NCBI RefSeq assembly: GCF_014132355.1
Contig: NZ_BLZO01000109.1
Span: 91,820-155,819, forward strand
Source of the DNA: Okeania sp. KiyG1
GTDB lineage: Bacteria > Cyanobacteriota > Cyanobacteriia > Cyanobacteriales > Microcoleaceae
Direction of reading: 5' to 3'
Length of the DNA stretch: 64,000 nucleotides
Below the pieces are notes generated by a model. It made no database searches. It was not told the DNA's origin and worked only from the letters and a program-made list of their open reading frames with translations. A program made the position numbers and the translations under genes. Of the stretch, positions 1 to 64,000 are shown piece after piece. Position 1 is the first letter of the stretch. Every line of letters starts with the position of its first letter.

Positions 1-86
1 CTCTGATTGACGCTGGTATCCGAGCGGAGGATATTATCTCTGGTTTTAATTATCATAGAAGCAAAGAGGTTCTAAACTTCAACTGA
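1..86 (+). CDS. C-terminal end of an XisI-like protein (5' end outside window)
   Basis: An open frame enters from the left edge (first full codon at base 3) and stops with TGA at 84-86, giving 27 residues that begin LIDAGIRAEDIISGF. The pattern LV/IxAGIxxxDIxxGF close to the C-terminus is what I associate with XisI-family proteins (named from fdxN-element excision control), which are abundant in filamentous cyanobacteria. Only the tail is visible, so this is a pattern-based guess. The last residues (KEVLNFN) differ from the usual end. Confidence 0.4.
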   Translation, partial: LIDAGIRAEDIISGFNYHRSKEVLNFN

Positions 87-143
87 TATCATGTTCGGTT
101 GAATACTTACAGTTTGAAAAAGTGTTTTGTCACAAGAGAAATT

Positions 144-377
144 ATGGAAACTATTCGGAAAGTAGTCTATGTCGGGAGCGATCGCCAACTGGAAATTAGT
201 CTACCTGATACTGTATAACCAGGTTTAGTAGAAGTTGTGGTGGTAGTACAATCTTTACCGCCAGTAGGAGAAATTTCGCCAGAAAAGGAGGAAGTTTTAG
301 ACCTTTTTGGTTTTTTGCCAAAACGCATAGATCCTCTAGAATTTCAACAAGCGTTAAGAGCGGAGTGGGATGACTAA
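144..377 (+). pseudogene. VapB-like antitoxin with an in-frame stop
   Basis: Reading from ATG at 144, the frame gives METIRKVVYVGSDRQLEISL and continues to the stop at 375-377 (77 codons), but is broken by TAA at 216-218, most simply a CAA to TAA change. The N-terminal beta-strand-rich half and acidic C-terminal half suit small cyanobacterial antitoxins encoded before PIN toxins. The stop overlaps the ATG of a PIN-toxin remnant at 370, the usual antitoxin/toxin arrangement. Calling it VapB-like rests mainly on that neighbour. Confidence 0.6.
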
Positions 378-474
378 ATACTTGCTAGATACTAACATCT
401 TTATCTGTTATTTTAATAGGATAGGAATAAACCATGATTCAAGAATATTTACAAAAAGCAATGCAGGCAGCTAA
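370..474 (+). pseudogene. VapC-type PIN toxin, N-terminal remnant
   Basis: The frame starts MTKYLLDTNIFICYFN, the classic first strand of PIN-domain ribonuclease toxins with the first catalytic Asp in LLDTNI. After about 17 residues PIN similarity ends and the frame runs into the upstream and coding region of the next gene, stopping at 472-474. About 110 C-terminal residues, including the other acidic catalytic positions, are missing, so no active toxin can be made. Together with the broken antitoxin upstream it is a dead VapBC-like module, apparently cut off by arrival of the HicBA pair. Confidence 0.65.
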
Positions 475-676
475 CTACGATATCCTGGAGGAGGATCAAG
501 GTTTTTATGGGTCGATTTCTGGTGCTGCTGGGGTATGGGCAACGGGTAGCACCCTCGAAGAATGTCGCCAGGAATTATTGGAAGTTTTGGAGGAGTGGGT
601 ACTTATTGGTGTTGCAATGGGTCACGAACTCCCAGAGTTTGATGGGGTTAGTTTGAAAGTGGAGTCTGTTGCCTAA
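434..676 (+). CDS. hicB: HicB-family antitoxin
   Basis: 80 residues. The fold pattern is typical of HicB: an opening helix (IQEYLQKAM), a beta hairpin carrying the FYGSISGAAGVWATG segment, and a helix ECRQELLEVLEEWVL, as in partially degraded RNase-H-like HicB antitoxins. HicB proteins neutralise the HicA mRNA interferase. The stop TAA shares its last base with the ATG of hicA at 676, so the two are translationally coupled in antitoxin-first order. Because hicA is broken, this antitoxin may be an orphan. The gene lies inside the remnant of an older PIN toxin gene. Confidence 0.75.
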   Translation: MIQEYLQKAMQAANYDILEEDQGFYGSISGAAGVWATGSTLEECRQELLEVLEEWVLIGVAMGHELPEFDGVSLKVESVA

Positions 677-960
677 TGCCAGTTTTTGGTTTTATATCTC
701 GTCGAGAGTTAGTTGCTGCATTGAGAGCGGGTGGTTTTTCCGGTCCTTACTCTAGAGGAAAGCATCAAATTATCAAAATAATTGGGTCTAATACCACGCC
801 TTTTAAGGCGAAATATTTTTGGAGCCAAGCTCAAATACCCTACTTCCCCTCCTGGGAGGGGTTAGGGGTGGGTTAACTTCTGACTTCTGACTTCTGACTT
901 CTGACTTCATTAAGGTGCGCGATAGTTTGCGAGTTCGCATTCCCAACTACTTCAATATGG
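676..960 (+). pseudogene. hicA: HicA-family toxin, interrupted by a repeat and truncated
   Basis: ATG at 676 begins MPVFGFISRRELVAALR and reaches GPYSRGKHQ, matching the N-terminus of cyanobacterial HicA (double-stranded-RNA-binding-like mRNA interferase, catalytic His in the G-x-H segment). Around base 775 the frame enters an intergenic-type repeat. HicA-like coding resumes near 911-950 as KVRDSLRVRIPNYF, which fits the strand that normally follows (RVRIPN). About 140 bp therefore appear inserted between the two pieces, and the C-terminus is lost where an IS200/IS605 end begins near 968. The toxin is almost certainly inactive. Confidence 0.6.
775..909 (+). repeat. Dispersed repeat inserted in hicA
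   Basis: It contains a GCCTTTTAAGGC hairpin, a CCCCTCC/GGAGGGG palindrome followed by GGTTAGGGGTGGG, and four tandem CTTCTGA heptamers. An inverted relative of the same modules lies at about 36428-36545. The palindrome-plus-heptamer combination is a recurring intergenic repeat in this window (also near 17290, 21915, 37130, 40510, 41250, 56960, 60700 and 61260). Confidence 0.6.
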
Positions 961-964
961 CAGT

Positions 965-1212
965 ATTGACATACTCCCGACGTTGCGCTTACGCGAAAAC
1001 GCGGGATTCTTCAGTCAGCAAAAACTGACCGCTGTTTTAACAGAGGTGATGTCCTCCCCCTGTGATGACGCTTATAATAACAAAATCCTCCTAGCTTGTC
1101 AAGGGCTTATGAACGTTTAGCTTATGGAGGTATCCGAATCTTGGCCCTGGCTTTCATCCCGACGCTCCCCTGCGGGAGAGCGCGGGACTTCCCGCCAGGG
1201 AAGTTAAATTTT
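965..1212 (+). mobile_element. IS200/IS605-type end remnants without tnpB
   Basis: The segment has two stem-loops of the kind found at right ends of cyanobacterial IS200/IS605 elements: TTGACATACTCCCGACG pairing with a downstream CGCGGGATTCTTC, then CGACGCTCCCCTGCGGGAGAGCG followed by GGGACTTCCCGCC. No tnpA or tnpB frame is present between or beside them. This looks like a decayed or internally deleted element whose end RNA (omega-RNA region) is all that remains. Class assignment is by resemblance to the fuller copies elsewhere in the window. Confidence 0.5.
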
Positions 1213-1235
1213 ACAAACAAAAACAAGAGGTACAC

Positions 1236-1466
1236 ATGAACGTTCGCGAAGAAACGATTGCTAAGATTAATCAACTTCCTGAAGAACTTGTGGGTGAGGT
1301 CAATGATTTTGTCAGTTTCTTGTTGATGAAACACGATAGCAACCGCTGGCAGTTGTGGGAGTTATTTGCCGAGGGTAAAAAATTAGCCGAATCTGACTTT
1401 TCTGATTATTTATCTAATTTGGAAGAGTACGAGGAACGTTTAGCTAGTGGAGAAATTCAATGGTAA
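1236..1466 (+). CDS. MazE/DUF2281-like antitoxin
   Basis: 76 residues from ATG at 1236, preceded by AAGAGG with about 7 bases spacing. The N-terminus (MNVREETIAKINQLPEELV) matches the short helix found in DUF2281-type antitoxins (PEEL-xx-EVxDFVxFL). The C-terminal half is acidic and rich in Leu and Glu, suited to wrapping a toxin. The stop overlaps the start of the MazF-type toxin at 1460 by 7 bases, which fixes the operon order. In such modules the antitoxin usually binds the shared promoter and represses it; no operator was identified here. Confidence 0.75.
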   Translation: MNVREETIAKINQLPEELVGEVNDFVSFLLMKHDSNRWQLWELFAEGKKLAESDFSDYLSNLEEYEERLASGEIQW

Positions 1467-1810
1467 ATGTTATCCGGGGCGATGTGGTATTATGCGATCT
1501 TAATCCGGTAATTGGGACTGAACAAGCAGGGATAAGACCTGTAGCGATCGTACAAATAGACCGGGTTAATGCAGTGAGTCCTCACACAATTATTGCACCC
1601 TTTACGAGTAAGATTAATCGGGCACTTTTGCCTTCTCATGTATTTGTTTCTGCTGGTGTAGGTGGTTTAAGTTTAGATTCTGTGATTTTGTGCGAGCAGG
1701 TTAGAGTAATAGATAAATCTCGAATTATGAGAAAGCTGGGTCATCTAGATGATCCCTATCTGGAAGAATTAGCAAGAGCATTGAGTATAATATTGGGGTT
1801 GTCGCTATAG
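1460..1810 (+). CDS. mazF: MazF/PemK-family endoribonuclease toxin
   Basis: 116 residues, the normal length for MazF. It starts with the family signature V-IRGDVVLCDLNPVIGTEQAGIRPVAIVQ (RGD-V plus GTEQ-x-G-x-RP loop), followed by SPHTIIAPFTSK and a C-terminal ICEQVR-type segment (ILCEQVRVIDKSRI). These correspond to the SH3-like barrel that binds and cuts mRNA. The Arg of RP and the Thr of the APFTS strand match usual active-site positions. It overlaps the antitoxin by 7 bases. Unlike the two modules upstream, this pair has intact frames and is probably functional. Confidence 0.9.
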   Translation: MVNVIRGDVVLCDLNPVIGTEQAGIRPVAIVQIDRVNAVSPHTIIAPFTSKINRALLPSHVFVSAGVGGLSLDSVILCEQVRVIDKSRIMRKLGHLDDPYLEELARALSIILGLSL

Positions 1811-1938
1811 GTAACAGCGATCGCTGTTTTCAGGAGTTTTAAAGTAGGCGATCGCTGTTGTTTTGACTATTCTACAAAAAAAACTAATACTGTCGGCAGC
1901 GAGGAAGCAGGGAACACAATTAATTTTTGTTGATATCT

Positions 1939-1980
1939 CCTTGATAACTGATAACTGATAACTGATAACTGATAACTGAA
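1939..1980. repeat. Short tandem repeat (GATAACT-type decamer)
   Basis: About four tandem copies of CTGATAACTGATAA-type units directly after the NB-ARC gene's 3' end. The same repeat occurs at 11655-11687, 20452-20492, 26982-27015 and 58440-58471, always next to a gene end. These resemble the STRR repeats described in heterocystous and filamentous cyanobacteria. Confidence 0.8.
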
Positions 1981-1982
1981 AC

Positions 1983-4348
1983 CTAACTCTCCATCTGCGA
2001 GATAATCTGCAAACTCTTTTCATCAGATAACTCCCCTTGCCGATTTTCGCTCGCAACTTTCTGTAAAAAATTTTGATAGTTCTGCCGAACTTTCTGAGTA
2101 TTAGGATGCTCTTCTCCTAGTTTTGAAACAAAAATAGTTACAGCTTCCAGATACAGCAGTTCTGCTTCAGCATATCGCCCCAGAGAGTTGTAGAGCTGGG
2201 CTAAGTTATAGAGGCTGGCTGCCATATTTGGATGTGTCGATCCTAGCAGTTGCCTATTAATCTCCAAAGCTTGGAGATAAATCGGTTCAGCTTCACTGTA
2301 TCGTTCTTGAAAGTAGTAGAGAACTGCCAGGTTGTTAAGACTTTGGGCAACATCTGGATGTACAGAACCTAGCAGTTGTTTTCTGATCTCCAATGCTTCG
2401 AGATGTAGAGGCTCGGATTCCCTGTATCGCCCTTGAGAGTCGTAGAGAACTCCTAGGTGGTTGAGACTATCAGCAACATCTGGATGTGCGGAACCTAATA
2501 GTTGCTTTCTCATCTCCAAAGCTTCCAGATACATGGGTTCAGCTTCAGTGTATCGCCCTTGACGCTTGTAGAGAACCCCCAGGTTGCTAAGACTTAGCGC
2601 AACACCTGGATGTGCGGAACCTAACAGTTGCTTTCTCATCTCCAAAGCTTCCAGATGCAGAGGTTCGGACTCAGTGTATCGCCCTTGAAAGTCGTAGAGA
2701 ACCCCCAGGTTACTAAGACTTTGAGCAACATCTTCATGTATAGATCCTAGCAGTTGCTTTCTGATATCCAAAGCTTCCAGATGCAAGGGTTCAGCTTCGT
2801 TGTATCGCCCTTGAGACTCATAGAGCTTTGCCAAATTATTAAGACTTTGGGCAACATATAGATTTGTAGAGCCTAACAGTTGCTTTCTGGTATCTAAAGC
2901 TTTCAGATACAGAGATTCTGCTTGGCTATATCGTCCTTGATACTTGTAGAGGTATGCCAGGTTGTTGAGACTTAGAGCAAAATTTTGGTGTGTAGGCTTC
3001 AGACGTCTTTGAGCAATGTTTACACATTGTTGATACCAAGGTTCGGCTTGGTCATAAAATCCCTGACCTATATAGAATTTACCTAAACCAGCGAAAGGCT
3101 CGATTAGATTATCATCGGTCAACCAGTCCGTCAGGTTGTCCACAACTTCGGCAAGATGGGGAATCGCCGACTCAAACATTAAAATATCCTCGCGAGTAGG
3201 TGTATAGGGAATTTCCTTTGCCTCTGCTACCATCACCCGACAAATACCTTGTTTCATCTCCTCAACCGAGTTCGACTCTGACAACTTCCCTCTAAAAAAT
3301 TCTCGAATCAGTGGATGCAATTCATAACTCCCCTCACCCACCCGTTGCAACAGACTTAAATTCACTAACCCATCATCTCGCCAATCCTCCAAATCTTCCT
3401 CATCCACTTCTAGCAAACACCCTGTCACCAAAGACCAAGGAATAGCTGCCGGAGCAAACAGACTCAACAACCGCCCCAACTCCCGCTTATCTTCATTCAA
3501 CTCTTGCCAACTCAACTCAAAAGCAGTAGCAACCCCCCGCTCCGCAGTCATATCTTGAGAAAATCGTTCTAGAGATTTATGCTCTAACCATTTTGACTTT
3601 AACCGTTGCCTTGCTTTTGCCACAGATAAATCCGGTTTCCGCTCCAAATAACGCGCCACCAACTCCAACCCCAAGGGCAAAAATCCCAGATCGACACACA
3701 ACGCTTTTGCCTCTTCCAGCTCCTGTTGTATCCGAGTCTCCCCAACAAAAGAAACCAACAATTCCAAAGCTGCATCCTCATCCAGCACCTCTAACTCTAA
3801 CCTATGGAAAAATTGCCCCAAGTATTTTTGACGGGTAGTTATCAACACCTTAAACCGAGCTTCCCCAGGAGGTAGAAAATCCGAAATCTCCTGATAATCA
3901 ACCACATCATCAAAAATTACCAGCACATCACCCTGCAACCAGTTACGCCAACAGTAAGCCACTTGAGTCTGCAAGTTATCATCTTTTGAAGGATTTAAGT
4001 TAAATTGCGACTTAGCAAAATTAACAATCTGAATTCCTACATCCACACCACGCCCCTCCAACCAACAAACCCCGCTAGGATAAGTCTTTTGCTGAAGGTG
4101 ATGGTGAGCATATTGGAGAGCAAGTTCAGTTTTACCGATACCACCCATACCAGTAATAGAAGTAATTGCTACTCGTTCGGTTGTTTGTAACTGTTGGTGT
4201 AGGATATCCATTACCTCATCCCGACCAACAAAATTCTTAGCGCCACTCCGGCGACTAAAATTTTCAGGAATGCCTTCTGGCAGTTGGGTACTTTCCTTTG
4301 TCGGTGCCCATCCCGACGACTGCAGTCAAAAGTGATTACCACCTTGAC
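1983..4348 (-). pseudogene. NB-ARC/TPR signalling protein, C-terminal part (split by IS)
   Basis: The longest methionine-initiated frame is 742 residues (from 4211), but NB-ARC-like sequence continues in frame upstream to about 4325 (SGAKNFVGRDEVMDILHQQL, the usual lead-in to the nucleotide-binding domain). Visible motifs are Walker A GMGGIGKT, Walker B DVLVIFDD, the LITTR sensor, FLPLGLELVARYL (GLPL-like) and LHPLIREFF (MHD-like). Eight 42-residue kinesin-light-chain-type TPRs (pattern AEPLHLEALEIRKQLLGS) fill the C-terminus. The missing N-terminus lies at 5719-6136 beyond an inserted tnpB element. One in-frame TGA (4326-4328) remains beside the junction. NB-ARC/TPR proteins act as ATP-dependent switch proteins in regulation or conflict; the input here is unknown. 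Confidence 0.8.
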
Positions 4349-5718
4349 CGAAAAAATGGGTCTCAAGCCTCGCCCATAAGCGGGCGACTTTTTATTGCGG
4401 GTTGATTTTTTTCAATAAATATGTTAACCTATATGTTAGTTTGATGCGTCAAGTTATGAAAGCTAGATTTAAGTACCGTATATATCCAACGCCGGGACAA
4501 AAATACCGATTAGCCAAGCTATTTGGCTGTGTCCGTGTGGCGAGTGAATGATAGTCTAGCTTTCTGCCAACAGAGGTATAGATCAGGAGAAAAGAAATCT
4601 ACTAATTCAGAATTACAAAAGCTTTTTATTACTCAAGCTAAAAAGACTGAAGAAAGAGAATGGTTGTCAGAGGTTTCTAACATACCATTGCAGCAATCAT
4701 TGAATGACTTAAACCAGGCGTTGCTCTAACTTTTTTAAATCAACTCAAGGGAAGAGAAAAGGTAGACCTGTTAGACCTCCTAAATTTAAAAGTAGGAAAT
4801 CAAAGCAAACTGCTAGGTTTAGAAAGGGTGGCTTTAAGATTGGTCAGCATAAAGTTTATTTAGCTAAGATTGGAAAACTAAAAATAGTTTGGTCAAGGGA
4901 GTTACCTGCTGCTCCATCATCAGTAACAGTAATCAAAGATTCCGCCCATAGATATTTCTTGAGTTTTGTAGTAGAAATACAACCAGAAATCTTACCTCAA
5001 ACTGATAATTCAGTAGGCATAGATTTAGGTATTAAAACCTTTGCTACATTGAGCGACGGTACAAAGGTTGATGCTCCTAAGCCACTGAAGAAACGAATTA
5101 AGAAGTATATAAAGTTAAGTAAGTCATTATCTCATAAAACTAAAGGGTCTAAAAGGTATGAAAAAGCCAGGGTTAGAGTGGCTAAATTCCATGCCAAACT
5201 GAAAGATACAAGGACAGATTTTCTACATAAATTATCTACTAAAATAATTCGTGAAAACCAAACAATTGTTTTAGAAGATTTAAACGTTTCTGGAATGGTT
5301 AAAAACCGTAAATTATCCAGAGCAATTTCTGATTTAGCTTGGAGAACGTTCAGGACTTTTTTAGAAGGAAAAGCAGAAAAATATGGTCGCGATTTCAGAG
5401 TAATTAGTCGCCCTTGAGCCAACATCCCAAGTTTGCTCAAATTGTGGCTTTAAAGGTGGGAAGCTAGACCTTCAGGTTCGAGAATGGGAGTGTCTCAACT
5501 GTGGTGCAAAACATGATAGAGACGAGAATGCAGCGATAAATATATTAGTCGCGGGCGGGCAGTCCGAGACATTAAACGGACGTGGAGGTAAGCGTAAGAC
5601 TAGCGTCAAGGTAGCAGCAGCCAGTGTTAGCGGCAGCTATGCGAAGCAAAACGTCAACCCGCCGAGGAGTTACGGCTCGGTAGGAATCCCCGCGCCTTTA
5701 GGCCGGGGAGGATGTCAA
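4349..5718 (+). mobile_element. IS200/IS605-family tnpB element inserted in the NB-ARC gene
   Basis: Left end: CCGAAAAAATGGGTCTCAAGCC followed by a GCCCATAAGCGGGC hairpin. Right end (about 5640-5718): CCGCCGAGGAGTTACGGCTCGG and a CCCCGCGCC/GGCCGGGG stem, ending GGAGGATGTCAA. The same ends occur on the minus strand at 17776-18010, which supports the limits. These elements make no target duplication. Joining bases 5719 and 4348 keeps the host reading frame, consistent with a clean insertion. There is no Y1 transposase (tnpA), so movement would need one in trans. Boundaries may be off by several bases. Confidence 0.75.
4456..5630 (+). pseudogene. tnpB: TnpB (RuvC-like RNA-guided nuclease), frameshifted
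   Basis: The frame opens at ATG 4456 (MKARFKYRIYPTPGQ, the TnpB N-terminus) and then changes near 4540, again near 4724 and again near 5415. The pieces together cover a normal TnpB: catalytic Asp in SVGIDLGIKTFATL, catalytic Glu in IVLEDLNVSGM, the zinc ribbon CSNCGF/CLNCG, and the last Asp in [12 protein letters not shown]. All motifs survive although the frame does not, so decay is recent or some shifts are sequence errors. TnpB cuts DNA guided by RNA from the element's right end and favours element retention. Confidence 0.85.
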
Positions 5719-6136
5719 CACCATAAAAGGTATTTCCTTGAATCACATTTCTAATTGTTTCCGCTAGCTTGCCATAATTGTGTACAGTGGGCCCTTGAGA
5801 CTTAATTTTTTCAATCTCAGACTCAAGATTTTTAACATATTCTGAATTTTCCTGTTTTGCGACTTCAACTACATCAATAACAGCTTGCTTAACTTCCTGG
5901 TCTTCATTAGCAGCAGCTTCCAACTCTTTTATGGCCTGATTAATATATACAGGAAAAACTTCTGTTTCAGCAGACTTCAAAGCAGGTAAACTTCCCGCAG
6001 GCTTTCGTTGTATGAGTTGCCACAACTTACCCGCTTGCTCCAAAGTCTTTTCCCCTAAACCTTCCCCTGTCTTTTCTACATATTTAGTGAGGAAAGAAGT
6101 GGCGATCACTGCTAGGCTCAATTCTATAGGTTCCAT
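5719..6136 (-). pseudogene. N-terminal part of the split NB-ARC/TPR gene
   Basis: From ATG at 6136, with AAGGAG 8 bases upstream, the frame reads MEPIELSLAVIATSFLTKY and about 139 residues ending VIQGNTFYG, then crosses into the right end of the tnpB element. Such helical N-termini (amphipathic start, GEKTLEQAGKLWQLI, long Glu/Lys helix) commonly precede VGRDE-x-LHQQL and NB-ARC in cyanobacterial proteins, and its strand and frame match the fragment at 1983-4348. The undisturbed gene would have encoded roughly 920 residues. This part keeps the native promoter and ribosome-binding site. Confidence 0.7.
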
Positions 6137-6214
6137 TTTCTATACTCCTTGTTGAAATATTGATAATTATAAATTATATAGAATTTCTCAGTAAGTGTGA
6201 GGTCTACTATTGGA

Positions 6215-6495
6215 GATCCCCCCTAACCCCCCTTGACAAGGGGGGAAACTGGAAGTCCCCCTTAAAAAGGGGGATTTAGGGGGATCGTTCATCTACCTCA
6301 CTCTTGACAAGGGGGGAAACCGGAAGTCCCCCTTTTTAAGGGAGATTTAGGGGGATCGTTCATCTACCTCACCAGGAGATCCCCCCTAACCCCCCTTGAT
6401 AAGGGGGGAAACGGAAGTCCCCCTTAAAAAGGGGGATTTAGGGGGATCGTTCATCTACCTCACCAGGAGATCCCCCCTAACCCCCCTTGATAAGG
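6215..6495. repeat. Array of about four C/G-rich hairpin repeats (continues at 7933-8003)
   Basis: Units of 75-91 bp are built from CCCCCCTAACCCCCCTTGA, AAGGGGGGAAAC, GGAAGTCCCCCTTTTTAAGGG and GGATTTAGGGGGATCGTTCA, followed by CTACCTCAC. Each unit folds into strong C-run/G-run stems. The fourth unit is cut by the ISAs1-like element and resumes on its far side. Spacer sequence between units is minimal and not unique, so it is not a CRISPR. Confidence 0.85.
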
Positions 6496-7932
6496 CAGGG
6501 CTAATTCATTGTCGCCAGAGAAAAATATTGAGGAGTACAATGATTGTTGTCAAGTATTGAGTTAAGCTAACTATTCTCAATATTAGGGCTTAGATAGAAA
6601 TGAACTTATTACAAATATTGGCCCAATTACCAGATTTTCGAGCTGCTAGAGGGAGACGTTATCCATTATGGTTAGTATTACTGTTAGTAATTATGGGTAC
6701 AATGAGCGGTTGTTTCTCCTATTGTGCCCTAGAAGATTTTGCTCGTCGTCATCATCTGGCATTACAGCAACAACTAGAGCTATCGCCTTTGAGTTTTCCA
6801 ACTGAAGTCTACATTTCGGCGAATTATGACCAGAATTGATTTTGCTCAATTAGCTCAAGTATTCAATCAATGGGCTCAACACCAAATAACAATTCAAGAG
6901 GCCGAATGGTTAGCAGTGGACGGTAAGAGTATTAGGTCTACTGTCAGTGACTGTTATGGTTCTTACCAAGACTTTGTCAATGTTGTTTCTGTGTTCAGTA
7001 ATTGTCAAGGAGTACCTGTAGCCATAGAACAATTTCACGTGGGAAGAAAGTAGTGAAATTGCTGTTGTCCAAGCCATATTGGCTAGTTTAAACCTTGAAG
7101 GAGTAGTTTTTAGTTGCGATGCTTTACATTGTCAAAAAAAACCGTCAAGTTAATCATTGACAGAGGTAACCATTACACAATAGCAGTCAAGGGTAATCAA
7201 AAAAAACTGTACCAGCAAGTACAACTAACAACTGAACAAACACAACCAAGTAGTGTTGATATATCAGAAGATAGATCTAGAAATCGTGTGGTTTGTAGAA
7301 CAGTGTCTGTGTTTAATAATCTGTTGGGAATTAGCTCTGAGTGGGAAGGAATTAAGTCTGTGATTAGAGTTGAGCGTCAGGGTACACGAGCAAGTGTTGA
7401 CTATTATCAAACAGCTTACTACATTAGCAGTCTGAAATTAAGTGCAGCAGAATTTGCAGTAGGAATTCAGGGACATTGGGGAATTGAGAATCGACTACAT
7501 TGGGTTAAAGATGTAGTGTTTCGAGAGGACACAAGTCTAATTCGGCACTCTCAAGCTGCTGCTAATTTTTCTGTGATTCGTCAGTTGGCGATCGCTATCT
7601 GTCGCCTTCATGGTTATTCTTCCCTCACTACTGCGATTCGTACCATTGCTCACGATTTGGAGCAGATTTTTCTGATGATTATAAATCTAGAACTGTAGTC
7701 ATTGAGAATTGAAATTGGCCCATACACAGAACCTCACTCCCCCCTAGTTTTCGATTTCAATAGTTCTGGTATTGGCGATCGCGACTGATATTAGCGATCG
7801 CGACTGAGTCTGTGACATAAATTTTTCCTGTATAAGTATGATAATTTAGGGGAAAAGACTATGAAATACTTGACAATATGGCCAAACTTGTACTCCTCAA
7901 TATTTTTCTCTGGCGACAATGAATTAGCCCTG
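6496..7932 (+). mobile_element. ISAs1-like insertion sequence with inverted ends and target duplication
   Basis: The 1437-bp element begins CAGGGCTAATTCATTGTCGC and ends with the exact inverse; the inverted repeats extend about 45 bases (to the TTGAGGAGTACAA segment). The array sequence CCTTGATAAGG is present on both sides (6485-6495 and 7933-7943), a target duplication of 7-11 bp, ambiguous because the flanking bases are symmetrical. One transposase gene lies inside. Perfect ends with a broken transposase suggest it can still be moved in trans. Confidence 0.9.
6600..7698 (+). pseudogene. ISAs1-family (H-repeat-like) transposase, frameshifted
   Basis: The N-terminus MNLLQILAQLPDFRAARGRRY is typical of ISAs1/H-repeat transposases. 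The frame shifts near 6830 into WLAVDGKSIRST (first catalytic Asp of the DDE set), then near 7050 into SEIAVVQAILASL...VFSCDALHCQKKT (second Asp), and again at an A8 run (7134-7141). The rest, VKLIIDRGNHYTIAVKGNQ through WGIENRLHWVKDVVFRED, includes the catalytic Glu region. At least three frame changes mean no active transposase unless slippage or sequence errors are involved. All family motifs remain. Confidence 0.85.
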
Positions 7933-8053
7933 CCTTGATAAGGGGGGAAACTGGAAGTCCCCCTTAAAAAGGGGGATTTAGGGGGATCGTTCATCTACCT
8001 CTATCCCACTCTTATTCATCAATTCTTTCTCCCTCTTCCTTCTTTCTTCTTCC

Positions 8054-8885
8054 GATGTAGTCGATGAGGATATCGCTATCCCTCACCTCTACTCCAAAAC
8101 CGTACATGAGAGTTTCCATCTCATACGGCTCCTAACATTGCAGGATTCTTCAAGGTTGGTTACACCTATTCTCGCACCTAATATTTCAAGGTTTGTCAAC
8201 GCTTGTTGGCCTCGGTTTTCACTACTCTTTGGCTTGGATACCTGGAGATTTTTCACGGGCATGAGTCTCCTACTCTCGACTTGAGCCTACTTACCCCGGC
8301 GAATGCGTTTTGGCTTAATACAATTTCGGTTTCACGGCTACCTGCAGTGCCTCCCCACGTCTGCATATCCTGAACATTACTCCAGGCTTGCTTCGCAGGA
8401 GTTTCCTTATCCCTAAAAGACATTGGTTAAACTTTTCCTACTCAGAGGTTAAGGTCTGAGAGTCTTAAGGGGTTACTTCGTTCCCTAGTATCATTTCTCG
8501 TTACATTTAGGCTCCTAGTGTCGTCCGACCTCCAACTAGATGTGATAACGCCGAAGAACTACGTTACCAGTTATGTGAGGTTTCCCGTTTTGGGTTTGGT
8601 GTATCAGGCTTAATTTCACCAATCGAAGATGACGAGCGGTTATACTAGATTGACTGTGCGTTAACCTTATGTAACTCCCTTGGCCACGATAACCAGAAAA
8701 AACCTTCTAGTTTTAAGGCTTTAAGTCCATGCACTGAGAGACCAAGTTGTTACCTTGGAATCCTGAACTTCAGAGTCACTCTACATCCCAGAGGGCAGGA
8801 ATTCAACCTGCATGACTACTAGAGTTATCCCTTTTTTGAGACTGGCTAACTTACATAGAAGCTTGTTTAGCCAAACGAATCGCAC
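8054..8885 (-). ncRNA. ORF-less group II intron
   Basis: On the minus strand it opens with the consensus 5' end GTGCGATTCG (first base complement of 8885). It ends with a domain V stem GAGCCGTATGAGATGGAAAC closed by TCTCATGTACGGTTTTG (about 8096-8131) and a domain VI stem GTAGAGGTGAGGGATAGCG closed by ATATCCTCATCGACTAC. The second intron at 47761-48639 has the same layout. There is no reverse transcriptase/maturase frame in its 832 bp, so splicing or mobility would need help in trans. It lies between genes, in a TTCTTCC-rich repeat, not inside a coding sequence. The 3' end is inferred by alignment to the other copy. Confidence 0.85.
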
Positions 8886-8911
8886 TTCTTCCTTCTTCCC
8901 TCTTCCTTCTA

Positions 8912-10000
8912 CTACACAAATAAATTTTCAACAGCTTGAAGCAACTGACCTTGACTCCAATCTTGATATAAATGAGCCGCGATCGCACATCCTCCACAAC
9001 CCACACCTTCTTTAACATATCCCTGTTCATAAGCTCGTAGTTGAGGATAACAAGACTCCGCAAAACTAAGTTGTGTTGCCATCAAAGGCACAAAACCAAT
9101 TTCTCTAGCCAACCCCACAGTATCTCCCGTCGGGTCTTCAGCAACCCATCGAGTTGTTCCCACTACAATATTCTCAGGTAGCCAAGATATAGAATATTTT
9201 GCTGCTAATGCTTGCATCAAAGCATAAACAGCCAACATTTGTGTACCACCAGCTAACATCACCCCAACTTTGAGACTTGCTGTCATTGCCATTCCTGCTA
9301 CTACTATTTGCATCGGGTCTCCCACCGCAGCAACCAATTTTAGAGGTTGTGAAAGCGGAGGTAAAGAATTCAAACCAGAAGCTTGTAAACCCTGTTGCAC
9401 CACAGCCAATTTTTGAGTATGATTACATTGAGGATGACTGCTATTCACTTTACCCGCAGCAGCAATACCTAAACCCAACAAAATTGCTAAAGCAGTAGTT
9501 GTACCTCCAACCACACATTCTCCTAAAATTAAATAGCTATCCTTTGCTTCCGCAGCTAACTTATATCCCCAACTCTTGCCAACTTCTAGTAAATGTTCAA
9601 CAGTTGCCATATCTAAAGCACGACCAGAAGTTAAACAACGAGCTGGAGTACCTCCCAAATCAATTGTTGGTACAGTGGGTTGATGAGTTAAACCAGCATT
9701 GAATAAGTAGAGAGGGATATTCAGAGCATCAACAATTGCTTTTGTGATTAAAACTGGAGAAGCACCAGCATCAAGGGGTGGTAATGGATATTTGGGTTGT
9801 GGTTGAAAACCATTGTATAAAAATTCTACATCTGCCAAACAAGTATATTGGCGGTCTTTTGGAGTCGCCCCTGCTGCAGAAATTCCCGGTATTAGACCTG
9901 TATCTGTAAATCCTAATATACAGGCAAAAATTGGTTGGCGTCTCCGATACCTTTGCAGCCAATTTTTTCCCTGTTGCACCTGAGTATAAACACGAATCAT
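8912..10000 (-). CDS. CobT-like (UPF0284/TIGR00303-type) phosphoribosyltransferase
   Basis: 362 residues, a full-length member of the cyanobacterial/archaeal family related to nicotinate-nucleotide-dimethylbenzimidazole phosphoribosyltransferase. These are thought to act in lower-ligand activation for cobamide synthesis, but the substrate is not settled. Features are an N-terminal Rossmann-like half with TDTGLIPGISAAGATPKDR, the family segment PPLDAGASPVLITKAIV, glycine-rich GECVVGGTTTALAILLGLG, VGDPMQIVVAGMA and the C-terminal GVGCGGCAIAAHLYQ. Start ATG at 10000. It is a single gene; downstream is the group II intron and upstream are repeats. Confidence 0.85.
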   Translation of the reverse strand: MIRVYTQVQQGKNWLQRYRRRQPIFACILGFTDTGLIPGISAAGATPKDRQYTCLADVEFLYNGFQPQPKYPLPPLDAGASPVLITKAIVDALNIPLYLFNAGLTHQPTVPTIDLGGTPARCLTSGRALDMATVEHLLEVGKSWGYKLAAEAKDSYLILGECVVGGTTTALAILLGLGIAAAGKVNSSHPQCNHTQKLAVVQQGLQASGLNSLPPLSQPLKLVAAVGDPMQIVVAGMAMTASLKVGVMLAGGTQMLAVYALMQALAAKYSISWLPENIVVGTTRWVAEDPTGDTVGLAREIGFVPLMATQLSFAESCYPQLRAYEQGYVKEGVGCGGCAIAAHLYQDWSQGQLLQAVENLFV

Positions 10001-10139
10001 TATTATTAGTAAGTTTAGGTAATAGATTATTTAGATATCTTCAGAAAAGAGGGAATAGGAAAAAATAAAAAATAATTGATAATTGATGGATAAAATTGAT
10101 TTTATTTTTGATTTTTGGAGATGTCTATTAGAGGTTATC

Positions 10140-10320
10140 TGAGAAGTCCCATTTGCTACATCCAAGCCCCCTAAATCCCCCAATTTTGGGGGACTTAAAA
10201 GCAAATAGACTCTTGTTCCCCCCAAAGTTGGGGGGCTAGGGGGGCAAAATATAGACTCTTTTTCCCCCCAAAGTTAGGGTGCTAGGGGGGCAAAATTCAG
10301 TATCAAAAAACTTTTCAGAT
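10140..10320. repeat. G/C-hairpin repeat, family shared with 40238-40450 and 42716-43331
   Basis: Modules are CCCCCAATTTTGGGGGACTT, then CCCCAAAGTTGGGG and GGCTAGGGGGGCAAAAT repeated twice, bounded by AGAGGTTATCTGAGA on the left and AGTATCAAAAAACTTTTCAGA on the right. The boundary sequences recur at 42716 and 43331, so these are copies of a defined repeat element. No coding content. Confidence 0.8.
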
Positions 10321-10386
10321 ATCCTCTTAGAAATCAGAAAAGTTTACTTATAGCACTACGCAAATAGGGCGCGGAAATTTATAAAT

Positions 10387-10500
10387 CAGGACTTACGCAA
10401 ATTTTTAGACAATACGCTATCCCTGGAGGGCGTTAGCGGAGCTTTGCGTTAGCAAATGCCATTCGCCCCTACTAGATATGACGGTTCTGCGTAAGTCCTG
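10387..10500. repeat. MITE family A, copy 1
   Basis: A 114-bp element with terminal inverted repeats CAGGACTTACGCAAA and TGCGTAAGTCCTG. The interior has a GCGTTAGC...GCTAACGC-like palindrome and the AATGCCATTCGCCCCTAC motif. Five other copies lie at 16802-16915, 17412-17527, 37261-37361, 56349-56462 and 63792-63889. Confidence 0.85.
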
Positions 10501-10606
10501 TAAATGCTCAAACTCAGTCAGATATTACTTTTAACTTTTAACTTTTAACTTTTAACTTTTAACTTTTGACTTTTAACTTTTGACTTTTGACTTCCGCGTA
10601 GCGGCA

Positions 10607-11266
10607 CTACTCATAATCAAGCAAAACTCTTACCCATTTAGGAGGTCTAGGAATAGGGTTGCCGATGCGGTCTAGTAATAATAAAGCTACCAAATGTACA
10701 ACAAATAAATACACAAAATTATTCACAAATACCATGACTAAAGCAAGTGCTTGAATTAAAGGCAAACTAGGTTGAGCTAATAATCCCAATTTGATAAATA
10801 CCCATTCTAGGAATTCTGTAACTTGTGTAGTTAAATATATCCAGAGGTCTTGTCCCAACAAAAGTGAAAGTAACCAAAATCGAAAAAAGAAACCAATTGA
10901 GCCGAGTATAGAACCTAAACCTATAGAAGTTAACCAATTTCCTCCTCGTTTCCATACTCCCCCTAACATTACTCCCATGAAACCAAAAGGAATGACAAAT
11001 AAAATACTACGAGTTGGCCCCATAAGCACAGATAAAAGTAATCCTGATACTGCTGCGCCCATCCAAGCTGCACGGTTTCCCCATCGTAAATATAGTAAAG
11101 CAATTGGTACTGGGAAGAAAACTCTTAATAAGGGTCCCAAGGGAAAGTAATAATTGATAAACCAAATTAAACTAGCTGTACTGGCCAGAAAAGCTGTTTC
11201 TACCAGAACTATTGGTTTATCTTCTTTGCTGGTGGATGATGGTATTGGATCTGAAGTTGTTTTCAC
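10607..11266 (-). CDS. DUF2232 membrane protein (YybS-like)
   Basis: 219 residues with six to seven hydrophobic segments: about 24-42, 45-62, 66-86, 88-104, 113-135 and two near the C-terminus ending VHLVALLLLDRIG. The VETAFLASTASLIWFINYYFPLGPLLRVFFPVPIAL pattern is typical of cyanobacterial DUF2232 proteins, an S-component-like/YybS membrane family of unknown transported substrate. The start appears to be GTG at 11266; no clear ribosome-binding site precedes it. Neighbours on both sides are repeats, so context gives no function. Confidence 0.7.
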   Translation of the reverse strand: MKTTSDPIPSSTSKEDKPIVLVETAFLASTASLIWFINYYFPLGPLLRVFFPVPIALLYLRWGNRAAWMGAAVSGLLLSVLMGPTRSILFVIPFGFMGVMLGGVWKRGGNWLTSIGLGSILGSIGFFFRFWLLSLLLGQDLWIYLTTQVTEFLEWVFIKLGLLAQPSLPLIQALALVMVFVNNFVYLFVVHLVALLLLDRIGNPIPRPPKWVRVLLDYE

Positions 11267-11734
11267 AGAATTGGTTTGGCCTTATAAGTTTTGGCTAGTG
11301 CCGCTACGCGGAAGTCAAAAGTCGTAGGGGCGTTAACGATAGTTATGCGAAGCAAATGGCATTCGCCCTCAAAAGTATTGATTGGTAAAGTTTTTAAGAT
11401 TTTGTAATTGACTTTTAATTTACTCCTTAGATTAAACGGCGTTGCTGATTATTCAATTAGTGGTAAATTTTCACCCAAAACAATAGTGGGAATATATTTA
11501 TATTCTGACTCTAAAGTCACCGAAAAACTCTTTTCTGACTCCTGACTCCTATCTCCTGACTTATGACAAAAAATAAGGTCTCAAGCCTCCCCTTTTAAGG
11601 GGATGAAAAAAAATAAGGTTCAATATTTCAATCCCAATACTTCAGGTAGAGGTACTGATAACTGATAACTGATAACTGATAACTGAAATGACTCCTGACT
11701 CCTGTGAAATCATACACTTAATCAGTAACCCTGA
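11267..11734. other. Gene-free stretch with repeats
   Basis: It holds a GCCATTTGCTTCGCATAAC-type palindromic fragment (about 11300-11370), a GACTCCTGACTCC heptamer run, a GGTCTCAAGCCTCCCCTTTTAAGGGG hairpin (11577-11605) of the IS200/IS605-left-end-like repeat family, and GATAACT decamers at 11655-11687. I see no gene. Confidence 0.7.
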
Positions 11735-12439
11735 CTAAACAAGTGTACGTTCCAGTGCGTGTATATCAGGAATACATAATGTATCGCGATCGCGTTTGAT
11801 TAATGACTTTTTTTCTAACTTGCTTAAGACTCTGGTAACAGTCTCTCTGGCCAACCCACTTAAACTACTTAGCTCTCTATGAGGTAAATTAGGAATTTCT
11901 TTTCCTTGTTGAGAGTCTATACCTTGCCCTTCTGCTAAAAATAGTAAAATATCTGCTACCCTAGCCTGAGCATCTGCTTCTCGTAGTCTAAGTCGTCGAT
12001 TCACTTGTCGTAAACGTCTGGCCATTAATTGGGCTAATCTAATTCCTGCTGTGGGTTCAGTATGAATTAGATGAGCAAAATCTTGAGCTGGCATATTACC
12101 AATTAATGTGGGGGCTAAGGTAATTACGTCAGTAGAGCGAGGTACTTCATCTAAAGCGGCCATTTCTCCAAATAATTCGCCTTTACCCAAAATATTCAGC
12201 GTTACTTCTTTACCATCCAAGTTATAGGTGCGAATTTTTACCCACCCATCCAGAATGAAGTATACAGATGTCCCCCAATCATTCTCTAGTAAGATTACCT
12301 GATTTGGTGGATGTTGACGACTGACCACATGAATTACTGCTTTTTCTAATGCTTCTTGTGGTAAACCCTCAAAAAATGAGGTAGAAAGCATTAATTCTTT
12401 AATATTTAATTGGGGGTCGCGATTATACCTTTCTTCCAT
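11735..12439 (-). CDS. Crp/Fnr-family transcription regulator with cyclic-nucleotide pocket
   Basis: 234 residues in standard CRP layout. The N-terminal cyclic-nucleotide-binding barrel is about residues 20-130, with the phosphate-binding cassette GELFGEMAALDEVPRSTDV (Gly91-Glu92 and Arg101-Ser102), the residues that hold cNMP phosphate and ribose in E. coli CRP. A dimerisation helix is about 130-155, and a C-terminal winged helix-turn-helix has recognition segment LSGLARETVTRVLSKLEKK. The intact pocket argues for cAMP or cGMP binding rather than the NtcA type. Target genes cannot be read from the window. It may correspond to the SYCRP1 type, but I do not assign that. Confidence 0.9.
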   Translation of the reverse strand: MEERYNRDPQLNIKELMLSTSFFEGLPQEALEKAVIHVVSRQHPPNQVILLENDWGTSVYFILDGWVKIRTYNLDGKEVTLNILGKGELFGEMAALDEVPRSTDVITLAPTLIGNMPAQDFAHLIHTEPTAGIRLAQLMARRLRQVNRRLRLREADAQARVADILLFLAEGQGIDSQQGKEIPNLPHRELSSLSGLARETVTRVLSKLEKKSLIKRDRDTLCIPDIHALERTLV

Positions 12440-13020
12440 AAAGTTATTTTTTCAATATTAATCGGGCAGTATATTTAGCCCACAAAGCAACTATAAATTA
12501 ATAATTAAAATTAATACATATTATATTATTAGCCAATTGGCCGACTTTAAATATCCTGAAAGTCAACAACTTTGTGGAATCTATGATAGGGCTTTTACAG
12601 TATGGTAGTACATAGGTATCAGTACAGGATTTGTCAAAAACCCAAAATATCAATAATAAATCCGGAAACTTTTACTACTGCTTCCAGTTAAGCGCTCCTT
12701 GACGGGTTAAACATCCACAGGGTCATAATACTATTTCCTAATCCTAAAAAATTTTCTAAACAGCTCAATTTTAGGACTATTTATGACTATTATAGTTAAT
12801 AAATATTATTATGTATGTAGTAGGTATAGAAAGTAAAAGTACTTAAATTATTAATTTAATAATATCGTGCTATTGCCACATCAGGCTATACATTAGACTA
12901 AAGAGTCTGAAAAAACTTTAAGACTGTTAATCCAATCTATCTCTAATTTGTACATCTTGTGTGAAAGAGTAATTTTAAAGTCAGTTATGCTCTCATCAGT
13001 TTTATAATTCTTAATGATGA
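12440..13020. other. AT-rich intergenic region upstream of two divergent genes
   Basis: 580 bp separate the Crp-family gene (minus) and the acidic coiled-coil gene (plus), so promoters for both must lie here. I see no repeat element and no small gene. AT-rich tracts with TATTAT/TATAAT-like hexamers occur at 12520-12530 and 12795-12810, too many to pick a promoter. Confidence 0.5.
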
Positions 13021-14775
13021 GTGACAAAGGTGAAACTCTTGAATTTCCAGAATAAGCAAATCAAATCAATAATCAGTGAAATAGATGAGGTGCTAAATCA
13101 GCCTAGCACTAAAAATTATCCTAAAGTCTTAGAAAAAACACTCAGAAAATCTCAAAAGACACTACAGCAGGTGCTGAACTATCTGAGTCAGAATGTGGAT
13201 ACAACCTCAAGTCTACAGCTACTCTCTGTTGACCCACCTTCAAATTCGGAAAATGTTATTGACCAGACGACTAAGGAACATCCACAACAGCTAGAAGAGT
13301 TTTTGACTCCTATTAATCGATATTTACAAGAAGATTTTCAAGTTCTTAAAGAACAACGACAAGCTTTGCAAGAAGAAATTAGACAACTTGAGAAGCAAAG
13401 ACAAGATAATTATTCCCTAGCTCAACAATATGCTAAACAGGAGCAAATTATTTCTGAGTTTTCTCAGGCTTTACTTGGCCCAGTGCAAGAAACATTGGTG
13501 GAACATTTGTCTCAGTTAACCAACCAACATTCATATCCAAGTCAGAGCGCTTTACCTATTGAGCAAAATCTCGATCCACAGACTTCTAAGAATATTGAAC
13601 CTTCTGAAATGGGGACAAATTCAGAGGGTATACTGAAAGAAGACGATAACTTGGACCACTCATTTATTGATGAGTTCAATACAGAAGATAATGAAGAAAC
13701 ACAGCCAGATCCAGAAAATTTTATAGCATCCTCTCATGTTAGTCCTCAAAATATTCAAAATCCAAAACTATCTCCTCAAATAAATGAATTACATGAGCCT
13801 AACAATACAGATGTATTTCCTTATCCAGGATATGAGTTTGTTTCTAAAGTAAATACAGAATCAAAAACAACTGAAACAGATAATTCAAGCCCTCAAGAAT
13901 CATCTATTCAAAATGAACTTAATCTTGATGAAGAGCAAGATTTAGAAGTTATTAAAAGTCAAAATGAGCAAGATAAAACTTTTGTTCAACTAGAAGCTCC
14001 TAGTTTTGAAGAGGAGAATACAGAGTGGCAAGAATCTCAAAATTATACTGCTAAAATAGAAGATGCAGAAATAGCAAATACGATTGAATCACCACTAAAT
14101 TATGAGTTAAAGTTAGACAATTCAGAAAATGTAGAAAACACTGAAATTATCGAATCTCTCAGTAATCTCTTTGGTGAATTAGAGATAAATGAAGCAGAAA
14201 CTAATCAATTAATTGCTTCTCTAGAACCTAAGCAAGAAAAAACAAATTGCAGCAATAAATCAGAAGAAGAAGAGTATCTTCAGGCATCTGCTAAAGAAAG
14301 TCTCTTGCCAGTACAAGAATCAGATGAAACACAAGATATAGAATTATTATTAGATACTAATATCCTCAATAATTTGCGTTCTGATTTAGAAAATTTAGAA
14401 GAATTTGACTTAGATGAATTAGCAGAAGATCCGCAACAAACTGAGCTTCAATTAGGAGAATATTCACCTGTATCTTTAGAAGAAAGTAGTCTTGAATCGA
14501 CTGATGTTTCTGCTACTTCGACTTCAGAAGCAGAAATTACTAACTTAGAAAGTTTATTTATAGATATTGGTGATGCTTCAGAAAAATCAAATCTAACGAA
14601 CCAAGAAAATACTTACAATTCAGCAGAAAATATAGAAAATGAACACATTCTAGAAGATATTTTAGATAACTTAACATCTTCAACAGAAGTAGAATCAACA
14701 GATACAAATGAGCGAGAAATTTTACCTCTAGAAACCCTACTTCAAGACTCTCCAGAGACAGAAAAAAAAAATTGA
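13021..14775 (+). CDS. Highly acidic coiled-coil protein upstream of an Hsp70-like gene
   Basis: 584 residues, not recognised as a named family. Residues 1-60 are basic and helical (KTLRKSQKTLQQVLNYL). A coiled coil rich in Gln, Glu and Lys covers about 95-150 (LKEQRQALQEEIRQLEKQ). The remaining 420 residues are low-complexity and acidic (Glu, Asp, Asn, Ser, Gln), with repeated short helices such as LESLFIDIGD and LEDILDNLTS; very likely disordered with docking motifs. The start is GTG at 13021, since the preceding ATGs are out of frame or blocked by TGA at 13018. It ends in an A10 run that overlaps the next ORF. Its role is unknown; it could be an adaptor or client for the Hsp70-like partner. 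Confidence 0.65.
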   Translation: MTKVKLLNFQNKQIKSIISEIDEVLNQPSTKNYPKVLEKTLRKSQKTLQQVLNYLSQNVDTTSSLQLLSVDPPSNSENVIDQTTKEHPQQLEEFLTPINRYLQEDFQVLKEQRQALQEEIRQLEKQRQDNYSLAQQYAKQEQIISEFSQALLGPVQETLVEHLSQLTNQHSYPSQSALPIEQNLDPQTSKNIEPSEMGTNSEGILKEDDNLDHSFIDEFNTEDNEETQPDPENFIASSHVSPQNIQNPKLSPQINELHEPNNTDVFPYPGYEFVSKVNTESKTTETDNSSPQESSIQNELNLDEEQDLEVIKSQNEQDKTFVQLEAPSFEEENTEWQESQNYTAKIEDAEIANTIESPLNYELKLDNSENVENTEIIESLSNLFGELEINEAETNQLIASLEPKQEKTNCSNKSEEEEYLQASAKESLLPVQESDETQDIELLLDTNILNNLRSDLENLEEFDLDELAEDPQQTELQLGEYSPVSLEESSLESTDVSATSTSEAEITNLESLFIDIGDASEKSNLTNQENTYNSAENIENEHILEDILDNLTSSTEVESTDTNEREILPLETLLQDSPETEKKN

Positions 14776-16800
14776 ATCCCTTGAAAGAGACAGATAGAAT
14801 ACCAGAGAAAAAACCTTCACTATGGTATTTAGGAATTGACTTTAGTACTACAGGTATTTCTGCCGCATTATTTAATCGTAGCAGCAGTGAAATTTATCCT
14901 ATATATTGGGAAAGGGGAGCAACTAAACAAGGGTTAGATATTACTGAAACAAATCAAGAATTTGCTCTATCAACAAAAATAGCTCAAACAACATTAAGTT
15001 CTACTACAAAAACAAAAATATATAAGCTACCATCAACTTTATATATATATCAAAAATCATCTAAACAGAAAACTATAGAAGAAAAACCCTTATTAGTACA
15101 AAACTTGAAGCCTGCTTTAAAAGTTACTATTCCTTACATTTCGATTAAATTTGAAAAACAACAATTTCAGGAAAACCAGATAAATCTTTTCTTCTAGATT
15201 CTAACTTTGTTGCTACAACTGCCCATGAACCAATTTTACAGTTGTCTGAACATCAACAAATTCCTCTTAATTTAGTTAAGCAAGGATTAGTAACTTTATT
15301 AACTACCCTTCAGACCCAAGCTGTTGTCCAAGACTCTATTTCTCTAACTGATGGAGAAACTCAAACAATAATTACTTTACCTCATGATTATACTTGTGGC
15401 GCAGTAGGATTAGACCAAGAAACATTTGTTTCCGCTTTGGCACAATTAAAATGTGTGTTGATAGGTAGTCCAACTAATTGGCCAGAAGCCTATCATTTCA
15501 ATCTCAGAGAAGCAGTTTTAGAAGCAGGTCTTGTCCAAGGTGTCAGTCAAGTAATTGTAGTTGAGGAGGCGATCGCTACTGCCCTATCAGAATTAACTTC
15601 AGTAACAGAAGATCCAAAAACATCTACTATCTCAGAATTTAGAAAGGGCAAAATTTTAATTGTGAATGTGGGAGCAACTACAACAGAAATGGCCTTAGTA
15701 GATTTTCCTGATGATGGCCAAAATTTAACTTACTCTCACTTCCATTGCCATAGTTTTGCTTATGGGGGTCAGGCCCTAGATCAAGATATTGTTTGTCAAC
15801 TTTTATTAAAAAACGAAAATCTTTCGCCCCAGACCCAGAAAGAAAAGAATCAAGAACAATCTACTCAATCATGGCCACGGCCAGGCTATCCAGATTTATC
15901 AATTAGGTATCAACTACAGCAATGGTTACAAAGTTCATCCTACAGACAAGAATTATTAGCAGCAGCTCGTAATTTAAAAGTAATTCTGCCATCGGAAAAA
16001 GAATTTATTTTGAATATAGGCGATCGCCAATGGAATTTACAACAACAAGATTTAGAAAAAAAGTATTAGGACCTTTTATACAACAATTAAATCAGGAGTT
16101 AAATAATTTTTTGAGTAGGGTGGGAATATCTCCGGTGGGAATTAACCGTGCTTTATGTACTGGAGGTAGTGGGAGTTGGAGCGGGATATCTCGTTGGTTA
16201 CGTCAAAAATTATCTAACGCAATTATTGTTCAAGATACAAAAGTTAATTCTGAAAATATAGAGTTAGAGCAAGAAAAGTCGCAGGGATCGGATAATTATT
16301 TATCTGAGATTGAAGATATTAAACTAACTATCGGTAGGGTTGCTTATGGTTTAGCTATCTTACCTCTTTATCCACAAATTATAGATATACCTCAACAACA
16401 GTACAACGACTATTTTTTACTGTGGGAAATACTGCGAGTTTTTCCTGACCGTCCTTTATCTCTAAAGGAAGTTTATCAATTATTAGAGGAACAAGGAATA
16501 AATACTCGTGTTTGTCAGGAGAACATTAAGACTATTTTAGACAGTAAACTACCTCCTGGTTTAATGCCTTCGGAAGAAGATGTAATGCTATTAAGTGAAG
16601 CTTCTCGACAAAATTCTGACTATCAAAGTTTGAGAGCAAAGCCACTTTTTTGCCAAGAAACTGATGGTAGTGGATATCGTTTGAGTGGGGAACAAGCAGA
16701 ATATTTAAGAGAATACTTAAATAAGTTAGTGGCTAATACTAGGCAAAAATTTGAGGAACCCACAGTGAGAACTGGGATAAAACTTATTAATTATGACTAA
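14772..16800 (+). pseudogene. Hsp70/actin-fold ATPase-like protein in three frames
   Basis: The three consecutive frames form one protein of about 670 residues. Frame one starts with the phosphate-1 loop WYLGIDFSTTGISAALFN. Frame two (from about 15173) continues to the phosphate-2 loop KILIVNVGATTTEMALVDF. Frame three (from about 16060) has the adenosine motif RALCTGGSGSWSGISRWL and a C-terminal helical region. The first frame change is near 15160-15185; the second is in an A7 run (16056-16062). It is a divergent Hsp70-like protein, not DnaK: the substrate-binding domain is absent or unrecognisable. The start is TTG at 14772 overlapping the previous stop. Either decayed, mis-sequenced, or read by slippage; the motifs are well kept. 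Confidence 0.65.
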
Positions 16801-16801
16801 T

Positions 16802-16915
16802 CAGGACTTACGCAGAGACTCTATATATAGAGAGGGCGAATGCCATTTGTTAGCGCAAAGCTCCGAATTGCGCCCCTACAGATGGTGGTTTGACAGTCAA
16901 TTTGCGTAAGTCCTG
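16802..16915. repeat. MITE family A, copy 2
   Basis: It begins CAGGACTTACGCAGAGACTC and ends TTGCGTAAGTCCTG, with the GGGCGAATGCCATTTG segment inside. It sits 2 bases after the Hsp70-like stop codon and may act as its transcript end. Confidence 0.85.
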
Positions 16916-17033
16916 CTAATTTTGATTTGTGCTACTCACTTCTGCGATAAATCAATTCAATATCTGAAATCAACAATTTTATCTCCCTATTCCCTATTCC
17001 CTCACAGCAGTGCGCATCCCATCTCTTGGTCGC

Positions 17034-17160
17034 AGGGCTAATTCTTTGTCATCAGAGAATATTTACAACTCTATATTTTTGGTTAACTAATTCTAGCAAG
17101 ATGTACGAAATTTCAAAATTTCAAAGGATACAGTTTTTCTCTAGTGACGATAAATTGACT
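17034..17160. mobile_element. Decayed MITE related to the ISAs1-like element
   Basis: The left end CAGGGCTAATTCTTTGTCATC closely matches the ISAs1-like end at 6496. The right end, GTTTTTCTCTAGTGACGATAA, is a degenerate inverse of it. The interior of about 80 bp is not coding. It is probably a non-autonomous derivative that used the same transposase. Confidence 0.5.
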
Positions 17161-17411
17161 TTTGTAAAACTCCCCCACTCCCTTTTTCTCTAGTGATATC
17201 AAATCCGTTTTATTGAACATAACAAAATTCTCCAATCGTCATAACTACCCTCATCTTTGTAATTCTCTCTCCTCCTGACTCCTGACTCCTGACTTCCCCT
17301 CCCCTCCTCGGAGGGGTTAGGGGTGGGTTGACTCCTCCTGACTTAACTATTCTATGGCTGTTTAACCGGATTTGATATGACAATAAATTGACTGATAACT
17401 GATAACTAATA

Positions 17412-17527
17412 CAGGACTTACGCAAAATGTGAAATTATACACCAATTGTAGTGGGCGCCATTCGGAGCTTTGCGGAACGCAAATGCCATTCGCCCCTACT
17501 AGATATGGTGGTTATGCGTAAGTCCTG
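17412..17527. repeat. MITE family A, copy 3
   Basis: Ends are CAGGACTTACGCAAAATG and TATGCGTAAGTCCTG, with the internal GGAGCTTTGCGGAACGC and CATTCGCCCCTACTAG modules, close to copy 1. It lies among heptamer repeats with no gene nearby. Confidence 0.85.
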
Positions 17528-17775
17528 TAATAACTGAAATGACCCTGCTCTCTTGGTCGGCGTTCCCATGGCGAGGATACCTCAATGGGTTCCGACCGCT
17601 TGCGTATGTCGCGTCCCGCAGGGTAACACCGCTATTCCTTGACTTCTACAAGGAGTCTATTAGACATCTGGTAAAAATAAAAAATTCAATCAATTCTTAT
17701 CCATAAATTATCAATTAATTCTTCCTGTTCCTTGTTCCCTCTTTTTTGTTCCCTCTTTTTTAGAGAGGTCTATTG

Positions 17776-18010
17776 TTGACATCCTCCCCGGCCTAAAGGC
17801 ACGGGGATTCCTACCGAGCCTTAGCTCCTCGGTGGGTTGACGTCTCACAGGCTGCTGCTACTTTGGCAGTAGTCTGACGCTTGCCTCCACGTCCGTTTAG
17901 AGTTTCCGAGTGCCCCCGGCAACTAATAACACTATAGCATATATTCAATTCACTTAACATAAAAATAAAAAGTCGCCCTACAAGGGCGAGGCTTTAAACC
18001 CAATTTTTCG
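17776..18010 (-). mobile_element. tnpB-less IS200/IS605 deletion derivative (PATE-like)
   Basis: On the minus strand the left end reads CGAAAAATTGGGTTTAAAGCC then a GCCCTTGTAGGGC hairpin and GACTTTTTATTT, matching the element at 4349. The right end carries the CACCGAGGAGCTAAGGCTCGG and CCCCGTGCC/GGCCGGGG stems and finishes GGAGGATGTCAA. Only about 235 bp remain; the tnpB frame is gone, but the region that would give the omega-RNA scaffold is kept. The target side reads TTAC. Confidence 0.75.
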
Positions 18011-18452
18011 GTAAAAAACATCTCAGGATTTCTAATTACAAGTACTTGTGCTAAATTATACTATATTTTTGTGATTTTAATTACATGATGTCTAAAAACT
18101 CCATAACAAACAAAAAGCACAATTTTAAATTATACACAATATTTTTTAGAGATAAAAAAATAATAATAAATTTGGTAAAACAACACAGAAACTTTAAAAA
18201 ACAGCTAAAATTTGTGAAGATTCAGTAAAGTTGACTAGATAACTCTACCACTCTGAACTTAGCTACTCTAGAATATAGGTATAAAAGTTTTCCATAGATT
18301 ACAGCGGTTTTCATTTCAGTAGACCACAGTAGGGGCGAATGGCATTTGCTAGCGCAGAGCTCCGAATTGCGCCCTTATAGATTTTTGGTTATGACGATGT
18401 GGTTTATCAATCTGAAAAGGGCTGTAAAACATGATTTCAGAGTGCAAATCTT

Positions 18453-19151
18453 ATGAATACCTCTAACTTATCAGTCTCCTCAGATATGAATTCTCTATTA
18501 GTTCTAGAACACAAATACTCAGCTAACTTATACAAACAAGTAGCTCATCCCTCTGTCAATAGTCCAATCAAACGCCTGATTGATATTTTAGGAGCCTTAG
18601 TCGGGTTAGCGATCGCAGGGATACTTGCAATTCCTGTACTTATATTCATGCAATTTGATGGTCCTGGCCCGCTATTTTTCAGTCAGGTTCGCTGTGGTTT
18701 TAAGGGTCAAACTTTTTGGATCGTGAAGTTTCGTTCAATGGTTGTTGATGCAGAAAAACTGAAGCACCTAGTCAAAAACGAAGCAAAAGGTAACATCTTT
18801 AAAAATGAGAAAGATCCTAGAATAACTCGTATAGGCCGCTTTCTGCGTCGGACTAGCTTAGACGAGCTACCTCAATTCTGGAATGTTCTCAAGGGAGATA
18901 TGAGTTTAGTGGGAACTCGCCCCCCCACTGTCGATGAAGTTAAAAATTATGAAGCTCATCACTGGCACAGACTAAATGTCAAACCTGGTATAACTGGAGA
19001 ATGGCAGGTTAATGGTCGTTCTAGTGTGAAAGACTTTGAAGATATAGTGCGTATGGATATTGACTATCAGCAAAAATGGTCTATCGCATACGATCTCAAG
19101 TTAATATGGAAAACTATTTGGGTGGTATTTAATAAATCAGGTGCGTGTTAG
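18453..19151 (+). CDS. Bacterial sugar transferase (polyprenyl-phosphate phosphoglycosyl transferase)
   Basis: 232 residues. PF02397-type enzymes move a sugar-1-phosphate from a nucleotide sugar to undecaprenyl phosphate, starting exopolysaccharide or O-unit synthesis at the inner membrane. The single re-entrant membrane segment is about residues 42-68. Conserved blocks follow: GPGPLFFSQVRCGFKGQTF, VKFRSM, DPRITRIGRFLRRTSLDELPQ (catalytic Asp-Glu), GDMSLVGTRPP and KPGITGEWQVNGRS. It is the short, monofunctional form without the N-terminal multi-pass domain. No other polysaccharide genes are adjacent, so it is a stand-alone initiator in this window. Confidence 0.9.
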   Translation: MNTSNLSVSSDMNSLLVLEHKYSANLYKQVAHPSVNSPIKRLIDILGALVGLAIAGILAIPVLIFMQFDGPGPLFFSQVRCGFKGQTFWIVKFRSMVVDAEKLKHLVKNEAKGNIFKNEKDPRITRIGRFLRRTSLDELPQFWNVLKGDMSLVGTRPPTVDEVKNYEAHHWHRLNVKPGITGEWQVNGRSSVKDFEDIVRMDIDYQQKWSIAYDLKLIWKTIWVVFNKSGAC

Positions 19152-19569
19152 TTATACTATTTTATTAGGAGTTCAATGATGCATTTCTCAAAAATAAGTA
19201 GGTGGTAAAATTTACAAGTATTTCCGTAAAGTGGAAGGTTTGCGTAGCATTTCGGACCGAAAGCAATATAAAGGGTATTAGGTGCATCAACATTTCGTTA
19301 TTATAGTTAGATTTATTCACGCCTACCTACTTAGATTTGAAATGTTGTTTAATGCTACTAGAAGTAGGATAAGAAAAAATTCTGATTATTTAATGCAAAA
19401 TTAGATTTAATTAGTTATTAGTTACCAATAAAGATTAAATAATACTGGAAAATAGAGAAGTTTGTGGTTGAGCAGAGCTTTGTTTCATGAAAGTTGCGAT
19501 TCGCTCCGCCCGTTCTGAAATCGCAAATTACTCCCACTAGAGGGGGAGACTAGATGTCTAATAATTCTC
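19152..19569. other. Gene-free region
   Basis: AT-rich spacer between convergent genes. It has a GGTTTGCGTAGCATTTCGGACC palindromic fragment near 19238 and a GAAAGTTGCGATTCGCTCC segment near 19488. No gene is seen. Confidence 0.5.
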
Positions 19570-20238
19570 TTATTTTTGACTATGAAATGGGCAACCACCA
19601 GCGGTTAAGTTTTTGATAAATTTACTATTATCAAAATAATGTTCTACAGACAAAATTTTTAAATCTTCAGTTAATCTAGCAATACTCATACCAATAATTT
19701 CTATTGTTTCGCCAGTAGGTTGATAGTCTTTAAAATTACCTTGAAAAGTCCCCCAATGTCTCCATTTAAAAGTAACATTTGGCGGTCCAGAAAGCACTTC
19801 TATTACTTCCCAGAGAAACCCTTTTGGAAAAGCTTTATTAAAGGTTTTAAAGGATGATTCAAAAGTTTCTTCCTCAGGGTTATAATGTTTGTTTTTACTA
19901 ATAAAAAGATTATATGTTCCGTGTTCTCCTGCTTCCTCAGCAGTATATTCTTTTCCTCCATTACTACTCATACGAAACTTATCGGCAACAACAGATAACC
20001 ACTGTTCAGGATTAGTTTTATTAGATGCTTCCATCTCAAAAGTTCTGACTAGGTTATGAGCGATCGCTTCTAAAGACCCTTCTGGATGATGATATTTACT
20101 CTCTTGTTCAAAAACTCGATCGTTGTGAGAATAATCTGGTCGTTTTCCGCCTCGCCATTCCACACCGATATCATTAGAAATTACTTTTTCTCGGTCCTGC
20201 ACCCATAGGGGTAGATTTTTAGAATTAGTATTACTCAT
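19570..20238 (-). CDS. Pathogen-related-protein-like, SnoaL-fold domain protein
   Basis: 222 residues from the ATG at 20238, chosen because AGGA lies about 11-14 bases upstream; an upstream in-frame start at 20289 would add 17 basic residues. The N-terminal WRGGKRPDYSHNDRVFEQE and HHPEGSLEAIAHNLVRTFEMEASNK are characteristic of proteins similar to the plant pathogen-related protein found in barley and many cyanobacteria. The remaining part, with FKWRHWGTFQGNFKDYQPTGE and EHYFDNSKFIKNL, fits a SnoaL/ester-cyclase-like alpha+beta barrel. No enzymatic role is established. It is a single gene on the minus strand. Confidence 0.7.
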   Translation of the reverse strand: MSNTNSKNLPLWVQDREKVISNDIGVEWRGGKRPDYSHNDRVFEQESKYHHPEGSLEAIAHNLVRTFEMEASNKTNPEQWLSVVADKFRMSSNGGKEYTAEEAGEHGTYNLFISKNKHYNPEEETFESSFKTFNKAFPKGFLWEVIEVLSGPPNVTFKWRHWGTFQGNFKDYQPTGETIEIIGMSIARLTEDLKILSVEHYFDNSKFIKNLTAGGCPFHSQK

Positions 20239-20666
20239 ATAATTTTTATTCCTAGGATGAAGTACAAAATTTTTGATTTTAGAGAACATACAACAGGATA
20301 AAAAAAGTATAATCCTTTACTTTATCTGCCATAAAAATGCTATATTTGTTCTCAACTATCTGAGTCGATTCAAACTTTGATTAATTTACTCGATGATTTT
20401 TGGCAACCATAACTTATTACATAATGATTTAATTTTTTGATGATGAGTCATTTCAGTTATCAGTTATCAGTTATCAGTTACCAGTTGTCAACGAGAATAA
20501 AAAAATTGGGGTTGGTTAATCAACATAATAATTAAGATATTTGGGCAAACCGTAATTTAAGATATGAATTATAAATACCCCTTTCACTACTTGCTCCTGA
20601 ACAACATAAGAACGAACTAATCTGTACGGACGTTGCATACAACTCTCTATTCCCTATTCCCTATTA

Positions 20667-20820
20667 CCGAATAATTAATAATTAATAATTAAATAATTTT
20701 GGTTTAAAGCCTCCCCTTTTAAGGGGAAAAAAAGTGCTAGGATATTTCCTGATATTCAATTCCGTAACGGTTAAAACCCGAGGTAATTATCAATTATCCA
20801 TTATCAATTATCCATTAATG
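20667..20820 (+). repeat. Dispersed 155-bp hairpin repeat, inverted copy of 25293-25455
   Basis: It starts ACCGAATAATTAATAATT, has the GCCTCCCCTTTTAAGGGGA hairpin and GTGCTAGGATATTTCCTGAT, then GGTAATTATCAATTATCCAT. The opposite-strand copy at 25293 is nearly identical over its whole length. TTACCGAA plus the hairpin resembles an IS200/IS605 left end. Confidence 0.8.
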
Positions 20821-20829
20821 AACTATTCC

Positions 20830-21399
20830 CTAAGCACAAAAATCATCTTGACTCAAACTATATTTAACACCTTGTTGCTGAGATTCTAAATAAACAAAAT
20901 TTCGCTCAAATTTTAATCCCACTTTTTCCATCACTCGAATAGATGCTTTATTTTCTAACAATGCACTTGCTGCTACTTGCTGTATTTTCAACTCTAAAAA
21001 ACCTTTCTGAATTAAAGCTTTTGAACCTTCAGTTGCATATCCTTTTCCCCAAACTTTTCTTTGTAACCGATAACCAAGTTCAATATCATTCTCTTGATAC
21101 AATGCTGCCCCCATATAACTATCTAAACCTGGTCGAAAATGAAACCAACCAACAAATTTATTACTTAACTTTTCAATAGCTGCCCAAAAACCATAACTCT
21201 GATATTGTTGGTAATACCTGAAAACTTTAGGCAAAAATCCATTTTTAATCTCATCGTAGCTTGTAGGTGTTCCTGAGCGATCGCCTAACTTTGTATATCG
21301 AGTTACTTCTGGATCGCTATCCAACTCAAATAATAATTCCGTGTCAGCTTCAGTAAACTGTCGTAAAACTAATCTTTCTGTCTCTAGAAAAATCTTCAT
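20830..21399 (-). CDS. GNAT N-acetyltransferase, RimJ/RimL type
   Basis: 189 residues. The start ETERLVLRQFTEADTELLFEL is typical of the Acetyltransf_3 (RimJ/RimL/SpeG-like) subgroup. The acetyl-CoA-binding segment is LGYRLQRKVWGKGYATEGSKALIQKGF (motif A: R/Q-x-x-G-x-G/A), followed by the LLENKASIRVMEKVGLKFE strand-loop. Substrates in this subgroup vary (ribosomal proteins, amino acids, antibiotics), so none is assigned. It is flanked by repeats on both sides. Confidence 0.85.
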   Translation of the reverse strand: MKIFLETERLVLRQFTEADTELLFELDSDPEVTRYTKLGDRSGTPTSYDEIKNGFLPKVFRYYQQYQSYGFWAAIEKLSNKFVGWFHFRPGLDSYMGAALYQENDIELGYRLQRKVWGKGYATEGSKALIQKGFLELKIQQVAASALLENKASIRVMEKVGLKFERNFVYLESQQQGVKYSLSQDDFCA

Positions 21400-22264
21400 T
21401 ATTTTATATATAGCAATATGATTTGAGTTGTGAGATATTGGAAACTTTTAGGGAAAAGGGAACACTGGATCTAGGAACAGAGAAGAAGAAAAAAACGTAT
21501 CATATGAATATAGCAATTATTATATTCTATAACTTTTAAGGAACACCTCAATTCTCACAACTGATTCCTGATTGCTATATTAGAACAAAATAACTCCATC
21601 AATACCGACAAAATTTCAATTGTTTCAGTAGACATCTGTTCAGCAACTAATAATTAATAATTAGTAATTAATAATTAATTATTAATAATTATATCATGTT
21701 CGGACGGGTCAGTTATATAGCAGAAGAAAGAAGGAAGAAGGAAGAAGGAAGAAGGAAAAGTATTACGTTGTCTGAGTTTTAAGCTTTTGACCTGTCCTAA
21801 CCTTTACTTCGACTGCTATAAATAAAATTTAAGGACTGACAGTACGGACGGTAGCAAAGAAATACTGAAATTATCAATACCCAATCTCCAATATTTCCTC
21901 TTTTTCTCCTTTCTTCCCCTCCTGGGAGGGGCGAGGGGTGGGTTGACTCCTGACTCCCTCCCCTCCAGGGAGGGGTTAGGGTGGGTTGGGAGGGGTTAGG
22001 GGTGGGTTGACTCCTGACTCCTCACAAAATTTATTTATAAGTATTCAACCGAACATAATATTACCTATCCTTGAAAAGAAGAAAATTGACGCTTAAGAGA
22101 AATTTGTTCTCATTTAAAGGAGAAGCTTCAAACCTTAATTATTCGGTAAAACTCAAAAATCAAATCAATTATTATCCATAGATTATCAATTACTCCCCTC
22201 CTGGGAGGGGTTAGGGTGGGTTCCCTGTTCCCTGTTCCCTGTTCCCTGTTCCCTCTTCCCTCTT
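21400..22264. other. Repeat-rich intergenic region
   Basis: No gene is seen. It contains AATTAATAATTAATT runs (21645-21695), a solo family-B MITE end TATCATGTTCGG (21701-21712), GAAGAAG heptamers (21724-21760), several CCTGGGAGGGG...GGTTAGGG palindromes (21915-22010), TATTCAACCGAACATAATATTAC (22046-22068) and a TTCCCTGTTCCC run (22220-22262). Confidence 0.7.
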
Positions 22265-22978
22265 CTAAATAAAACCGTTTTCACTCAAAAATTGTGGTGT
22301 AATATCTTGGAAACTATTAACATGAGAATTTCCTACCAAAACTGAATGGTTATTAGAGTTCTGATGTAGAAACTTAGCCACATATTTACCAAGAATATCT
22401 ACCTCAATATTCACTAAACTACTTGCTTTTAAATGACACAAATTTGTTTCATTAAAACTGTGGGGAATAACTGCTACCTCAAACCAATTGCCATCCACAT
22501 CACAATCTGCCACAGTTAAACTAATGCCATTAACTGCTACACTCCCTTTAGACACAATATAGGGAGCTATCTGACGTTGCCACCTGTCGTCCCTTATTTG
22601 TGAAGCAGTAAATCTCATTTCCCAGGCATTAATAGTTTCCACAGAGCTTTCCAAGCGTCCAACCCCGTCAATATGACCAGTAACAAAATGGCCTCCTAAC
22701 TTACTACCTGCTCGTAATGAAGTCTCAAGATTCACATACCTATCCGATATTTGGCCTAATGTACTACGTTTTAAGGTCTCAGGTGATACGATCGCCACAA
22801 ATCCTTGAGCTAAAATGTCTATTACTGTTAGACAAACACCATCTACAGCGACACTATCACCAATGGCCAAATCTTCCAAGATGATTTTACTGCTACTAGA
22901 TGATGCCAGAGAAACTAAAATTTGGCTTTCTTCTAAAAGCTTAATTTTTCCTAAAGCTTGAATCAATCCTGTAAACAC
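22265..22978 (-). CDS. ribE: Riboflavin synthase, alpha chain
   Basis: 237 residues. It converts two 6,7-dimethyl-8-ribityllumazines to riboflavin plus the pyrimidine substrate. The lumazine-binding barrel is repeated. The first has MFTGLIQALGKI and SVAVDGVCLTV...SPETLKRSTLG...NLETSLRAGSKLGGHFVTGHIDGVG. The second has GSVAVNGISLTVADCD...IPHSFNETNL and VNIEVDILGKYVAKFL. The start is GTG at 22978, with AGAGGAA 5-6 bases upstream. It has about 25 extra C-terminal residues of no clear similarity. A single gene, not in a rib operon, as usual in cyanobacteria. Confidence 0.95.
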   Translation of the reverse strand: MFTGLIQALGKIKLLEESQILVSLASSSSSKIILEDLAIGDSVAVDGVCLTVIDILAQGFVAIVSPETLKRSTLGQISDRYVNLETSLRAGSKLGGHFVTGHIDGVGRLESSVETINAWEMRFTASQIRDDRWQRQIAPYIVSKGSVAVNGISLTVADCDVDGNWFEVAVIPHSFNETNLCHLKASSLVNIEVDILGKYVAKFLHQNSNNHSVLVGNSHVNSFQDITPQFLSENGFI

Positions 22979-23274
22979 TGTTTTTCCTCTGATTAATTAA
23001 TTAAATATTAGTTAAATTTTATGAACACAAACTCTATTCATATTCTATGAGCAGCAATGCTAGTCTTGAAATTACACGGTTTGTATATCATGGTGAGCCA
23101 TTAGTCAAGGTAGACACCATACTCTCAAAGATCGAAGATAATAAATGAATGTAAAAATGACTCATATAGGTAAATATCAAGTAATACTAAAAATTACTCG
23201 ATCCCGATCTATATCTATACTCACTTACATTCTATACAGCTTGACAAAAATTACTATAAAATGAGGCCGAGCCA

Positions 23275-23781
23275 ATGATTGAAATGAAAGTAGCAGGAAT
23301 AGCTTTGGATGCATCAACACGCAATCCAATTGTGTTATTAAGAGATGGTACGGAGAGACGTGCTCTACCTATCTATATAGGTCAAGACCAGGCCAAAGCA
23401 ATTATTAGCGCTCTGGAAAACCATCAGCCACCACGTCCATTGACTCACGACCTCACAGTCAGTATTTTAGAATCACTAAGTGGGGTCTTGGAAAAGGTGG
23501 TAATTCATTCATTGCAAGATAACACCTTCTATGCGGCGCTGATTATGAAGCAAGGAGAAACTAAAAAAGAAATTGATGCTAGGCCCAGTGATGCGATCGC
23601 TATTGCTCTCCGTACAAATAGTCCCATCTGGGTAATGGAAGAAGTTGTAGCAGATGCCTCAATTCCAGTAGACCGAGATGCAGATGAGGCAGAAAGGCAA
23701 GCTTTTAGGGACTTTATATCAAAACTTCGCCCTGAAGATTTAATCAAACGTGGTGGTTCTAGCACTGGTGGATTATCATAA
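23275..23781 (+). CDS. Bifunctional nuclease (BFN/DUF151) family protein
   Basis: 168 residues from ATG 23275, with GAGG 8 bases upstream. The DUF151 core is clear: VAGIALDASTRNPIVLLRDG, LPIYIGQDQAKAIISALE, RPLTHDLTVSILESL and IDARPSDAIAIALRTNSPIWV. The IGxxEAxAI and RPSDA-AL motifs mark the family. Plant BFN1-type members have RNase and DNase activity; the bacterial role is uncertain. It is divergent from ribE with 296 bp between them. Confidence 0.9.
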   Translation: MIEMKVAGIALDASTRNPIVLLRDGTERRALPIYIGQDQAKAIISALENHQPPRPLTHDLTVSILESLSGVLEKVVIHSLQDNTFYAALIMKQGETKKEIDARPSDAIAIALRTNSPIWVMEEVVADASIPVDRDADEAERQAFRDFISKLRPEDLIKRGGSSTGGLS

Positions 23782-23867
23782 TACTATTTTAATAGAATTG
23801 AAAATGCAAAAGTAAAAGAAGATTTATTTAGCTGAAAACTTTCTGAAAGTTTATTTGAACCGAAAAA

Positions 23868-23990
23868 TTTGGGTCTGAAGTCTGCTCTTTTAAGAGGATA
23901 AAAAAGGAAGATTTCATATTTTCCATCCCAATGCTTTCCTAGGTCATGCTGCGCAAACAGCTAGAGGTGCTGATAACTGAAATAACCTTG
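23868..23990. repeat. Hairpin repeat of the GCCTCCCCTTTTAAGGGG family (diverged copy)
   Basis: GGGTCTGAAGTCTGCTCTTTT pairs with AAGAGGAT, then the TTTCATATTTTCCATCCCAAT and AGCTAGAGGTGCTGATAACTG modules follow, also seen at 11577-11687. Non-coding. Confidence 0.6.
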
Positions 23991-24153
23991 GCCAACTAAT
24001 AAATATTAGTTAGGACTCAGGTATTGCCTATGGCAGATTCTATTATATTGTTTGATTCACTTAAACTTATAGGCATTATAGGCGAACTGCTATATTAAAA
24101 TACCTAGGGAGAAGCGACCACTAAATAGCAAAACTAAAAACTAAAGTATATAG

Positions 24154-25269
24154 GTGCACTACCGCAGGTTTGGCAAAACGAACTTAAACCTCTCAGTTTT
24201 TTCTTTGGGAACTATGCGATACTTGGTATCTCAGGAAAATGCTGTAGAAACGATCAAGCAAGCTGTGAATATGGGAATTAACCATATAGAAACAGCTAGA
24301 GGTTATGGTAAAAGTGAAAAATATTTGGGTGCGGCGTTGGTCTGTGAGCTGCAGCGTACCCAACTTTATATCACTACAAAAATTACACCCACAAAAGATG
24401 TCGGTTTGATAGAGCGCTATATAAATGAATCTCTAGAAAACCTAAATACAGACTATTTAGACTTTTTGGCTATTCACGGCATTAACACTTGGGAACATTT
24501 AGAAATTACCCTTCATGGAATTAAAGCAATACATAAAATGCTTGATGATGGGCGAGTTAGACACATTGGTTTTTCTACTCATGGCCCTTTAGATGTAATC
24601 TTAGCAACTATTAATACTGACTTTTTCCAATTTATTAACTTACATTACTACTACTTTTTCCAACGTAATGCTCCTGCAATAGAGTTAGCTAAACAAAAAG
24701 ATATGGGCATTTTTATTATTTCTCCAGCAGATAAAGGTGGGCAATTATATACACCATCTCCTACCCTTGAGAAATTATGTCAACCTTTTTCTCCATTAGA
24801 ATTAAATTATCGATTTTTGTTAAGTGACCCAAGAATAACAACCCTCAGTGTGGGTGCTGCTAGGCCACAAGAATTAGAATGGCCTTTGAGTCTTAGCGAT
24901 CGCACACAACCTCTCACTCCTCAAGAAATTGAAATATTTCAGCGTTTGGAAACTCAGGCTTTAACAAGGTTAGGCACAGAAAAATGTAGTCAATGTTATG
25001 CTTGTTTGCCATGCCCAGAAAATATTCACATTCCAGAAGTTTTGAGATTAAGAAATTTGACTGTAGCTTATGATATGACGGAATTCGGTAAGTATCGATA
25101 TGGGATGTTTGAAAATGCAGGTCATTGGTTTCCAGGTAATAAAGGAAGTCGATGTACTGAATGTGGCGAATGTTTACCCAGGTGTCCAGAAAATTTAGAT
25201 ATACCGAGTTTGTTGAAAGATACCCATCAAAAACTTAAAGGTTCCTCTGGTCGTCGCTTATGGGAATAA
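24154..25269 (+). CDS. Aldo/keto reductase with C-terminal 4Fe-4S cluster domain
   Basis: 371 residues from a GTG start (24154). Residues 1-270 are an aldo/keto reductase TIM barrel: FGKTNLNLSVFSLGTMRY, the catalytic region INHIETARGYGKSEKYLG (Tyr present; Glu where Asp is usual), the TTKITP Lys and the LAIHGIN His. The C-terminal 100 residues carry cysteine clusters CSQCYACLPCPENIHIP and CTECGECLPRCPENLDIP, a ferredoxin-like tail that can hold one 4Fe-4S or two clusters. This predicted-oxidoreductase class is widespread in cyanobacteria; substrate unknown. Electrons could pass between NADPH and the cluster, which is inference. Confidence 0.9.
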   Translation: MHYRRFGKTNLNLSVFSLGTMRYLVSQENAVETIKQAVNMGINHIETARGYGKSEKYLGAALVCELQRTQLYITTKITPTKDVGLIERYINESLENLNTDYLDFLAIHGINTWEHLEITLHGIKAIHKMLDDGRVRHIGFSTHGPLDVILATINTDFFQFINLHYYYFFQRNAPAIELAKQKDMGIFIISPADKGGQLYTPSPTLEKLCQPFSPLELNYRFLLSDPRITTLSVGAARPQELEWPLSLSDRTQPLTPQEIEIFQRLETQALTRLGTEKCSQCYACLPCPENIHIPEVLRLRNLTVAYDMTEFGKYRYGMFENAGHWFPGNKGSRCTECGECLPRCPENLDIPSLLKDTHQKLKGSSGRRLWE

Positions 25270-25292
25270 TCTAATTATGGCAGAAGGAAGAA

Positions 25293-25455
25293 TTCATTAA
25301 TTGATAATTGATAATGGATAATTGATAATTACCTCAGGTTTTAACCGTTATGGAATTGAATATAAGGAAATATCCTAGCACTTTTTTTCCCCTTAAAAGG
25401 GGAGACTTTAAACCAGAATTATTTAATTATTAATTATTAATTATTAATCATTAAT
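25293..25455 (-). repeat. Dispersed hairpin repeat, inverted copy of 20667-20820
   Basis: On the minus strand it carries the same order of modules as the copy at 20667, including CCCCTTTTAAGGGGAAAAA and GTGCTAGGATATTTCC, with about one mismatch per 20-25 bases. The pair could promote inversion of the 4.6 kb between them, which holds GNAT, ribE, BFN and AKR. Confidence 0.8.
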
Positions 25456-25480
25456 TATTCGGTAAGACTGAAATGACTAC

Positions 25481-25572
25481 TCCCCCACTCCCCACTCCCT
25501 ACTCCCCTACTCCCCACTCCCTCACTCCCTACTCCCCTACTCCCCACTCCCCCAATCCCCCACTCCCCCACT
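25481..25572. repeat. Pyrimidine-rich minisatellite (CCCTACTC/CCCCACTC)
   Basis: About eleven imperfect copies of an 8-base CTCCCTAC/CTCCCCA unit. The same satellite, in either orientation, is at 50230-50325, 56885-56955 and 61823-61880. It is strongly strand-asymmetric, so polymerase slippage is its likely origin. Confidence 0.8.
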
Positions 25573-25722
25573 CCCCACAGTCCATCCTAGATAAAAACGC
25601 TATATTGTGCAAAATCTAACAGAAAAAACTATCAAACATTCTGCACAATTGAATGTATAAGCTCGAATAAAATCTGTTTTTCTAGACATCTATTAACTCA
25701 GAGTTTCAAATCAATAACTAAG

Positions 25723-26274
25723 ATGAACAAGCAGACTTCTACAGAGAAAAAGTTTTACTACTTTGCCTATGGATCTTGTATGTGTCCTGTAGACTTAAAA
25801 CGAACCTTGGGAGAAAATACCCATCCTTACGTCATCGGTCCGGCTACACTTAAAGGATATAGAATTGGATTTTATCGTTATTCAGAAAAGCGTAATTGTG
25901 GAGCATTAGATGTAGTAAAAGACCCGAATTCTAATGTAGAAGGAGTGCTTTATCATTTACCTTTAAGGTTACGCCCTCGCCTAGATGAAAGAGAAACTGT
26001 AAAATTCGATTTTATTAAACAAATTCACTGCGGTGGTTATCGACCAGAAATAATTAAGGTGTATAGTCAGGGGAAATTATATAGCGAGGTTTGTACCTAT
26101 ACTGTTATAGATAAATTACCCCAGGAATTAGCTCCTAACGATTGGTATCTTAATGTTGTACTTAGAGGAGCTATAACTTGTGGACTTTCTGAAGAATATT
26201 GTTGGAAATTGTTTGAACACATGCATAATTTACAGCATCAGAAAAGACAGCAATATTTCTTGTCAGCAGCTTAG
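25723..26274 (+). CDS. Gamma-glutamylcyclotransferase-like (GGCT/AIG2-fold) protein
   Basis: 183 residues. The opening FYYFAYGSCMCPVDLKRTLG is the GGCT-fold nucleotide-like loop (YGS-xM). ATLKGYRIGFYRYSEKRNCGALDVV and NVEGVLYHLPLRLRPRLDERE supply the following strands, with the conserved Glu of the DERE region as the likely general acid/base. Such enzymes release 5-oxoproline from gamma-glutamyl compounds; the true substrate here is unknown. It has many cysteines (six). Weak or no Shine-Dalgarno (ATAACTAAG) before ATG 25723. Confidence 0.75.
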   Translation: MNKQTSTEKKFYYFAYGSCMCPVDLKRTLGENTHPYVIGPATLKGYRIGFYRYSEKRNCGALDVVKDPNSNVEGVLYHLPLRLRPRLDERETVKFDFIKQIHCGGYRPEIIKVYSQGKLYSEVCTYTVIDKLPQELAPNDWYLNVVLRGAITCGLSEEYCWKLFEHMHNLQHQKRQQYFLSAA

Positions 26275-27027
26275 ATATCAAAATTCAAAATTCAAAAGTC
26301 AAAAGTCAGTAGGGGCGAATGGCCATTCGCCCCTACAAAAGCGAGTGCTAATTGGCGAGGTTTCTATTTCCTGCGGAAAGGCTACGTCAACAGAATGTAA
26401 GACGCACTAAAGACAGTCAAAAGTAATCTCTGACTTACTTTCACCATTTAGTATTGCCCTAACCTAATTGTGTAGTGCCACATATCTCTGGGTTAAAAAA
26501 GGCTAAAGATGAAAATTTATCAAGAAATTTAGGGGGTTTTTAACGACCCTCTAAATTCTGGCGCTTCACGTTTTGATTGAGATTTAAATTGAGATTCTTT
26601 TTTTCTTCTCTGATATCAATCTAATTAGGGTTTACTGAATTAAAGTCTTTTGGTAGGGGTAGGAGTCAGGAGTCAGGAGAAATGGAAATTATAGAGGAGG
26701 TAGTCGGAAAAATTGTCTCTTGATTTTTCTGCTATAATCGTCCCAAAATACTAGCTTTTTGAGTTTTTTCCACTGAAAAGCTGGCACTTTTTGAAACAAA
26801 AAAATGCTACAACCTCTACCTGTCAATGGTTTGATATTTAATTAGCAAGCCCTAATTACTCTATAGCAAATAATGGGTTCGTTAGTACATAGAATGAGAA
26901 TAAACCGTAAGACAGGAAAATATTTCCCACCGTTCCCTGTTCCCTGTTCTCTGCTATAACAATTATTCCTCCTTCCTACTCCTGATAACTGATAACTGAT
27001 AACTGATAACTGAAATTACTCCTTCTT
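26275..27027. other. Repeat-bearing intergenic region with an inverted-repeat element
   Basis: It holds AAAATTCAAAAGTC runs, a perfect GTAGGGGCGAATGGCCATTCGCCCCTAC palindrome (26308-26335) and an element bounded by TAATTAGGGTTTACTGAA (26624) and TTAGCAAGCCCTAATTA (26841), relatives of which occur at 50347-50690 and 56755-57028. GATAACT decamers are at 26982-27015. No gene is seen. Confidence 0.6.
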
Positions 27028-27873
27028 CTATTGATGAAATAACATAGTTATTAAAGGGAAAAAATTTAACAATACCCAACTCCAAAACCAGTAATTATTT
27101 TGTTGTATAGAAAAATCTGGTTCCGCTAACAACGCATCAATTCTTTCCGTCAAACGGTTAGGGGGAGTGGTACAACTAAATGCCGCAGCAAAATTAGCTG
27201 TCTGAGTTAAACGATCGCTCACCATTAACAACAAAGTCTCCGCCAATAATAATCCATCAACTTGTTTTCTTGCCCACCGATCGGCACGAACTTCTCGAAG
27301 AGTCAAAAGTTCATGCCACAACATTTCAGTCTTTGGTAAAAAAGGCGCAATTTTTCCTAACCAACCTAACCAAAAAAAACAAAAATTATCTCGATAATAA
27401 TAATGTGCTTGTTCGTGATTTAAAACTGCATAAAGTTGATCGGAATTTAATCTTTCTACAAGTCCTTTACTAACTACTAACTGAGAATTCCAAAAGCCTA
27501 TTTGGGCACTAAATAAAATAGGATTATCCAGTAAACGCACTGATTTACCCTCAATAATTATCTGAGGATAATTATTCACCTTTTGTACAGACCGCCAACC
27601 TTGATAACCTAAAATCAAACCTAAAATAGCTGTCCATCCACAAAAGCTCCAGGCCAATAAATAACTAAACCATCCAGTAGATAGTCCAAGCATTTCTCCT
27701 TGATGACCCATACAAATAACTGCAATGGCCGTTGTAATCAATATTATGGGAGGAGAAATAAATAACAGCAGCGATCGCTCCCAACGTTGGCCCCAATTAG
27801 ATGGAGCAAAAAAGTCAGCTTTTCTGAGACCATAAGATAGGCCAATAGCTGCCAAAATAATAATGAGGTGCAT
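27028..27873 (-). CDS. petP: M56-family (BlaR1-like) membrane metalloprotease, PetP-like
   Basis: 281 residues with membrane spans at the N-terminus (about 1-15, 34-56, 68-90) and the C-terminus (about 260-278). The zinc protease motif is NHEQAHYYYRD (HEXXH), with the third ligand likely Glu in the TLREVRADRWA segment. It lacks the sensor domain of BlaR1, as expected of the short cyanobacterial PetP type. In Synechocystis PetP is needed, with copper, for loss of PetR. Its ATG shares one base with the TAA of the petR-like gene upstream, so the two are co-transcribed and coupled. The assignment rests on this pairing plus petE and petJ next door. Confidence 0.85.
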   Translation of the reverse strand: MHLIIILAAIGLSYGLRKADFFAPSNWGQRWERSLLLFISPPIILITTAIAVICMGHQGEMLGLSTGWFSYLLAWSFCGWTAILGLILGYQGWRSVQKVNNYPQIIIEGKSVRLLDNPILFSAQIGFWNSQLVVSKGLVERLNSDQLYAVLNHEQAHYYYRDNFCFFWLGWLGKIAPFLPKTEMLWHELLTLREVRADRWARKQVDGLLLAETLLLMVSDRLTQTANFAAAFSCTTPPNRLTERIDALLAEPDFSIQQNNYWFWSWVLLNFFPLITMLFHQ

Positions 27874-28295
27874 TATGGTTTCTCCTCCCTAACTTTGCGT
27901 ATAGCTTTTAGCTTTTCGGCGATCGCTTCTATTTGTTTGATACTAGCAGAATCTAGACTATCCGCAAAAGAGGCCACCAAATCTGGGTTTCCCACTTCCA
28001 GAAATTTATTTAATTGTTGATGCGCTTTTAACATTTGAGCTTCTCGACGAGAAATTAAAGGTCGCCACACAAAAGCACGCTCACTTTCATCACAAACTAA
28101 CCAACCCTTTTGAGTCAGGCGACGTAGCACTGTAGTTACTGAAGTATAAGCTAGTTCTCGGTCAGGGTCAGCCAGAATATTTTCATGTACCTGTTTAACT
28201 GTGGCACAACCTAATTTCCAAACAATATTCAAAATCTCTGTTTCCAGAGGGCCTAAAGACATTTGTTGTGGACGGTGATCTGGTAAAGAACTCAT
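27873..28295 (-). CDS. petR: BlaI/CopY-family winged-helix regulator, PetR-like
   Basis: 140 residues. LGPLETEILNIVWKLGCATVKQVHENIL and YTSVTTVLRRLTQKGWL form the penicillinase-repressor winged helix; the C-terminal 60 residues form the dimer and protease-sensitive part. In Synechocystis PetR represses petE and activates petJ when copper is low, and is removed through PetP when copper is present. Here it is divergent from petE with 215 bp between the starts. A GACA-N3-TGTC motif in this gap recurs before petJ. A weaker match (TTGACAACACAGTAGG, 28317-28332) just upstream of petR could serve autoregulation. Confidence 0.9.
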   Translation of the reverse strand: MSSLPDHRPQQMSLGPLETEILNIVWKLGCATVKQVHENILADPDRELAYTSVTTVLRRLTQKGWLVCDESERAFVWRPLISRREAQMLKAHQQLNKFLEVGNPDLVASFADSLDSASIKQIEAIAEKLKAIRKVREEKP

Positions 28296-28367
28296 TATTT
28301 TTTATTTCTTAGATTTTGACAACACAGTAGGTAAAATTTATCCTTTTTTCTGGTAAATTATTTAAGT

Positions 28368-28387
28368 ATGACAATCTGTCGTTTTAC
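28368..28387. promoter_or_regulatory. Candidate PetR operator upstream of petE
   Basis: ATGACAATCTGTCGTTTTAC holds the inverted repeat GACA-ATC-TGTC (28370-28380) and an adjacent GTTTTAC. The petJ upstream region has the same layout. BlaI/CopY operators are short dyads of similar form (TACA-NN-TGTA), which supports the call; binding is untested. Confidence 0.65.
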
Positions 28388-28462
28388 GATTAAAAATCTC
28401 CAGAAATTAGATTTTCACCCTGAGATAATCAGGGTTTCAGGTTTTTTCGGAGATATCTATTG

Positions 28463-28468
28463 TATAAT
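28463..28468 (+). promoter_or_regulatory. Candidate -10 box of petE
   Basis: TATAAT, 43 bases before the petE ATG, in the context TATTGTATAATGACCC. No good -35 hexamer lies at the right distance, suggesting an activator-dependent or extended -10 promoter (TGTATAAT gives TGN-like extension). Confidence 0.5.
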
Positions 28469-28510
28469 GACCCGTGAATACATAATCATCTTAAAAAAAC
28501 AGGAGTAAAA

Positions 28511-28912
28511 ATGCGTTTTATTTCTTCACTTTCTAAGTCTGTAGCACTACTAGCTTCTGTAGCAATGCTAGTTATTGGTAGTCTAGTATTTTCTCATCCA
28601 GCACAAGCCGCAAACTATGAAGTAACAATGGGTGCTGGTGGACTACAATTTAGTCCCAGGAAAATAGCTGTTAAACCAGGTGATACAGTTACATTTAAAA
28701 ATGGTATGCTCGCACCTCATAATGTAATGTTCAATTCTGGTAACTCACCAGATTCAGATCTAGCCAAATCACTTTCCCACAAAAACTTGGCCTATAAAGC
28801 TGGAGAAAGCTTTGATGTAAATATTCCAGCAGATGCTGAGTCTGGTGATTACGAATTTTTCTGTACTCCTCACCGTGGAGCAGGAATGGTGGGCCATATG
28901 GTTGTAGAATAA
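28511..28912 (+). CDS. petE: Plastocyanin precursor
   Basis: 133 residues; soluble copper protein of the thylakoid lumen carrying electrons from cytochrome b6f to photosystem I. The signal peptide has basic MRFISSLSK, a hydrophobic core and likely cleavage after HPAQA (about residue 33). Copper ligands are His70 (APHNV), Cys118, His121 and Met126 (FFCTPHRGAGM). Mature length is about 100, usual for cyanobacteria. ATG 28511 follows AGGAG with 6 bases spacing. It is divergent from petR-petP and upstream of petJ, with an IS200/IS605 element inserted in between. Likely repressed by the PetR-like protein at low copper. Confidence 0.97.
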   Translation: MRFISSLSKSVALLASVAMLVIGSLVFSHPAQAANYEVTMGAGGLQFSPRKIAVKPGDTVTFKNGMLAPHNVMFNSGNSPDSDLAKSLSHKNLAYKAGESFDVNIPADAESGDYEFFCTPHRGAGMVGHMVVE

Positions 28913-28951
28913 TCGCAGAACTTAAGTGTGAGAAACTACTTTAAATTTGCT

Positions 28952-30301
28952 TTACTGTAGTTTATCAAGGTAATCACAAGAATACTTGTTCTTGTGCAAA
29001 TTAGTGACATACTCCCACACTAAGCAGGCGCTATAGTGTGGGCTTCTCGTTTCGCAGCCCCGGTATCCCGTCGGGCAAGCGCGTGCTTTAAGGACGGAAT
29101 GCCCTGCCGCCCTATTTTTGATATTGATCGCCGCGTTCAAATCGCGGTCTATTACAATACCGCAATGTGGGCAACAATGAGTTCGCATGTTTAATTCTTT
29201 ATCGACTTTTTCACCACAATTTGAGCAATCTTGGCTAGTATTTTTGGGGTTTACTGCTATAGTCTTCTGTCCAGCATTTGCCTCCTGCGGAGGAGCTGCG
29301 CTAACAGCTTTGACATTTAAAATAGACAGGAATTGTCCCCATCCAGCATCGTTAATTGATTTACTCAAACGAGTCTTTGTTAGCCCTTTAATGTTTAAGT
29401 TTGCCTCCGGCACGCCGCGCTCCGCGTCTACATGGGCGATAACTTCTGCTTTTGATAACAATTCATTGGCTGTTTTGAAATGAAAATCTTTACGTTTATC
29501 GGCAACCTTTTTATGTTGTTTAGCTACAGCTAGAAGAGCTTTGAGCCACCTTTTACTTCCTTTTTTCTTTCGAGATAAACGTTTCTGTAGAATCTTTAAT
29601 CGCTGCTGAGAAGAGCGATAGTATTGAGGGATGGGAACAGATTCTCCTTCACTTGTTACTAAGAATTCCTTCAGTCCCATATCAATTCCCAGAGTGTTTT
29701 TTAATGTAGGTTCAACTTCACAACTCAAAGCTGGAACTGATTTTTCTTCTAGGGATAAAGTCAGATAATAACCATCTGCTTTACGACTAATCGTCACAGT
29801 TTAAGAGTGAAAACCATCAGGTAACGGCCGATGTTGAATCAACTTTATCTTGCCTATTTTGGGCAAGTTGATCTTGTTTTCTTGAATGCAGTCTTGCTTG
29901 ATTTGAGGATAAGTAAAACTGCGGTAACGCCCTTTTCCCTTAAACCTTGGTTTCCCTAATTTATGTCCATTTTTGTCTGCCTTAAACCATCTATCAAAGG
30001 CAAGTTTTACCCGTTTTATGCAATCCTGTAAAACCTGAGAATGTATCAACTTGTACTCAGGAAACTTGTCTTTGGTATTGACCAAATCTTTTTTTTGAGA
30101 GTAATAATCTGGATTATCTCTGAGTTGAGGAATTGGCACCACCAAGGGACAAGCGTTAACCGGACAGCGATTTTCTGACCACCATGAGAACCGCTCGCCT
30201 AACCGATAGTTGTACTGCCGACGCAACAATTCCAACCACATTTCTATGATGGCTATTTGTTCTTTGTTGGGCCTTAATTTATATTGGTAGCCAGTGCGCA
30301 T
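28952..30301 (-). pseudogene. tnpB: TnpB with one in-frame stop
   Basis: A 449-codon frame from 30301 (MRTGYQYKLRPNKEQIAIIE) to 28952, broken only by TAA at about 29804 after PLPDGFHS; the next residues [17 protein letters not shown] continue in the same frame. RuvC-like Asp lies in [11 protein letters not shown], the zinc ribbon in [14 protein letters not shown], and the last Asp in [12 protein letters not shown]. Two extra in-frame segments (in [19 protein letters not shown] and [15 protein letters not shown]) come from short palindromic DNA insertions sharing GGAGGCAAA; the first lies where the EDLN catalytic Glu is normally found. The protein is probably inactive even if the stop is read through. 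Confidence 0.85.
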
Positions 30302-30480
30302 GGTGGAAAATTTCCAGGGCTATTGCAAGATAATCATACAAGTTTTTCAACTAGGGCGAAAGCTTCTGCTGGGATAGTATGCAAATTGAATGGGCATCGA
30401 ACCCATTCAATTGGCCACCTATTCATCTCACACTTTTCTTTAAAATTATGGTGTGAGATGAATCGGCGGTTTAGCTAAAA
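28998..30480 (-). mobile_element. IS200/IS605-family tnpB element between petE and petJ
   Basis: Left-end side (minus-strand start): a GGTGTGAGATGAAT...ATTCATCTCACAC stem (about 30423-30463) and a TTGAATGGGTTCGATGCCCATTCAA hairpin (30385-30411). Right-end side: CTCCCACACTAAGC...GCTATAGTGTGGG stem near 29014-29043, then tnpB. No tnpA is present and limits are approximate. It separates petE from petJ by about 1.9 kb without touching either candidate operator. Confidence 0.65.
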
Positions 30481-30753
30481 ATTTCTCTGCCACAAGTGTT
30501 AATAAATTCCACAATTAATTCTTGTGATTTAGATATTTTAGAGGGAGAATAATTATTTTTATTATTAATAAAGCAGTGGCAGGAAAGGTGAGGGCAGTTC
30601 AAAAGTTCAAAACTCAGACATCGTTAAGAATTTTCCTTATTCCTTCTTTCTTCTTCCTTAGTTCCTTCTACTATAAAGCACATTAAAGCATCAGTACAAA
30701 TTAAAAATGTAGCATTCAAAACTATTCGATCGTGATTAATTTTATTTTTATGT

Positions 30754-30773
30754 TTGACAAGCTGTCGTTTGAC
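30754..30773. promoter_or_regulatory. Candidate PetR operator overlapping the petJ -35 box
   Basis: TTTGACAAGCTGTCGTTTGA contains GACA-AGC-TGTC (30756-30766) followed by GTTTGAC, matching the petE upstream motif. TTGACA (30755-30760) and TATAAA (30779-30784) are 18 bases apart, so the dyad would overlap the petJ -35 element. Confidence 0.65.
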
Positions 30774-30852
30774 TTAATATAAAGGTGCAATTTACAATCT
30801 ACAACGCAGATTTAATAATTTTCTGTATTTGTATTCAGAGAGGAGAACTAAA

Positions 30853-31197
30853 TTGAAAAAATTACTATCAATTGTGGTATTGGCCATAGCTTTCTTTGTT
30901 GTTGCTGTACAACCCCCCGCTTTAGCTGCAGACTTAGCTCATGGAAAGCAGATATTTGGAGCTAATTGTAACGCTTGCCATTTGGGAGGTAAGAATACAA
31001 TCATGCCAATGAAAAATCTGAAAAAGGAAGCCTTAGTAAAATACCTTAAGGACTTTGAAGCAAAAGGTGTAGAAGCGATCGCCTATCAAGTAACAAATGG
31101 TAATGGAGGAATGCCAGCTTTCAAAGGTCGTCTCAAACCTAAGGACATTGAAGATGTTGCAGCTTATGTTCTAGATCAAGCTGATAAATGGAAATAA
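30853..31197 (+). CDS. petJ: Cytochrome c6 precursor
   Basis: 114 residues; lumenal c-type cytochrome that replaces plastocyanin when copper is scarce. I choose TTG at 30853 as start because AGAGGAGAA lies 6 bases upstream and the protein then opens with a normal signal peptide, [17 protein letters not shown], cleaved after PPALA (residue 25). A longer in-frame TTG start at 30829 would put eight charged residues before it. Haem attachment CNACH is at residues 39-43; the axial Met is Met87 in NGGMPAF. Mature length is about 89, standard for the family. A strong -35/-10 pair overlaps the candidate PetR site. Confidence 0.95.
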
Positions 31198-31407
31198 TTT
31201 AGGTAAAAAATTAGCTTCATCTTGAAATAAGTTGGACTGGACTTGTTCGGTTAATATCAACTGCCGTAAACACAAGGTAATTATTGGTTAGTCAAAAATT
31301 GCTTATGTTTCTCAGAAAGTTCTGACCATCTTCAAAAAGTATCAAAAGTCTACACAGATGCACCAGTTTTCTGTGTATGTAATTCATTAAACTATCAAAA
31401 ATGTTGA

Positions 31408-31725
31408 AAGAGGACTCCCGTTATAATCGCGCTGATTTAACGGCGAGATGAATTTCAAAGTAGTAAGTTAATTGAGGGCTTGCAAATTAATCCAGCATCA
31501 GTTATCGTAATTAATAGCCGTGGGGCACACGGTTAGAGAAAAGCGCACCGCCTGCGCTGATGTTTCCTCAGCGTAAAGACGGAGCAAGAAAGCTTGTGGA
31601 GATGGTAGTAGCGGGGGTACAACTCAACTTGTTTGATTTGTTACCAAGCTTACGAATCTGGGAAACAAGAATCTCCCGTTATAATCTTTGATTTAACGGT
31701 GAGAGTGTCAATAGCGAGAATAATT
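31408..31725 (+). mobile_element. IS200/IS605 right-end remnants (tnpB lost)
   Basis: GACTCCCGTTATAATCGCGCTGATTTAACGGCGAGATG and, at the far end, AATCTCCCGTTATAATCTTTG/ATTTAACGGTGAGAGTGTC are two versions of the same stem-loop. Between them is AGCCGTGGGGCACACGGTTAG and a GCACCGCCTGCGCTGATG-type palindrome. This matches the layout of a tnpB 3' end and omega-RNA region, with duplication of the terminal hairpin. No open frame is kept. Confidence 0.5.
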
Positions 31726-32212
31726 TTCTACTTCACAATTGAAAATTTTCTCGTCTTCATAAATTTTTCTTTAATAGTTAGTTGGGGTGAAAATTTAGAG
31801 CGAAAGAAACTGTTGAGTTAGCTCTATAATTTTACCCCAATATTAATATTGGGCGTTAGTGAATCAACATAAGAATTAAGATATTTGGACTAACCGTAAT
31901 CAACATAATAATTATGAATACTCCTTTCATTACTTGCTCCCGAGCAACCCGTAAACGAAATAATCTGTAGGGACTTTGTATTCAAAGTCTCTACCTATTC
32001 CCTATTCCCTATTCCCTATTCCCTATTCCCTATTCCCTAAGCACTAAAATCATAGCTAAATTCACCAACGCCTAATATTGAAATAAATATAATAAATTTA
32101 GATAGAACTCGAATAATCAGTTGTAATAAAAACTATTGGAGGCTGATTAGCATTTAATGTAAAAGCCATAGCTTATTATCGCCAATAACTATTATCAATC
32201 TTCACAGATATT
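31726..32212. other. Gene-free region with repeats
   Basis: It contains a tandem CCCTATTCCCTATT run (about 31983-32037) and the AACATAATAATTATGAATACTCCTTTCATTACTTGCTCCCG motif shared with 20519-20600. No gene is seen. Confidence 0.5.
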
Positions 32213-33142
32213 ATGAACAACTTTTATCGATTTCTATTAAGCATTGGCATAGTTTTTGCAGTAATCTTTTTTTCATTCTCCCCACCAATGAAAACTGCAA
32301 CTGCTATCTCACAGAGCGGAATTTATAAAAAATTTTTCACCGAAGGTATAGCTAATACTCAAGATAAAAACTATGAAGAAGCAGTTCATAATTTCACCAA
32401 AGCAATAGAGCTTAATTCTAACTTTGCCAGTGCTTATAGTAATAGATGTTTAGTCTATCTTCAACAGGAAAAGTACCAGCAAGCGATCGCTGACTGTACC
32501 CAAGCTATTAAACTCAACCCAGAAAATCTAGAAGCAAATCTTAATCTAGGTTTAGCCTACTACAAAATTGGTAATTACCAACAAGCTATTGCAGAATATA
32601 CCAAAGTCCTTAATCAAAATCATAATGATTTTCGTGCTTTATACAATCGAGGTTTAGCTAATTTTGAACTGAAAAATTATCAGAAAGCTGTAGTTGACTA
32701 TAACCTAGCTTTAGCAAATACCAAGCAAGACAATAATTTTAATCAAGCAGATATCTATAACGAGCGAGGTTTAGCATATTTAATGTCAAAAAAAATGCAC
32801 AAGGCAATGGCAGATTTTTCTTATGCTATTAATATTGATGCTAATAACTCCAGAGCTTATTTAAACCGAGGTTGTGTCTGTAGCAAGATGGGAAATATAG
32901 AAGGAGCAATGGAAGATTTTAGCAAGACTCTACAACTTAATCCCCATGAAGCTCAAGCTTATTTAAACCGAGGACTATTACACCACCACCAGGGACTTTA
33001 TCAAGCAGCAATTGAAGACTGGCAAGCTGCAGCAAAATGTTTCTGCGATGGAGGGGATATGATAGCTTATCATCACACTCAAGCTTTAATCGATCAACTA
33101 CAAGCATGGCTCCTATCATCTAATCAAACTGCTATTGCTTGA
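32213..33142 (+). CDS. TPR-repeat protein with N-terminal signal/anchor
   Basis: 309 residues. MNNFYRFLLSIGIVFAVIFFSF is a signal peptide or membrane anchor; the rest should lie in periplasm or lumen, or be membrane-tethered. About seven TPRs follow from residue 38: KNYEEAVHNFTKAIELN, EKYQQAIADCTQAIKLN, GNYQQAIAEYTKVLNQN, KNYQKAVVDYNLALAN, KKMHKAMADFSYAINID, GNIEGAMEDFSKTLQLN and GLYQAAIEDWQAAAKCF. No enzymatic domain. TPR proteins scaffold complexes (in cyanobacteria often photosystem assembly), but the partner is unknown. It stands alone between IS remnants. Confidence 0.85.
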   Translation: MNNFYRFLLSIGIVFAVIFFSFSPPMKTATAISQSGIYKKFFTEGIANTQDKNYEEAVHNFTKAIELNSNFASAYSNRCLVYLQQEKYQQAIADCTQAIKLNPENLEANLNLGLAYYKIGNYQQAIAEYTKVLNQNHNDFRALYNRGLANFELKNYQKAVVDYNLALANTKQDNNFNQADIYNERGLAYLMSKKMHKAMADFSYAINIDANNSRAYLNRGCVCSKMGNIEGAMEDFSKTLQLNPHEAQAYLNRGLLHHHQGLYQAAIEDWQAAAKCFCDGGDMIAYHHTQALIDQLQAWLLSSNQTAIA

Positions 33143-33195
33143 TAAACTACCGAATTTTTCATGGTCTAACCTTGATTTTTCAACCTCTATCTCTA

Positions 33196-33441
33196 TAGAA
33201 ACCTCACAAAATTCACCCCAGAAATAGAAAAAATAATCGCCTCAGCCTCCAATTCATCATTTTATGAAGCTCCAAGAAAGGTGGCGCAAGTTTTTTTTGT
33301 CTTGCATCTCCCAAAAAATTGTGAGATAATTTATATATTGGGAGTCGTTCGCCCCTACACATGACTTTTTATTCAACGCAAAAACCGGATTTTCTCCTGA
33401 CCATCATCAAAAGAAAACTATCCACTTTGACAAAAAGACAA
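33196..33441. repeat. Direct repeat, left copy, flanking a tnpB element
   Basis: About 245 bp with CCCCAGAAATAGAAAAAATAA, CTCAGCCTCCAA, CAAGTTTTTTTTG, TTGTGAGATAATTTATAT and TGACTTTTTATTCAACGCAA in order. A diverged copy in the same orientation is at 34850-35066. Confidence 0.75.
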
Positions 33442-33514
33442 ACAGGGTTTCTATAGAATGCTAGGCTCACCGCTCAACTAAACTTACTCAAACTGAACGA
33501 GAAGGTCTGAAAGT

Positions 33515-34732
33515 CTAGTCAAACGCAAGTGGATCAACCACTACAGGGTTAAACGGCAAACCCTTTATTCCTTGGTCCAAGACATCAGGAATTACTTTTC
33601 TAATTATATTAAATGACCCATTTACATCTGCATTTAATAATTTATTTTCCCTGGTTTTATACAATCCCCTCGTTACTCTTTTTCCACTAAATTTCGGTTT
33701 TTTATCTCCATATTTTGGTAAATTATCCCCATCTAAGCAGCTTGATTGAGATGTATAGGATTCTTCTGTAATTATTACTTTTATTCCTCTTAGTTGGGCT
33801 TTATATGTTAACATCTCTATTAACCTATAGTGAGGGATGTTCACAAATTGTTGATTGTTCTTTTTACCTAATTTTATCTCTTGTTTCCAAGTCTGATTAT
33901 GCCCAATAATTAAGGTTCCTATTTCATGGTTTACACACCAGTCTATTACTCTTTTACTTGCTGTATGGAGATAGTTTTCTACTCGACAATTTCTTTTGTG
34001 AGTTAATTTTTTTAACCGATGAGAATTACTTTGATTGTGGCTATTTAATTGAGATTGTAAACAAGAGCGCTGTTTATTATAAAAGGTGTTAATTGCTTTT
34101 AATGGTCTGCCTTTAATCAAAATAGGTGATATTCCTGTTTGATTTGTCGTTACAGCTATTAAGTTATTTACTCCTAAATCTATTCCTGCTATTTGTTGAT
34201 TATTTGTTATTTCCTCCTGTTTTTCATAGACTATTTCTATTAGATAACAGCTACTTTTTGGGACGATTCTTGCTTCTATTATTTCTGTCTGTGAAGTGGG
34301 GATTTTTATTTCACTCATAGACAGGTGACAAATTCCTTTTTTTAAGGCTTTTTTATAAATTGATTCATCTGGATAGGGCAGAATATTTCGGCCTTTTGTC
34401 TTATGTTTATATTTGGGGATTTTTGGTTTCCCTAAAAATTTATTTGGCTGTTTTTGCCAGGCTTTTAAGGCTGCAAAATAACTACTCCAAGCTGAGTCTA
34501 ATATCAATGATTATTTGCTTACTTACTTTTGTAGGTAAAGCTTGATAATCTTCACTTTTAGATACCTGGTGATACAGTTGATTAAAGCTTAGTTTCTTTT
34601 TGTTTTCAAAGAAATGTTGGCGATAATAATAGTTAGCTAAATTGAATAAATTTTTCGACAAAAAGCCTTGTGGTCTATTTCTGACCACAAATAATGTGAT
34701 TTGGTAATAACATGACGTTCAACTAGCTTCAT
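33515..34732 (-). pseudogene. tnpB: TnpB-like transposon protein, frameshifted
   Basis: The N-terminus begins at ATG 34732 (MKLVERHVITKSHYLWSEID), shifts near 34670 into LSKNLFNLANYYYRQ, and again near 34500 into the long frame that starts LDSAWSSYFAALKAWQKQP. The catalytic Asp is in IAGIDLGVNNLIAVT. GTLIIGHNQTWKQEI stands where VIEDLN is usual, so the Glu appears replaced. A cysteine in QSSCLDGDNLPKYG and the final Asp in LLNADVNGSFNI follow. This is the IS1341-like subgroup in which the Glu position often differs and the zinc ribbon is reduced. Probably inactive. Confidence 0.8.
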
Positions 34733-34849
34733 ATCCTAATTGTAGCTGATAACGACTCAATGAATAGACAACTGAGCAAAATTACTAATTTTAGTTTGAT
34801 AGCTATAATTATGAGTAAGTTTGATGAACTTTAGATAAGTTTTTGGTTT

Positions 34850-35066
34850 CTGTATTTACCCCCAGAAATACAGAAAATAATCGTTTCAGCCTCCAAATTA
34901 TCATTTTGTGAAGCTCAATAGGCGCAAAGTTTTTTTTGCCTTGCATCTTCCAAAAAGTTGTGAGATAATTTATATAGTGGAAGTTGTTCGCCCCATGCAT
35001 GACTTTTTATTCAACACAAAAAACCATACTTTCCCCTGACCATCAACAAGAATAAATAATCCACTT
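34850..35066. repeat. Direct repeat, right copy, flanking a tnpB element
   Basis: Same module order as 33196-33441: CCCCCAGAAATACAGAAAATAA, TTTCAGCCTCCAA, CAAAGTTTTTTTTGCCTTGC, TTGTGAGATAATTTATATAG, TGACTTTTTATTCAACACAA. Identity is roughly 80-85% by eye. Together the two copies bracket the tnpB at 33515-34732. Confidence 0.75.
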
Positions 35067-35314
35067 TGATGCAGACATGAATATCCAAAAAAAAAGTTGA
35101 GGAATATTCCCCAACTCCAAAAGGAGATGAACTTAGATGGATGCAAACAAAACAAATTTTTACACGATGCGATAGATGTTACTATTCCCGGCTAAACAGT
35201 TGCCATTACTAGAGTCGAAAAATATCTCAAATTTAGGAATTGATTCAAACAACTCGTAACAACTTTAGCGTAGATGGTTAGCCAGATTTAATATCAACCT
35301 TCAAATTTCAATAT

Positions 35315-35863
35315 CTAAGCAGGTATCAACACAGCACTTTTCGTGCCTACAAAAATGGGGCGTAACGCTTCAACCCACTGTGTAATTCTCTCTTCAGTTA
35401 ACTCACTTTGATTAACCTCATCAATAGGCAAACCCACAAATTTATCATTACGCACCGCTGAAGAATGTTCAAAACTGTAACCCTCAATAGGAAAATCTCC
35501 TACTATAGTTGCACCAAGTTTCTCGAACTGGTCACACATAATTTGCAGCGCGCCAACAAAATGCTTCCCATGACCAACTTGATCCCCAGCGCCAAACAAA
35601 GCAATAGTCTTTCCAGTAAAATCTGGTTTTTCAATATCCATCTCAAACAGTGGTTCGCGCCAATCATTCTGTACTTCCCCAGCACCCCAGGTCGAACAAC
35701 CCAATAATAAATAATCGTAATCAAGAAGTTGACTATATTCGTCGAAATCTTCTTCCATACTATAAAGATCGCAAATTTCTTCCCCGAATTTGTCGCGCAA
35801 TGCTTCAGCGATTTCTTCAGTTACACCTGATGTGCTACCATAAAATATGCCAATTTTTGCCAT
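35315..35863 (-). CDS. isiB: Flavodoxin (long-chain)
   Basis: 182 residues from ATG 35863, preceded by GGGAG with 6-8 bases spacing; an upstream ATG would add only three residues. The FMN phosphate loop is YGSTSGVTEE (residues 8-17). STWGAGE and FGAGDQVGHGKHFVGA are the flavin-ring loops, and the region near 120-145 is the long-chain insertion. Flavodoxin replaces ferredoxin under iron limitation, taking electrons from photosystem I; isiB is the name used in cyanobacteria when it sits behind isiA, which is not present here. It has a slightly long C-terminus (IFVGTKSAVLIPA). Confidence 0.92.
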   Translation of the reverse strand: MAKIGIFYGSTSGVTEEIAEALRDKFGEEICDLYSMEEDFDEYSQLLDYDYLLLGCSTWGAGEVQNDWREPLFEMDIEKPDFTGKTIALFGAGDQVGHGKHFVGALQIMCDQFEKLGATIVGDFPIEGYSFEHSSAVRNDKFVGLPIDEVNQSELTEERITQWVEALRPIFVGTKSAVLIPA

Positions 35864-35872
35864 GATCAACAC

Positions 35873-36427
35873 TCCCGATCAGTTTTGGTAAAATTCATTA
35901 AATCTGGTGAGTCAAAAAATCTCACTAGCTCGACCCAGATTTTTGATGGTTTTCGGTGATTAATACAAGTTATTTGTAGAATTTTCCTGCTTAAAATTCC
36001 TCATATAGATTAGTCTCGTTTTCAGCTAAATAAGAAGTAGTTGCAATAAAATCAGCAATTATTTCTTTAACTGTAGGGGCGAATGGTATTCGCCCTATTA
36101 ATAATTAGAGACTACTCTTCAAATAACCCCCGAATAGACAGGAATTTTTCTATCAACCCTATCTAATCTTGAATATATCGGGTAAATTAGTTGAAATCTG
36201 TATCAATTGTAGTTGAGAATTCTTTTGAATAAGTTTATAATAGATCGAAAAATTATTAATTGATTTGGGCTTAGGTTTACCTTTGTCCATAGGCTTCTTT
36301 TTGTCAGAGCCACAATTAATAAAACATCTCATTAAGCCTCACATACACCTTTTTTAAAGCGCTTGTAGGAACGTTTCATGGAACGTCCCTACATTTTTTT
36401 GGGGAATTTTTCCTCAGCCCCCTTAAC
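35873..36427. other. Gene-free region upstream of flavodoxin
   Basis: It contains the presumed flavodoxin promoter (not resolved; no clear Fur box) and a GTAGGGGCGAATGGTATTCGCCCTA palindrome (36074-36099). No credible gene is seen. Confidence 0.5.
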
Positions 36428-36535
36428 GAAGTCAGAAGTCAAAAGTCAGAAGTCAGAAGTTAACCCACCCCTAACCCCGACCGTGGAGGGGAGGGGAAGT
36501 AGGGGTTTTGAGCAAGCCTCCAAAAACATTTCCCC
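36428..36535 (-). repeat. Inverted relative of the repeat that disrupts hicA
   Basis: Tandem GTCAGAA heptamers, GTTAACCCACCCCTAACCCC, a GAGGGGAGGGG block and TTTTGAGCAAGCCTCCAAAAA match, in reverse orientation, the insert at 775-909. A MITE (36544) has jumped into its TTCCCCTTAAAAGG hairpin. Confidence 0.6.
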
Positions 36536-36543
36536 TTAAAAGG

Positions 36544-36848
36544 GGCAGGGCTGTTTCAATAAGAGCGAAAAACAGAGAAAGAGATAGAAATATGGGTATA
36601 AATGGTAAATTTTGGCACACATAGTCAGGATTTAGGCAAAATTTCTCAATTATCCTTGAAGGTCAAAAATACGAATTGTTGTAATTTGAGCCAATTGAAT
36701 TAGATATTTAGCCAGAGTTTAACCATACTCCAACACTAAAAAATCGGCAAATTTAGGCAAATGCGTGGTAAATTTTCCTATTCCCCTACCCCCTCATCTC
36801 CTGTTCTCCTTAAATCGTTAACTTACGATACTTTGAAACAGCCCTGCC
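36544..36848. mobile_element. 305-bp MITE with 8-bp target duplication
   Basis: Terminal inverted repeats GGCAGGGCTGTTTCAA and TTGAAACAGCCCTGCC are perfect over 16 bases. TTAAAAGG is duplicated on both sides (36536-36543 and 36849-36856). The interior has GGTAAATTTTGGCAC and GGTAAATTTTCCTATT repeats but no transposase. It lies in the hairpin of another repeat. The parent IS is not in the window. Confidence 0.85.
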
Positions 36849-36856
36849 TTAAAAGG

Positions 36857-37260
36857 CTATGCTTTACCAACATCTTTCTTAACATAAAACTTGACACAAT
36901 CGACAAGTTATGTAGTAGACTTTCAAAGATTTTTGCCAGAGAAAAAGTGAATTATACCAAATTCAAAAAAGGTCGCTACAGTATTAATCTCAAAACTCCT
37001 ACCAACAGAATAAAGTACTGTAAAAGTATTTTTTGAAAATGGTATTAAAAAGTAGATTTTTTTGATAACTTAAGTAGTTTTTCCTATCTACTATGATTCT
37101 TTCTCCCTTCTCCCCTGCTCCCTACTCCCCTTCCCCTCCACCGGAGGGGGAGGGGCGAGGGGTAGGTCACACAAGGTTTTCAGGAGTTCCTTATAAGGGA
37201 TAGCTTAAAAGGGGGGGTTGCGCGACCCAATCCTGTTTGATAATTTGATTTTTGAATTAT
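36857..37260. other. Gene-free region
   Basis: A short open stretch across 36761-37036 crosses the MITE boundary and has no family resemblance. CCCTACTCCCC satellite and a CTCCACCGGAGGGGGAGGGG palindrome lie at 37110-37160. No gene is seen. Confidence 0.5.
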
Positions 37261-37361
37261 CAGGACTTACCCATGAGGTACGAAAAAATTAGGGTTTGAC
37301 ATTGCTTCCCTGTCGGTCGCAATGTCGCAATGAGGAAAATACGTTGTACTGCGCAAGTCCT
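37261..37361. repeat. MITE family A, copy 4 (diverged)
   Basis: Ends are CAGGACTTACCC and GCGCAAGTCCTA. The interior differs from the other copies (GCTTCCCTGTCGGTCGCAATG). It lies just after the 3' end of the saccharopine-dehydrogenase-like gene. Confidence 0.7.
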
Positions 37362-37373
37362 AATTATCTTAAA

Positions 37374-38387
37374 CTACCGCACAAATTGTGGCATAACTTC
37401 CGCAGCAGTAAACAAACCATAAAGACCTCTTTGATATAAGGCAACTCCAGCTTTCAAATAGCCAAATGCCGGACCACAAACATTAGCCGCCATGCTTGTC
37501 TCATCCCCCAATGTAAAAGTATGTGTAGAAATTTTGCCCTCAAAAGTGCGACCAGTCACCTGAACATTCGTACTCAAAGGCTTTTTCGGGTTGCGAGTAT
37601 CAACAATACCTCCCACACTTACCCGGTCGCGATCGCAAATTCCCGCCAACTCCAACATAATATCGTCAGCGTGTTCCATATTTTCCAACTTCAACAGACC
37701 ATTGGTCTCCTCCAACAAAGCCTCAACTTCAGCATCAGTCATCGCCTTAGCTTTTTCCACATCATATCCAGGCAAATGGCCAATATCCTCACGAATTGTA
37801 GCTCGGTAAGCTTCCCAATTAGCAATACCCACTCCAAAAGTAATATTCACACTATGAATTTCAGCATAACTCTGAGCTGCAATAGCCGCTGCTGCAGTTA
37901 ATAAACCAGGAGTTGCGCCACAACCAGTCATATAAGTAATACCCGCAGCTTGTAGCTCATCTTTCAAGGCCAATAATTGTTCAACAGCACTGGTACGCTT
38001 AATGGCATCCACCAATACACCCCGCCAACCAGCAGCAATAAACTGTTTCGCAACACTTGCCATAAAAGTATTAGGCAAGTTTGGTAAGGCCAGAAAATAA
38101 CCATCTACAGTATCAGCAACTTTGATTAGTTCCTCAATACTGTGACTACTTAAAACGCCACCAGATTCTAAATGACCTAAAGACCCCTGAGTATTGTACA
38201 TGGTCATACATTGGTCAGGATTTAATCCTTGAGTGTTGTAGGCATAACCTTTTTGGTCAGCAGCAGCAACCCAGAGCATTTCTTGTTTGGGAGCAAGTAC
38301 CCTAGCAGCAGCTTGACCCAGGCCACCGAAACCTAAAACACCTACACGAATTTGATTTTTTGAACTTGGAGTTTGCATTATATTCAT
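37374..38387 (-). CDS. Saccharopine dehydrogenase-like NAD(P)-binding oxidoreductase
   Basis: 337 residues. The N-terminal Rossmann motif is [17 protein letters not shown] (residues about 14-30), followed by [15 protein letters not shown] and [14 protein letters not shown] (the substrate/nicotinamide side), and a C-terminal domain with [21 protein letters not shown]. It belongs to a cyanobacterial family annotated saccharopine-dehydrogenase-like; no lysine-degradation role is expected and the substrate is unknown. Two start codons are close (ATG 38387, or ATG 38378 giving [12 protein letters not shown]). A single gene. Confidence 0.8.
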
Positions 38388-38451
38388 AGCGTTTGATTTA
38401 ATTGGACAGACCTTTATTATCGGTTATGGGGCGTTACTGTGGAAAACGAAA

Positions 38452-38530
38452 TTGAAGAAGGAAGAAAGAAGAAGGAAGAAGAAGGAAGGAAAAAAAAGTG
38501 GATGGGGACTCAAACCCCAACCAATTGTAA
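38452..38530 (+). repeat. Left arm of a 650-bp inverted-repeat element
   Basis: TTGAAGAAGGAAGAAAGAAG then GAAGGAAGG and GTGGATGGGGACTCAAACCC. The right arm at 39021-39100 is its inverse, with about 85% match by eye. Confidence 0.7.
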
Positions 38531-39020
38531 GAGCTGATTTATAAACTTAGCTAAAAGTCTTACATCACCAAGGTTTCAGGAATTTGAGGTCTACAGGACG
38601 ATAACGAACAAAACCTAAGTATAGTGATAAATTCAGCCTCTTAATATTTACTTTATAAATCATCTCTAAAAGGGGAAGCTTTAGACCAGAATTTATCGGT
38701 AATTATTAATAATTGAATGAAGCTAAATAATTAATAGTTTTACTCAAGTCGATAATAAATCAAAGCTATTCCACATATTACAGAGTTTATTTTAAATTCA
38801 TTACGATTGATTATTAATTTTCAGGCAGTAATTTATGTCAATTAAATCTACATAATAATCTGTATTTTATTTAAACTATTTATCTCAACTAAGAAAACAC
38901 AAAAAAACTTCTTTCCTTCTATTTTGTGCCTTTAAATTCTTAAGTTTACCATCACAATAATTTTGAACATTTCTCCAATTATCTTTTGATTTTGGGTTTA
39001 ATTCCCTACCGTCTATACGG
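38531..39020. other. Interior of the inverted-repeat element
   Basis: About 490 bp. It contains a short hairpin-repeat fragment (AAAAGGGGAAGCTTTAGACCAG, 38665) and, on the minus strand near 38885-39060, a reading segment (VCKHRIDGRELNPKSKDNWR) that could be a transposase remnant, family not recognised. No intact gene. Confidence 0.4.
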
Positions 39021-39100
39021 TGTTTACAAACTTGTTGGGACTTGAGTCCCCATCCATTTTTTCCTTTTTCTTCCTTTCTTCTTTCTTCTTCCTTCTTCAA
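39021..39100 (-). repeat. Right arm of the 650-bp inverted-repeat element
   Basis: The inverse of 38452-38530, including GGGACTTGAGTCCCCATCC (itself a small palindrome) and CTTCTTCCTTCTTCAA. Arm plus interior gives an element of 38452-39100. Confidence 0.7.
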
Positions 39101-39519
39101 CTTGAAAAGCAATAATTGACCCACAGATCCAAAAATATTGATTAGAACAGTTAAGGATAATAGGGATCGACCGTTTTGCCATAACAGCTTAGGTGATATT
39201 TGTCAATAACTTTGAGCTTAAATATTAAAATAAGTTGAAAGTTTAAATTCTAAACAACTACTTATCTACCAACGTCACTTCCATAACTTGGTCCAATATG
39301 TTGACGGTTTGAGAAATATACGTCAAACTTAACAAATAACTGATTTATTGCTTCTGATTATATTAACTTTTGTTAAGTAATGACTCGTAATCTATCAATT
39401 AGTAAAAATTGATTTAGATTAAAAAAGTCATTTAACTAAGAAGCAATTTCAGCAGACATCACTTTCAAACAATTGATGTCAGCATATAGTCCTACAACTG
39501 TTGTTCATAATATTTAGCT
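39101..39519. other. Intergenic region upstream of the DUF2997 gene
   Basis: AT-rich, with no repeat family recognised and no gene seen. It must hold the promoter of the DUF2997-DUF1257 pair; GTTAAG/TATTAT-like hexamers occur but none stands out. Confidence 0.4.
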
Positions 39520-39738
39520 ATGAACATGGAAACTTTAGAGTTCATAATTTATCCAGATGGTCGAGTACAGGAAAAAGTTACTGGCATTGTCGGTACATCC
39601 TGTACAGAAGTAACTAAGGCAATAGAAGAAGAATTAGGAATTATTCTCACTCAAGAATCAACTTCTGAATACTTTGCTCAACAGCAGCATCAGTCTGAGA
39701 CTGCTACAACGCAAGTTTCTTCTTTCAGCAACTGGTAA
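39520..39738 (+). CDS. DUF2997 family protein
   Basis: 72 residues. The motif METLEFIIYPDGRVQEKVTGIVGTSCTEVTKAIEEELG is the DUF2997 core (strand, DGRVxE turn, GxxC, helix). The Cys of GTSC is conserved in the family. It is a very small companion protein found beside DUF1257/Ycf35 and a ferredoxin in cyanobacteria, as here (DUF1257 starts 45 bases downstream). Role unknown; gene order suggests a redox or membrane-associated complex. The start is ATG 39520 or the ATG six bases later. Confidence 0.85.
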   Translation: MNMETLEFIIYPDGRVQEKVTGIVGTSCTEVTKAIEEELGIILTQESTSEYFAQQQHQSETATTQVSSFSNW

Positions 39739-39783
39739 AATTCTTTTTTTTGTTGAGTTCAATTTATTTCTTTTTAAATAACT

Positions 39784-40170
39784 ATGTCACACTTTAGTCA
39801 AATCAAAACTCAAATTCGTAACTTGAAGTCTTTGCAGTCCGCTCTCACAGATTTAGGTATTGACTGGAAATCTGGTCCTACAGAAGTTCGTGGTTATCGT
39901 GGACAAACTAGCACTGCTGAAGTAGTTGTAGAACAAAATAATGGGTATGACCTGGGGTTTGCCTGGAATGGTAATGAATATGAATTGGTAGCGGATCTAC
40001 AATTTTGGCAACAAGCATGGTCTGTAGATCGGTTTATCAGTATGGTGACTCAGCGCTATGCTTACAGCACTGTAGTTAATGAAACTACTAAACAAGGATT
40101 TCAAGTTACCGAACAGCAAAAAAACAAAGATGGCTCTATTCGTCTAGTTGTTCAGCGTTGGAGTTCTTAA
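39784..40170 (+). CDS. DUF1257 (Ycf35-like) protein
   Basis: 128 residues: MSHFSQIKTQIRNLKSLQSALTDLG, GYRGQTSTAEVVVEQNNGYDLGFAWN, ELVADLQFWQQAWSVDRFISMVTQRYA and GFQVTEQQKNKDGSIRLVVQRW. This is the family of plastid-encoded Ycf35, whose function is undefined. It follows DUF2997 at 45 bp, probably in one transcript. The cluster partner ferredoxin is 526 bp further on, separated by a G-rich repeat that may have been inserted into the ancestral operon. Confidence 0.9.
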   Translation: MSHFSQIKTQIRNLKSLQSALTDLGIDWKSGPTEVRGYRGQTSTAEVVVEQNNGYDLGFAWNGNEYELVADLQFWQQAWSVDRFISMVTQRYAYSTVVNETTKQGFQVTEQQKNKDGSIRLVVQRWSS

Positions 40171-40237
40171 AAGGCAGAAGGCAGAAGGTAGAAGGCAGAA
40201 GGCAGTAGGGGGAAAGAATTGATATATCTAGTGTGAT

Positions 40238-40450
40238 AATTGATTTGGCGTTGCTGATTATGGGTTTGATTTTGCCCCCCTAGCTCCCCAATTTTGGGGG
40301 AAGAAAACTCTAAAAGTCCCCGTGATCCCCTCCCGTCCCCCTTGAAAAGGGGGAAGCCAGATGTTGCTGCGCTTTTTGTTGAACGGGGGATTTAGGGGGC
40401 TTGAACAGAACCAAACAATCGCATTCATGATACTTCAATTCAGCAACGCC
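40238..40450. repeat. G/C-hairpin repeat between DUF1257 and ferredoxin genes
   Basis: CCCCCCTAGCTCCCCAATTTTGGGGGAAG, CTTGAAAAGGGGGAAG and GGGGGATTTAGGGGG modules lie between GGCGTTGCTGATTATG and the inverse CATTCATGATACTTCAATTCAGCAACGCC. The element thus has inverted ends GGCGTTGCTGA, like those between copies at 42885 and 43062. Two further palindromic CTCCACCGGAGGGG units follow (40508 and 40600), in nearly identical direct repeats of about 90 bp. Confidence 0.75.
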
Positions 40451-40696
40451 ATTGATTTTATTTTTTATTATTGGAGATGTCTATTCTTTTTCTTTCCTCC
40501 TGACTCGGTCTTCCCCCTCCACCGGAGGGGTTAGGGGTGAGTTGACTCCTAAGTAATGATGTCTATTCTTCTTTCTTCCCTCCTGACTCGGTCTTCCCCC
40601 TCCACCGGAGGGGTTAGGGGTGGGTTGACTCCTAAGTAATTAAGACTAATATTATACACTGATTCAGCAACACCATTTATTTTTGCCAGAGGTCTA

Positions 40697-41152
40697 ATGC
40701 TAGATTTTTCTCCATCACCTCCTGAGTCTAACACAGAACGTTCAGGTTTTGAACCGGAACTTGGTGGAGTGTTACGCAATACTCCCGAACGTTCAGGTTT
40801 TGAACCCGAACTTGGTGGGATGTTGCGACAAAAGGGAGTTTACGTTGATGAAATTACCTGTATCGGTTGTAAACACTGCGCTCATGTTGCCCATAATACT
40901 TTTTATATAGAAGCAGATCATGGGCGAGCGAGAGTTTTTCAGCAAGATGGTGACTCTGAAGAATTAATCCAAGAAGCGATCGACACTTGTCCTGTAAATT
41001 GTATTCACTGGGTTGATTATACCAAACTAAAAAACTTAGAACAAGAGCGCAAGTATCAGGTGATTCCTATTGCTGGTGGTCCTGTGGATAGCGGAGCGGC
41101 TCGTATTGCTAGTCACAGAAATAAGCAAAATGCAGAGAAAAAGAAAATTTGA
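40697..41152 (+). CDS. Ferredoxin with tandem N-terminal motif
   Basis: 151 residues. The cluster-binding part is ITCIGCKHCAHVAHNTF (Cys-x2-Cys-x2-Cys) with the distal CPVNCIHW, a 4Fe-4S ferredoxin fold at residues 48-110. The N-terminal extension carries ERSGFEPELGGVLR twice with a 17-residue (51 bp) period; the second copy leads straight into the ferredoxin. The C-terminal 35 residues are basic (ASHRNKQNAEKKKI). This ferredoxin is habitually close to DUF1257 and DUF2997 genes in cyanobacteria, which supports a joint electron-transfer task. Confidence 0.88.
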   Translation: MLDFSPSPPESNTERSGFEPELGGVLRNTPERSGFEPELGGMLRQKGVYVDEITCIGCKHCAHVAHNTFYIEADHGRARVFQQDGDSEELIQEAIDTCPVNCIHWVDYTKLKNLEQERKYQVIPIAGGPVDSGAARIASHRNKQNAEKKKI

Positions 41153-41339
41153 TTCTTGTAATTAGTTTATAAAACTGTAGGTTGGGTTGCGCAGTTAGAT
41201 TAACCCAACCACAATATTTATTTTTTATGAAAGTAAGGGAGTAGAAACCCACCCTAACCCCTCCCAGGAGGGGAAAAAGGGAGTAGGGAAGAAATTGAAA
41301 AAGTAAGGGAGTAGAGATTAGTTAGTTAACGATCTAAGG

Positions 41340-42669
41340 AGCCGTGTAAAAATAACTTGAACAAATTACCTCCAAAGCTAAATAATAAAAGTATCACGTT
41401 TATTGTTGGGTAATATGTCTGATAACTCTGTAGTCAAAACTATTCAAGACAAGTATGAATTGTTGTGGCCTTACTTAAACGAAAAAACACGACGTATATG
41501 GGCAGCTATTGAAGCTCAAAGCCTGGGTTGGGGAGGTCTCACCTTGGTGGCCAAAGCAACTGGACTTTCGCGGACAACAATTCATGCTGGTATAGATAAT
41601 CTCTGTAAATCAGATGGAACAACAAGATCGGACTACAGCGATCGAATTCGTGAATTTGGTGGTGGCCGTAAACTACTAGAGGAAAAAGACCCAACTCTGT
41701 TAACAGATTTGGAATTACTGATTGAACCCGCGACTTTAGGAGACCCAGAATCTCCTCTGAAATGGACCTCAAAAAGTGTAGCTAAATTAGCAGCAGGATT
41801 GAATCAAGGGGGACACAGAATCAGCCCTAAAAGTGTTTATAATTTACTGGAGTCTCTTGGTTACAGCCTACAATCAAATCGTAAGACTCGCGATCGCTCA
41901 TCTCACCCAGATCGAGATGCTCAGTTTTTACATATTGCTCAACAAGTTAGATATTTCCAATCTGAAAATCAACCAGTCATTTCTGTTGATACCAAGAAAA
42001 AGAATTAATTGGGGATTTTAAGAACTCTGGTCATGAATGGTGTGTTCATGGACAACCAATAGAAGTACGAATGCACGACTTTGCTGACCCGAAATTGGGT
42101 AAAGCAATTCCCTATGGAATTTATGACTTAACTTTGAATACTGGATGGGTGAATGTTGGCATTGACCACGACACAGCCTGCTTTGCAGTGGAGTCGATTC
42201 GCCATTGGTGGTACTCAATGGGTGAAGAACTTTATCCAGATAGTCAAAAGATAATGATTACAGCTGACTGTGGTGGTAGTAATAGTTATCGCTCCCGACT
42301 ATGGAAGTTAGAACTACAAGAATTTGCTGACGAGATTAATCGAACTATTCATGTGTGTCATTTCCCTCCCGGTACCAGTAAATGGAACAAAATTGAACAT
42401 CGCTTGTTTTGCCAGATCACCCAAAACTGGCGTGGCAGACCCCTAAGTAGCTTGCAAGTCGTGATTAATCTTATTAACAATACTACTACCACACAAGGAT
42501 TGAATGTAGTTGCTCACCTAGACGAAAATTTTTACGAAACAGGAATTAAAGTAAGTCGCGAAGAATTTAATGCCATTAGAATTGAGCCAGACTTTTTTCA
42601 TGGTGAATGGAATTATATGATTAAGCCGAGAACAATAGCTTAAATTGTTCAAGTTATTTTTACACGGCT
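41340..42669 (+). mobile_element. ISAzo13-like insertion sequence
   Basis: A 1330-bp element with near-perfect terminal inverted repeats AGCCGTGTAAAAATAACTTG (extending to AACAA) and the inverse at 42645-42669. CTAAG occurs just outside both ends, a possible 5-bp target duplication with one base offset. One transposase gene in two frames lies inside. The closeness of the ends suggests recent movement. Confidence 0.85.
41415..42643 (+). CDS. ISAzo13-family DDE transposase in two overlapping frames
   Basis: Part one (ATG 41415 to stop 42008) has the helix-turn-helix GGLTLVAKATGLSRTTIHAGI and ends at VISVDTKKK, the first catalytic Asp. Part two continues one frame back as ELIGDFKNSGHEWCVHGQP through ITADCGGSNSYRSRLWK (second Asp) and SKWNKIEHRLF (catalytic Glu). 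The two frames meet at AAGAAAAAGAATTAA; a -1 slip on G-AAA-AAG gives the continuous protein of about 409 residues. It may be programmed frameshifting or a one-base deletion. All DDE residues are kept. Confidence 0.85.
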
Positions 42670-42715
42670 ACTAAGTACAAAAATTGGGATAATTTATTTT
42701 CTGCTATTCCCTTAG

Positions 42716-43331
42716 AGGTTGTCTGAGAAGTCTTTGCTACATCCAAGCCCCCGCGCATCCCCCAATTTTGGGGGACTTAAAGATAGCAAATTGATTCTTG
42801 TTCCCCCAAATTTGGGGGCTAGGGGGCAAAATTCCCAAATTTGGGGGCTAGGGGGCAAAATTCAGTATCAAAAAACGGCGTTGCTTATATTGAAGTATGA
42901 ATGCGCGATTGTTTGGTTCTGGTCTACGCCCCCGCGCATCCCCCAATTTTGGGGGACTTAAAGATAGCAAATTGATTCTTGTTCCCCCAAAGTTGGGGGG
43001 CTAGGGGGCAAAATTCCCAAATTTGGGGGGCTAGGGGGCAAAATTCAGTATCAAAAAACGGCGTTGCTTAATTGAAGTATGAATGCGCGATTGTTTGGTT
43101 CTGGTCTACGCCCCCGCGCATCCCCCAATTTTGGGGGACTTAAAGATAGCAAATTGATTCTTGTTCCCCCAAATTTGGGGGCTAGGGGGCAAAATTCCCA
43201 AATTTGGGGGGCTAGGGGGCAAAATTCCCAAATTTGGGGGCTAGGGGGCAAAATTCCCAAAGTTGGGGGCTAGGGGGCAAAATTCCCAAAGTTGGGGGGC
43301 TAGGGGGGCAAAACTCAGTATCAAAAAACTT
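42716..43331. repeat. Triple array of G/C-hairpin repeat units with inner tandem repeat
   Basis: Three units start at about 42737, 42909 and 43088, each with CCCCCGCGCATCCCCCAATTTTGG, GACTTAAAGATAGCAAATTG and CCCAAATTTGGGGGCTAGGGGGCAAAATTC. The units are joined by a GTATGAATGCGCGATTGTTTGGTTCTGG linker. The third unit holds five tandem copies of the 31-33-bp CCCAAAxTTGGGGGCTAGGGGGCAAAATT module. The array ends AGTATCAAAAAACTTTTCTCA, as at 10320. Confidence 0.9.
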
Positions 43332-43348
43332 TTCTCAAATAACTAACC

Positions 43349-43921
43349 ATGACTACAACACCAATAAAACCACAACTTACTTTTGAACAATTCCTGGAAA
43401 ATCTCCCTGATGCAGAGGGACGTTATGAATTTGTTAATGGAGAAATAATAAGAATATTACCAACCAGAAGACATGAAACTATCGCTGAGTTGATTACCGA
43501 CTTGATGAAGGATGAAGTAAAGCGCCTGAATCTCAATTATTTTGTTTCTGGCAGAATAATTATTAGAACTTTTCGCAAAGATGGCAAAGAGCAAGGTCGT
43601 CATCCTGATGTAAGTGTGGTTGATAAAACAATTTGGTCAGCTAATCCAAGAGCTTATTCTGCACTTACCGAACCGCTTCAGTTGGCTGTAGAAATTGTAT
43701 CTACAAATTGGGAAGATGACTATATTGATAAACGAGATGAATATCAACGTTTGAGAATTATTGAATATTGGATTGTCGATTATTTAGCCGTGGGTAGTCG
43801 CGATATTTTAGGCAACCCGAAACAGCCGAGTATTATGGTTTGTTTACTCGATGAAAATGGAGTTTATCAAACTAATTTATATCAAGGTAAAGATAAAATA
43901 GTATCCCGAACTTTTCCATAG
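43349..43921 (+). CDS. Uma2/DUF820-family putative restriction-like endonuclease
   Basis: 190 residues. LTFEQFLENLPDAEGRYEFVNGEIIRI is the family opening. PDVSVV and LAVEIVSTNWEDDYIDKRDEYQRLRIIEYWIVD provide the PD-(D/E)xK-like catalytic core (Asp in HPDV, Glu-x-Val in VEIV, the Lys of IDKRDEY). These proteins are massively multiplied in cyanobacteria; their biological role is unclear. It starts 18 bases after the repeat array, so its promoter must lie within that repeat. The end KIVSRTFP is followed by more family-like sequence out of register after the TAG (LTLTVEQILAA), so the protein may be shortened by one stop codon. Confidence 0.85.
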   Translation: MTTTPIKPQLTFEQFLENLPDAEGRYEFVNGEIIRILPTRRHETIAELITDLMKDEVKRLNLNYFVSGRIIIRTFRKDGKEQGRHPDVSVVDKTIWSANPRAYSALTEPLQLAVEIVSTNWEDDYIDKRDEYQRLRIIEYWIVDYLAVGSRDILGNPKQPSIMVCLLDENGVYQTNLYQGKDKIVSRTFP

Positions 43922-44057
43922 TTAACATTAACTGTGGAACAAATATTAGCAGCTTAATTGAAGAAGTTATATCATGTCCGGTTGAATACTTAAAACCTAC
44001 ATTCCGCACGACAAAATTGGGTAAACTGCACTAAACTTGCTTCAACCCAACCTACGC

Positions 44058-47000
44058 CTAATCCTTCAGTTTCTCCAACACCTCATCAGTAAAGGGGTTT
44101 TCACCTGCCTGGAGCGCTTCGATCCATTCTTGGCGTTGAGCTTTATCCTCCTCATCATCAGTCCATTCTACAAATACCTGAAAATCTGCGATCGCTCCTT
44201 CAATATTCCCTGTTAATGCCCTGGCAAGTCCGCGACTATCAGTAATATTGCCATCTTTTGGGCTAAGGGCGACTGCTTTCTCACAAGCAAACATCACATT
44301 AGCGGCTTGTTTGTAAAGACTGCCATTCCAACAGAGTGTATTCCAATTACTAGCAGAAATTTGAGTGGGATCGATTTTTTCTGCTTGTTTGTAGGAGGAA
44401 ATTGCTTCCTTAACTTTACCCTCTTCCACAAGCTCGCTCCCTTTATCCAACATTGCATCGGAAGCCTCATATTTTGCTTTAGCTTCTGGATCGATATTTT
44501 TTAGATTAGGAATGTATGCCACTTTGTCAAGTTCTTTTGCTCGTTGATACTTTTCTACTGCTTCCTCAGTTTTTCCTTCTCTTGCTAATTTCGTACCTTC
44601 CTCCATCAGCTTTTCTACCTCAGCTAATGATGTTGCGATAATTTTTGGGTTCAGGTTGAGGTCGGGATTCCATTTTAGTGCTTTCTCAAATTTAGCAACT
44701 GCTTGCTCGAGTTTTTCTCCAACTTCACTGTTTTGTCATCACTTGCAGAAGCAATAGTCTCTCCACCAGGACTAAATTCTATAGCATTGACCCAATTCTC
44801 ATGCCCGGTTATAGTCTGCAATAATTTCCCCTGAAGGTCCCACAACTTCACCGTTTTATCACGACTTGCAGAAGCAATAGTCTCCCCGTCCGGGCTAAAG
44901 GCTACACCATAGACATAATTCTCATGCCCGGTTATAGTCTGCAATAATTTCCCCTGAAGGTCCCACAACTTCACTGTTTTGTCATCACTTGCAGAAGCAA
45001 TAGTCTCTCCATCCGGACTAAATGCTACACTCAAGACCCTATTTTCATGCCCTTCAAGGCGGTTACGCTCTCTAAACTTCTCCTCTTTGTTGCGTTGATA
45101 AACTGCTACTCGGAGAGCATTTGTAATCTTGCTAGCTTTATCCGTTGGCTCAAATTGATCATCAATTTGTTTTTGCCTAGCCTCCATAGCAGTCATCAGG
45201 CCATCCCACCGCTCACCCGAAATAGACAACCCTCTAGACTCATTTGCTTCAGCAATAATAGTTTGCCTTTCTGCTCTTCTACTTTCCTTGTGTTCCTCCA
45301 AGGCAAATATTGTCATCCCTCCTGCCAATACTGCCATCCCCAATGCAGCACCAACCGAAACTCTAACTACCCGCTTCTGCAACTGCTGTCGTTTTGACTT
45401 TTCCTGTTTCAGTTCTTCTAATATTTCAGGGCCTTTCCTTTGCCGAATAAAAGCAACTAAATAATCATGTACTAACTGATAACGATTTGCTGGTTTTTCT
45501 GGCGACAAAAATACCAAACCAGACTCGACAAAAATATTTAATACTAACTCTAACTCTTTCACTTTAAACTCACTTTCTTTCACCAACTCCGCCTGAGTTT
45601 TCAGTGGGCGAGTATTATTTTCATCGGTCAACAACATCAACACCAACCAAGCCGATTTTTCATTTTCTTCACCACAGTATTTCACTACTTCTGCTAAATA
45701 TCGCTCTACTAATTCTGCCTTGGGATTATCTCCTAATTCTTGATATTTTTCTATAGTAGTAATATTCTCTGTCTGCAATTGTGACCCGACAATTTGTAAC
45801 TCAATCGGACGAATATCTTCTGTCTCTTGGGCTAAGTCTTTTACCAACTTTTCCGTCAGATTTTCATCTATTTTAAATTGAGAGTTTTTTGTTAATTCTT
45901 GAATAACTGATTTTCCCTGTTCCTGGGAAAAATTACCCAAGTAATAGAGAATATCTTTACTTAAAATATCATTGTTAATTACCTCCAAATCTCCTAAACG
46001 ATTAAATTCTAATAAATGATGAATATAATCTTCTCGCAGAGATAAAATAATTTTCGTCAAGTGAATATTCAAACAGTCTTGGAGAAATTGAGCAAATTCT
46101 CGTTTCTTCCCTGGTTCAGTATTTTCAAAGAAAAATTCCTCAAATTGGTCAAAAATTATAACTGTTGGTAGATTTAATTTATCGTTATTTTGTAACTGAG
46201 CTAAAATTGCCTCAGTTGAATTAAGAGTATCTGAATTAACTGCTAATTTTTTAGTTTTTTGTAGTTGTTCTGCTAAATTTTTTCCCAACCTTGAAACCCA
46301 TTCAACATAAACTCGCTGCAAAACAAGCACTACATGACGGGTATCAATTAATTTTTGCTCTAAAGCAGGAATTAATCCTGCCTGCAACATGGAACTTTTA
46401 CCAACTCCTGATTGTCCATAAACAACTATTAATTTACGTTGATTATCCCTCAGTCTTTTCAACAGTTCTTCTACATCAAACTGCCTTCCAGTTTCCGAAG
46501 TTTCTTGAGTAGAATTTTTGGGATTGAACTTAGGAAAAGTCGGATTAATATTTTGCTTTCTATGCCTCAAACGATTCGCGCCAATGAATGCCTGAAACCC
46601 AAATTCCTGTTCAATCTTTTTTTGACTTTGTTTGTATTCAAAAGCTTTCAAGTATTCTTTTTTCTAAATAAATTTCTTGTAATTCTTTGTATATAGAAAA
46701 ATAAAGTTTTGGGTCGTATTCAACTTTTTCTTCTGCGAGCGCTGTGTTTAGAGTTTCTATAGCTCCTTTGATGTTACCTAAACATTTATTTGCTTTTCCC
46801 AAAGAAAATAAGTACCAAACTTTATGATATGAACGTTCCCAATCTAAAATTATTTTGTCTTTATCTGAAGTAGAATGAGACGCATTCTTCAAGGTATTGT
46901 TACAAATTTTGAGAGCTTTTTGAGCATACTTTTTTGCTTCTGTGTAGTCATTTTTTGCTAGTTTAACTTCTGCCATAAAACCATTTGCCTGTGCTTCCCG

Positions 47001-47390
47001 GAATTGGTAAGAATAAGCTTGATGTAATTTAATTGCTCTATTGGCGACATTCTCTAACTGATTCCAACGCTGCAAATATTGTAAAACCACTCCCCAAGCA
47101 TTGATAAACTTGGCAACCAAGTCAGGGGGCTTAACTTTCTCAAAGGTTTCTACCGACTGCTGAAGATAGGAACAAGCGAGATTGTAAGATTTTTCTTGTT
47201 CAGCTCGATGCCAAACTCCATAACTGCGCCACCACGAGCCTAGATAATAATGAATGTGAGCAACTCGCACAGCCTGATTCAGTTGTTGCCAAAGTTCGAG
47301 ACTGCGTTGATCATGCTCTAGTGGTTTTTTTGTAGAATTATCTGCTGCTGCTTCATAAAACTGATATAAAACGTCATAATTAGTGACATT
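44058..47390 (-). pseudogene. Decayed second copy of the TPR-STAND-WD40-TPR protein
   Basis: The order of parts matches the intact protein at 50695-56196. TPR-like helices (47390-46640) begin at ADNSTKKPLEH, equal to about residue 205 of the intact copy. After a one-base gain in an A-run near 46660 come the STAND ATPase (Walker A YGQSGVGKSS, Walker B TVIIFDQFEEFF), the basic stretch and membrane helix VSVGAALGMAVLAGGMTIF, and only three WD40 repeats. A deletion and frameshift near 44733 join the third repeat to the C-terminal TPR part (TKLAREGKTEEAVEKYQRAK...NPFTDEVLEKL). The N-terminal 200 residues were lost where the tnpB element lies. Confidence 0.85.
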
Positions 47391-47433
47391 TTAATGTTTA
47401 CTTCCTGCTTCTACTGAGGCCGTCGGCGGTTAC

Positions 47434-49395
47434 TCATCCACAGGCATTGACGGTCAAGCCGACCGCATTTCTTAAATTTATACTTGCATTCAAATCACGG
47501 TCTATAGATATTCCACATTCAGGGCAGTCATAAGTTCTCAGGCTTAATGACATATCTTGGACGTGACCACAGTTAGAACAAGTCTTAGAAGATGGAAAAA
47601 ACCTGTCTACTACCACTAACTCAGAACCGTACCATTGGCACTTGTACTCAAGCTGTCTGCGAAATTCATAAAACCCTTGGTCTGCAATTGACTTAGCTAG
47701 CTTATGGTTAGCTAACATTCCACTCACATTCAAATCCTCAATCACAACAGTGCCGTGGTTGTTATAGTCGATGTGGCGTATTACCGCCCGCACCTCTACT
47801 TCAAAACCCTGCGTGCGACTTTCACCGCACAAGGCTCCTAGCAGTCTATGGCAACGTATCATGTGAGATACAAAATCCTTTGATTAAGACTAAACTTGGT
47901 CAGAGTCCAGTGATTCCTAATCTTCCACTATTGTTTTCAAGGAGTGTCTAATCCTACCGCCTTGGAGCTTCTGCTTCCGGGTCGCTTTGCATTCGACTAA
48001 CGAGCAAGGCAATTACAGGTTAAAAGCTTCTGCCCTGTACGCATAGTTTCAGCGAGCTTCACTCTAGGTGTCTAAGCATCATCACCTATCCAACTACCGT
48101 TTCTCGACTGCCGGGGGCAATTCTGTTCCCCCATCCTACCCGTCAAGTGAGAATTCCGAGCTTCCCTCCTACTAACTAAATAACCTATTTTAGTCAGACT
48201 CACTTGCCGTTTTTCCTCGTTCCGAGTTACAGATTATTTTGACGGTTTAGGGCTGTCCAATTCGCCTACACGATTCCCAGGGATGCGTCTAATGCCAAAA
48301 TATTACGCGGGATTTCCTCGTGTGCGGTCAAGAGATAAGAGGTGGTTCTTGCCGTACTTTGAGGCGCTTTTTCAGGACATTCCGCCCCGGTACCCATGCC
48401 GTCTCCCCATTACCCCCAGTGTGCCTACCACTATACGCTCTGGTTGGGGCCTGTTGCCAGCTTCACTCTGCTAGTGGAAAGGTCTAGCTCGGTGTGGCCA
48501 GGTCGGGAGTCTGCCTTCCCTTGGCAGGTGGGACTTTCACCCACATCCGTGACTCAGTTATTCATTGAGCTTAATTGCTCTTTGAACCCTGTTCATACCC
48601 CTCTAGTTTCTAGAGGCTCCTAACAGGAACGAGTCGCACTTTGGCTAAGTATGTTGTCAACTTATCAAGTGCATCTTTACGGATATTAGCTACTTGTCTA
48701 TGCTGCTTTGCCAACTTAATTACAACTTTGTACCAATTGTTTGAATGCTTAACTTTCCTACTCAGTTGTCGTTGTAACTTAGCTAGTCTGTTTTGGGCTT
48801 GACGGTAAGGCTTCACACTCTTGAATATTTCACCAGTACTTAGTGTTGCTAGTGTCTTAATTCCTAAATCTACACCTACAACTTCTGTAGTTTTTGAAGT
48901 TGCAGTCGGAGTAAATTCATAACTACAGCTTAAGTACCAATCCGAAGCTTGTCTGCTAATAGTTATTTTTTGAGTTGTAGCTTCAATTGGTTCATAAGTT
49001 TTGACCATACCAATAAAAGGTAATTTATGATTCCATCCATTTAATTCTATTGGTTTTCCACAATTATCTATTGTGAATGAATCAGACCTACCTTTCTTCT
49101 TAAATCTTGGATATTTACCTAATCCTTTAAAGAACCTTTTAAACGCTTCAGATAAGTTGATGAAAGCATATTGATAAACTTTAGACGACAAGTTTTTCAT
49201 CCAGGGATAAAGAGGTTTTGTGTGATTGGTAAACACATCTCTAAGCTTACGAGCATTTGGCTTGAAACCATCCTTGTAAGCAGCATTCCACAAACTTAAA
49301 CCCCAGTTATAGCACCATCGAGAGTAGCCAGCGTGTTGAGCCATCAGAGTTTTCTGCTTATTATTTAATTTGAGTTTGGTTCTAATGGATTTCAT
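47434..49395 (-). CDS. tnpB: TnpB interrupted by a group II intron; intact if spliced
   Basis: Exon 1 is 756 bp (49395 to 48640, 252 codons) and exon 2 is 327 bp (47760 to 47434, 108 codons plus stop). Joined at LTTYLAK/NHGTVVIED they give a 360-residue TnpB with no frame break. All functional parts are visible: N-terminal IRTKLKLNNKQKTLMAQ, catalytic Asp in VVGVDLGIKTLATLS, catalytic Glu in VVIEDLNVSGM, zinc ribbon CSNCGHV/CPECG and last Asp in SIDRDLNASINL. This is the only tnpB here with a fully open frame, although it needs splicing. No group II maturase is in the window. Confidence 0.9.
47761..48639 (-). ncRNA. ORF-less group II intron inside tnpB
   Basis: 879 bp. The minus strand starts GTGCGACTCGTTCC (consensus GUGYG). 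The 3' part has domain V, GGAGCCTTGTGCGGTGAAAG closed by TCGCACGCAGGGTTTTG, and domain VI, GTAGAGGTGCGGGCGG closed by TACGCCACATCGACTATAAC, with an unpaired A 8 bases from the end and a final AC. Both boundaries are set by exact restoration of the tnpB frame. There is no reverse transcriptase frame; domain IV is a short non-coding arm. It resembles the intron at 8054-8885 in both ends but not in target. Confidence 0.92.
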
Positions 49396-49463
49396 GTACG
49401 GGTTAGCGCAGCCTGTCTAAAAGTATGCTTATTAACCTATTATATCGTTATTATTTGATTAAG

Positions 49464-50192
49464 TCAATGCTCCCCTCGATCTACAAATAGATATTCTGGT
49501 TGAGTTTTGTTCTGATATTTAAGAGTATTATCAACCTTATCAAGGTTATCAACAATGACGACTAATCCATTTTTGTCATACTGTTTCAGCTTTTCGTTAG
49601 CAGGTTCAAACAATTCTTGGTTAATAGTTTCAATAATGCCACTGGTGCGGGGTCCGAGATATTCTCTGAGTTTACTACGAACTTCAGGGCTAGCTTTGGC
49701 CTCGGTAGTTATTTTGCCAATTCCAAAAGAGAGTTCAATCTTAGATATTTCAATTTCTGTCTGCAATAATTTGGCAGCTCCCTGGAGTATACCTTTCAGT
49801 CTGTTGGGTTCATTTATCTTAAAATTTTTCAAGTCCTCTAAACTTTCACTGACTTGTTGGACAATAGTTAGAAGGATATCACCTACATCTACATCTCCCA
49901 TTTCTAGGTTTTTGTCAGACTCAACGTAGACAACATGAAAGCCTTCTATTTCCAACTGTTGCTTGAGCCGCCACAATTCTGTAGATTTACCACAACCAAT
50001 ATGTCCAGTAAATAGTTGACAAGTAGGTCGGCCTGAAGACCAGAGAATGGTCTTTTGTAATTTCTTAATAACTTGTCCTCCACGCACAGTCGAGAAGTCA
50101 ATATAGTATCTATTGTCAATTTCTGCATTGTCTATAAACAGAGGAATGCCAGGGTCTGTTGCCTGAAAAAAAGCTTTGGGATCTAAAGGCAT
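49464..50192 (-). pseudogene. Truncated AAA-type ATPase (second copy of module)
   Basis: 242 residues from ATG 50192, about 75-80% identical by eye to the N-terminal half of the intact ATPase at 57011-58441. It keeps Walker A FTGHIGCGKSTEL and Walker B LVVIVDNLDKV, then stops just after YLFVDRGEH, where the intact protein continues DRGEQLMSLHCHL. The break coincides with the edge of the tnpB element. It lacks the 38-residue Gly-rich insert (IPGVGKV/LPGVGQV) of the other copy. Without sensor and winged-helix parts it should not be a working ATPase. Confidence 0.85.
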
Positions 50193-50694
50193 AATTATTT
50201 ATGAGAAGCTACTTGCTACATTGTATCGCAGGGAATAGGGAACGGGGAATAGGGGAGTAGGGAGTAGGGGAGTAGGGAGTAGGGAGTGGGGAGTAGGGGA
50301 GTGGGGAGTAGGGAAGTAGGGGAGATAAAGACACCTTATAAATAACTAGGGTTTGCTGAAAAAGTCTGTTAGTGAAGAAAGGGAACAGGGAATAGGGAAC
50401 AGGGAACAGTTTAAACTATCTGCTACGGTCAAATTTTCGGCATTGTCAGGGTCAAAACTTTACCATTTTGAGACAACAATAGCCAAAAACTAGGTACTTT
50501 TTCAGAACGGAAAAATGCTAAAACCAATATCATATCATGTCCGGTAGCATCGTTTGTGTATAAAATCAAGGTGACAATGGTAGAAAACCTTCTGCCTCCT
50601 GCCTCCTGCCTCCTGCCTTCCTTCCACCAAAGTCTAATTATTCAACCGGACATGATATCAGTTAATACTTTGAGATTTAATCAGCAAACCCTAA
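50193..50694. repeat. Repeat cluster between the two ATPase/STAND modules
   Basis: It contains a GGGAGTAGGGGAGT satellite (50230-50325), CTAGGGTTTGCTGAAAAAGTC (50347) with an inverse TTAATCAGCAAACCCTA (50679-50695), GGGAACAGGGAATA runs, and a family-B MITE at 50532-50659 (ATATCATGTCCGG...CCGGACATGATAT). It runs right up to the stop codon of the big STAND gene. No gene. Confidence 0.8.
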
Positions 50695-53600
50695 CTATCT
50701 AAAATGAACTGGAATAACTATTTTTAAGCATATCTCATCGAAGTCTTCCTTTTTGTAGCATTCTTTTTTCAAATTGGTATAATTTCTAAAACTCTCCAAC
50801 ACCTCATCAGTAAATGGGTTTTCACCTGCCTGAAGTATTTTTATCCATTCTTGCCGTTGCGCTTTTTTCTTCTGATCATCAATCCATTCAACATATACCT
50901 GAAAATCTGCGATCGCTCCTTCAATATCCCCAGTTAATGCCCTAGCAAGTCCCCGACTATCAACAATAGAGCCATTTTCAGGGTCAAGGGTGACTGCTTT
51001 CTCACAGGCAAACATAACATCAGCAGCTTTGTTATAAACACTGCCATACCAACAAAGTGTACCCCAATTATGAGCAGGAATTTGAGTAGAGTAGATTTTT
51101 TCTGCTTGTTTGTAAGAGTTAATTGCTTCCTTAACTTTACCCTCTTTCACAAGCTTCATCCCTTTAGCCAAAAACGCATTTACTGCCTGATATCTAGCTT
51201 TAGCCTTAGCAATATTTTGCAGAGTAGGCATGAATGCTAGCTTGTCTAGTTTTGCTATTGCTTCTTCATACTTTTCTACTGTTGCTTCTTCTATAACTTC
51301 CTCCATCAGCTTTTCTGCCTTAAATAATGATTCTGCAAGAACTTTTGGCTTGAGGTTGAGGTCGGGGTTCCATGTTAGTGCTTTCTTAAATGTGACAACT
51401 GCTTCGTTAACCTTCCCCTCTCTTGCCAACTTCTCTCCCTCCATCACCCAACTACGAGAGGCTACTTTCTTGCGTCCGTAGGTTTGGCAAATTTCAAGTT
51501 CCTCTAACTCTTGGGGATGGGAAGTCAGGTAATCCTCTAACCACTTGCAACCATGCTTGGTTAAATCTTCTATGCGCCAAGTCCACAATTTCACTGTATT
51601 GTCAGCACTAGCGGTAGCAATAATCTCTCCATCCGGACTAAATGCTACACTATATATCTCATTCTCATGTCCGGTTAAAGTCTGCAACAACTGTCCCTGA
51701 AGGTTCCACAATTTCACTGTATCGTCAGTACTCGTAGAAGCAATAGTCTCCCCATCCGGGCTAAATGCTACGCCAAAGACTGAATACTCATGCCCAGTTA
51801 GAGTCTGCAACAACTGTCCCTGACGGTTCCACAATTTTACTGTTTTGTCACTACTGGCAGAAGCAATAATCCCTCCATCGGGACTAAATGCTACACCATT
51901 GACCCAATTCTGATGGTGGGTGAGAGTCTGCAACTCCTTTCTCTTAAGGTTCCACAATTTCACTGTTTTGTCACTACTCGTAGAAGCAATAGTCTCCCCA
52001 TCATTGCTCAATGCTACACTAAAGACTGAATACTCATGCCCAGTTAGAGTCTGCAACAACTGTCCCTGACGGTTCCACAATTTCACTGTTTTATCACTAC
52101 TGGCAGAAGCAATAATCTCTCCATCGGGACTAAATGCTACACCATTAACCCAATTATTATGGCCGTTTAAAGTCTGCAATAATTTCCCCTGACGGTTCCA
52201 CAATTTTACTGTTTTGTCACTACTAGCAGAAGCAATAATCTCTCCATCAGGACTAAATGCTACACCATTGACCCAATTATCATGGCCGTTTAAAGTCTGC
52301 AATAATTTCCCCTGACGGTTCCACAATTTCACTGTATTGTCATGACTGGCAGAAGCAATAACCTCTCCATCAGGACTAAATGCTACACCTATGACCAAAT
52401 CATCATGCCCCTGCAAAGTCTGCAATAACTGTTCCTTTTGCTTCCACAATGTCACTGTATTGTCACGACTGGCAGAAGCAATAGTCTCTCCATCAGGACT
52501 AAATGCTACACCCATGACCGAATCATCATGCCCCTGCAAAGTCTGCAACAACCGCCCCTTTTGGTTCCACAATTTCATGGTTTTGTCAGCACTAACAGTA
52601 GCAATAGTTTTTCCATCAGGGCTAAATGCTACAGAGTAGACCCAATTTTTATGCCCCCTCAGAGTCTGCAATAACTGCCACGACTGCCTCAAAGGAATTG
52701 GCCACAACTTCCCCTTTTGGCTCCACAATTTCACTGTTTTGTCAGCACTAACAGTAGCAATAGTTTTTCCATCAGGACTAAATGCTACATCCCTGACCTG
52801 ATCATTATGCCCAGTTAGAGTCTGCAACAGTTGTCCCTTTTGGCTCCATAATTTCACCGTGTTGTCAACACTAGCAGTGGCAATAGTCTCTCCATCAGGA
52901 CTAAATACTATACCCCTGACCTTATCCTTATGCCCAGTTAGAGTCTCGAACAGTTGCCCCTTTTGGCTCCATAATTTCACCGTGTTGTCAGCACTAGCAG
53001 AAGCAATAGTCTCTCCATCGGGACTAAATGCTACACCCAAGACATGATCCTCATGCCCCACTAGAGTCTGCAATAAGTCTCCCTGATGGTTCCACAATTT
53101 CACTGTTTTGTCATCACTAGCAGTGGCAATAATCTCCCCATCATTGCTCAATGCTACACTATTTACCCACTCCGTATGGCCTAGCAGAGTCTGCAATAAA
53201 TCTCCCTGACGGTTCCACAATTTCACTGTGTTGTCACGACTAGCAGTGGCAATAGTCTCTCCATCGGAGCTAAATGCTACACCCACGACCCAATGTTTAT
53301 GCCCCTGGAGATTGTTAAAGTCTCTAAATTCTTCTTCTTTGTTACGTTTGTAAACTGCTACTCGGAGAACATTTCTAATCTTGCTACCCTCTTTACCAGT
53401 TAGATCAAATTCACCATCTACTTGTTTTTGTATAGCTTTCATAGCAGTCATCAACCCATCCAATTGATCGCCTGACATTGATAAGGCTCTGGACTCATTT
53501 GCCGTAGTAATAATAGTCTGTCTTTCTGCTCGTATACTTTCCTTTTTAGCCCACAAACCAAATATTGTCATACCTCCTGCCAATACTGCCATCCCCAATG

Positions 53601-56196
53601 CAGCACCAACGGAAACTCTAACTACCCGCTTCTGCAACTGCTGTCGTTTTGACTTTTCCTGTTTCAGTTCTTCTAATATTTCAGGGCCTTTCCTTTGTCG
53701 AATAAAAGCAACTAAATAATCATGCACTAACTGATAACGATTTGCTGGTTTTTCCCGTAACAAAAATACTAAACTAGACTTGACAAAAATCTTTAATACT
53801 AACTCTAACTCTTTCTCTTGAAACTCACTTTCTTTTACCAATTCAGCCTGAGTTTTTAGTGGTCGAGTATTATTTTCATCGGTTAACAATATCAACACCA
53901 ACCAAGCCAATTTTTCATTTTCTTCACCACAGTCTTTCACTACTGATGCTAAATATCGATTTACTAATTCTGCCTTGGGATAATCTCCTAATTCTTGATA
54001 TTTTTCCACAGTGGTAATATTCTCTGTCTGTAGTTGTGCCCCCATAATTTGTAACTCAATCGGACGAATATCTTCTGTCTCCTTGTCTAAGTCTTCTACC
54101 AATTTTTCTGTCAATTTTGAATCTATTTTAAATTGAGAGTTTTCGGTTAATTCTTTAATTACTGATTTTGCCTGATTCTGGGAAAAATTTCTCAATTCAT
54201 AACGAATATTTTTACTTAAAATATCATTGTTTATTGTTTCTAAGTTAGCTAAATAATTAAATTCTAATAAATAATGAATATAATCCTCTCGCAGGGATAA
54301 AACAATTTTCACAAAAGGAATTTCCAAACATTCTTGCAGAAACTGAGCAAACTCTCTTTTCTGCCCTGGCTCTGAATTAACAAAGAAAAATTCCTCAAAT
54401 TGATCGAAAATAATAACCGTCAGTAGATTGAATTCAGCATTATTTCGTAGCTGATAAAAAATTGCCTCAGTCGAATTAAGCATTTGTGAATTAACTGCTA
54501 ATTGGGGAATTGTTTTGAGTTTTTTAGCTAAATTTCCCCCCAATTCTGAAATCCAATTAACATAAACTCGCTGCAAAACCACTACTACGTTACGGGTATC
54601 AATTGATTTTTTTTCTAAAACAGGTATTAATCCAGCCTGCAAAATCGAACTTTTACCAACTCCTGATTGTCCATGAATCACTATCAGTTTATAGTCAGGA
54701 CGACTAATTCTTTCTAGCAATTCTTCTACATTAAATTGACGCCCAGATGCAGAAATTTCTTGAGTAATTTTTCGTCTATTAAGTTGAGGTAAAGCCTGGT
54801 TAGTATTTGGTTTTCTATACCCCAAACGATTTGCACCGATAAATGCTACAAACCCAAATTGTTGTTCTATTTTTTGTCGTTCTTGCTTCAGTTTAAAAGC
54901 TGTTAAATATGCCTTTTGTTGGTAATATATTTTTCGTAATTCTGTGAGAATATGAATATAAAATTCAGTTCTGTATTCAGGTTTAGTCGTATTTTTTGCT
55001 TGTTCAAAATTGGCTATTGATGCTTCAAATTTACCTAATTTTTTTTCGGCTTTTGCTAGAGTAAATAAATATTTTCCTAGATGAGAATAGCGCTCCCAAT
55101 CTAAAGTAATTTCGTCTTTTTCTGAGCTAGGAGGAGATACAGCATCTAGAGTTTTGTTAAAAATTTCTATGGCATTTTGAGCAAGTTTTTTTGCTTGTCT
55201 ATAATGATTTTTTGCCAGTTCAAATTCTGCTAGAAAACCATAAGCACGAGCTTCACGAAATGCCTGGGAATAGGTTTGATGTAATTCTATTGCTCTCTTG
55301 GCAACAGTTTCTAACTCATCCCAACGCCCTAAAGTTTGCAAAACTTCTCCCCAAGCATTGATAAATTTAGCAACTAAGTCTGGGCGGTTAACTGTCTCAA
55401 AGCCTTCTACCGACTGCTGAAAATATGAACAAGCTCTCTCACAAGCCATATTTTTCTCAACGCGACACCTAAGTGCATAACTACGCCACCATAACCCCAG
55501 ATAATAATAAGTGTGAGCTACTCGCACCGAGTTGTTAATTTGTTGCCAAAGTTCGAGACTATGTTGATAATGCTCTAGTGCTATTTCGGTAGAATTATCA
55601 GTTGCCCTACCTAAAACAAATTCCAAATTTGCTTCTAATTCAATCTCTAAGGTAACTTCTCGGTTTAACAATTCTTGCCTTGCGCCCACCAACTCTTGAT
55701 AAGCAGACTCTCCCAGACCAAGAGCAGTATCATCTAAAAATATTCCTGTCCCACTTTCTAAAACTTTCTGATAAACACTCTCACTGGTCTGCTGAATAAA
55801 ATCAATTAATTCCTGAGTGGCAGTTTCAAAAACGGTCAGACTTGACCAATTTTCAAAGTCAGGAATTAACCGAATAAATTTACGAGAAATTTCTGCGTCT
55901 ATCCATAAAACTATGGGATAGGGACAATTTTTCCTAAACTCTTCGCGCACTAACCCCATTGATACGAGCAATTTATCAATATCCCTGACAGACTCTAAAC
56001 CCCAAACCATCAGAGCATCTGGTTGTTGGTCTCCTAACTGTTTTCTGATAGTTGCATAAAGTTCATCGACAGACTCATCCAACTGCAACTTTGCTAAGTC
56101 TTCAGAAAAAGATTCCCGGAGTTGTGAAATTAGGCGATCGCGCTGGTTCAAATTATTGCACTGTGCCAGAAATAGGCGAAATTGTCCTTGAGACAT
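50695..56196 (-). CDS. Giant TPR / STAND NTPase / TM / 14-WD40 / TPR protein
   Basis: 1833 residues from ATG 56196 (GAGG 7 bases upstream; other starts at 56202 and 56223). In order: an alpha/beta N-terminal region (about 1-180; QFRLFLAQCNNLNQRDRLI...PYPIVLWIDAE) like an inactive NTPase; TPR-type helices (205-450); a STAND/NACHT-like ATPase (about 490-840; Walker A HGQSGVGKSS, Walker B TVIIFDQFEEFF); a basic helix and one membrane span (VSVGAALGMAVLAGGMTIF, near 890); 14 WD40 repeats (about 970-1545, two seven-blade propellers); and C-terminal TPRs. The domain set is that of signal-driven oligomerising ATPases in bacterial conflict or regulation. An ATPase gene precedes it 787 bp upstream. 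Confidence 0.9.
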   Translation of the reverse strand: MSQGQFRLFLAQCNNLNQRDRLISQLRESFSEDLAKLQLDESVDELYATIRKQLGDQQPDALMVWGLESVRDIDKLLVSMGLVREEFRKNCPYPIVLWIDAEISRKFIRLIPDFENWSSLTVFETATQELIDFIQQTSESVYQKVLESGTGIFLDDTALGLGESAYQELVGARQELLNREVTLEIELEANLEFVLGRATDNSTEIALEHYQHSLELWQQINNSVRVAHTYYYLGLWWRSYALRCRVEKNMACERACSYFQQSVEGFETVNRPDLVAKFINAWGEVLQTLGRWDELETVAKRAIELHQTYSQAFREARAYGFLAEFELAKNHYRQAKKLAQNAIEIFNKTLDAVSPPSSEKDEITLDWERYSHLGKYLFTLAKAEKKLGKFEASIANFEQAKNTTKPEYRTEFYIHILTELRKIYYQQKAYLTAFKLKQERQKIEQQFGFVAFIGANRLGYRKPNTNQALPQLNRRKITQEISASGRQFNVEELLERISRPDYKLIVIHGQSGVGKSSILQAGLIPVLEKKSIDTRNVVVVLQRVYVNWISELGGNLAKKLKTIPQLAVNSQMLNSTEAIFYQLRNNAEFNLLTVIIFDQFEEFFFVNSEPGQKREFAQFLQECLEIPFVKIVLSLREDYIHYLLEFNYLANLETINNDILSKNIRYELRNFSQNQAKSVIKELTENSQFKIDSKLTEKLVEDLDKETEDIRPIELQIMGAQLQTENITTVEKYQELGDYPKAELVNRYLASVVKDCGEENEKLAWLVLILLTDENNTRPLKTQAELVKESEFQEKELELVLKIFVKSSLVFLLREKPANRYQLVHDYLVAFIRQRKGPEILEELKQEKSKRQQLQKRVVRVSVGAALGMAVLAGGMTIFGLWAKKESIRAERQTIITTANESRALSMSGDQLDGLMTAMKAIQKQVDGEFDLTGKEGSKIRNVLRVAVYKRNKEEEFRDFNNLQGHKHWVVGVAFSSDGETIATASRDNTVKLWNRQGDLLQTLLGHTEWVNSVALSNDGEIIATASDDKTVKLWNHQGDLLQTLVGHEDHVLGVAFSPDGETIASASADNTVKLWSQKGQLFETLTGHKDKVRGIVFSPDGETIATASVDNTVKLWSQKGQLLQTLTGHNDQVRDVAFSPDGKTIATVSADKTVKLWSQKGKLWPIPLRQSWQLLQTLRGHKNWVYSVAFSPDGKTIATVSADKTMKLWNQKGRLLQTLQGHDDSVMGVAFSPDGETIASASRDNTVTLWKQKEQLLQTLQGHDDLVIGVAFSPDGEVIASASHDNTVKLWNRQGKLLQTLNGHDNWVNGVAFSPDGEIIASASSDKTVKLWNRQGKLLQTLNGHNNWVNGVAFSPDGEIIASASSDKTVKLWNRQGQLLQTLTGHEYSVFSVALSNDGETIASTSSDKTVKLWNLKRKELQTLTHHQNWVNGVAFSPDGGIIASASSDKTVKLWNRQGQLLQTLTGHEYSVFGVAFSPDGETIASTSTDDTVKLWNLQGQLLQTLTGHENEIYSVAFSPDGEIIATASADNTVKLWTWRIEDLTKHGCKWLEDYLTSHPQELEELEICQTYGRKKVASRSWVMEGEKLAREGKVNEAVVTFKKALTWNPDLNLKPKVLAESLFKAEKLMEEVIEEATVEKYEEAIAKLDKLAFMPTLQNIAKAKARYQAVNAFLAKGMKLVKEGKVKEAINSYKQAEKIYSTQIPAHNWGTLCWYGSVYNKAADVMFACEKAVTLDPENGSIVDSRGLARALTGDIEGAIADFQVYVEWIDDQKKKAQRQEWIKILQAGENPFTDEVLESFRNYTNLKKECYKKEDFDEICLKIVIPVHFR

Positions 56197-57010
56197 TTCC
56201 ATGCCTCGGATTAATTTCTGCAATAATTTTTGATGATTAACTTCCTGTAACTAGGCATAAATTTTTAAATATAGTTAATTAATGCTCAAAATTAGACATC
56301 CCCAGAAAAAGAGGGAACAGAGAGAAATAATTGAAAATTTATGATAATCAGGACTTAGGCAAAACATCGTATTTCTGTCATTGCGAGCGACAGCGTTTGC
56401 GGAGCATTCCGGAGGAAAGCAATCTCAAACGCCGAAAACTCGTTCCTAATACGTAAGTCCTGATAATAATTGATTTTATTTGTAATTTTTGGAGATGTCT
56501 ATTATAAAAAAATTCGGCATTGCTGAATTAAGGTATGAAAGTAGGTTTATAGGTATGGAGGAAACAGTTAATATTAACAAGTAGTTCAAACCATCCAAAA
56601 TCCAAAATCCAAAATCCAAAATTATCAAATCATACCCAGAATCAGCAACGCCAAAAATTCTTTTTCATACCCTAAAGTTGGGTTTATCCTACGGATAAGC
56701 TCCGCTAACGGGGGGGTGCCTCAACCCAACCTACGCCCTCTACTCCCTTATATTTAGGGTTTTATTATTAAATGTCAAAGCGTTTACATATAAAGGTTTT
56801 AGCCTTTTTCTGTCGGCAAAAAGTATGCCTGTTTCAGCTCTTAATGCTCAAAAAGTTAGTATTTTCGCTGCTGAGTTGGGCAAAAAAATTACTCCCCTAC
56901 TCCCCTACTCCCCTACTCCCCTACTCCCCGCTCCCCTACTCCCCTACTCCCCTTTTCCCCTCCACCGGAGGGGTTAGGGGTGGGTCCCCTACTCCTTAAA
57001 AAAGACTTTT
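56197..57010. other. Repeat-filled gap between ATPase and STAND genes
   Basis: No gene. It contains MITE family A copy 5 (56349-56462), tandem AAAATCCAAAATCC (56588-56620), a GTTGGGTTTATCC...CAACCCAACCTACG arm (56683-56738), TAGGGTTTTATTATTAAATG to TTTTTCAGCAAACCCTA (56756-57025), a CCCTACTC satellite (56885-56955) and a CTCCACCGGAGGGG palindrome (56958). Confidence 0.75.
56349..56462. repeat. MITE family A, copy 5
   Basis: Ends are CAGGACTTAGGCAAAAC and ATACGTAAGTCCTG. The interior CATTGCGAGCGACAGCGTTTGCGGAGC differs from copies 1-3 but is similar to copy 4. Confidence 0.75.
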
Positions 57011-58441
57011 TCAGCAAACCCTATTTAACTCCGGCGCATCTTTCAACATAGGATTAATATCAAACCAAGGGCCAAGTTCATCTTGATACTCATAAACAAA
57101 CATACTCCGAATTAAAATTTGGTATCCATCATCTCCCGTTACTTTTTTTGTCTGAGCAACTTGGCGCAATAATTCCCACTCATGGTCATCTACAGCTAAA
57201 AGTCGTTGATTGCGATAAGTTTTAATTACATTGGCAACACTAGCGCGGGAGATGGGAATATCCCCTTCTTCCATAATAGCCTCATTAACTATTCGCAATA
57301 CATTCCTCACATGGCCACCACTAAAACGACATAAGTAGTCTAAGGTTTCCTGACTATCAAATATTTCGGTAACTTTTGCCAAACGTTGCTGTGGGTCTAA
57401 TTCTGGAAATGCCCTTGCCAACACTAACTGTCGCATTAAGTTCATTCCTTCAACACATTCACTACCATCGCGCAACTGTGTGGCCACCATTGGCAATATT
57501 TGAGGGTCTCTCTTAAATCTTTGAGTTAATGTGGCGTAGTCATTGGAAAACCTCAGTGCCATAGGAAGAGTATAAATCAGATGACAATGGAGACTCATCA
57601 GTTGTTCGCCCCGGTCAACAAATAGATATTCTGGTTGAGGTCGCCCCCAAGGTTTAGGTGAACTATCAACTTTTTCCAGGTTGTCAACGATAACCACTAA
57701 TCCTTTTTTGCCATACTGTTTCAGCTTTTCGTTAGCGGGTTCGAGCAATTCTTTGTTAATAGTTTCAATAATTCCGCTGGTGCGGGGCCCGAGATATTCT
57801 CTAAGTTTACTACGAAGTTCGGGACTAGCTTTTGCCTGGGCAGTAATTTTACCAATTCCTAAAGCTACAAATTCTAATCCTTTTTCATCAGCTTTGACTT
57901 GACCAACTCCAGGCAAACCGACTTCTGCTGAAAATGAACCTTCACTGCTAGCTGCCACTTTACCCACACCAGGAATATTAGCTTCTGCGGAGAGTTCAAT
58001 TTCTGTCTGCAATAATTTGGCTGCTCCCTGAAGTAGACCTTTTAATCCTTTTGGTTCCTCCAAGTTAAGTTTTTCCAACTTCTCCAAACTTCTGCTAACC
58101 TGTTGTGCAATAGTTAGAAAAATATCGCCTACATCTACATCTCCCATTTCCAGGTTTTTGTCAGACTCAAAATAGACAACATGAAAGCCTTCTGTTTCTA
58201 ACTGTTGCTTGAGTTGCCATAATTCTGTAGACTTACCACAACCAATATGTCCGGTGAATAGCTGACAAGTAGGTTGGTCTGAAGACCAGAGAGTAATAGT
58301 ATTTTTTAATTTTTCTATAACTTTTCCTCCACGCACGGTCGAGAAGTCAATGTAGTATTTCTTGTCAATTTCTACATTATCTATAAACAGAGGAATGCCA
58401 GGGTTTGTTCCCTGAAAAAAGGCTTTAATATCTATGGTCAT
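57011..58441 (-). CDS. AAA-type P-loop ATPase, partner of the STAND/WD40 protein
   Basis: 476 residues. Walker A is FTGHIGCGKSTEL (residues 62-74), Walker B GLVVIVDNLEKV. A helical lid and winged-helix-like C-terminus follow, with YLCRFSGGHVRNVLRIVNEAI and HEWELLRQVAQTKKVTGDDGYQILIRSMFVYEY. The fold order resembles Orc1/Cdc6-like or STAND-type AAA ATPases. Residues about 150-190 hold an internal repeat, IPGVGKVAASSEGSFSAEVG / LPGVGQVKADEKG. It is followed by the giant STAND gene in the same direction, and the truncated second copy keeps the same neighbour, so the pair is a real module. Its task is unknown; an ATP-driven switch or conflict system is inference. Confidence 0.8.
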   Translation of the reverse strand: MTIDIKAFFQGTNPGIPLFIDNVEIDKKYYIDFSTVRGGKVIEKLKNTITLWSSDQPTCQLFTGHIGCGKSTELWQLKQQLETEGFHVVYFESDKNLEMGDVDVGDIFLTIAQQVSRSLEKLEKLNLEEPKGLKGLLQGAAKLLQTEIELSAEANIPGVGKVAASSEGSFSAEVGLPGVGQVKADEKGLEFVALGIGKITAQAKASPELRSKLREYLGPRTSGIIETINKELLEPANEKLKQYGKKGLVVIVDNLEKVDSSPKPWGRPQPEYLFVDRGEQLMSLHCHLIYTLPMALRFSNDYATLTQRFKRDPQILPMVATQLRDGSECVEGMNLMRQLVLARAFPELDPQQRLAKVTEIFDSQETLDYLCRFSGGHVRNVLRIVNEAIMEEGDIPISRASVANVIKTYRNQRLLAVDDHEWELLRQVAQTKKVTGDDGYQILIRSMFVYEYQDELGPWFDINPMLKDAPELNRVC

Positions 58442-58812
58442 TTCAGTTATCAGTTATCAGTTATCAGTTAGCCTCCTATCGGAGGAACTGCGTTAACAGT
58501 ACCTCTAGTTAAAGTCAGAGGCTTGAAATATTGAACTTTAGTTTCTCTTGGTCCATTGGATATGGCGCAGGTTTCGGAGCCATGCCACCCTACGGGAAGC
58601 TACGAAGATAGAACTCCGTTCCGAGATGCGCGTTTCGCGTCAGCGTTGCGTTGCGCCAGCTTTGCGTTGCGCCAGCTTTGCGTTGCGCCAGCTTTGCGTT
58701 GCGCCAGCTTTGCGAAGCAAAAGCAAAAGCAAAAGCAAAAGCAAAAGCAAAAGCAAACGACCGCTTTTATCCTCTTAAAAGAGGAGGCTATTGACCTTAT
58801 TTTTTGGTCATA
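58442..58812. repeat. Composite repeat: decamers, 17-bp and 6-bp tandem arrays
   Basis: CAGTTATCAGTTATCAG decamers directly upstream of the ATPase start are followed by a GCCTCCTATCGGAGGAACTGCG hairpin, four near-perfect copies of a 17-bp GTTGCGCCAGCTTTGCG unit (58645-58710) and six copies of AAAAGC (58716-58756). A CCTCTTAAAAGAGG hairpin ends it (58770). Frames across it are artefacts of the repeats. Confidence 0.85.
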
Positions 58813-59095
58813 ACTATTTACTATTTATGAGAAGCTACCATCAATTTTATCGCAGGGAAAAGGGAACTGGGAAATAGGCAACAGGCAACAGCTCATCTGG
58901 CAACAGTGACAAAAGCTTTTCTGTGTCTCAGGTCAAACATAATATGGCTGAATGAAGAAGGACAATTTTGCGTCTGAGTTTTAAGCTTTTGATATGTCCG
59001 CGCCCTTTCTTTCCACTGCTATACTTCTGGTTTTCTGCCAAGAATAAAATAAACAATTACAATTATCAAAGAAAACTTTATATTTACTAATAATC
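58813..59095. other. Upstream region of the ABC ATPase gene
   Basis: AT-rich, with GGCAACAGGCAACAG repeats (58876-58905) and the GTCTGAGTTTTAAGCTTTTGA motif also seen at 21769. Presumed promoter region; no gene. Confidence 0.4.
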
Positions 59096-60113
59096 ATGGT
59101 ACCAGCAGTTTTAATCGAAAACCTTCAGAAAAGTTATGGTTCAGTTACAGCAGTTAAGGACGTTTCTTTTCAGATAGAACCTGGAGAAATATTTGGTTTA
59201 CTTGGCCCTAATGGTGCAGGTAAAACAACAACTCTACGCGCTCTGTGTACTTTAATTACACCAGACGCTGGACGTTTAGAAGTATCTGGTATTTCAGTAG
59301 TTGACCAACCGAGAATAGCTAGACAACGTCTTGGCTATGTTGCTCAGGAAGTGGCCATCGACAAGGTACTGACAGGCCGAGAACTACTGGAACTACAAGC
59401 AGCTATATACCATATTCCAGGCAAATTGGCAAAAGAAAGAATCGAAGGAGCGATCGCCCTCTTGGGTATAGAAGATTGGGCAGATAAAAACAGGCACTTA
59501 CTCTGGCGGTATCCGCAAACGTCTAGACTTAGCAGCAGGTTTATTGCATCAACCAGATGTTTTAGTTCTGGATGAACCGACAGTGGGTTTAGATATTGAT
59601 AGTCGGATAGCAGCTTGGGATTTTTTGCGTCAGTTACGAGACTCAGGTACAACAGTTTTGATTACCAGTCACTATCTGGAAGAAGTCGATGCTTTGGCAG
59701 ATAGGGTAGCTATTATTGACCAAGGTGTGGTTATTGCTTCGGGTACTCCTTTTGAACTTAAAGACAGGGTGGGAGGCGATCGCATCACTCTCCGTGTTAG
59801 GGAATTTTCTTCTACTGAAGAAGCAGAAAAAGTAAAAGCATTACTAGGAAATTTACCAATAGTTCAAGAAGTTATTGTTAATGCTGCTCAGGGTAATTCT
59901 TTAAACTTAGTGGTGACACCCCAAAGTGATGCTTTGATCGAAATTCAACAGTTATTGCGGGGTGCAGGTTTACCAATTTTTGGTATTGCTCAAGCGCGAC
60001 CAAGTTTGGATGATGTTTATCTGGCAGCAACAGGAAAAACTTTGATGGATGCAGAATTAGCTGCTGTGGGTAGTCGTGACTTAAAAGCTGAGAAAAAACA
60101 AAGTATGCGTTAA
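59096..60113 (+). pseudogene. ABC-2-type transporter ATP-binding protein (DrrA-like), one frameshift
   Basis: Two frames together form a standard 339-residue ATPase. Frame one (59096-59575) has Walker A GLLGPNGAGKTTTLRALCTL and the Q-loop VAQEVAI. Frame two, from about 59490, has the signature TYSGGIRKRLDLA, Walker B DVLVLDEPTVGLD, the H-loop TSHYLEEVD and a C-terminal domain (EIQQLLRGAGLPIFGIAQARPSLDDVYL) typical of multidrug/daunorubicin-type ABC-2 exporters. The change is one base in the A5 run of GATAAAAACAGG; with four As the frame is continuous. An ABC-2 permease usually follows but here a tandem repeat array does. Confidence 0.85.
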
Positions 60114-60650
60114 ACGTTTTCGTGAATTGGAACTTTGTAGGTTTGGTTGAGGTTAAAGAAACCCAACAACGCTTGTTGTATCTGTTCAACGCTTGTTGCA
60201 TTTGTTGGGTTGCGAGATACGCTTAACCCAACCTACTGAAGGTAATTTTCAAAGTAATTAGCAATTTGTAGGTTGGTTTGACGTTTACGGAAACTCAACA
60301 ACACTTGTTGTATCTGTTCAACACTTGTTGCATTTGTTGGGTTGCGAGATACGCTTAACCCAACCTACTGAAGGTAATTTTCAAAGTAATTAGCAATTTG
60401 TAGGTTTGGTTGAGGTTAAAGAAACCCAACAACGCTTGTTGTATCTGTTCAACTCTTGTTGCATTTGTTGGGTTGCGAGATACGCTTAACCCAACCTACT
60501 GAAGGTAATTTTCAAAGTAATTAGCAATTTGTAGGTTTGGTTGAGGTTAAAGAAACCCAACAACACTTGTTGTATCTGTTCAACGCTTGTTGCATTTGTT
60601 GGGTTGCGAGATACGCTTAACCCAACCTACTGAAGGTAATTTTCAAAGTA

Positions 60651-60800
60651 ATATCATGTCCGGTTGAACAGTGATAAATAAATAACTACGGAGTCCTCAG
60701 GAGTCAACCCACCCCTAACCCCTCCCAGGAGGGGAAGGAAGAGGAAGAACTGGAGTTGAAGGAGAAAGTTTTTTTATAACTAATTATCCGGACATGATAT
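60651..60800. repeat. MITE family B copy within the tandem array (first)
   Basis: Ends are ATATCATGTCCGGTTGAAC and TTATCCGGACATGATAT. The interior has CCTCAGGAGTCAACCCACCC, TAACCCCTCCCAGGAGGGG and GGAACTGGAGTTG-type sequence. Confidence 0.85.
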
Positions 60801-61194
60801 AATTAGCAATTTGTAGGTTTGATTGAGGTTAAAGAAACCCAACAACACTTGTTGTATCTGTTCAACTCTTGTTGCATTTGTTGGGTTGCGAGATACGCTT
60901 AACCCGACCTACTGAAGGTAATTTTCAAAGTAATTAGCAATTTGTAGGTTTGGTTGAGGTTAAAGAACCCCAACAACACTTGTTGTATCTGTTCAACGCT
61001 TGTTGCATTTGTTGGGTTGCGAGATACGCTTAACCCAACCTACTGAAGGTAATTTTCAAAGTAATTAGCAATTTGTAGGTTTGGTTGAGGTTAAAGAACC
61101 CCAACAACACTTGTTGTATCTGTTCAACGCTTGTTGCATTTGTTGGGTTGCGAGATACGCTTAACCCAACCTACTGAAGGTAATTTTCAAAGTA

Positions 61195-61373
61195 ATATCA
61201 TGTCCGGTTGAACAGTGATAAATAAATAACTACGGAGTCCTCAGGAGTCAACCCACCCCTAACCCCTCCGGTGGAGGGGAAGTCAGGAGTCAGGAGGAAA
61301 GAGGAAAGAAAGAAGAAGAAGAACTGGAGTTGAAGGAGAAAGTTTTTTATAACTAATTATCCGGACATGATAT
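61195..61373. repeat. MITE family B copy within the tandem array (second)
   Basis: Same ends and flanks as the copy at 60651. The internal palindrome is CCTCCGGTGGAGGGG instead of CCTCCCAGGAGGGG, with an added GTCAGGAGTCAGGAGG run of about 28 bp, showing that the palindrome loop varies between otherwise equal copies. Confidence 0.85.
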
Positions 61374-61640
61374 AATTAGCAATTTGTAGGTTTGGTTGAG
61401 GTTAAAGAAACCCAACAACACTTGTTGTATCTGTTCAACTCTTGTTGCATTTGTTGAGTTGCGAGATACGCTTAACCCAACCTACTGAAGGTAATTTTCA
61501 AAGTAATTAGCAATTTGTAGGTTTGGTTGAGGTTAAAGAAACCCAACAACACTTGTTGTATCTGTTCAACTCTTGTTGCATTTGTTGGGTTGCGAGATAC
61601 GCTCCGACCTACTGAAGGTAATTTTCAAAGTAATTAGATA

Positions 61641-61984
61641 ATTGCGGTTTAACCGAAATTAATATTATATACGCAGAAGAGCGCGATCAAAAAACTTTCT
61701 CTTTCTTCTTCTTTCTTCCCTCCTGACTCCTGATATCAAATCCGTTTAATTCGGCACGTAAAAAATGTTCCATCTTCAACGATTACCAAATATTTCTCCA
61801 TATTCCCCTCCTCGGAGGGGTTAGGGGTGGGTTCCCATCCCCCATCCCCCATCCCCCCATCCCCCCATCTCCCCATCTAATTACACCGACGCTACCGGAT
61901 TTGATATGACTCCTTATTTATAAGTAATCAACCAGACATAATATAATAGAATCAATGGTACTGATAAGGAAAGTTGAGTAGTTT
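61641..61984. other. Intergenic region before the symporter
   Basis: It contains TCTTTCTTCTTC runs, a CTCCTCGGAGGGG palindrome (61809), CCCATCCCCCATCCCC satellite (61833-61878), and the pair GATATCAAATCCGTTTAATTCGG / CCGGATTTGATATGACTCC (61732 and 61891), inverted arms also found at 17196 and 17368. GGAAAG lies 13-18 bases before the symporter ATG. No gene. Confidence 0.6.
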
Positions 61985-63778
61985 ATGCATTTAATTGATT
62001 ACACTATTGTCGTCATCTACCTGCTGGCGATTGTCCTGTTTGGCATATTTCTCCAGCGCAAAGCATCCGGTGGCATAGACTCTTACTTTCTGGGCGATCG
62101 GAATATGCCTTGGTGGGTATTGGGGGCATCCGGGATGGCTTCCAATACGGACATTGCCGGGACAATGTTGATAACAGCCTTAGTCTACGCCTTGGGAACG
62201 AAGGGATTTTTTCTGGAACTCCGGGGTGGCATTGCCTTAATTCTAGCAATGTTCATGATTTTTATGGGCAAGTGGAACCGCCGCGCCCAAGTTATGACTT
62301 TAGCGGAATGGATGCATTTGCGTTTTGGTGTGGGACGGGAAGGAAATATCGCCCGGATAGTTAGTGCTGTTGCTGCTATTATCTTGACTATTGGTAGGAT
62401 TAGTTACTTTGCCATCGGTGGGGGCAAATTCTTAGGAGAATTTATTACTGTCGATGCCCGCATAGCCTCTATTTTAATTATCTTCCTGGCATTGATATAC
62501 ACTGTCCTTAGCGGTTTTTATGGGGTGGTGTTAACAGACCTATTTCAAGGTGTTTTGATTTTTGTAGCTATCATCTATATCTGCGCGATCGCTCTGCAAC
62601 TTCCTCCTCTCCCGGAGACATTTGCCATTTCCATTCCAGGAACCGAGCAATTGCACGAGTGGAATTTTAGCGAGTGGAGTAGTATATTCCCCTCCATGGA
62701 AGTAGACTTACCCGGAGACTATGGTCGTTTCAATTTGTTCGGCGCTATCCTTTGTTTCTATCTGCTGAAAGTATTGATGGAAGGGTTTGGCGGTATCGGT
62801 GGTTATATGATGCAGCGCTATTTTGCTGCTAAAAGCGACCGGGAAGTGGGGTTAATGTCTCTGTGGTGGATATTCTTGCTTTCCTTTCGCTGGCCTTTAG
62901 TAACTGCTTTTGCAATCCTGGGCATCAATTACGGTATTACTAACCAAGTAATTCCCGACCCGGAACTGGTGTTGCCAACAGTTATTGCTACTTACCTACC
63001 AGTGGGAATCAAGGGATTGGTATTAGCTTGTTTTATCGCCGCCGGGATGTCTACTTTTGACTCCTTAATTAATGGTGGCGCTGCTTACTGGGTGAAGGAT
63101 ATTTATCAAGCTTATCTCAATCCGCAAGCTGACAACCGCAAACTACTGGCTCAAAGTCGTTGGGCATCGGTTATCATAGTTATGGTGGGATTGCTATTTA
63201 GCTTCAGTATCTCCAATATCAATGAAATTTGGGGATGGTTGACTCTGGGATTGGGCACTGGTCTAGCGGTTCCTCTGCTGTTAAGATGGTATTGGTGGCG
63301 GTTTAATGGTTATGGATTTGCCACGGGTATCGCTGCTGGTATGGTGGCCGCAATTGTTACTAAGGCGATCGTCTTACCTTCCTTCCCGAATCTGCAACTT
63401 GCTGAATTTATCCAATTTCTAATTCCTAGCAGTTGTTCTTTGGCAGGATGTATCGTTGGCACTCTGTTAACCCCGGCAACAGAGCGGTCAGTTCTGGAGA
63501 ATTTTTATACTGTCACCCGTCCCTTCGGTTTCTGGAAGCCGATCGCTGTTAATATTCCCCGCAATCTCACGGTCAATATTGCATTAGAGAACAGGCGAGA
63601 TTTGCTGGCAACTGCGATCGCAATTCCCTGGCAAATAGTTTTGTGTCTCACGGGAATTATGTTTATGATGAAACGTTGGGATAATTTCCTAATTCTATCT
63701 CTGTTGCTGCTTGTACTTTCTATCTGTTTGTATTTTGCCTGGTACAGATATCTGTGGAAGTCAAAAGTCAAAAGTTAA
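61985..63778 (+). CDS. Sodium:solute symporter (SSS family)
   Basis: 597 residues with about 13-14 membrane spans. The start MHLIDYTIVVIYLLAIVLFGIFLQRKASGGIDSYFLGDRNMPWW and GMASNTDIAGTMLITALVYALG are the SSS family signature (TM1-TM2; Na+ and substrate sites lie in the broken TM1 and TM8). TM8 has KGLVLACFIAAGMSTFDSLINGGAAYW. The substrate cannot be read from sequence; relatives include glucose/galactose, proline and pantothenate carriers. Codons are visibly richer in G and C (CCCGGG, CTGGCG, CGCGCC) than in neighbouring genes, which could mean recent acquisition. The gene ends in a repeat-like AAAAGTCAAAAGTTAAAAG run. Confidence 0.92.
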   Translation: MHLIDYTIVVIYLLAIVLFGIFLQRKASGGIDSYFLGDRNMPWWVLGASGMASNTDIAGTMLITALVYALGTKGFFLELRGGIALILAMFMIFMGKWNRRAQVMTLAEWMHLRFGVGREGNIARIVSAVAAIILTIGRISYFAIGGGKFLGEFITVDARIASILIIFLALIYTVLSGFYGVVLTDLFQGVLIFVAIIYICAIALQLPPLPETFAISIPGTEQLHEWNFSEWSSIFPSMEVDLPGDYGRFNLFGAILCFYLLKVLMEGFGGIGGYMMQRYFAAKSDREVGLMSLWWIFLLSFRWPLVTAFAILGINYGITNQVIPDPELVLPTVIATYLPVGIKGLVLACFIAAGMSTFDSLINGGAAYWVKDIYQAYLNPQADNRKLLAQSRWASVIIVMVGLLFSFSISNINEIWGWLTLGLGTGLAVPLLLRWYWWRFNGYGFATGIAAGMVAAIVTKAIVLPSFPNLQLAEFIQFLIPSSCSLAGCIVGTLLTPATERSVLENFYTVTRPFGFWKPIAVNIPRNLTVNIALENRRDLLATAIAIPWQIVLCLTGIMFMMKRWDNFLILSLLLLVLSICLYFAWYRYLWKSKVKS

Positions 63779-63791
63779 AAGTTAAAAGTAA

Positions 63792-63889
63792 CAGGAGTTA
63801 CGCAAATTGACTTTGAAACAACCATCTGTAGGGGCGAATGGCATTCGCCCTCTCTATATTCTATATGTAGAGTCTCTGCGTAAGTCCTG
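63792..63889. repeat. MITE family A, copy 6
   Basis: Ends are CAGGAGTTACGCAAATTG and CTGCGTAAGTCCTG, with GTAGGGGCGAATGGCATTCGCCC inside, in inverse orientation to copy 2. It lies 14 bases after the symporter stop and may serve as a transcript-end hairpin. Confidence 0.85.
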
Positions 63890-64000
63890 TTGATTTTATT
63901 TTTGATTTTTGGAGATATCTAATAGGGAAGAGAATTGAGAAAAATTTGACAATGATTGAAGATAGAAACCTGGTTTGTGTTAGATGTCTTGCTATACTCA

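Follow-up and report, generated by a model that had tools for sequence, protein, structure and literature searches.

An ORF-less group IIB-like intron at one codon boundary in five diverged tnpB genes of an Okeania genome

A tnpB gene in the analysed window (the whole stretch of 64,000 nucleotides) is split by a group II intron, and the same intron is found at the same codon boundary in four further tnpB genes of this genome. We consider it very probable that this is a mobile, ORF-less group IIB-like intron which is mobilised in trans and retrohomes into tnpB copies. The split gene and its intron have the following features.

47340 to 49470, minus strand: approximate extent of the tnpB-only IS around the intron, from the limits of similarity among the five copies, set by eye
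48640 to 49395, minus strand: tnpB exon 1, 756 bp, 252 aa, ATG start, ending in ...LTTYLAK; HTH_OrfB_IS605 and OrfB_IS605 domains
48647 to 48651, minus strand: IBS2, TACTT, just upstream of IBS1
48640 to 48645, minus strand: IBS1, GCCAAA, the final six bases of exon 1
47761 to 48639, minus strand: ORF-less group II intron, 879 bp, from 5' GTGCG to 3' AC
48355 to 48359 (intron positions 281-285), minus strand: EBS2, AAGTA, 5 of 5 pairs with IBS2
48294 to 48299 (intron positions 341-346), minus strand: EBS1, TTTGGC, pairing with all six bases of IBS1; in a hairpin loop as judged by eye
47761 to 47839, minus strand: domains V and VI (Rfam: RF00029), 51.3 bits with a gathering score of 40; the match stops at the 3' end that was predicted
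47768, minus strand: the A that is probably the branch point, at a distance of 8 nt from the 3' splice site, placed from the Rfam alignment with a position rule that we take as given
47434 to 47760, minus strand: tnpB exon 2, 327 bp including the stop codon, 108 aa, starting with NHGTVVIEDL; Cas12f1-like_TNB domain

Each exon is recognisable as part of a TnpB by itself. Exon 1 alone matches positions 1-283 of the NCBIfam family guided_TnpB with 170.7 bits and exon 2 alone matches positions 287-388 with 131.7 bits (cut-off 100 in both cases). When the exons were compared separately with an uninterrupted TnpB of the same genome (L094, contig C85), exon 1 corresponded to residues 1-267 and exon 2 to residues 268-387. 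The two matches adjoin, so no residue is lost or doubled at the junction. The junction is fixed by this homologue together with the empty sites described below, and the intron that is bounded there runs from GTGCG to AC, in agreement with the ends of group II introns, which are 5' GUGYG and 3' AY. By profile match the two-exon gene is a TnpB gene of the IS200/IS605 or IS607 type with putative nuclease activity.

These results bear out the first-pass annotation of this DNA, which had placed a group II intron inside tnpB at the same coordinates; the exon frames, the RF00029 match and L094 all agree with it. It had further claimed that exons of 756 and 327 bp join in frame at LTTYLAK/NHGTVV, and both L094 and the guided_TnpB alignments support this. 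Of the checks that had been proposed, the covariance model puts the 3' end at the predicted position 47761 with the frame kept, and the search for intron-lacking tnpB genes with the predicted junction returned 15 empty sites in the same genome. The statement that all RuvC and zinc-ribbon residues are present is consistent with the exon translations as read, where the residues looked for are those which we take to be catalytic.

No ORF listed as lying entirely within 47761-48639 is longer than 75 aa, and the Rfam scan of the window found none of the group I intron families at threshold. On its sequence and its domain V/VI match, the intron is an ORF-less, bacterial, group IIB-like intron which would be able to splice, with the IIB label partly our assumption. 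A second group II domain V/VI is located at 8055-8133 of the window on the minus strand; it has another 3' end, belongs to a separate intron and has an equal-scoring copy on contig C127.

Searching the window with 13 TnpB queries returned four tnpB-like loci. The claim that the split gene is the only tnpB in the window without a stop or frameshift is nearly right: the locus at 4447-5697 is fragmented and the locus at 28952-30301 has an in-frame stop, but the locus at 33515-34507 has an open frame of 330 aa. The latter matches residues 195-516 of the 525-residue stop-to-stop frame L023 (contig C166 of this genome). L023 is itself chimeric, as a C-terminal piece of TnpB runs on in frame into the greater part of a second TnpB, and therefore a missing N-terminus of the locus at 33515-34507 cannot be inferred from that match.

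The 11-Mb genome has five copies of the intron. Of these, four, including the one in the window, are identical over all 879 bases, and the fifth lacks one base and has 878. All five are located in tnpB genes and share one codon boundary. Among the five host genes, the pairwise identity (10 pairs) is 77.1-90.3% in exon 1 and 79.5-86.8% in exon 2, and the outer flanks beyond the IS have no evident similarity. Close to the intron the exons are invariant from -14 to -2 and from +1 to +10, with differences starting at -15 and +11; base -1 is A in four copies and G in one. Near-identical introns in exons which differ by 10-23%, with unlike flanks, indicate that the intron spread among existing tnpB genes independently of the IS. 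On these comparisons, the contrast in identity is the pattern of a retroelement that would have inserted recently into already diverged targets.

In two of the five host genes, the window copy and the one on C171, both exons are fully open, and splicing of these copies would yield full-length TnpB. The other three are broken, with an insertion and a frameshift in exon 1 (C142), a stop in exon 2 (C31) and a frameshift near the end (C60), so the presence of the intron does not require that TnpB is restored. The three broken hosts, and the lack of a reverse-transcriptase gene inside the intron, would also be expected if the intron had spread in the past, had since lost splicing and now just breaks tnpB, which is compatible with past retrohoming. 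We regard this loss of splicing as unlikely, as five near-identical copies point to recent activity, domains V and VI as well as EBS1 and EBS2 are intact, and two copies have exons without any break in the frame.

The choice of the insertion site can be followed in the pairing between the intron and its exon. We compared EBS1 with the own IBS1 of 17 related introns from this and other genomes, of which 14 are distinct (three pairs are the same DNA). All 17 introns (14 distinct) pair in 6 of 6 positions; EBS1 was located by an automatic rule in 13 of them; for the remaining four, a region of 90 bases was scanned less strictly, and one of these four has a G-U pair. When EBS1 and IBS1 of the 13 introns were swapped, six pairs were reached in only 7 of 152 combinations. 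For EBS2 the best pairing in the window searched gave 4-5 of 5 pairs in all 17 introns, a count taken without a swapped control, and was at the same place in 15 introns; in L083 and L086 the best pairing was elsewhere.

Using a 23-base pattern of the two exon ends and allowing up to three mismatches, we found 15 empty target sites in this genome, of which one matches perfectly, and none with the reversed control. The LAK/NH reading at these sites is largely built into the pattern. The 20 codons on either side read as TnpB in 13 of the 15 sites, while L097 and L105 have a stop or unrelated sequence downstream. Furthermore, the genome has 15 occurrences of TACTTAGCCAAR, the combined IBS2 and IBS1 string, and 0 of its control: five of the occurrences are the occupied sites, six are empty sites in tnpB (C94, C98, C108, C110, C146 and C174) and four are elsewhere, one of the latter directly preceding another tnpB-like gene.

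The first-pass annotation had suggested that the intron could spread with the IS. The intron does lie within an IS, and its five copies are all in tnpB, as would be the case if intron and IS moved as one composite, IStron-like unit with a group II intron. Such a unit predicts exons and introns of equal similarity, but exon identity is 77-90% against complete or near-complete identity of the intron, the flanks are dissimilar, and there are 15 related tnpB sites without the intron. The suggestion is thus contradicted, and a composite origin is very unlikely; we rejected joint transposition of IS and intron on the grounds that exon identity is far below intron identity.

Another process which could place the intron at the same site in paralogous genes is gene conversion between tnpB copies, and recombination is possible among multi-copy genes. 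The exon tract common to the five copies is short (-14 to -2 and +1 to +10), which RNA-guided insertion fits better, and the EBS/IBS pairing accounts for the site. Spread by gene conversion and not by retrohoming is therefore highly improbable to us.

For the favoured reading, retrohoming in trans, we propose the following steps. EBS1 and EBS2 together would recognise a target of 11-12 bases (TACTTAGCCAA[A/G]), which is situated in one tnpB subfamily in the codons before what we take to be the second RuvC motif. Empty tnpB copies would then be entered by reverse splicing of the intron RNA, probably in complex with a reverse transcriptase/maturase that an ORF-containing relative encodes, such as the 522-aa protein of C154. 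As a multi-copy mobile gene, with at least 150 matches, tnpB may keep supplying new targets that are for the most part dispensable. This number refers to matches to the TnpB C-terminal domain in the 11-Mb genome, with 150 of 537 candidates scored.

Candidates for the helper are present in the same genome. ORF-containing relatives of the intron are 76-81% identical to it over the first part of the RNA, and the introns which carry the candidate helper are approximately 77-83% identical to the ORF-less intron in the aligned parts. The relative on C154 encodes an open protein of 522 aa with RVT_1 and group II maturase (GIIM) domains. By analogy with the work on Thermosynechococcus, a reverse transcriptase/maturase of the C154 type probably serves the ORF-less intron in trans. 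Another relative with a reverse transcriptase, L088 (contig C116, 6665-4470, minus strand), is located inside an iscB gene and has its reverse-transcriptase frame split into two ORFs. The upstream part of this host gene matches the NCBIfam family guided_IscB with 280 bits (cut-off 175); the downstream part is IscB-like by eye and matched no NCBIfam family. The host gene of one more such relative resembles, by eye, a protein kinase with a sulfatase-modifying-type domain.

In the whole genome there are at least 43 matches to group II domain V, 39 of them above the cut-off (150 of 531 candidates scored). Searching the 3' flanks, with C121 at a contig end left out, we found TnpB-like sequence just downstream of seven of these at least 43 matches. 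Five are the intron described here and two are other introns in broken insertions, on C187 and C84. In the latter two (L155 and L150), tnpB is broken at other sites by the remains of other group II introns, and the domain V on C84 scores below the cut-off.

Relatives of the intron are also present outside this genome, as 37 of the 62 genomes of the family (own genome included) match it to some extent. When 29 loci with intron relatives (L106-L134) were searched with the 13 TnpB queries, there were matches in three, namely those of G044 and G004 described below and L134, which has its TnpB piece at the distant end. No TnpB match to the 13 queries was found for the 78% identical relative in G058. 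A 77% identical ORF-less intron of a genome of the same genus (L264, G044:C257, minus strand) lies inside an IS5-family transposase gene, with DUF4096 upstream, DDE_Tnp_1 downstream and a frameshift soon after the junction; a TnpB piece is located further downstream. In a genome of another genus, an 85% identical ORF-less intron (L263, G004:C51) has as its 5' flank a broken tnpB that belongs to a different subfamily and is interrupted at the NADINGSL motif, and as its 3' flank an FGE-sulfatase-type gene. These two flanks do not belong together and the locus is chimeric, through exon shuffling or recombination between introns, or through misassembly. In both the IS5 and the chimeric locus, EBS1 matches the own exon.

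We also searched for the junctions themselves. The exact 5' junction pattern had 0 matches in the genome contig collection, from which near genomes may be left out. Across the 389 genomes of the order, a looser 5' pattern found the five own copies and one site in G378 that has no TnpB similarity, and the 3' pattern found the five own copies only, with a few control matches; junction patterns of this kind would miss diverged cases. At this resolution, the targeting of the exact tnpB site seems to be confined to this species. Residence in IS genes is nevertheless a recurring property of the intron lineage, as the relative in the IS5-family transposase gene indicates that the targeting of IS genes recurs.

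Relatives of the reverse transcriptase are encoded at 127 loci; among the 80 best of these, many of them cut by contig ends, one (L184 in Tolypothrix campylonemoides VB511288) has tnpB pieces on both sides. There an IEP-bearing group II intron (approximately 1938-5571) splits a distant tnpB approximately 15 codons upstream of the present site. With approximately 2 kb, the part of this intron that precedes the IEP is of unusual length.

The contigs C152, C153 and C154 (L085, L084 and L083) have a near-identical 5' stretch in the parts compared, and their sequences part precisely where the same group II intron has its 3' end. This is probably assembly behaviour at a repeat and possibly recombination. 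Together with the mismatched flanks of the G004 locus, it hints at misjoins or recombination at introns, and the exact 100% identity of intron copies could partly be assembly smoothing. That the five copies are a single repeat sequence placed several times by the assembler is, in spite of this divergence at an intron end, extremely unlikely, as each of the five introns has tnpB in register on both sides and lies on a contig of 41-156 kb, and a difference of one base sets one copy apart.

Retrohoming into tnpB would leave a natural record of an intron aimed at one tnpB codon boundary, with five occupied sites alongside 15 empty ones in a single genome. The case offers a test of whether splicing restores TnpB, and of whether the production of guide RNA and nuclease uncouple. 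Presumably, the guide RNA lies in exon 2 and the sequence that follows it. A more far-reaching idea is that the intron lineage favours RNA-guided nuclease genes as a niche, with splicing selecting between nuclease mRNA and guide RNA only, and with cuts by TnpB perhaps opening the empty sites. If so, exon 2 and the downstream sequence, and with them the presumed guide RNA, would be made without splicing, and TnpB would not. The five tnpB copies at one site, the relative in iscB and the relative of another species with a different tnpB 5' flank at the last RuvC motif point in this direction. The relative in the IS5-family transposase gene counts against a niche of nuclease genes only, and we consider the idea improbable.

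In the open-access literature searched, we found no description of a group II intron in tnpB. The closest known system is that of the ORF-less IIB1 introns of Thermosynechococcus elongatus, and the present case is the same kind of behaviour, going by the part of Mohr et al. 2010 (PMC2882425) that is drawn on here. According to that part, three of these introns share a conserved site in the IS200-family element ISEL1, helper proteins move ORF-less introns in mobility assays, and recent independent insertion is read from inner introns that are identical although the outer introns around them have diverged. Like the F4 introns (CL/IIB1) of T. elongatus described there, the present intron is cyanobacterial and ORF-less, and occurs in several copies at one conserved IS200-family site. 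Good EBS/IBS pairing and the use of mobile elements as renewable targets are also common to both, as is a trans helper, which is reported for T. elongatus and is a candidate here. In keeping with a trans-mobilised type, our intron contains no IEP gene and an IEP-bearing relative is present in the same genome.

Differences to the F4 introns, as far as the same source describes them, concern the target and the kind of evidence. The F4 site is given there as conserved in ISEL1, whereas here five diverged tnpB paralogues are occupied at an exact codon boundary; and the F4 introns are of subclass IIB1 and the source reports mobility assays with ORF-less introns, whereas the present IIB-like intron is known from sequence. 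The idea from 2010 that introns proliferate via other mobile elements would thus apply also to a coding sequence, that of an RNA-guided nuclease. New in the present case are this protein-coding target, the exact codon boundary, and occupied and empty sites side by side. The F3 twintrons of T. elongatus (PMC2882425, same part) are likewise identical inner introns in diverged hosts, although they are hosted by another group II intron and the present one by a tnpB gene.

The second comparison is with IStrons, which the accounts drawn on describe as an IS associated with a group I intron, where splicing renders the IS insertions harmless (PMC4227781; PMC3073962). In both cases, to go by the first of these accounts, an RNA of a self-splicing type is physically tied to an IS200/IS605-type element (PMC4227781). 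Our intron belongs to group II, and the tnpB exons lie outside it on both sides. An IStron, as described there, is fused with its IS as one unit, while the present intron is nested in tnpB and would move without the IS. The analogy with IStrons drawn in the first-pass annotation is thus inverted: in an IStron, splicing of the intron keeps the IS insertion from doing harm, and here the IS holds an intron in its own nuclease gene. The L184 locus of T. campylonemoides, finally, is also a tnpB split by a group II intron, and differs from the present gene in the site, in the TnpB and in the reverse transcriptase which its intron carries itself.
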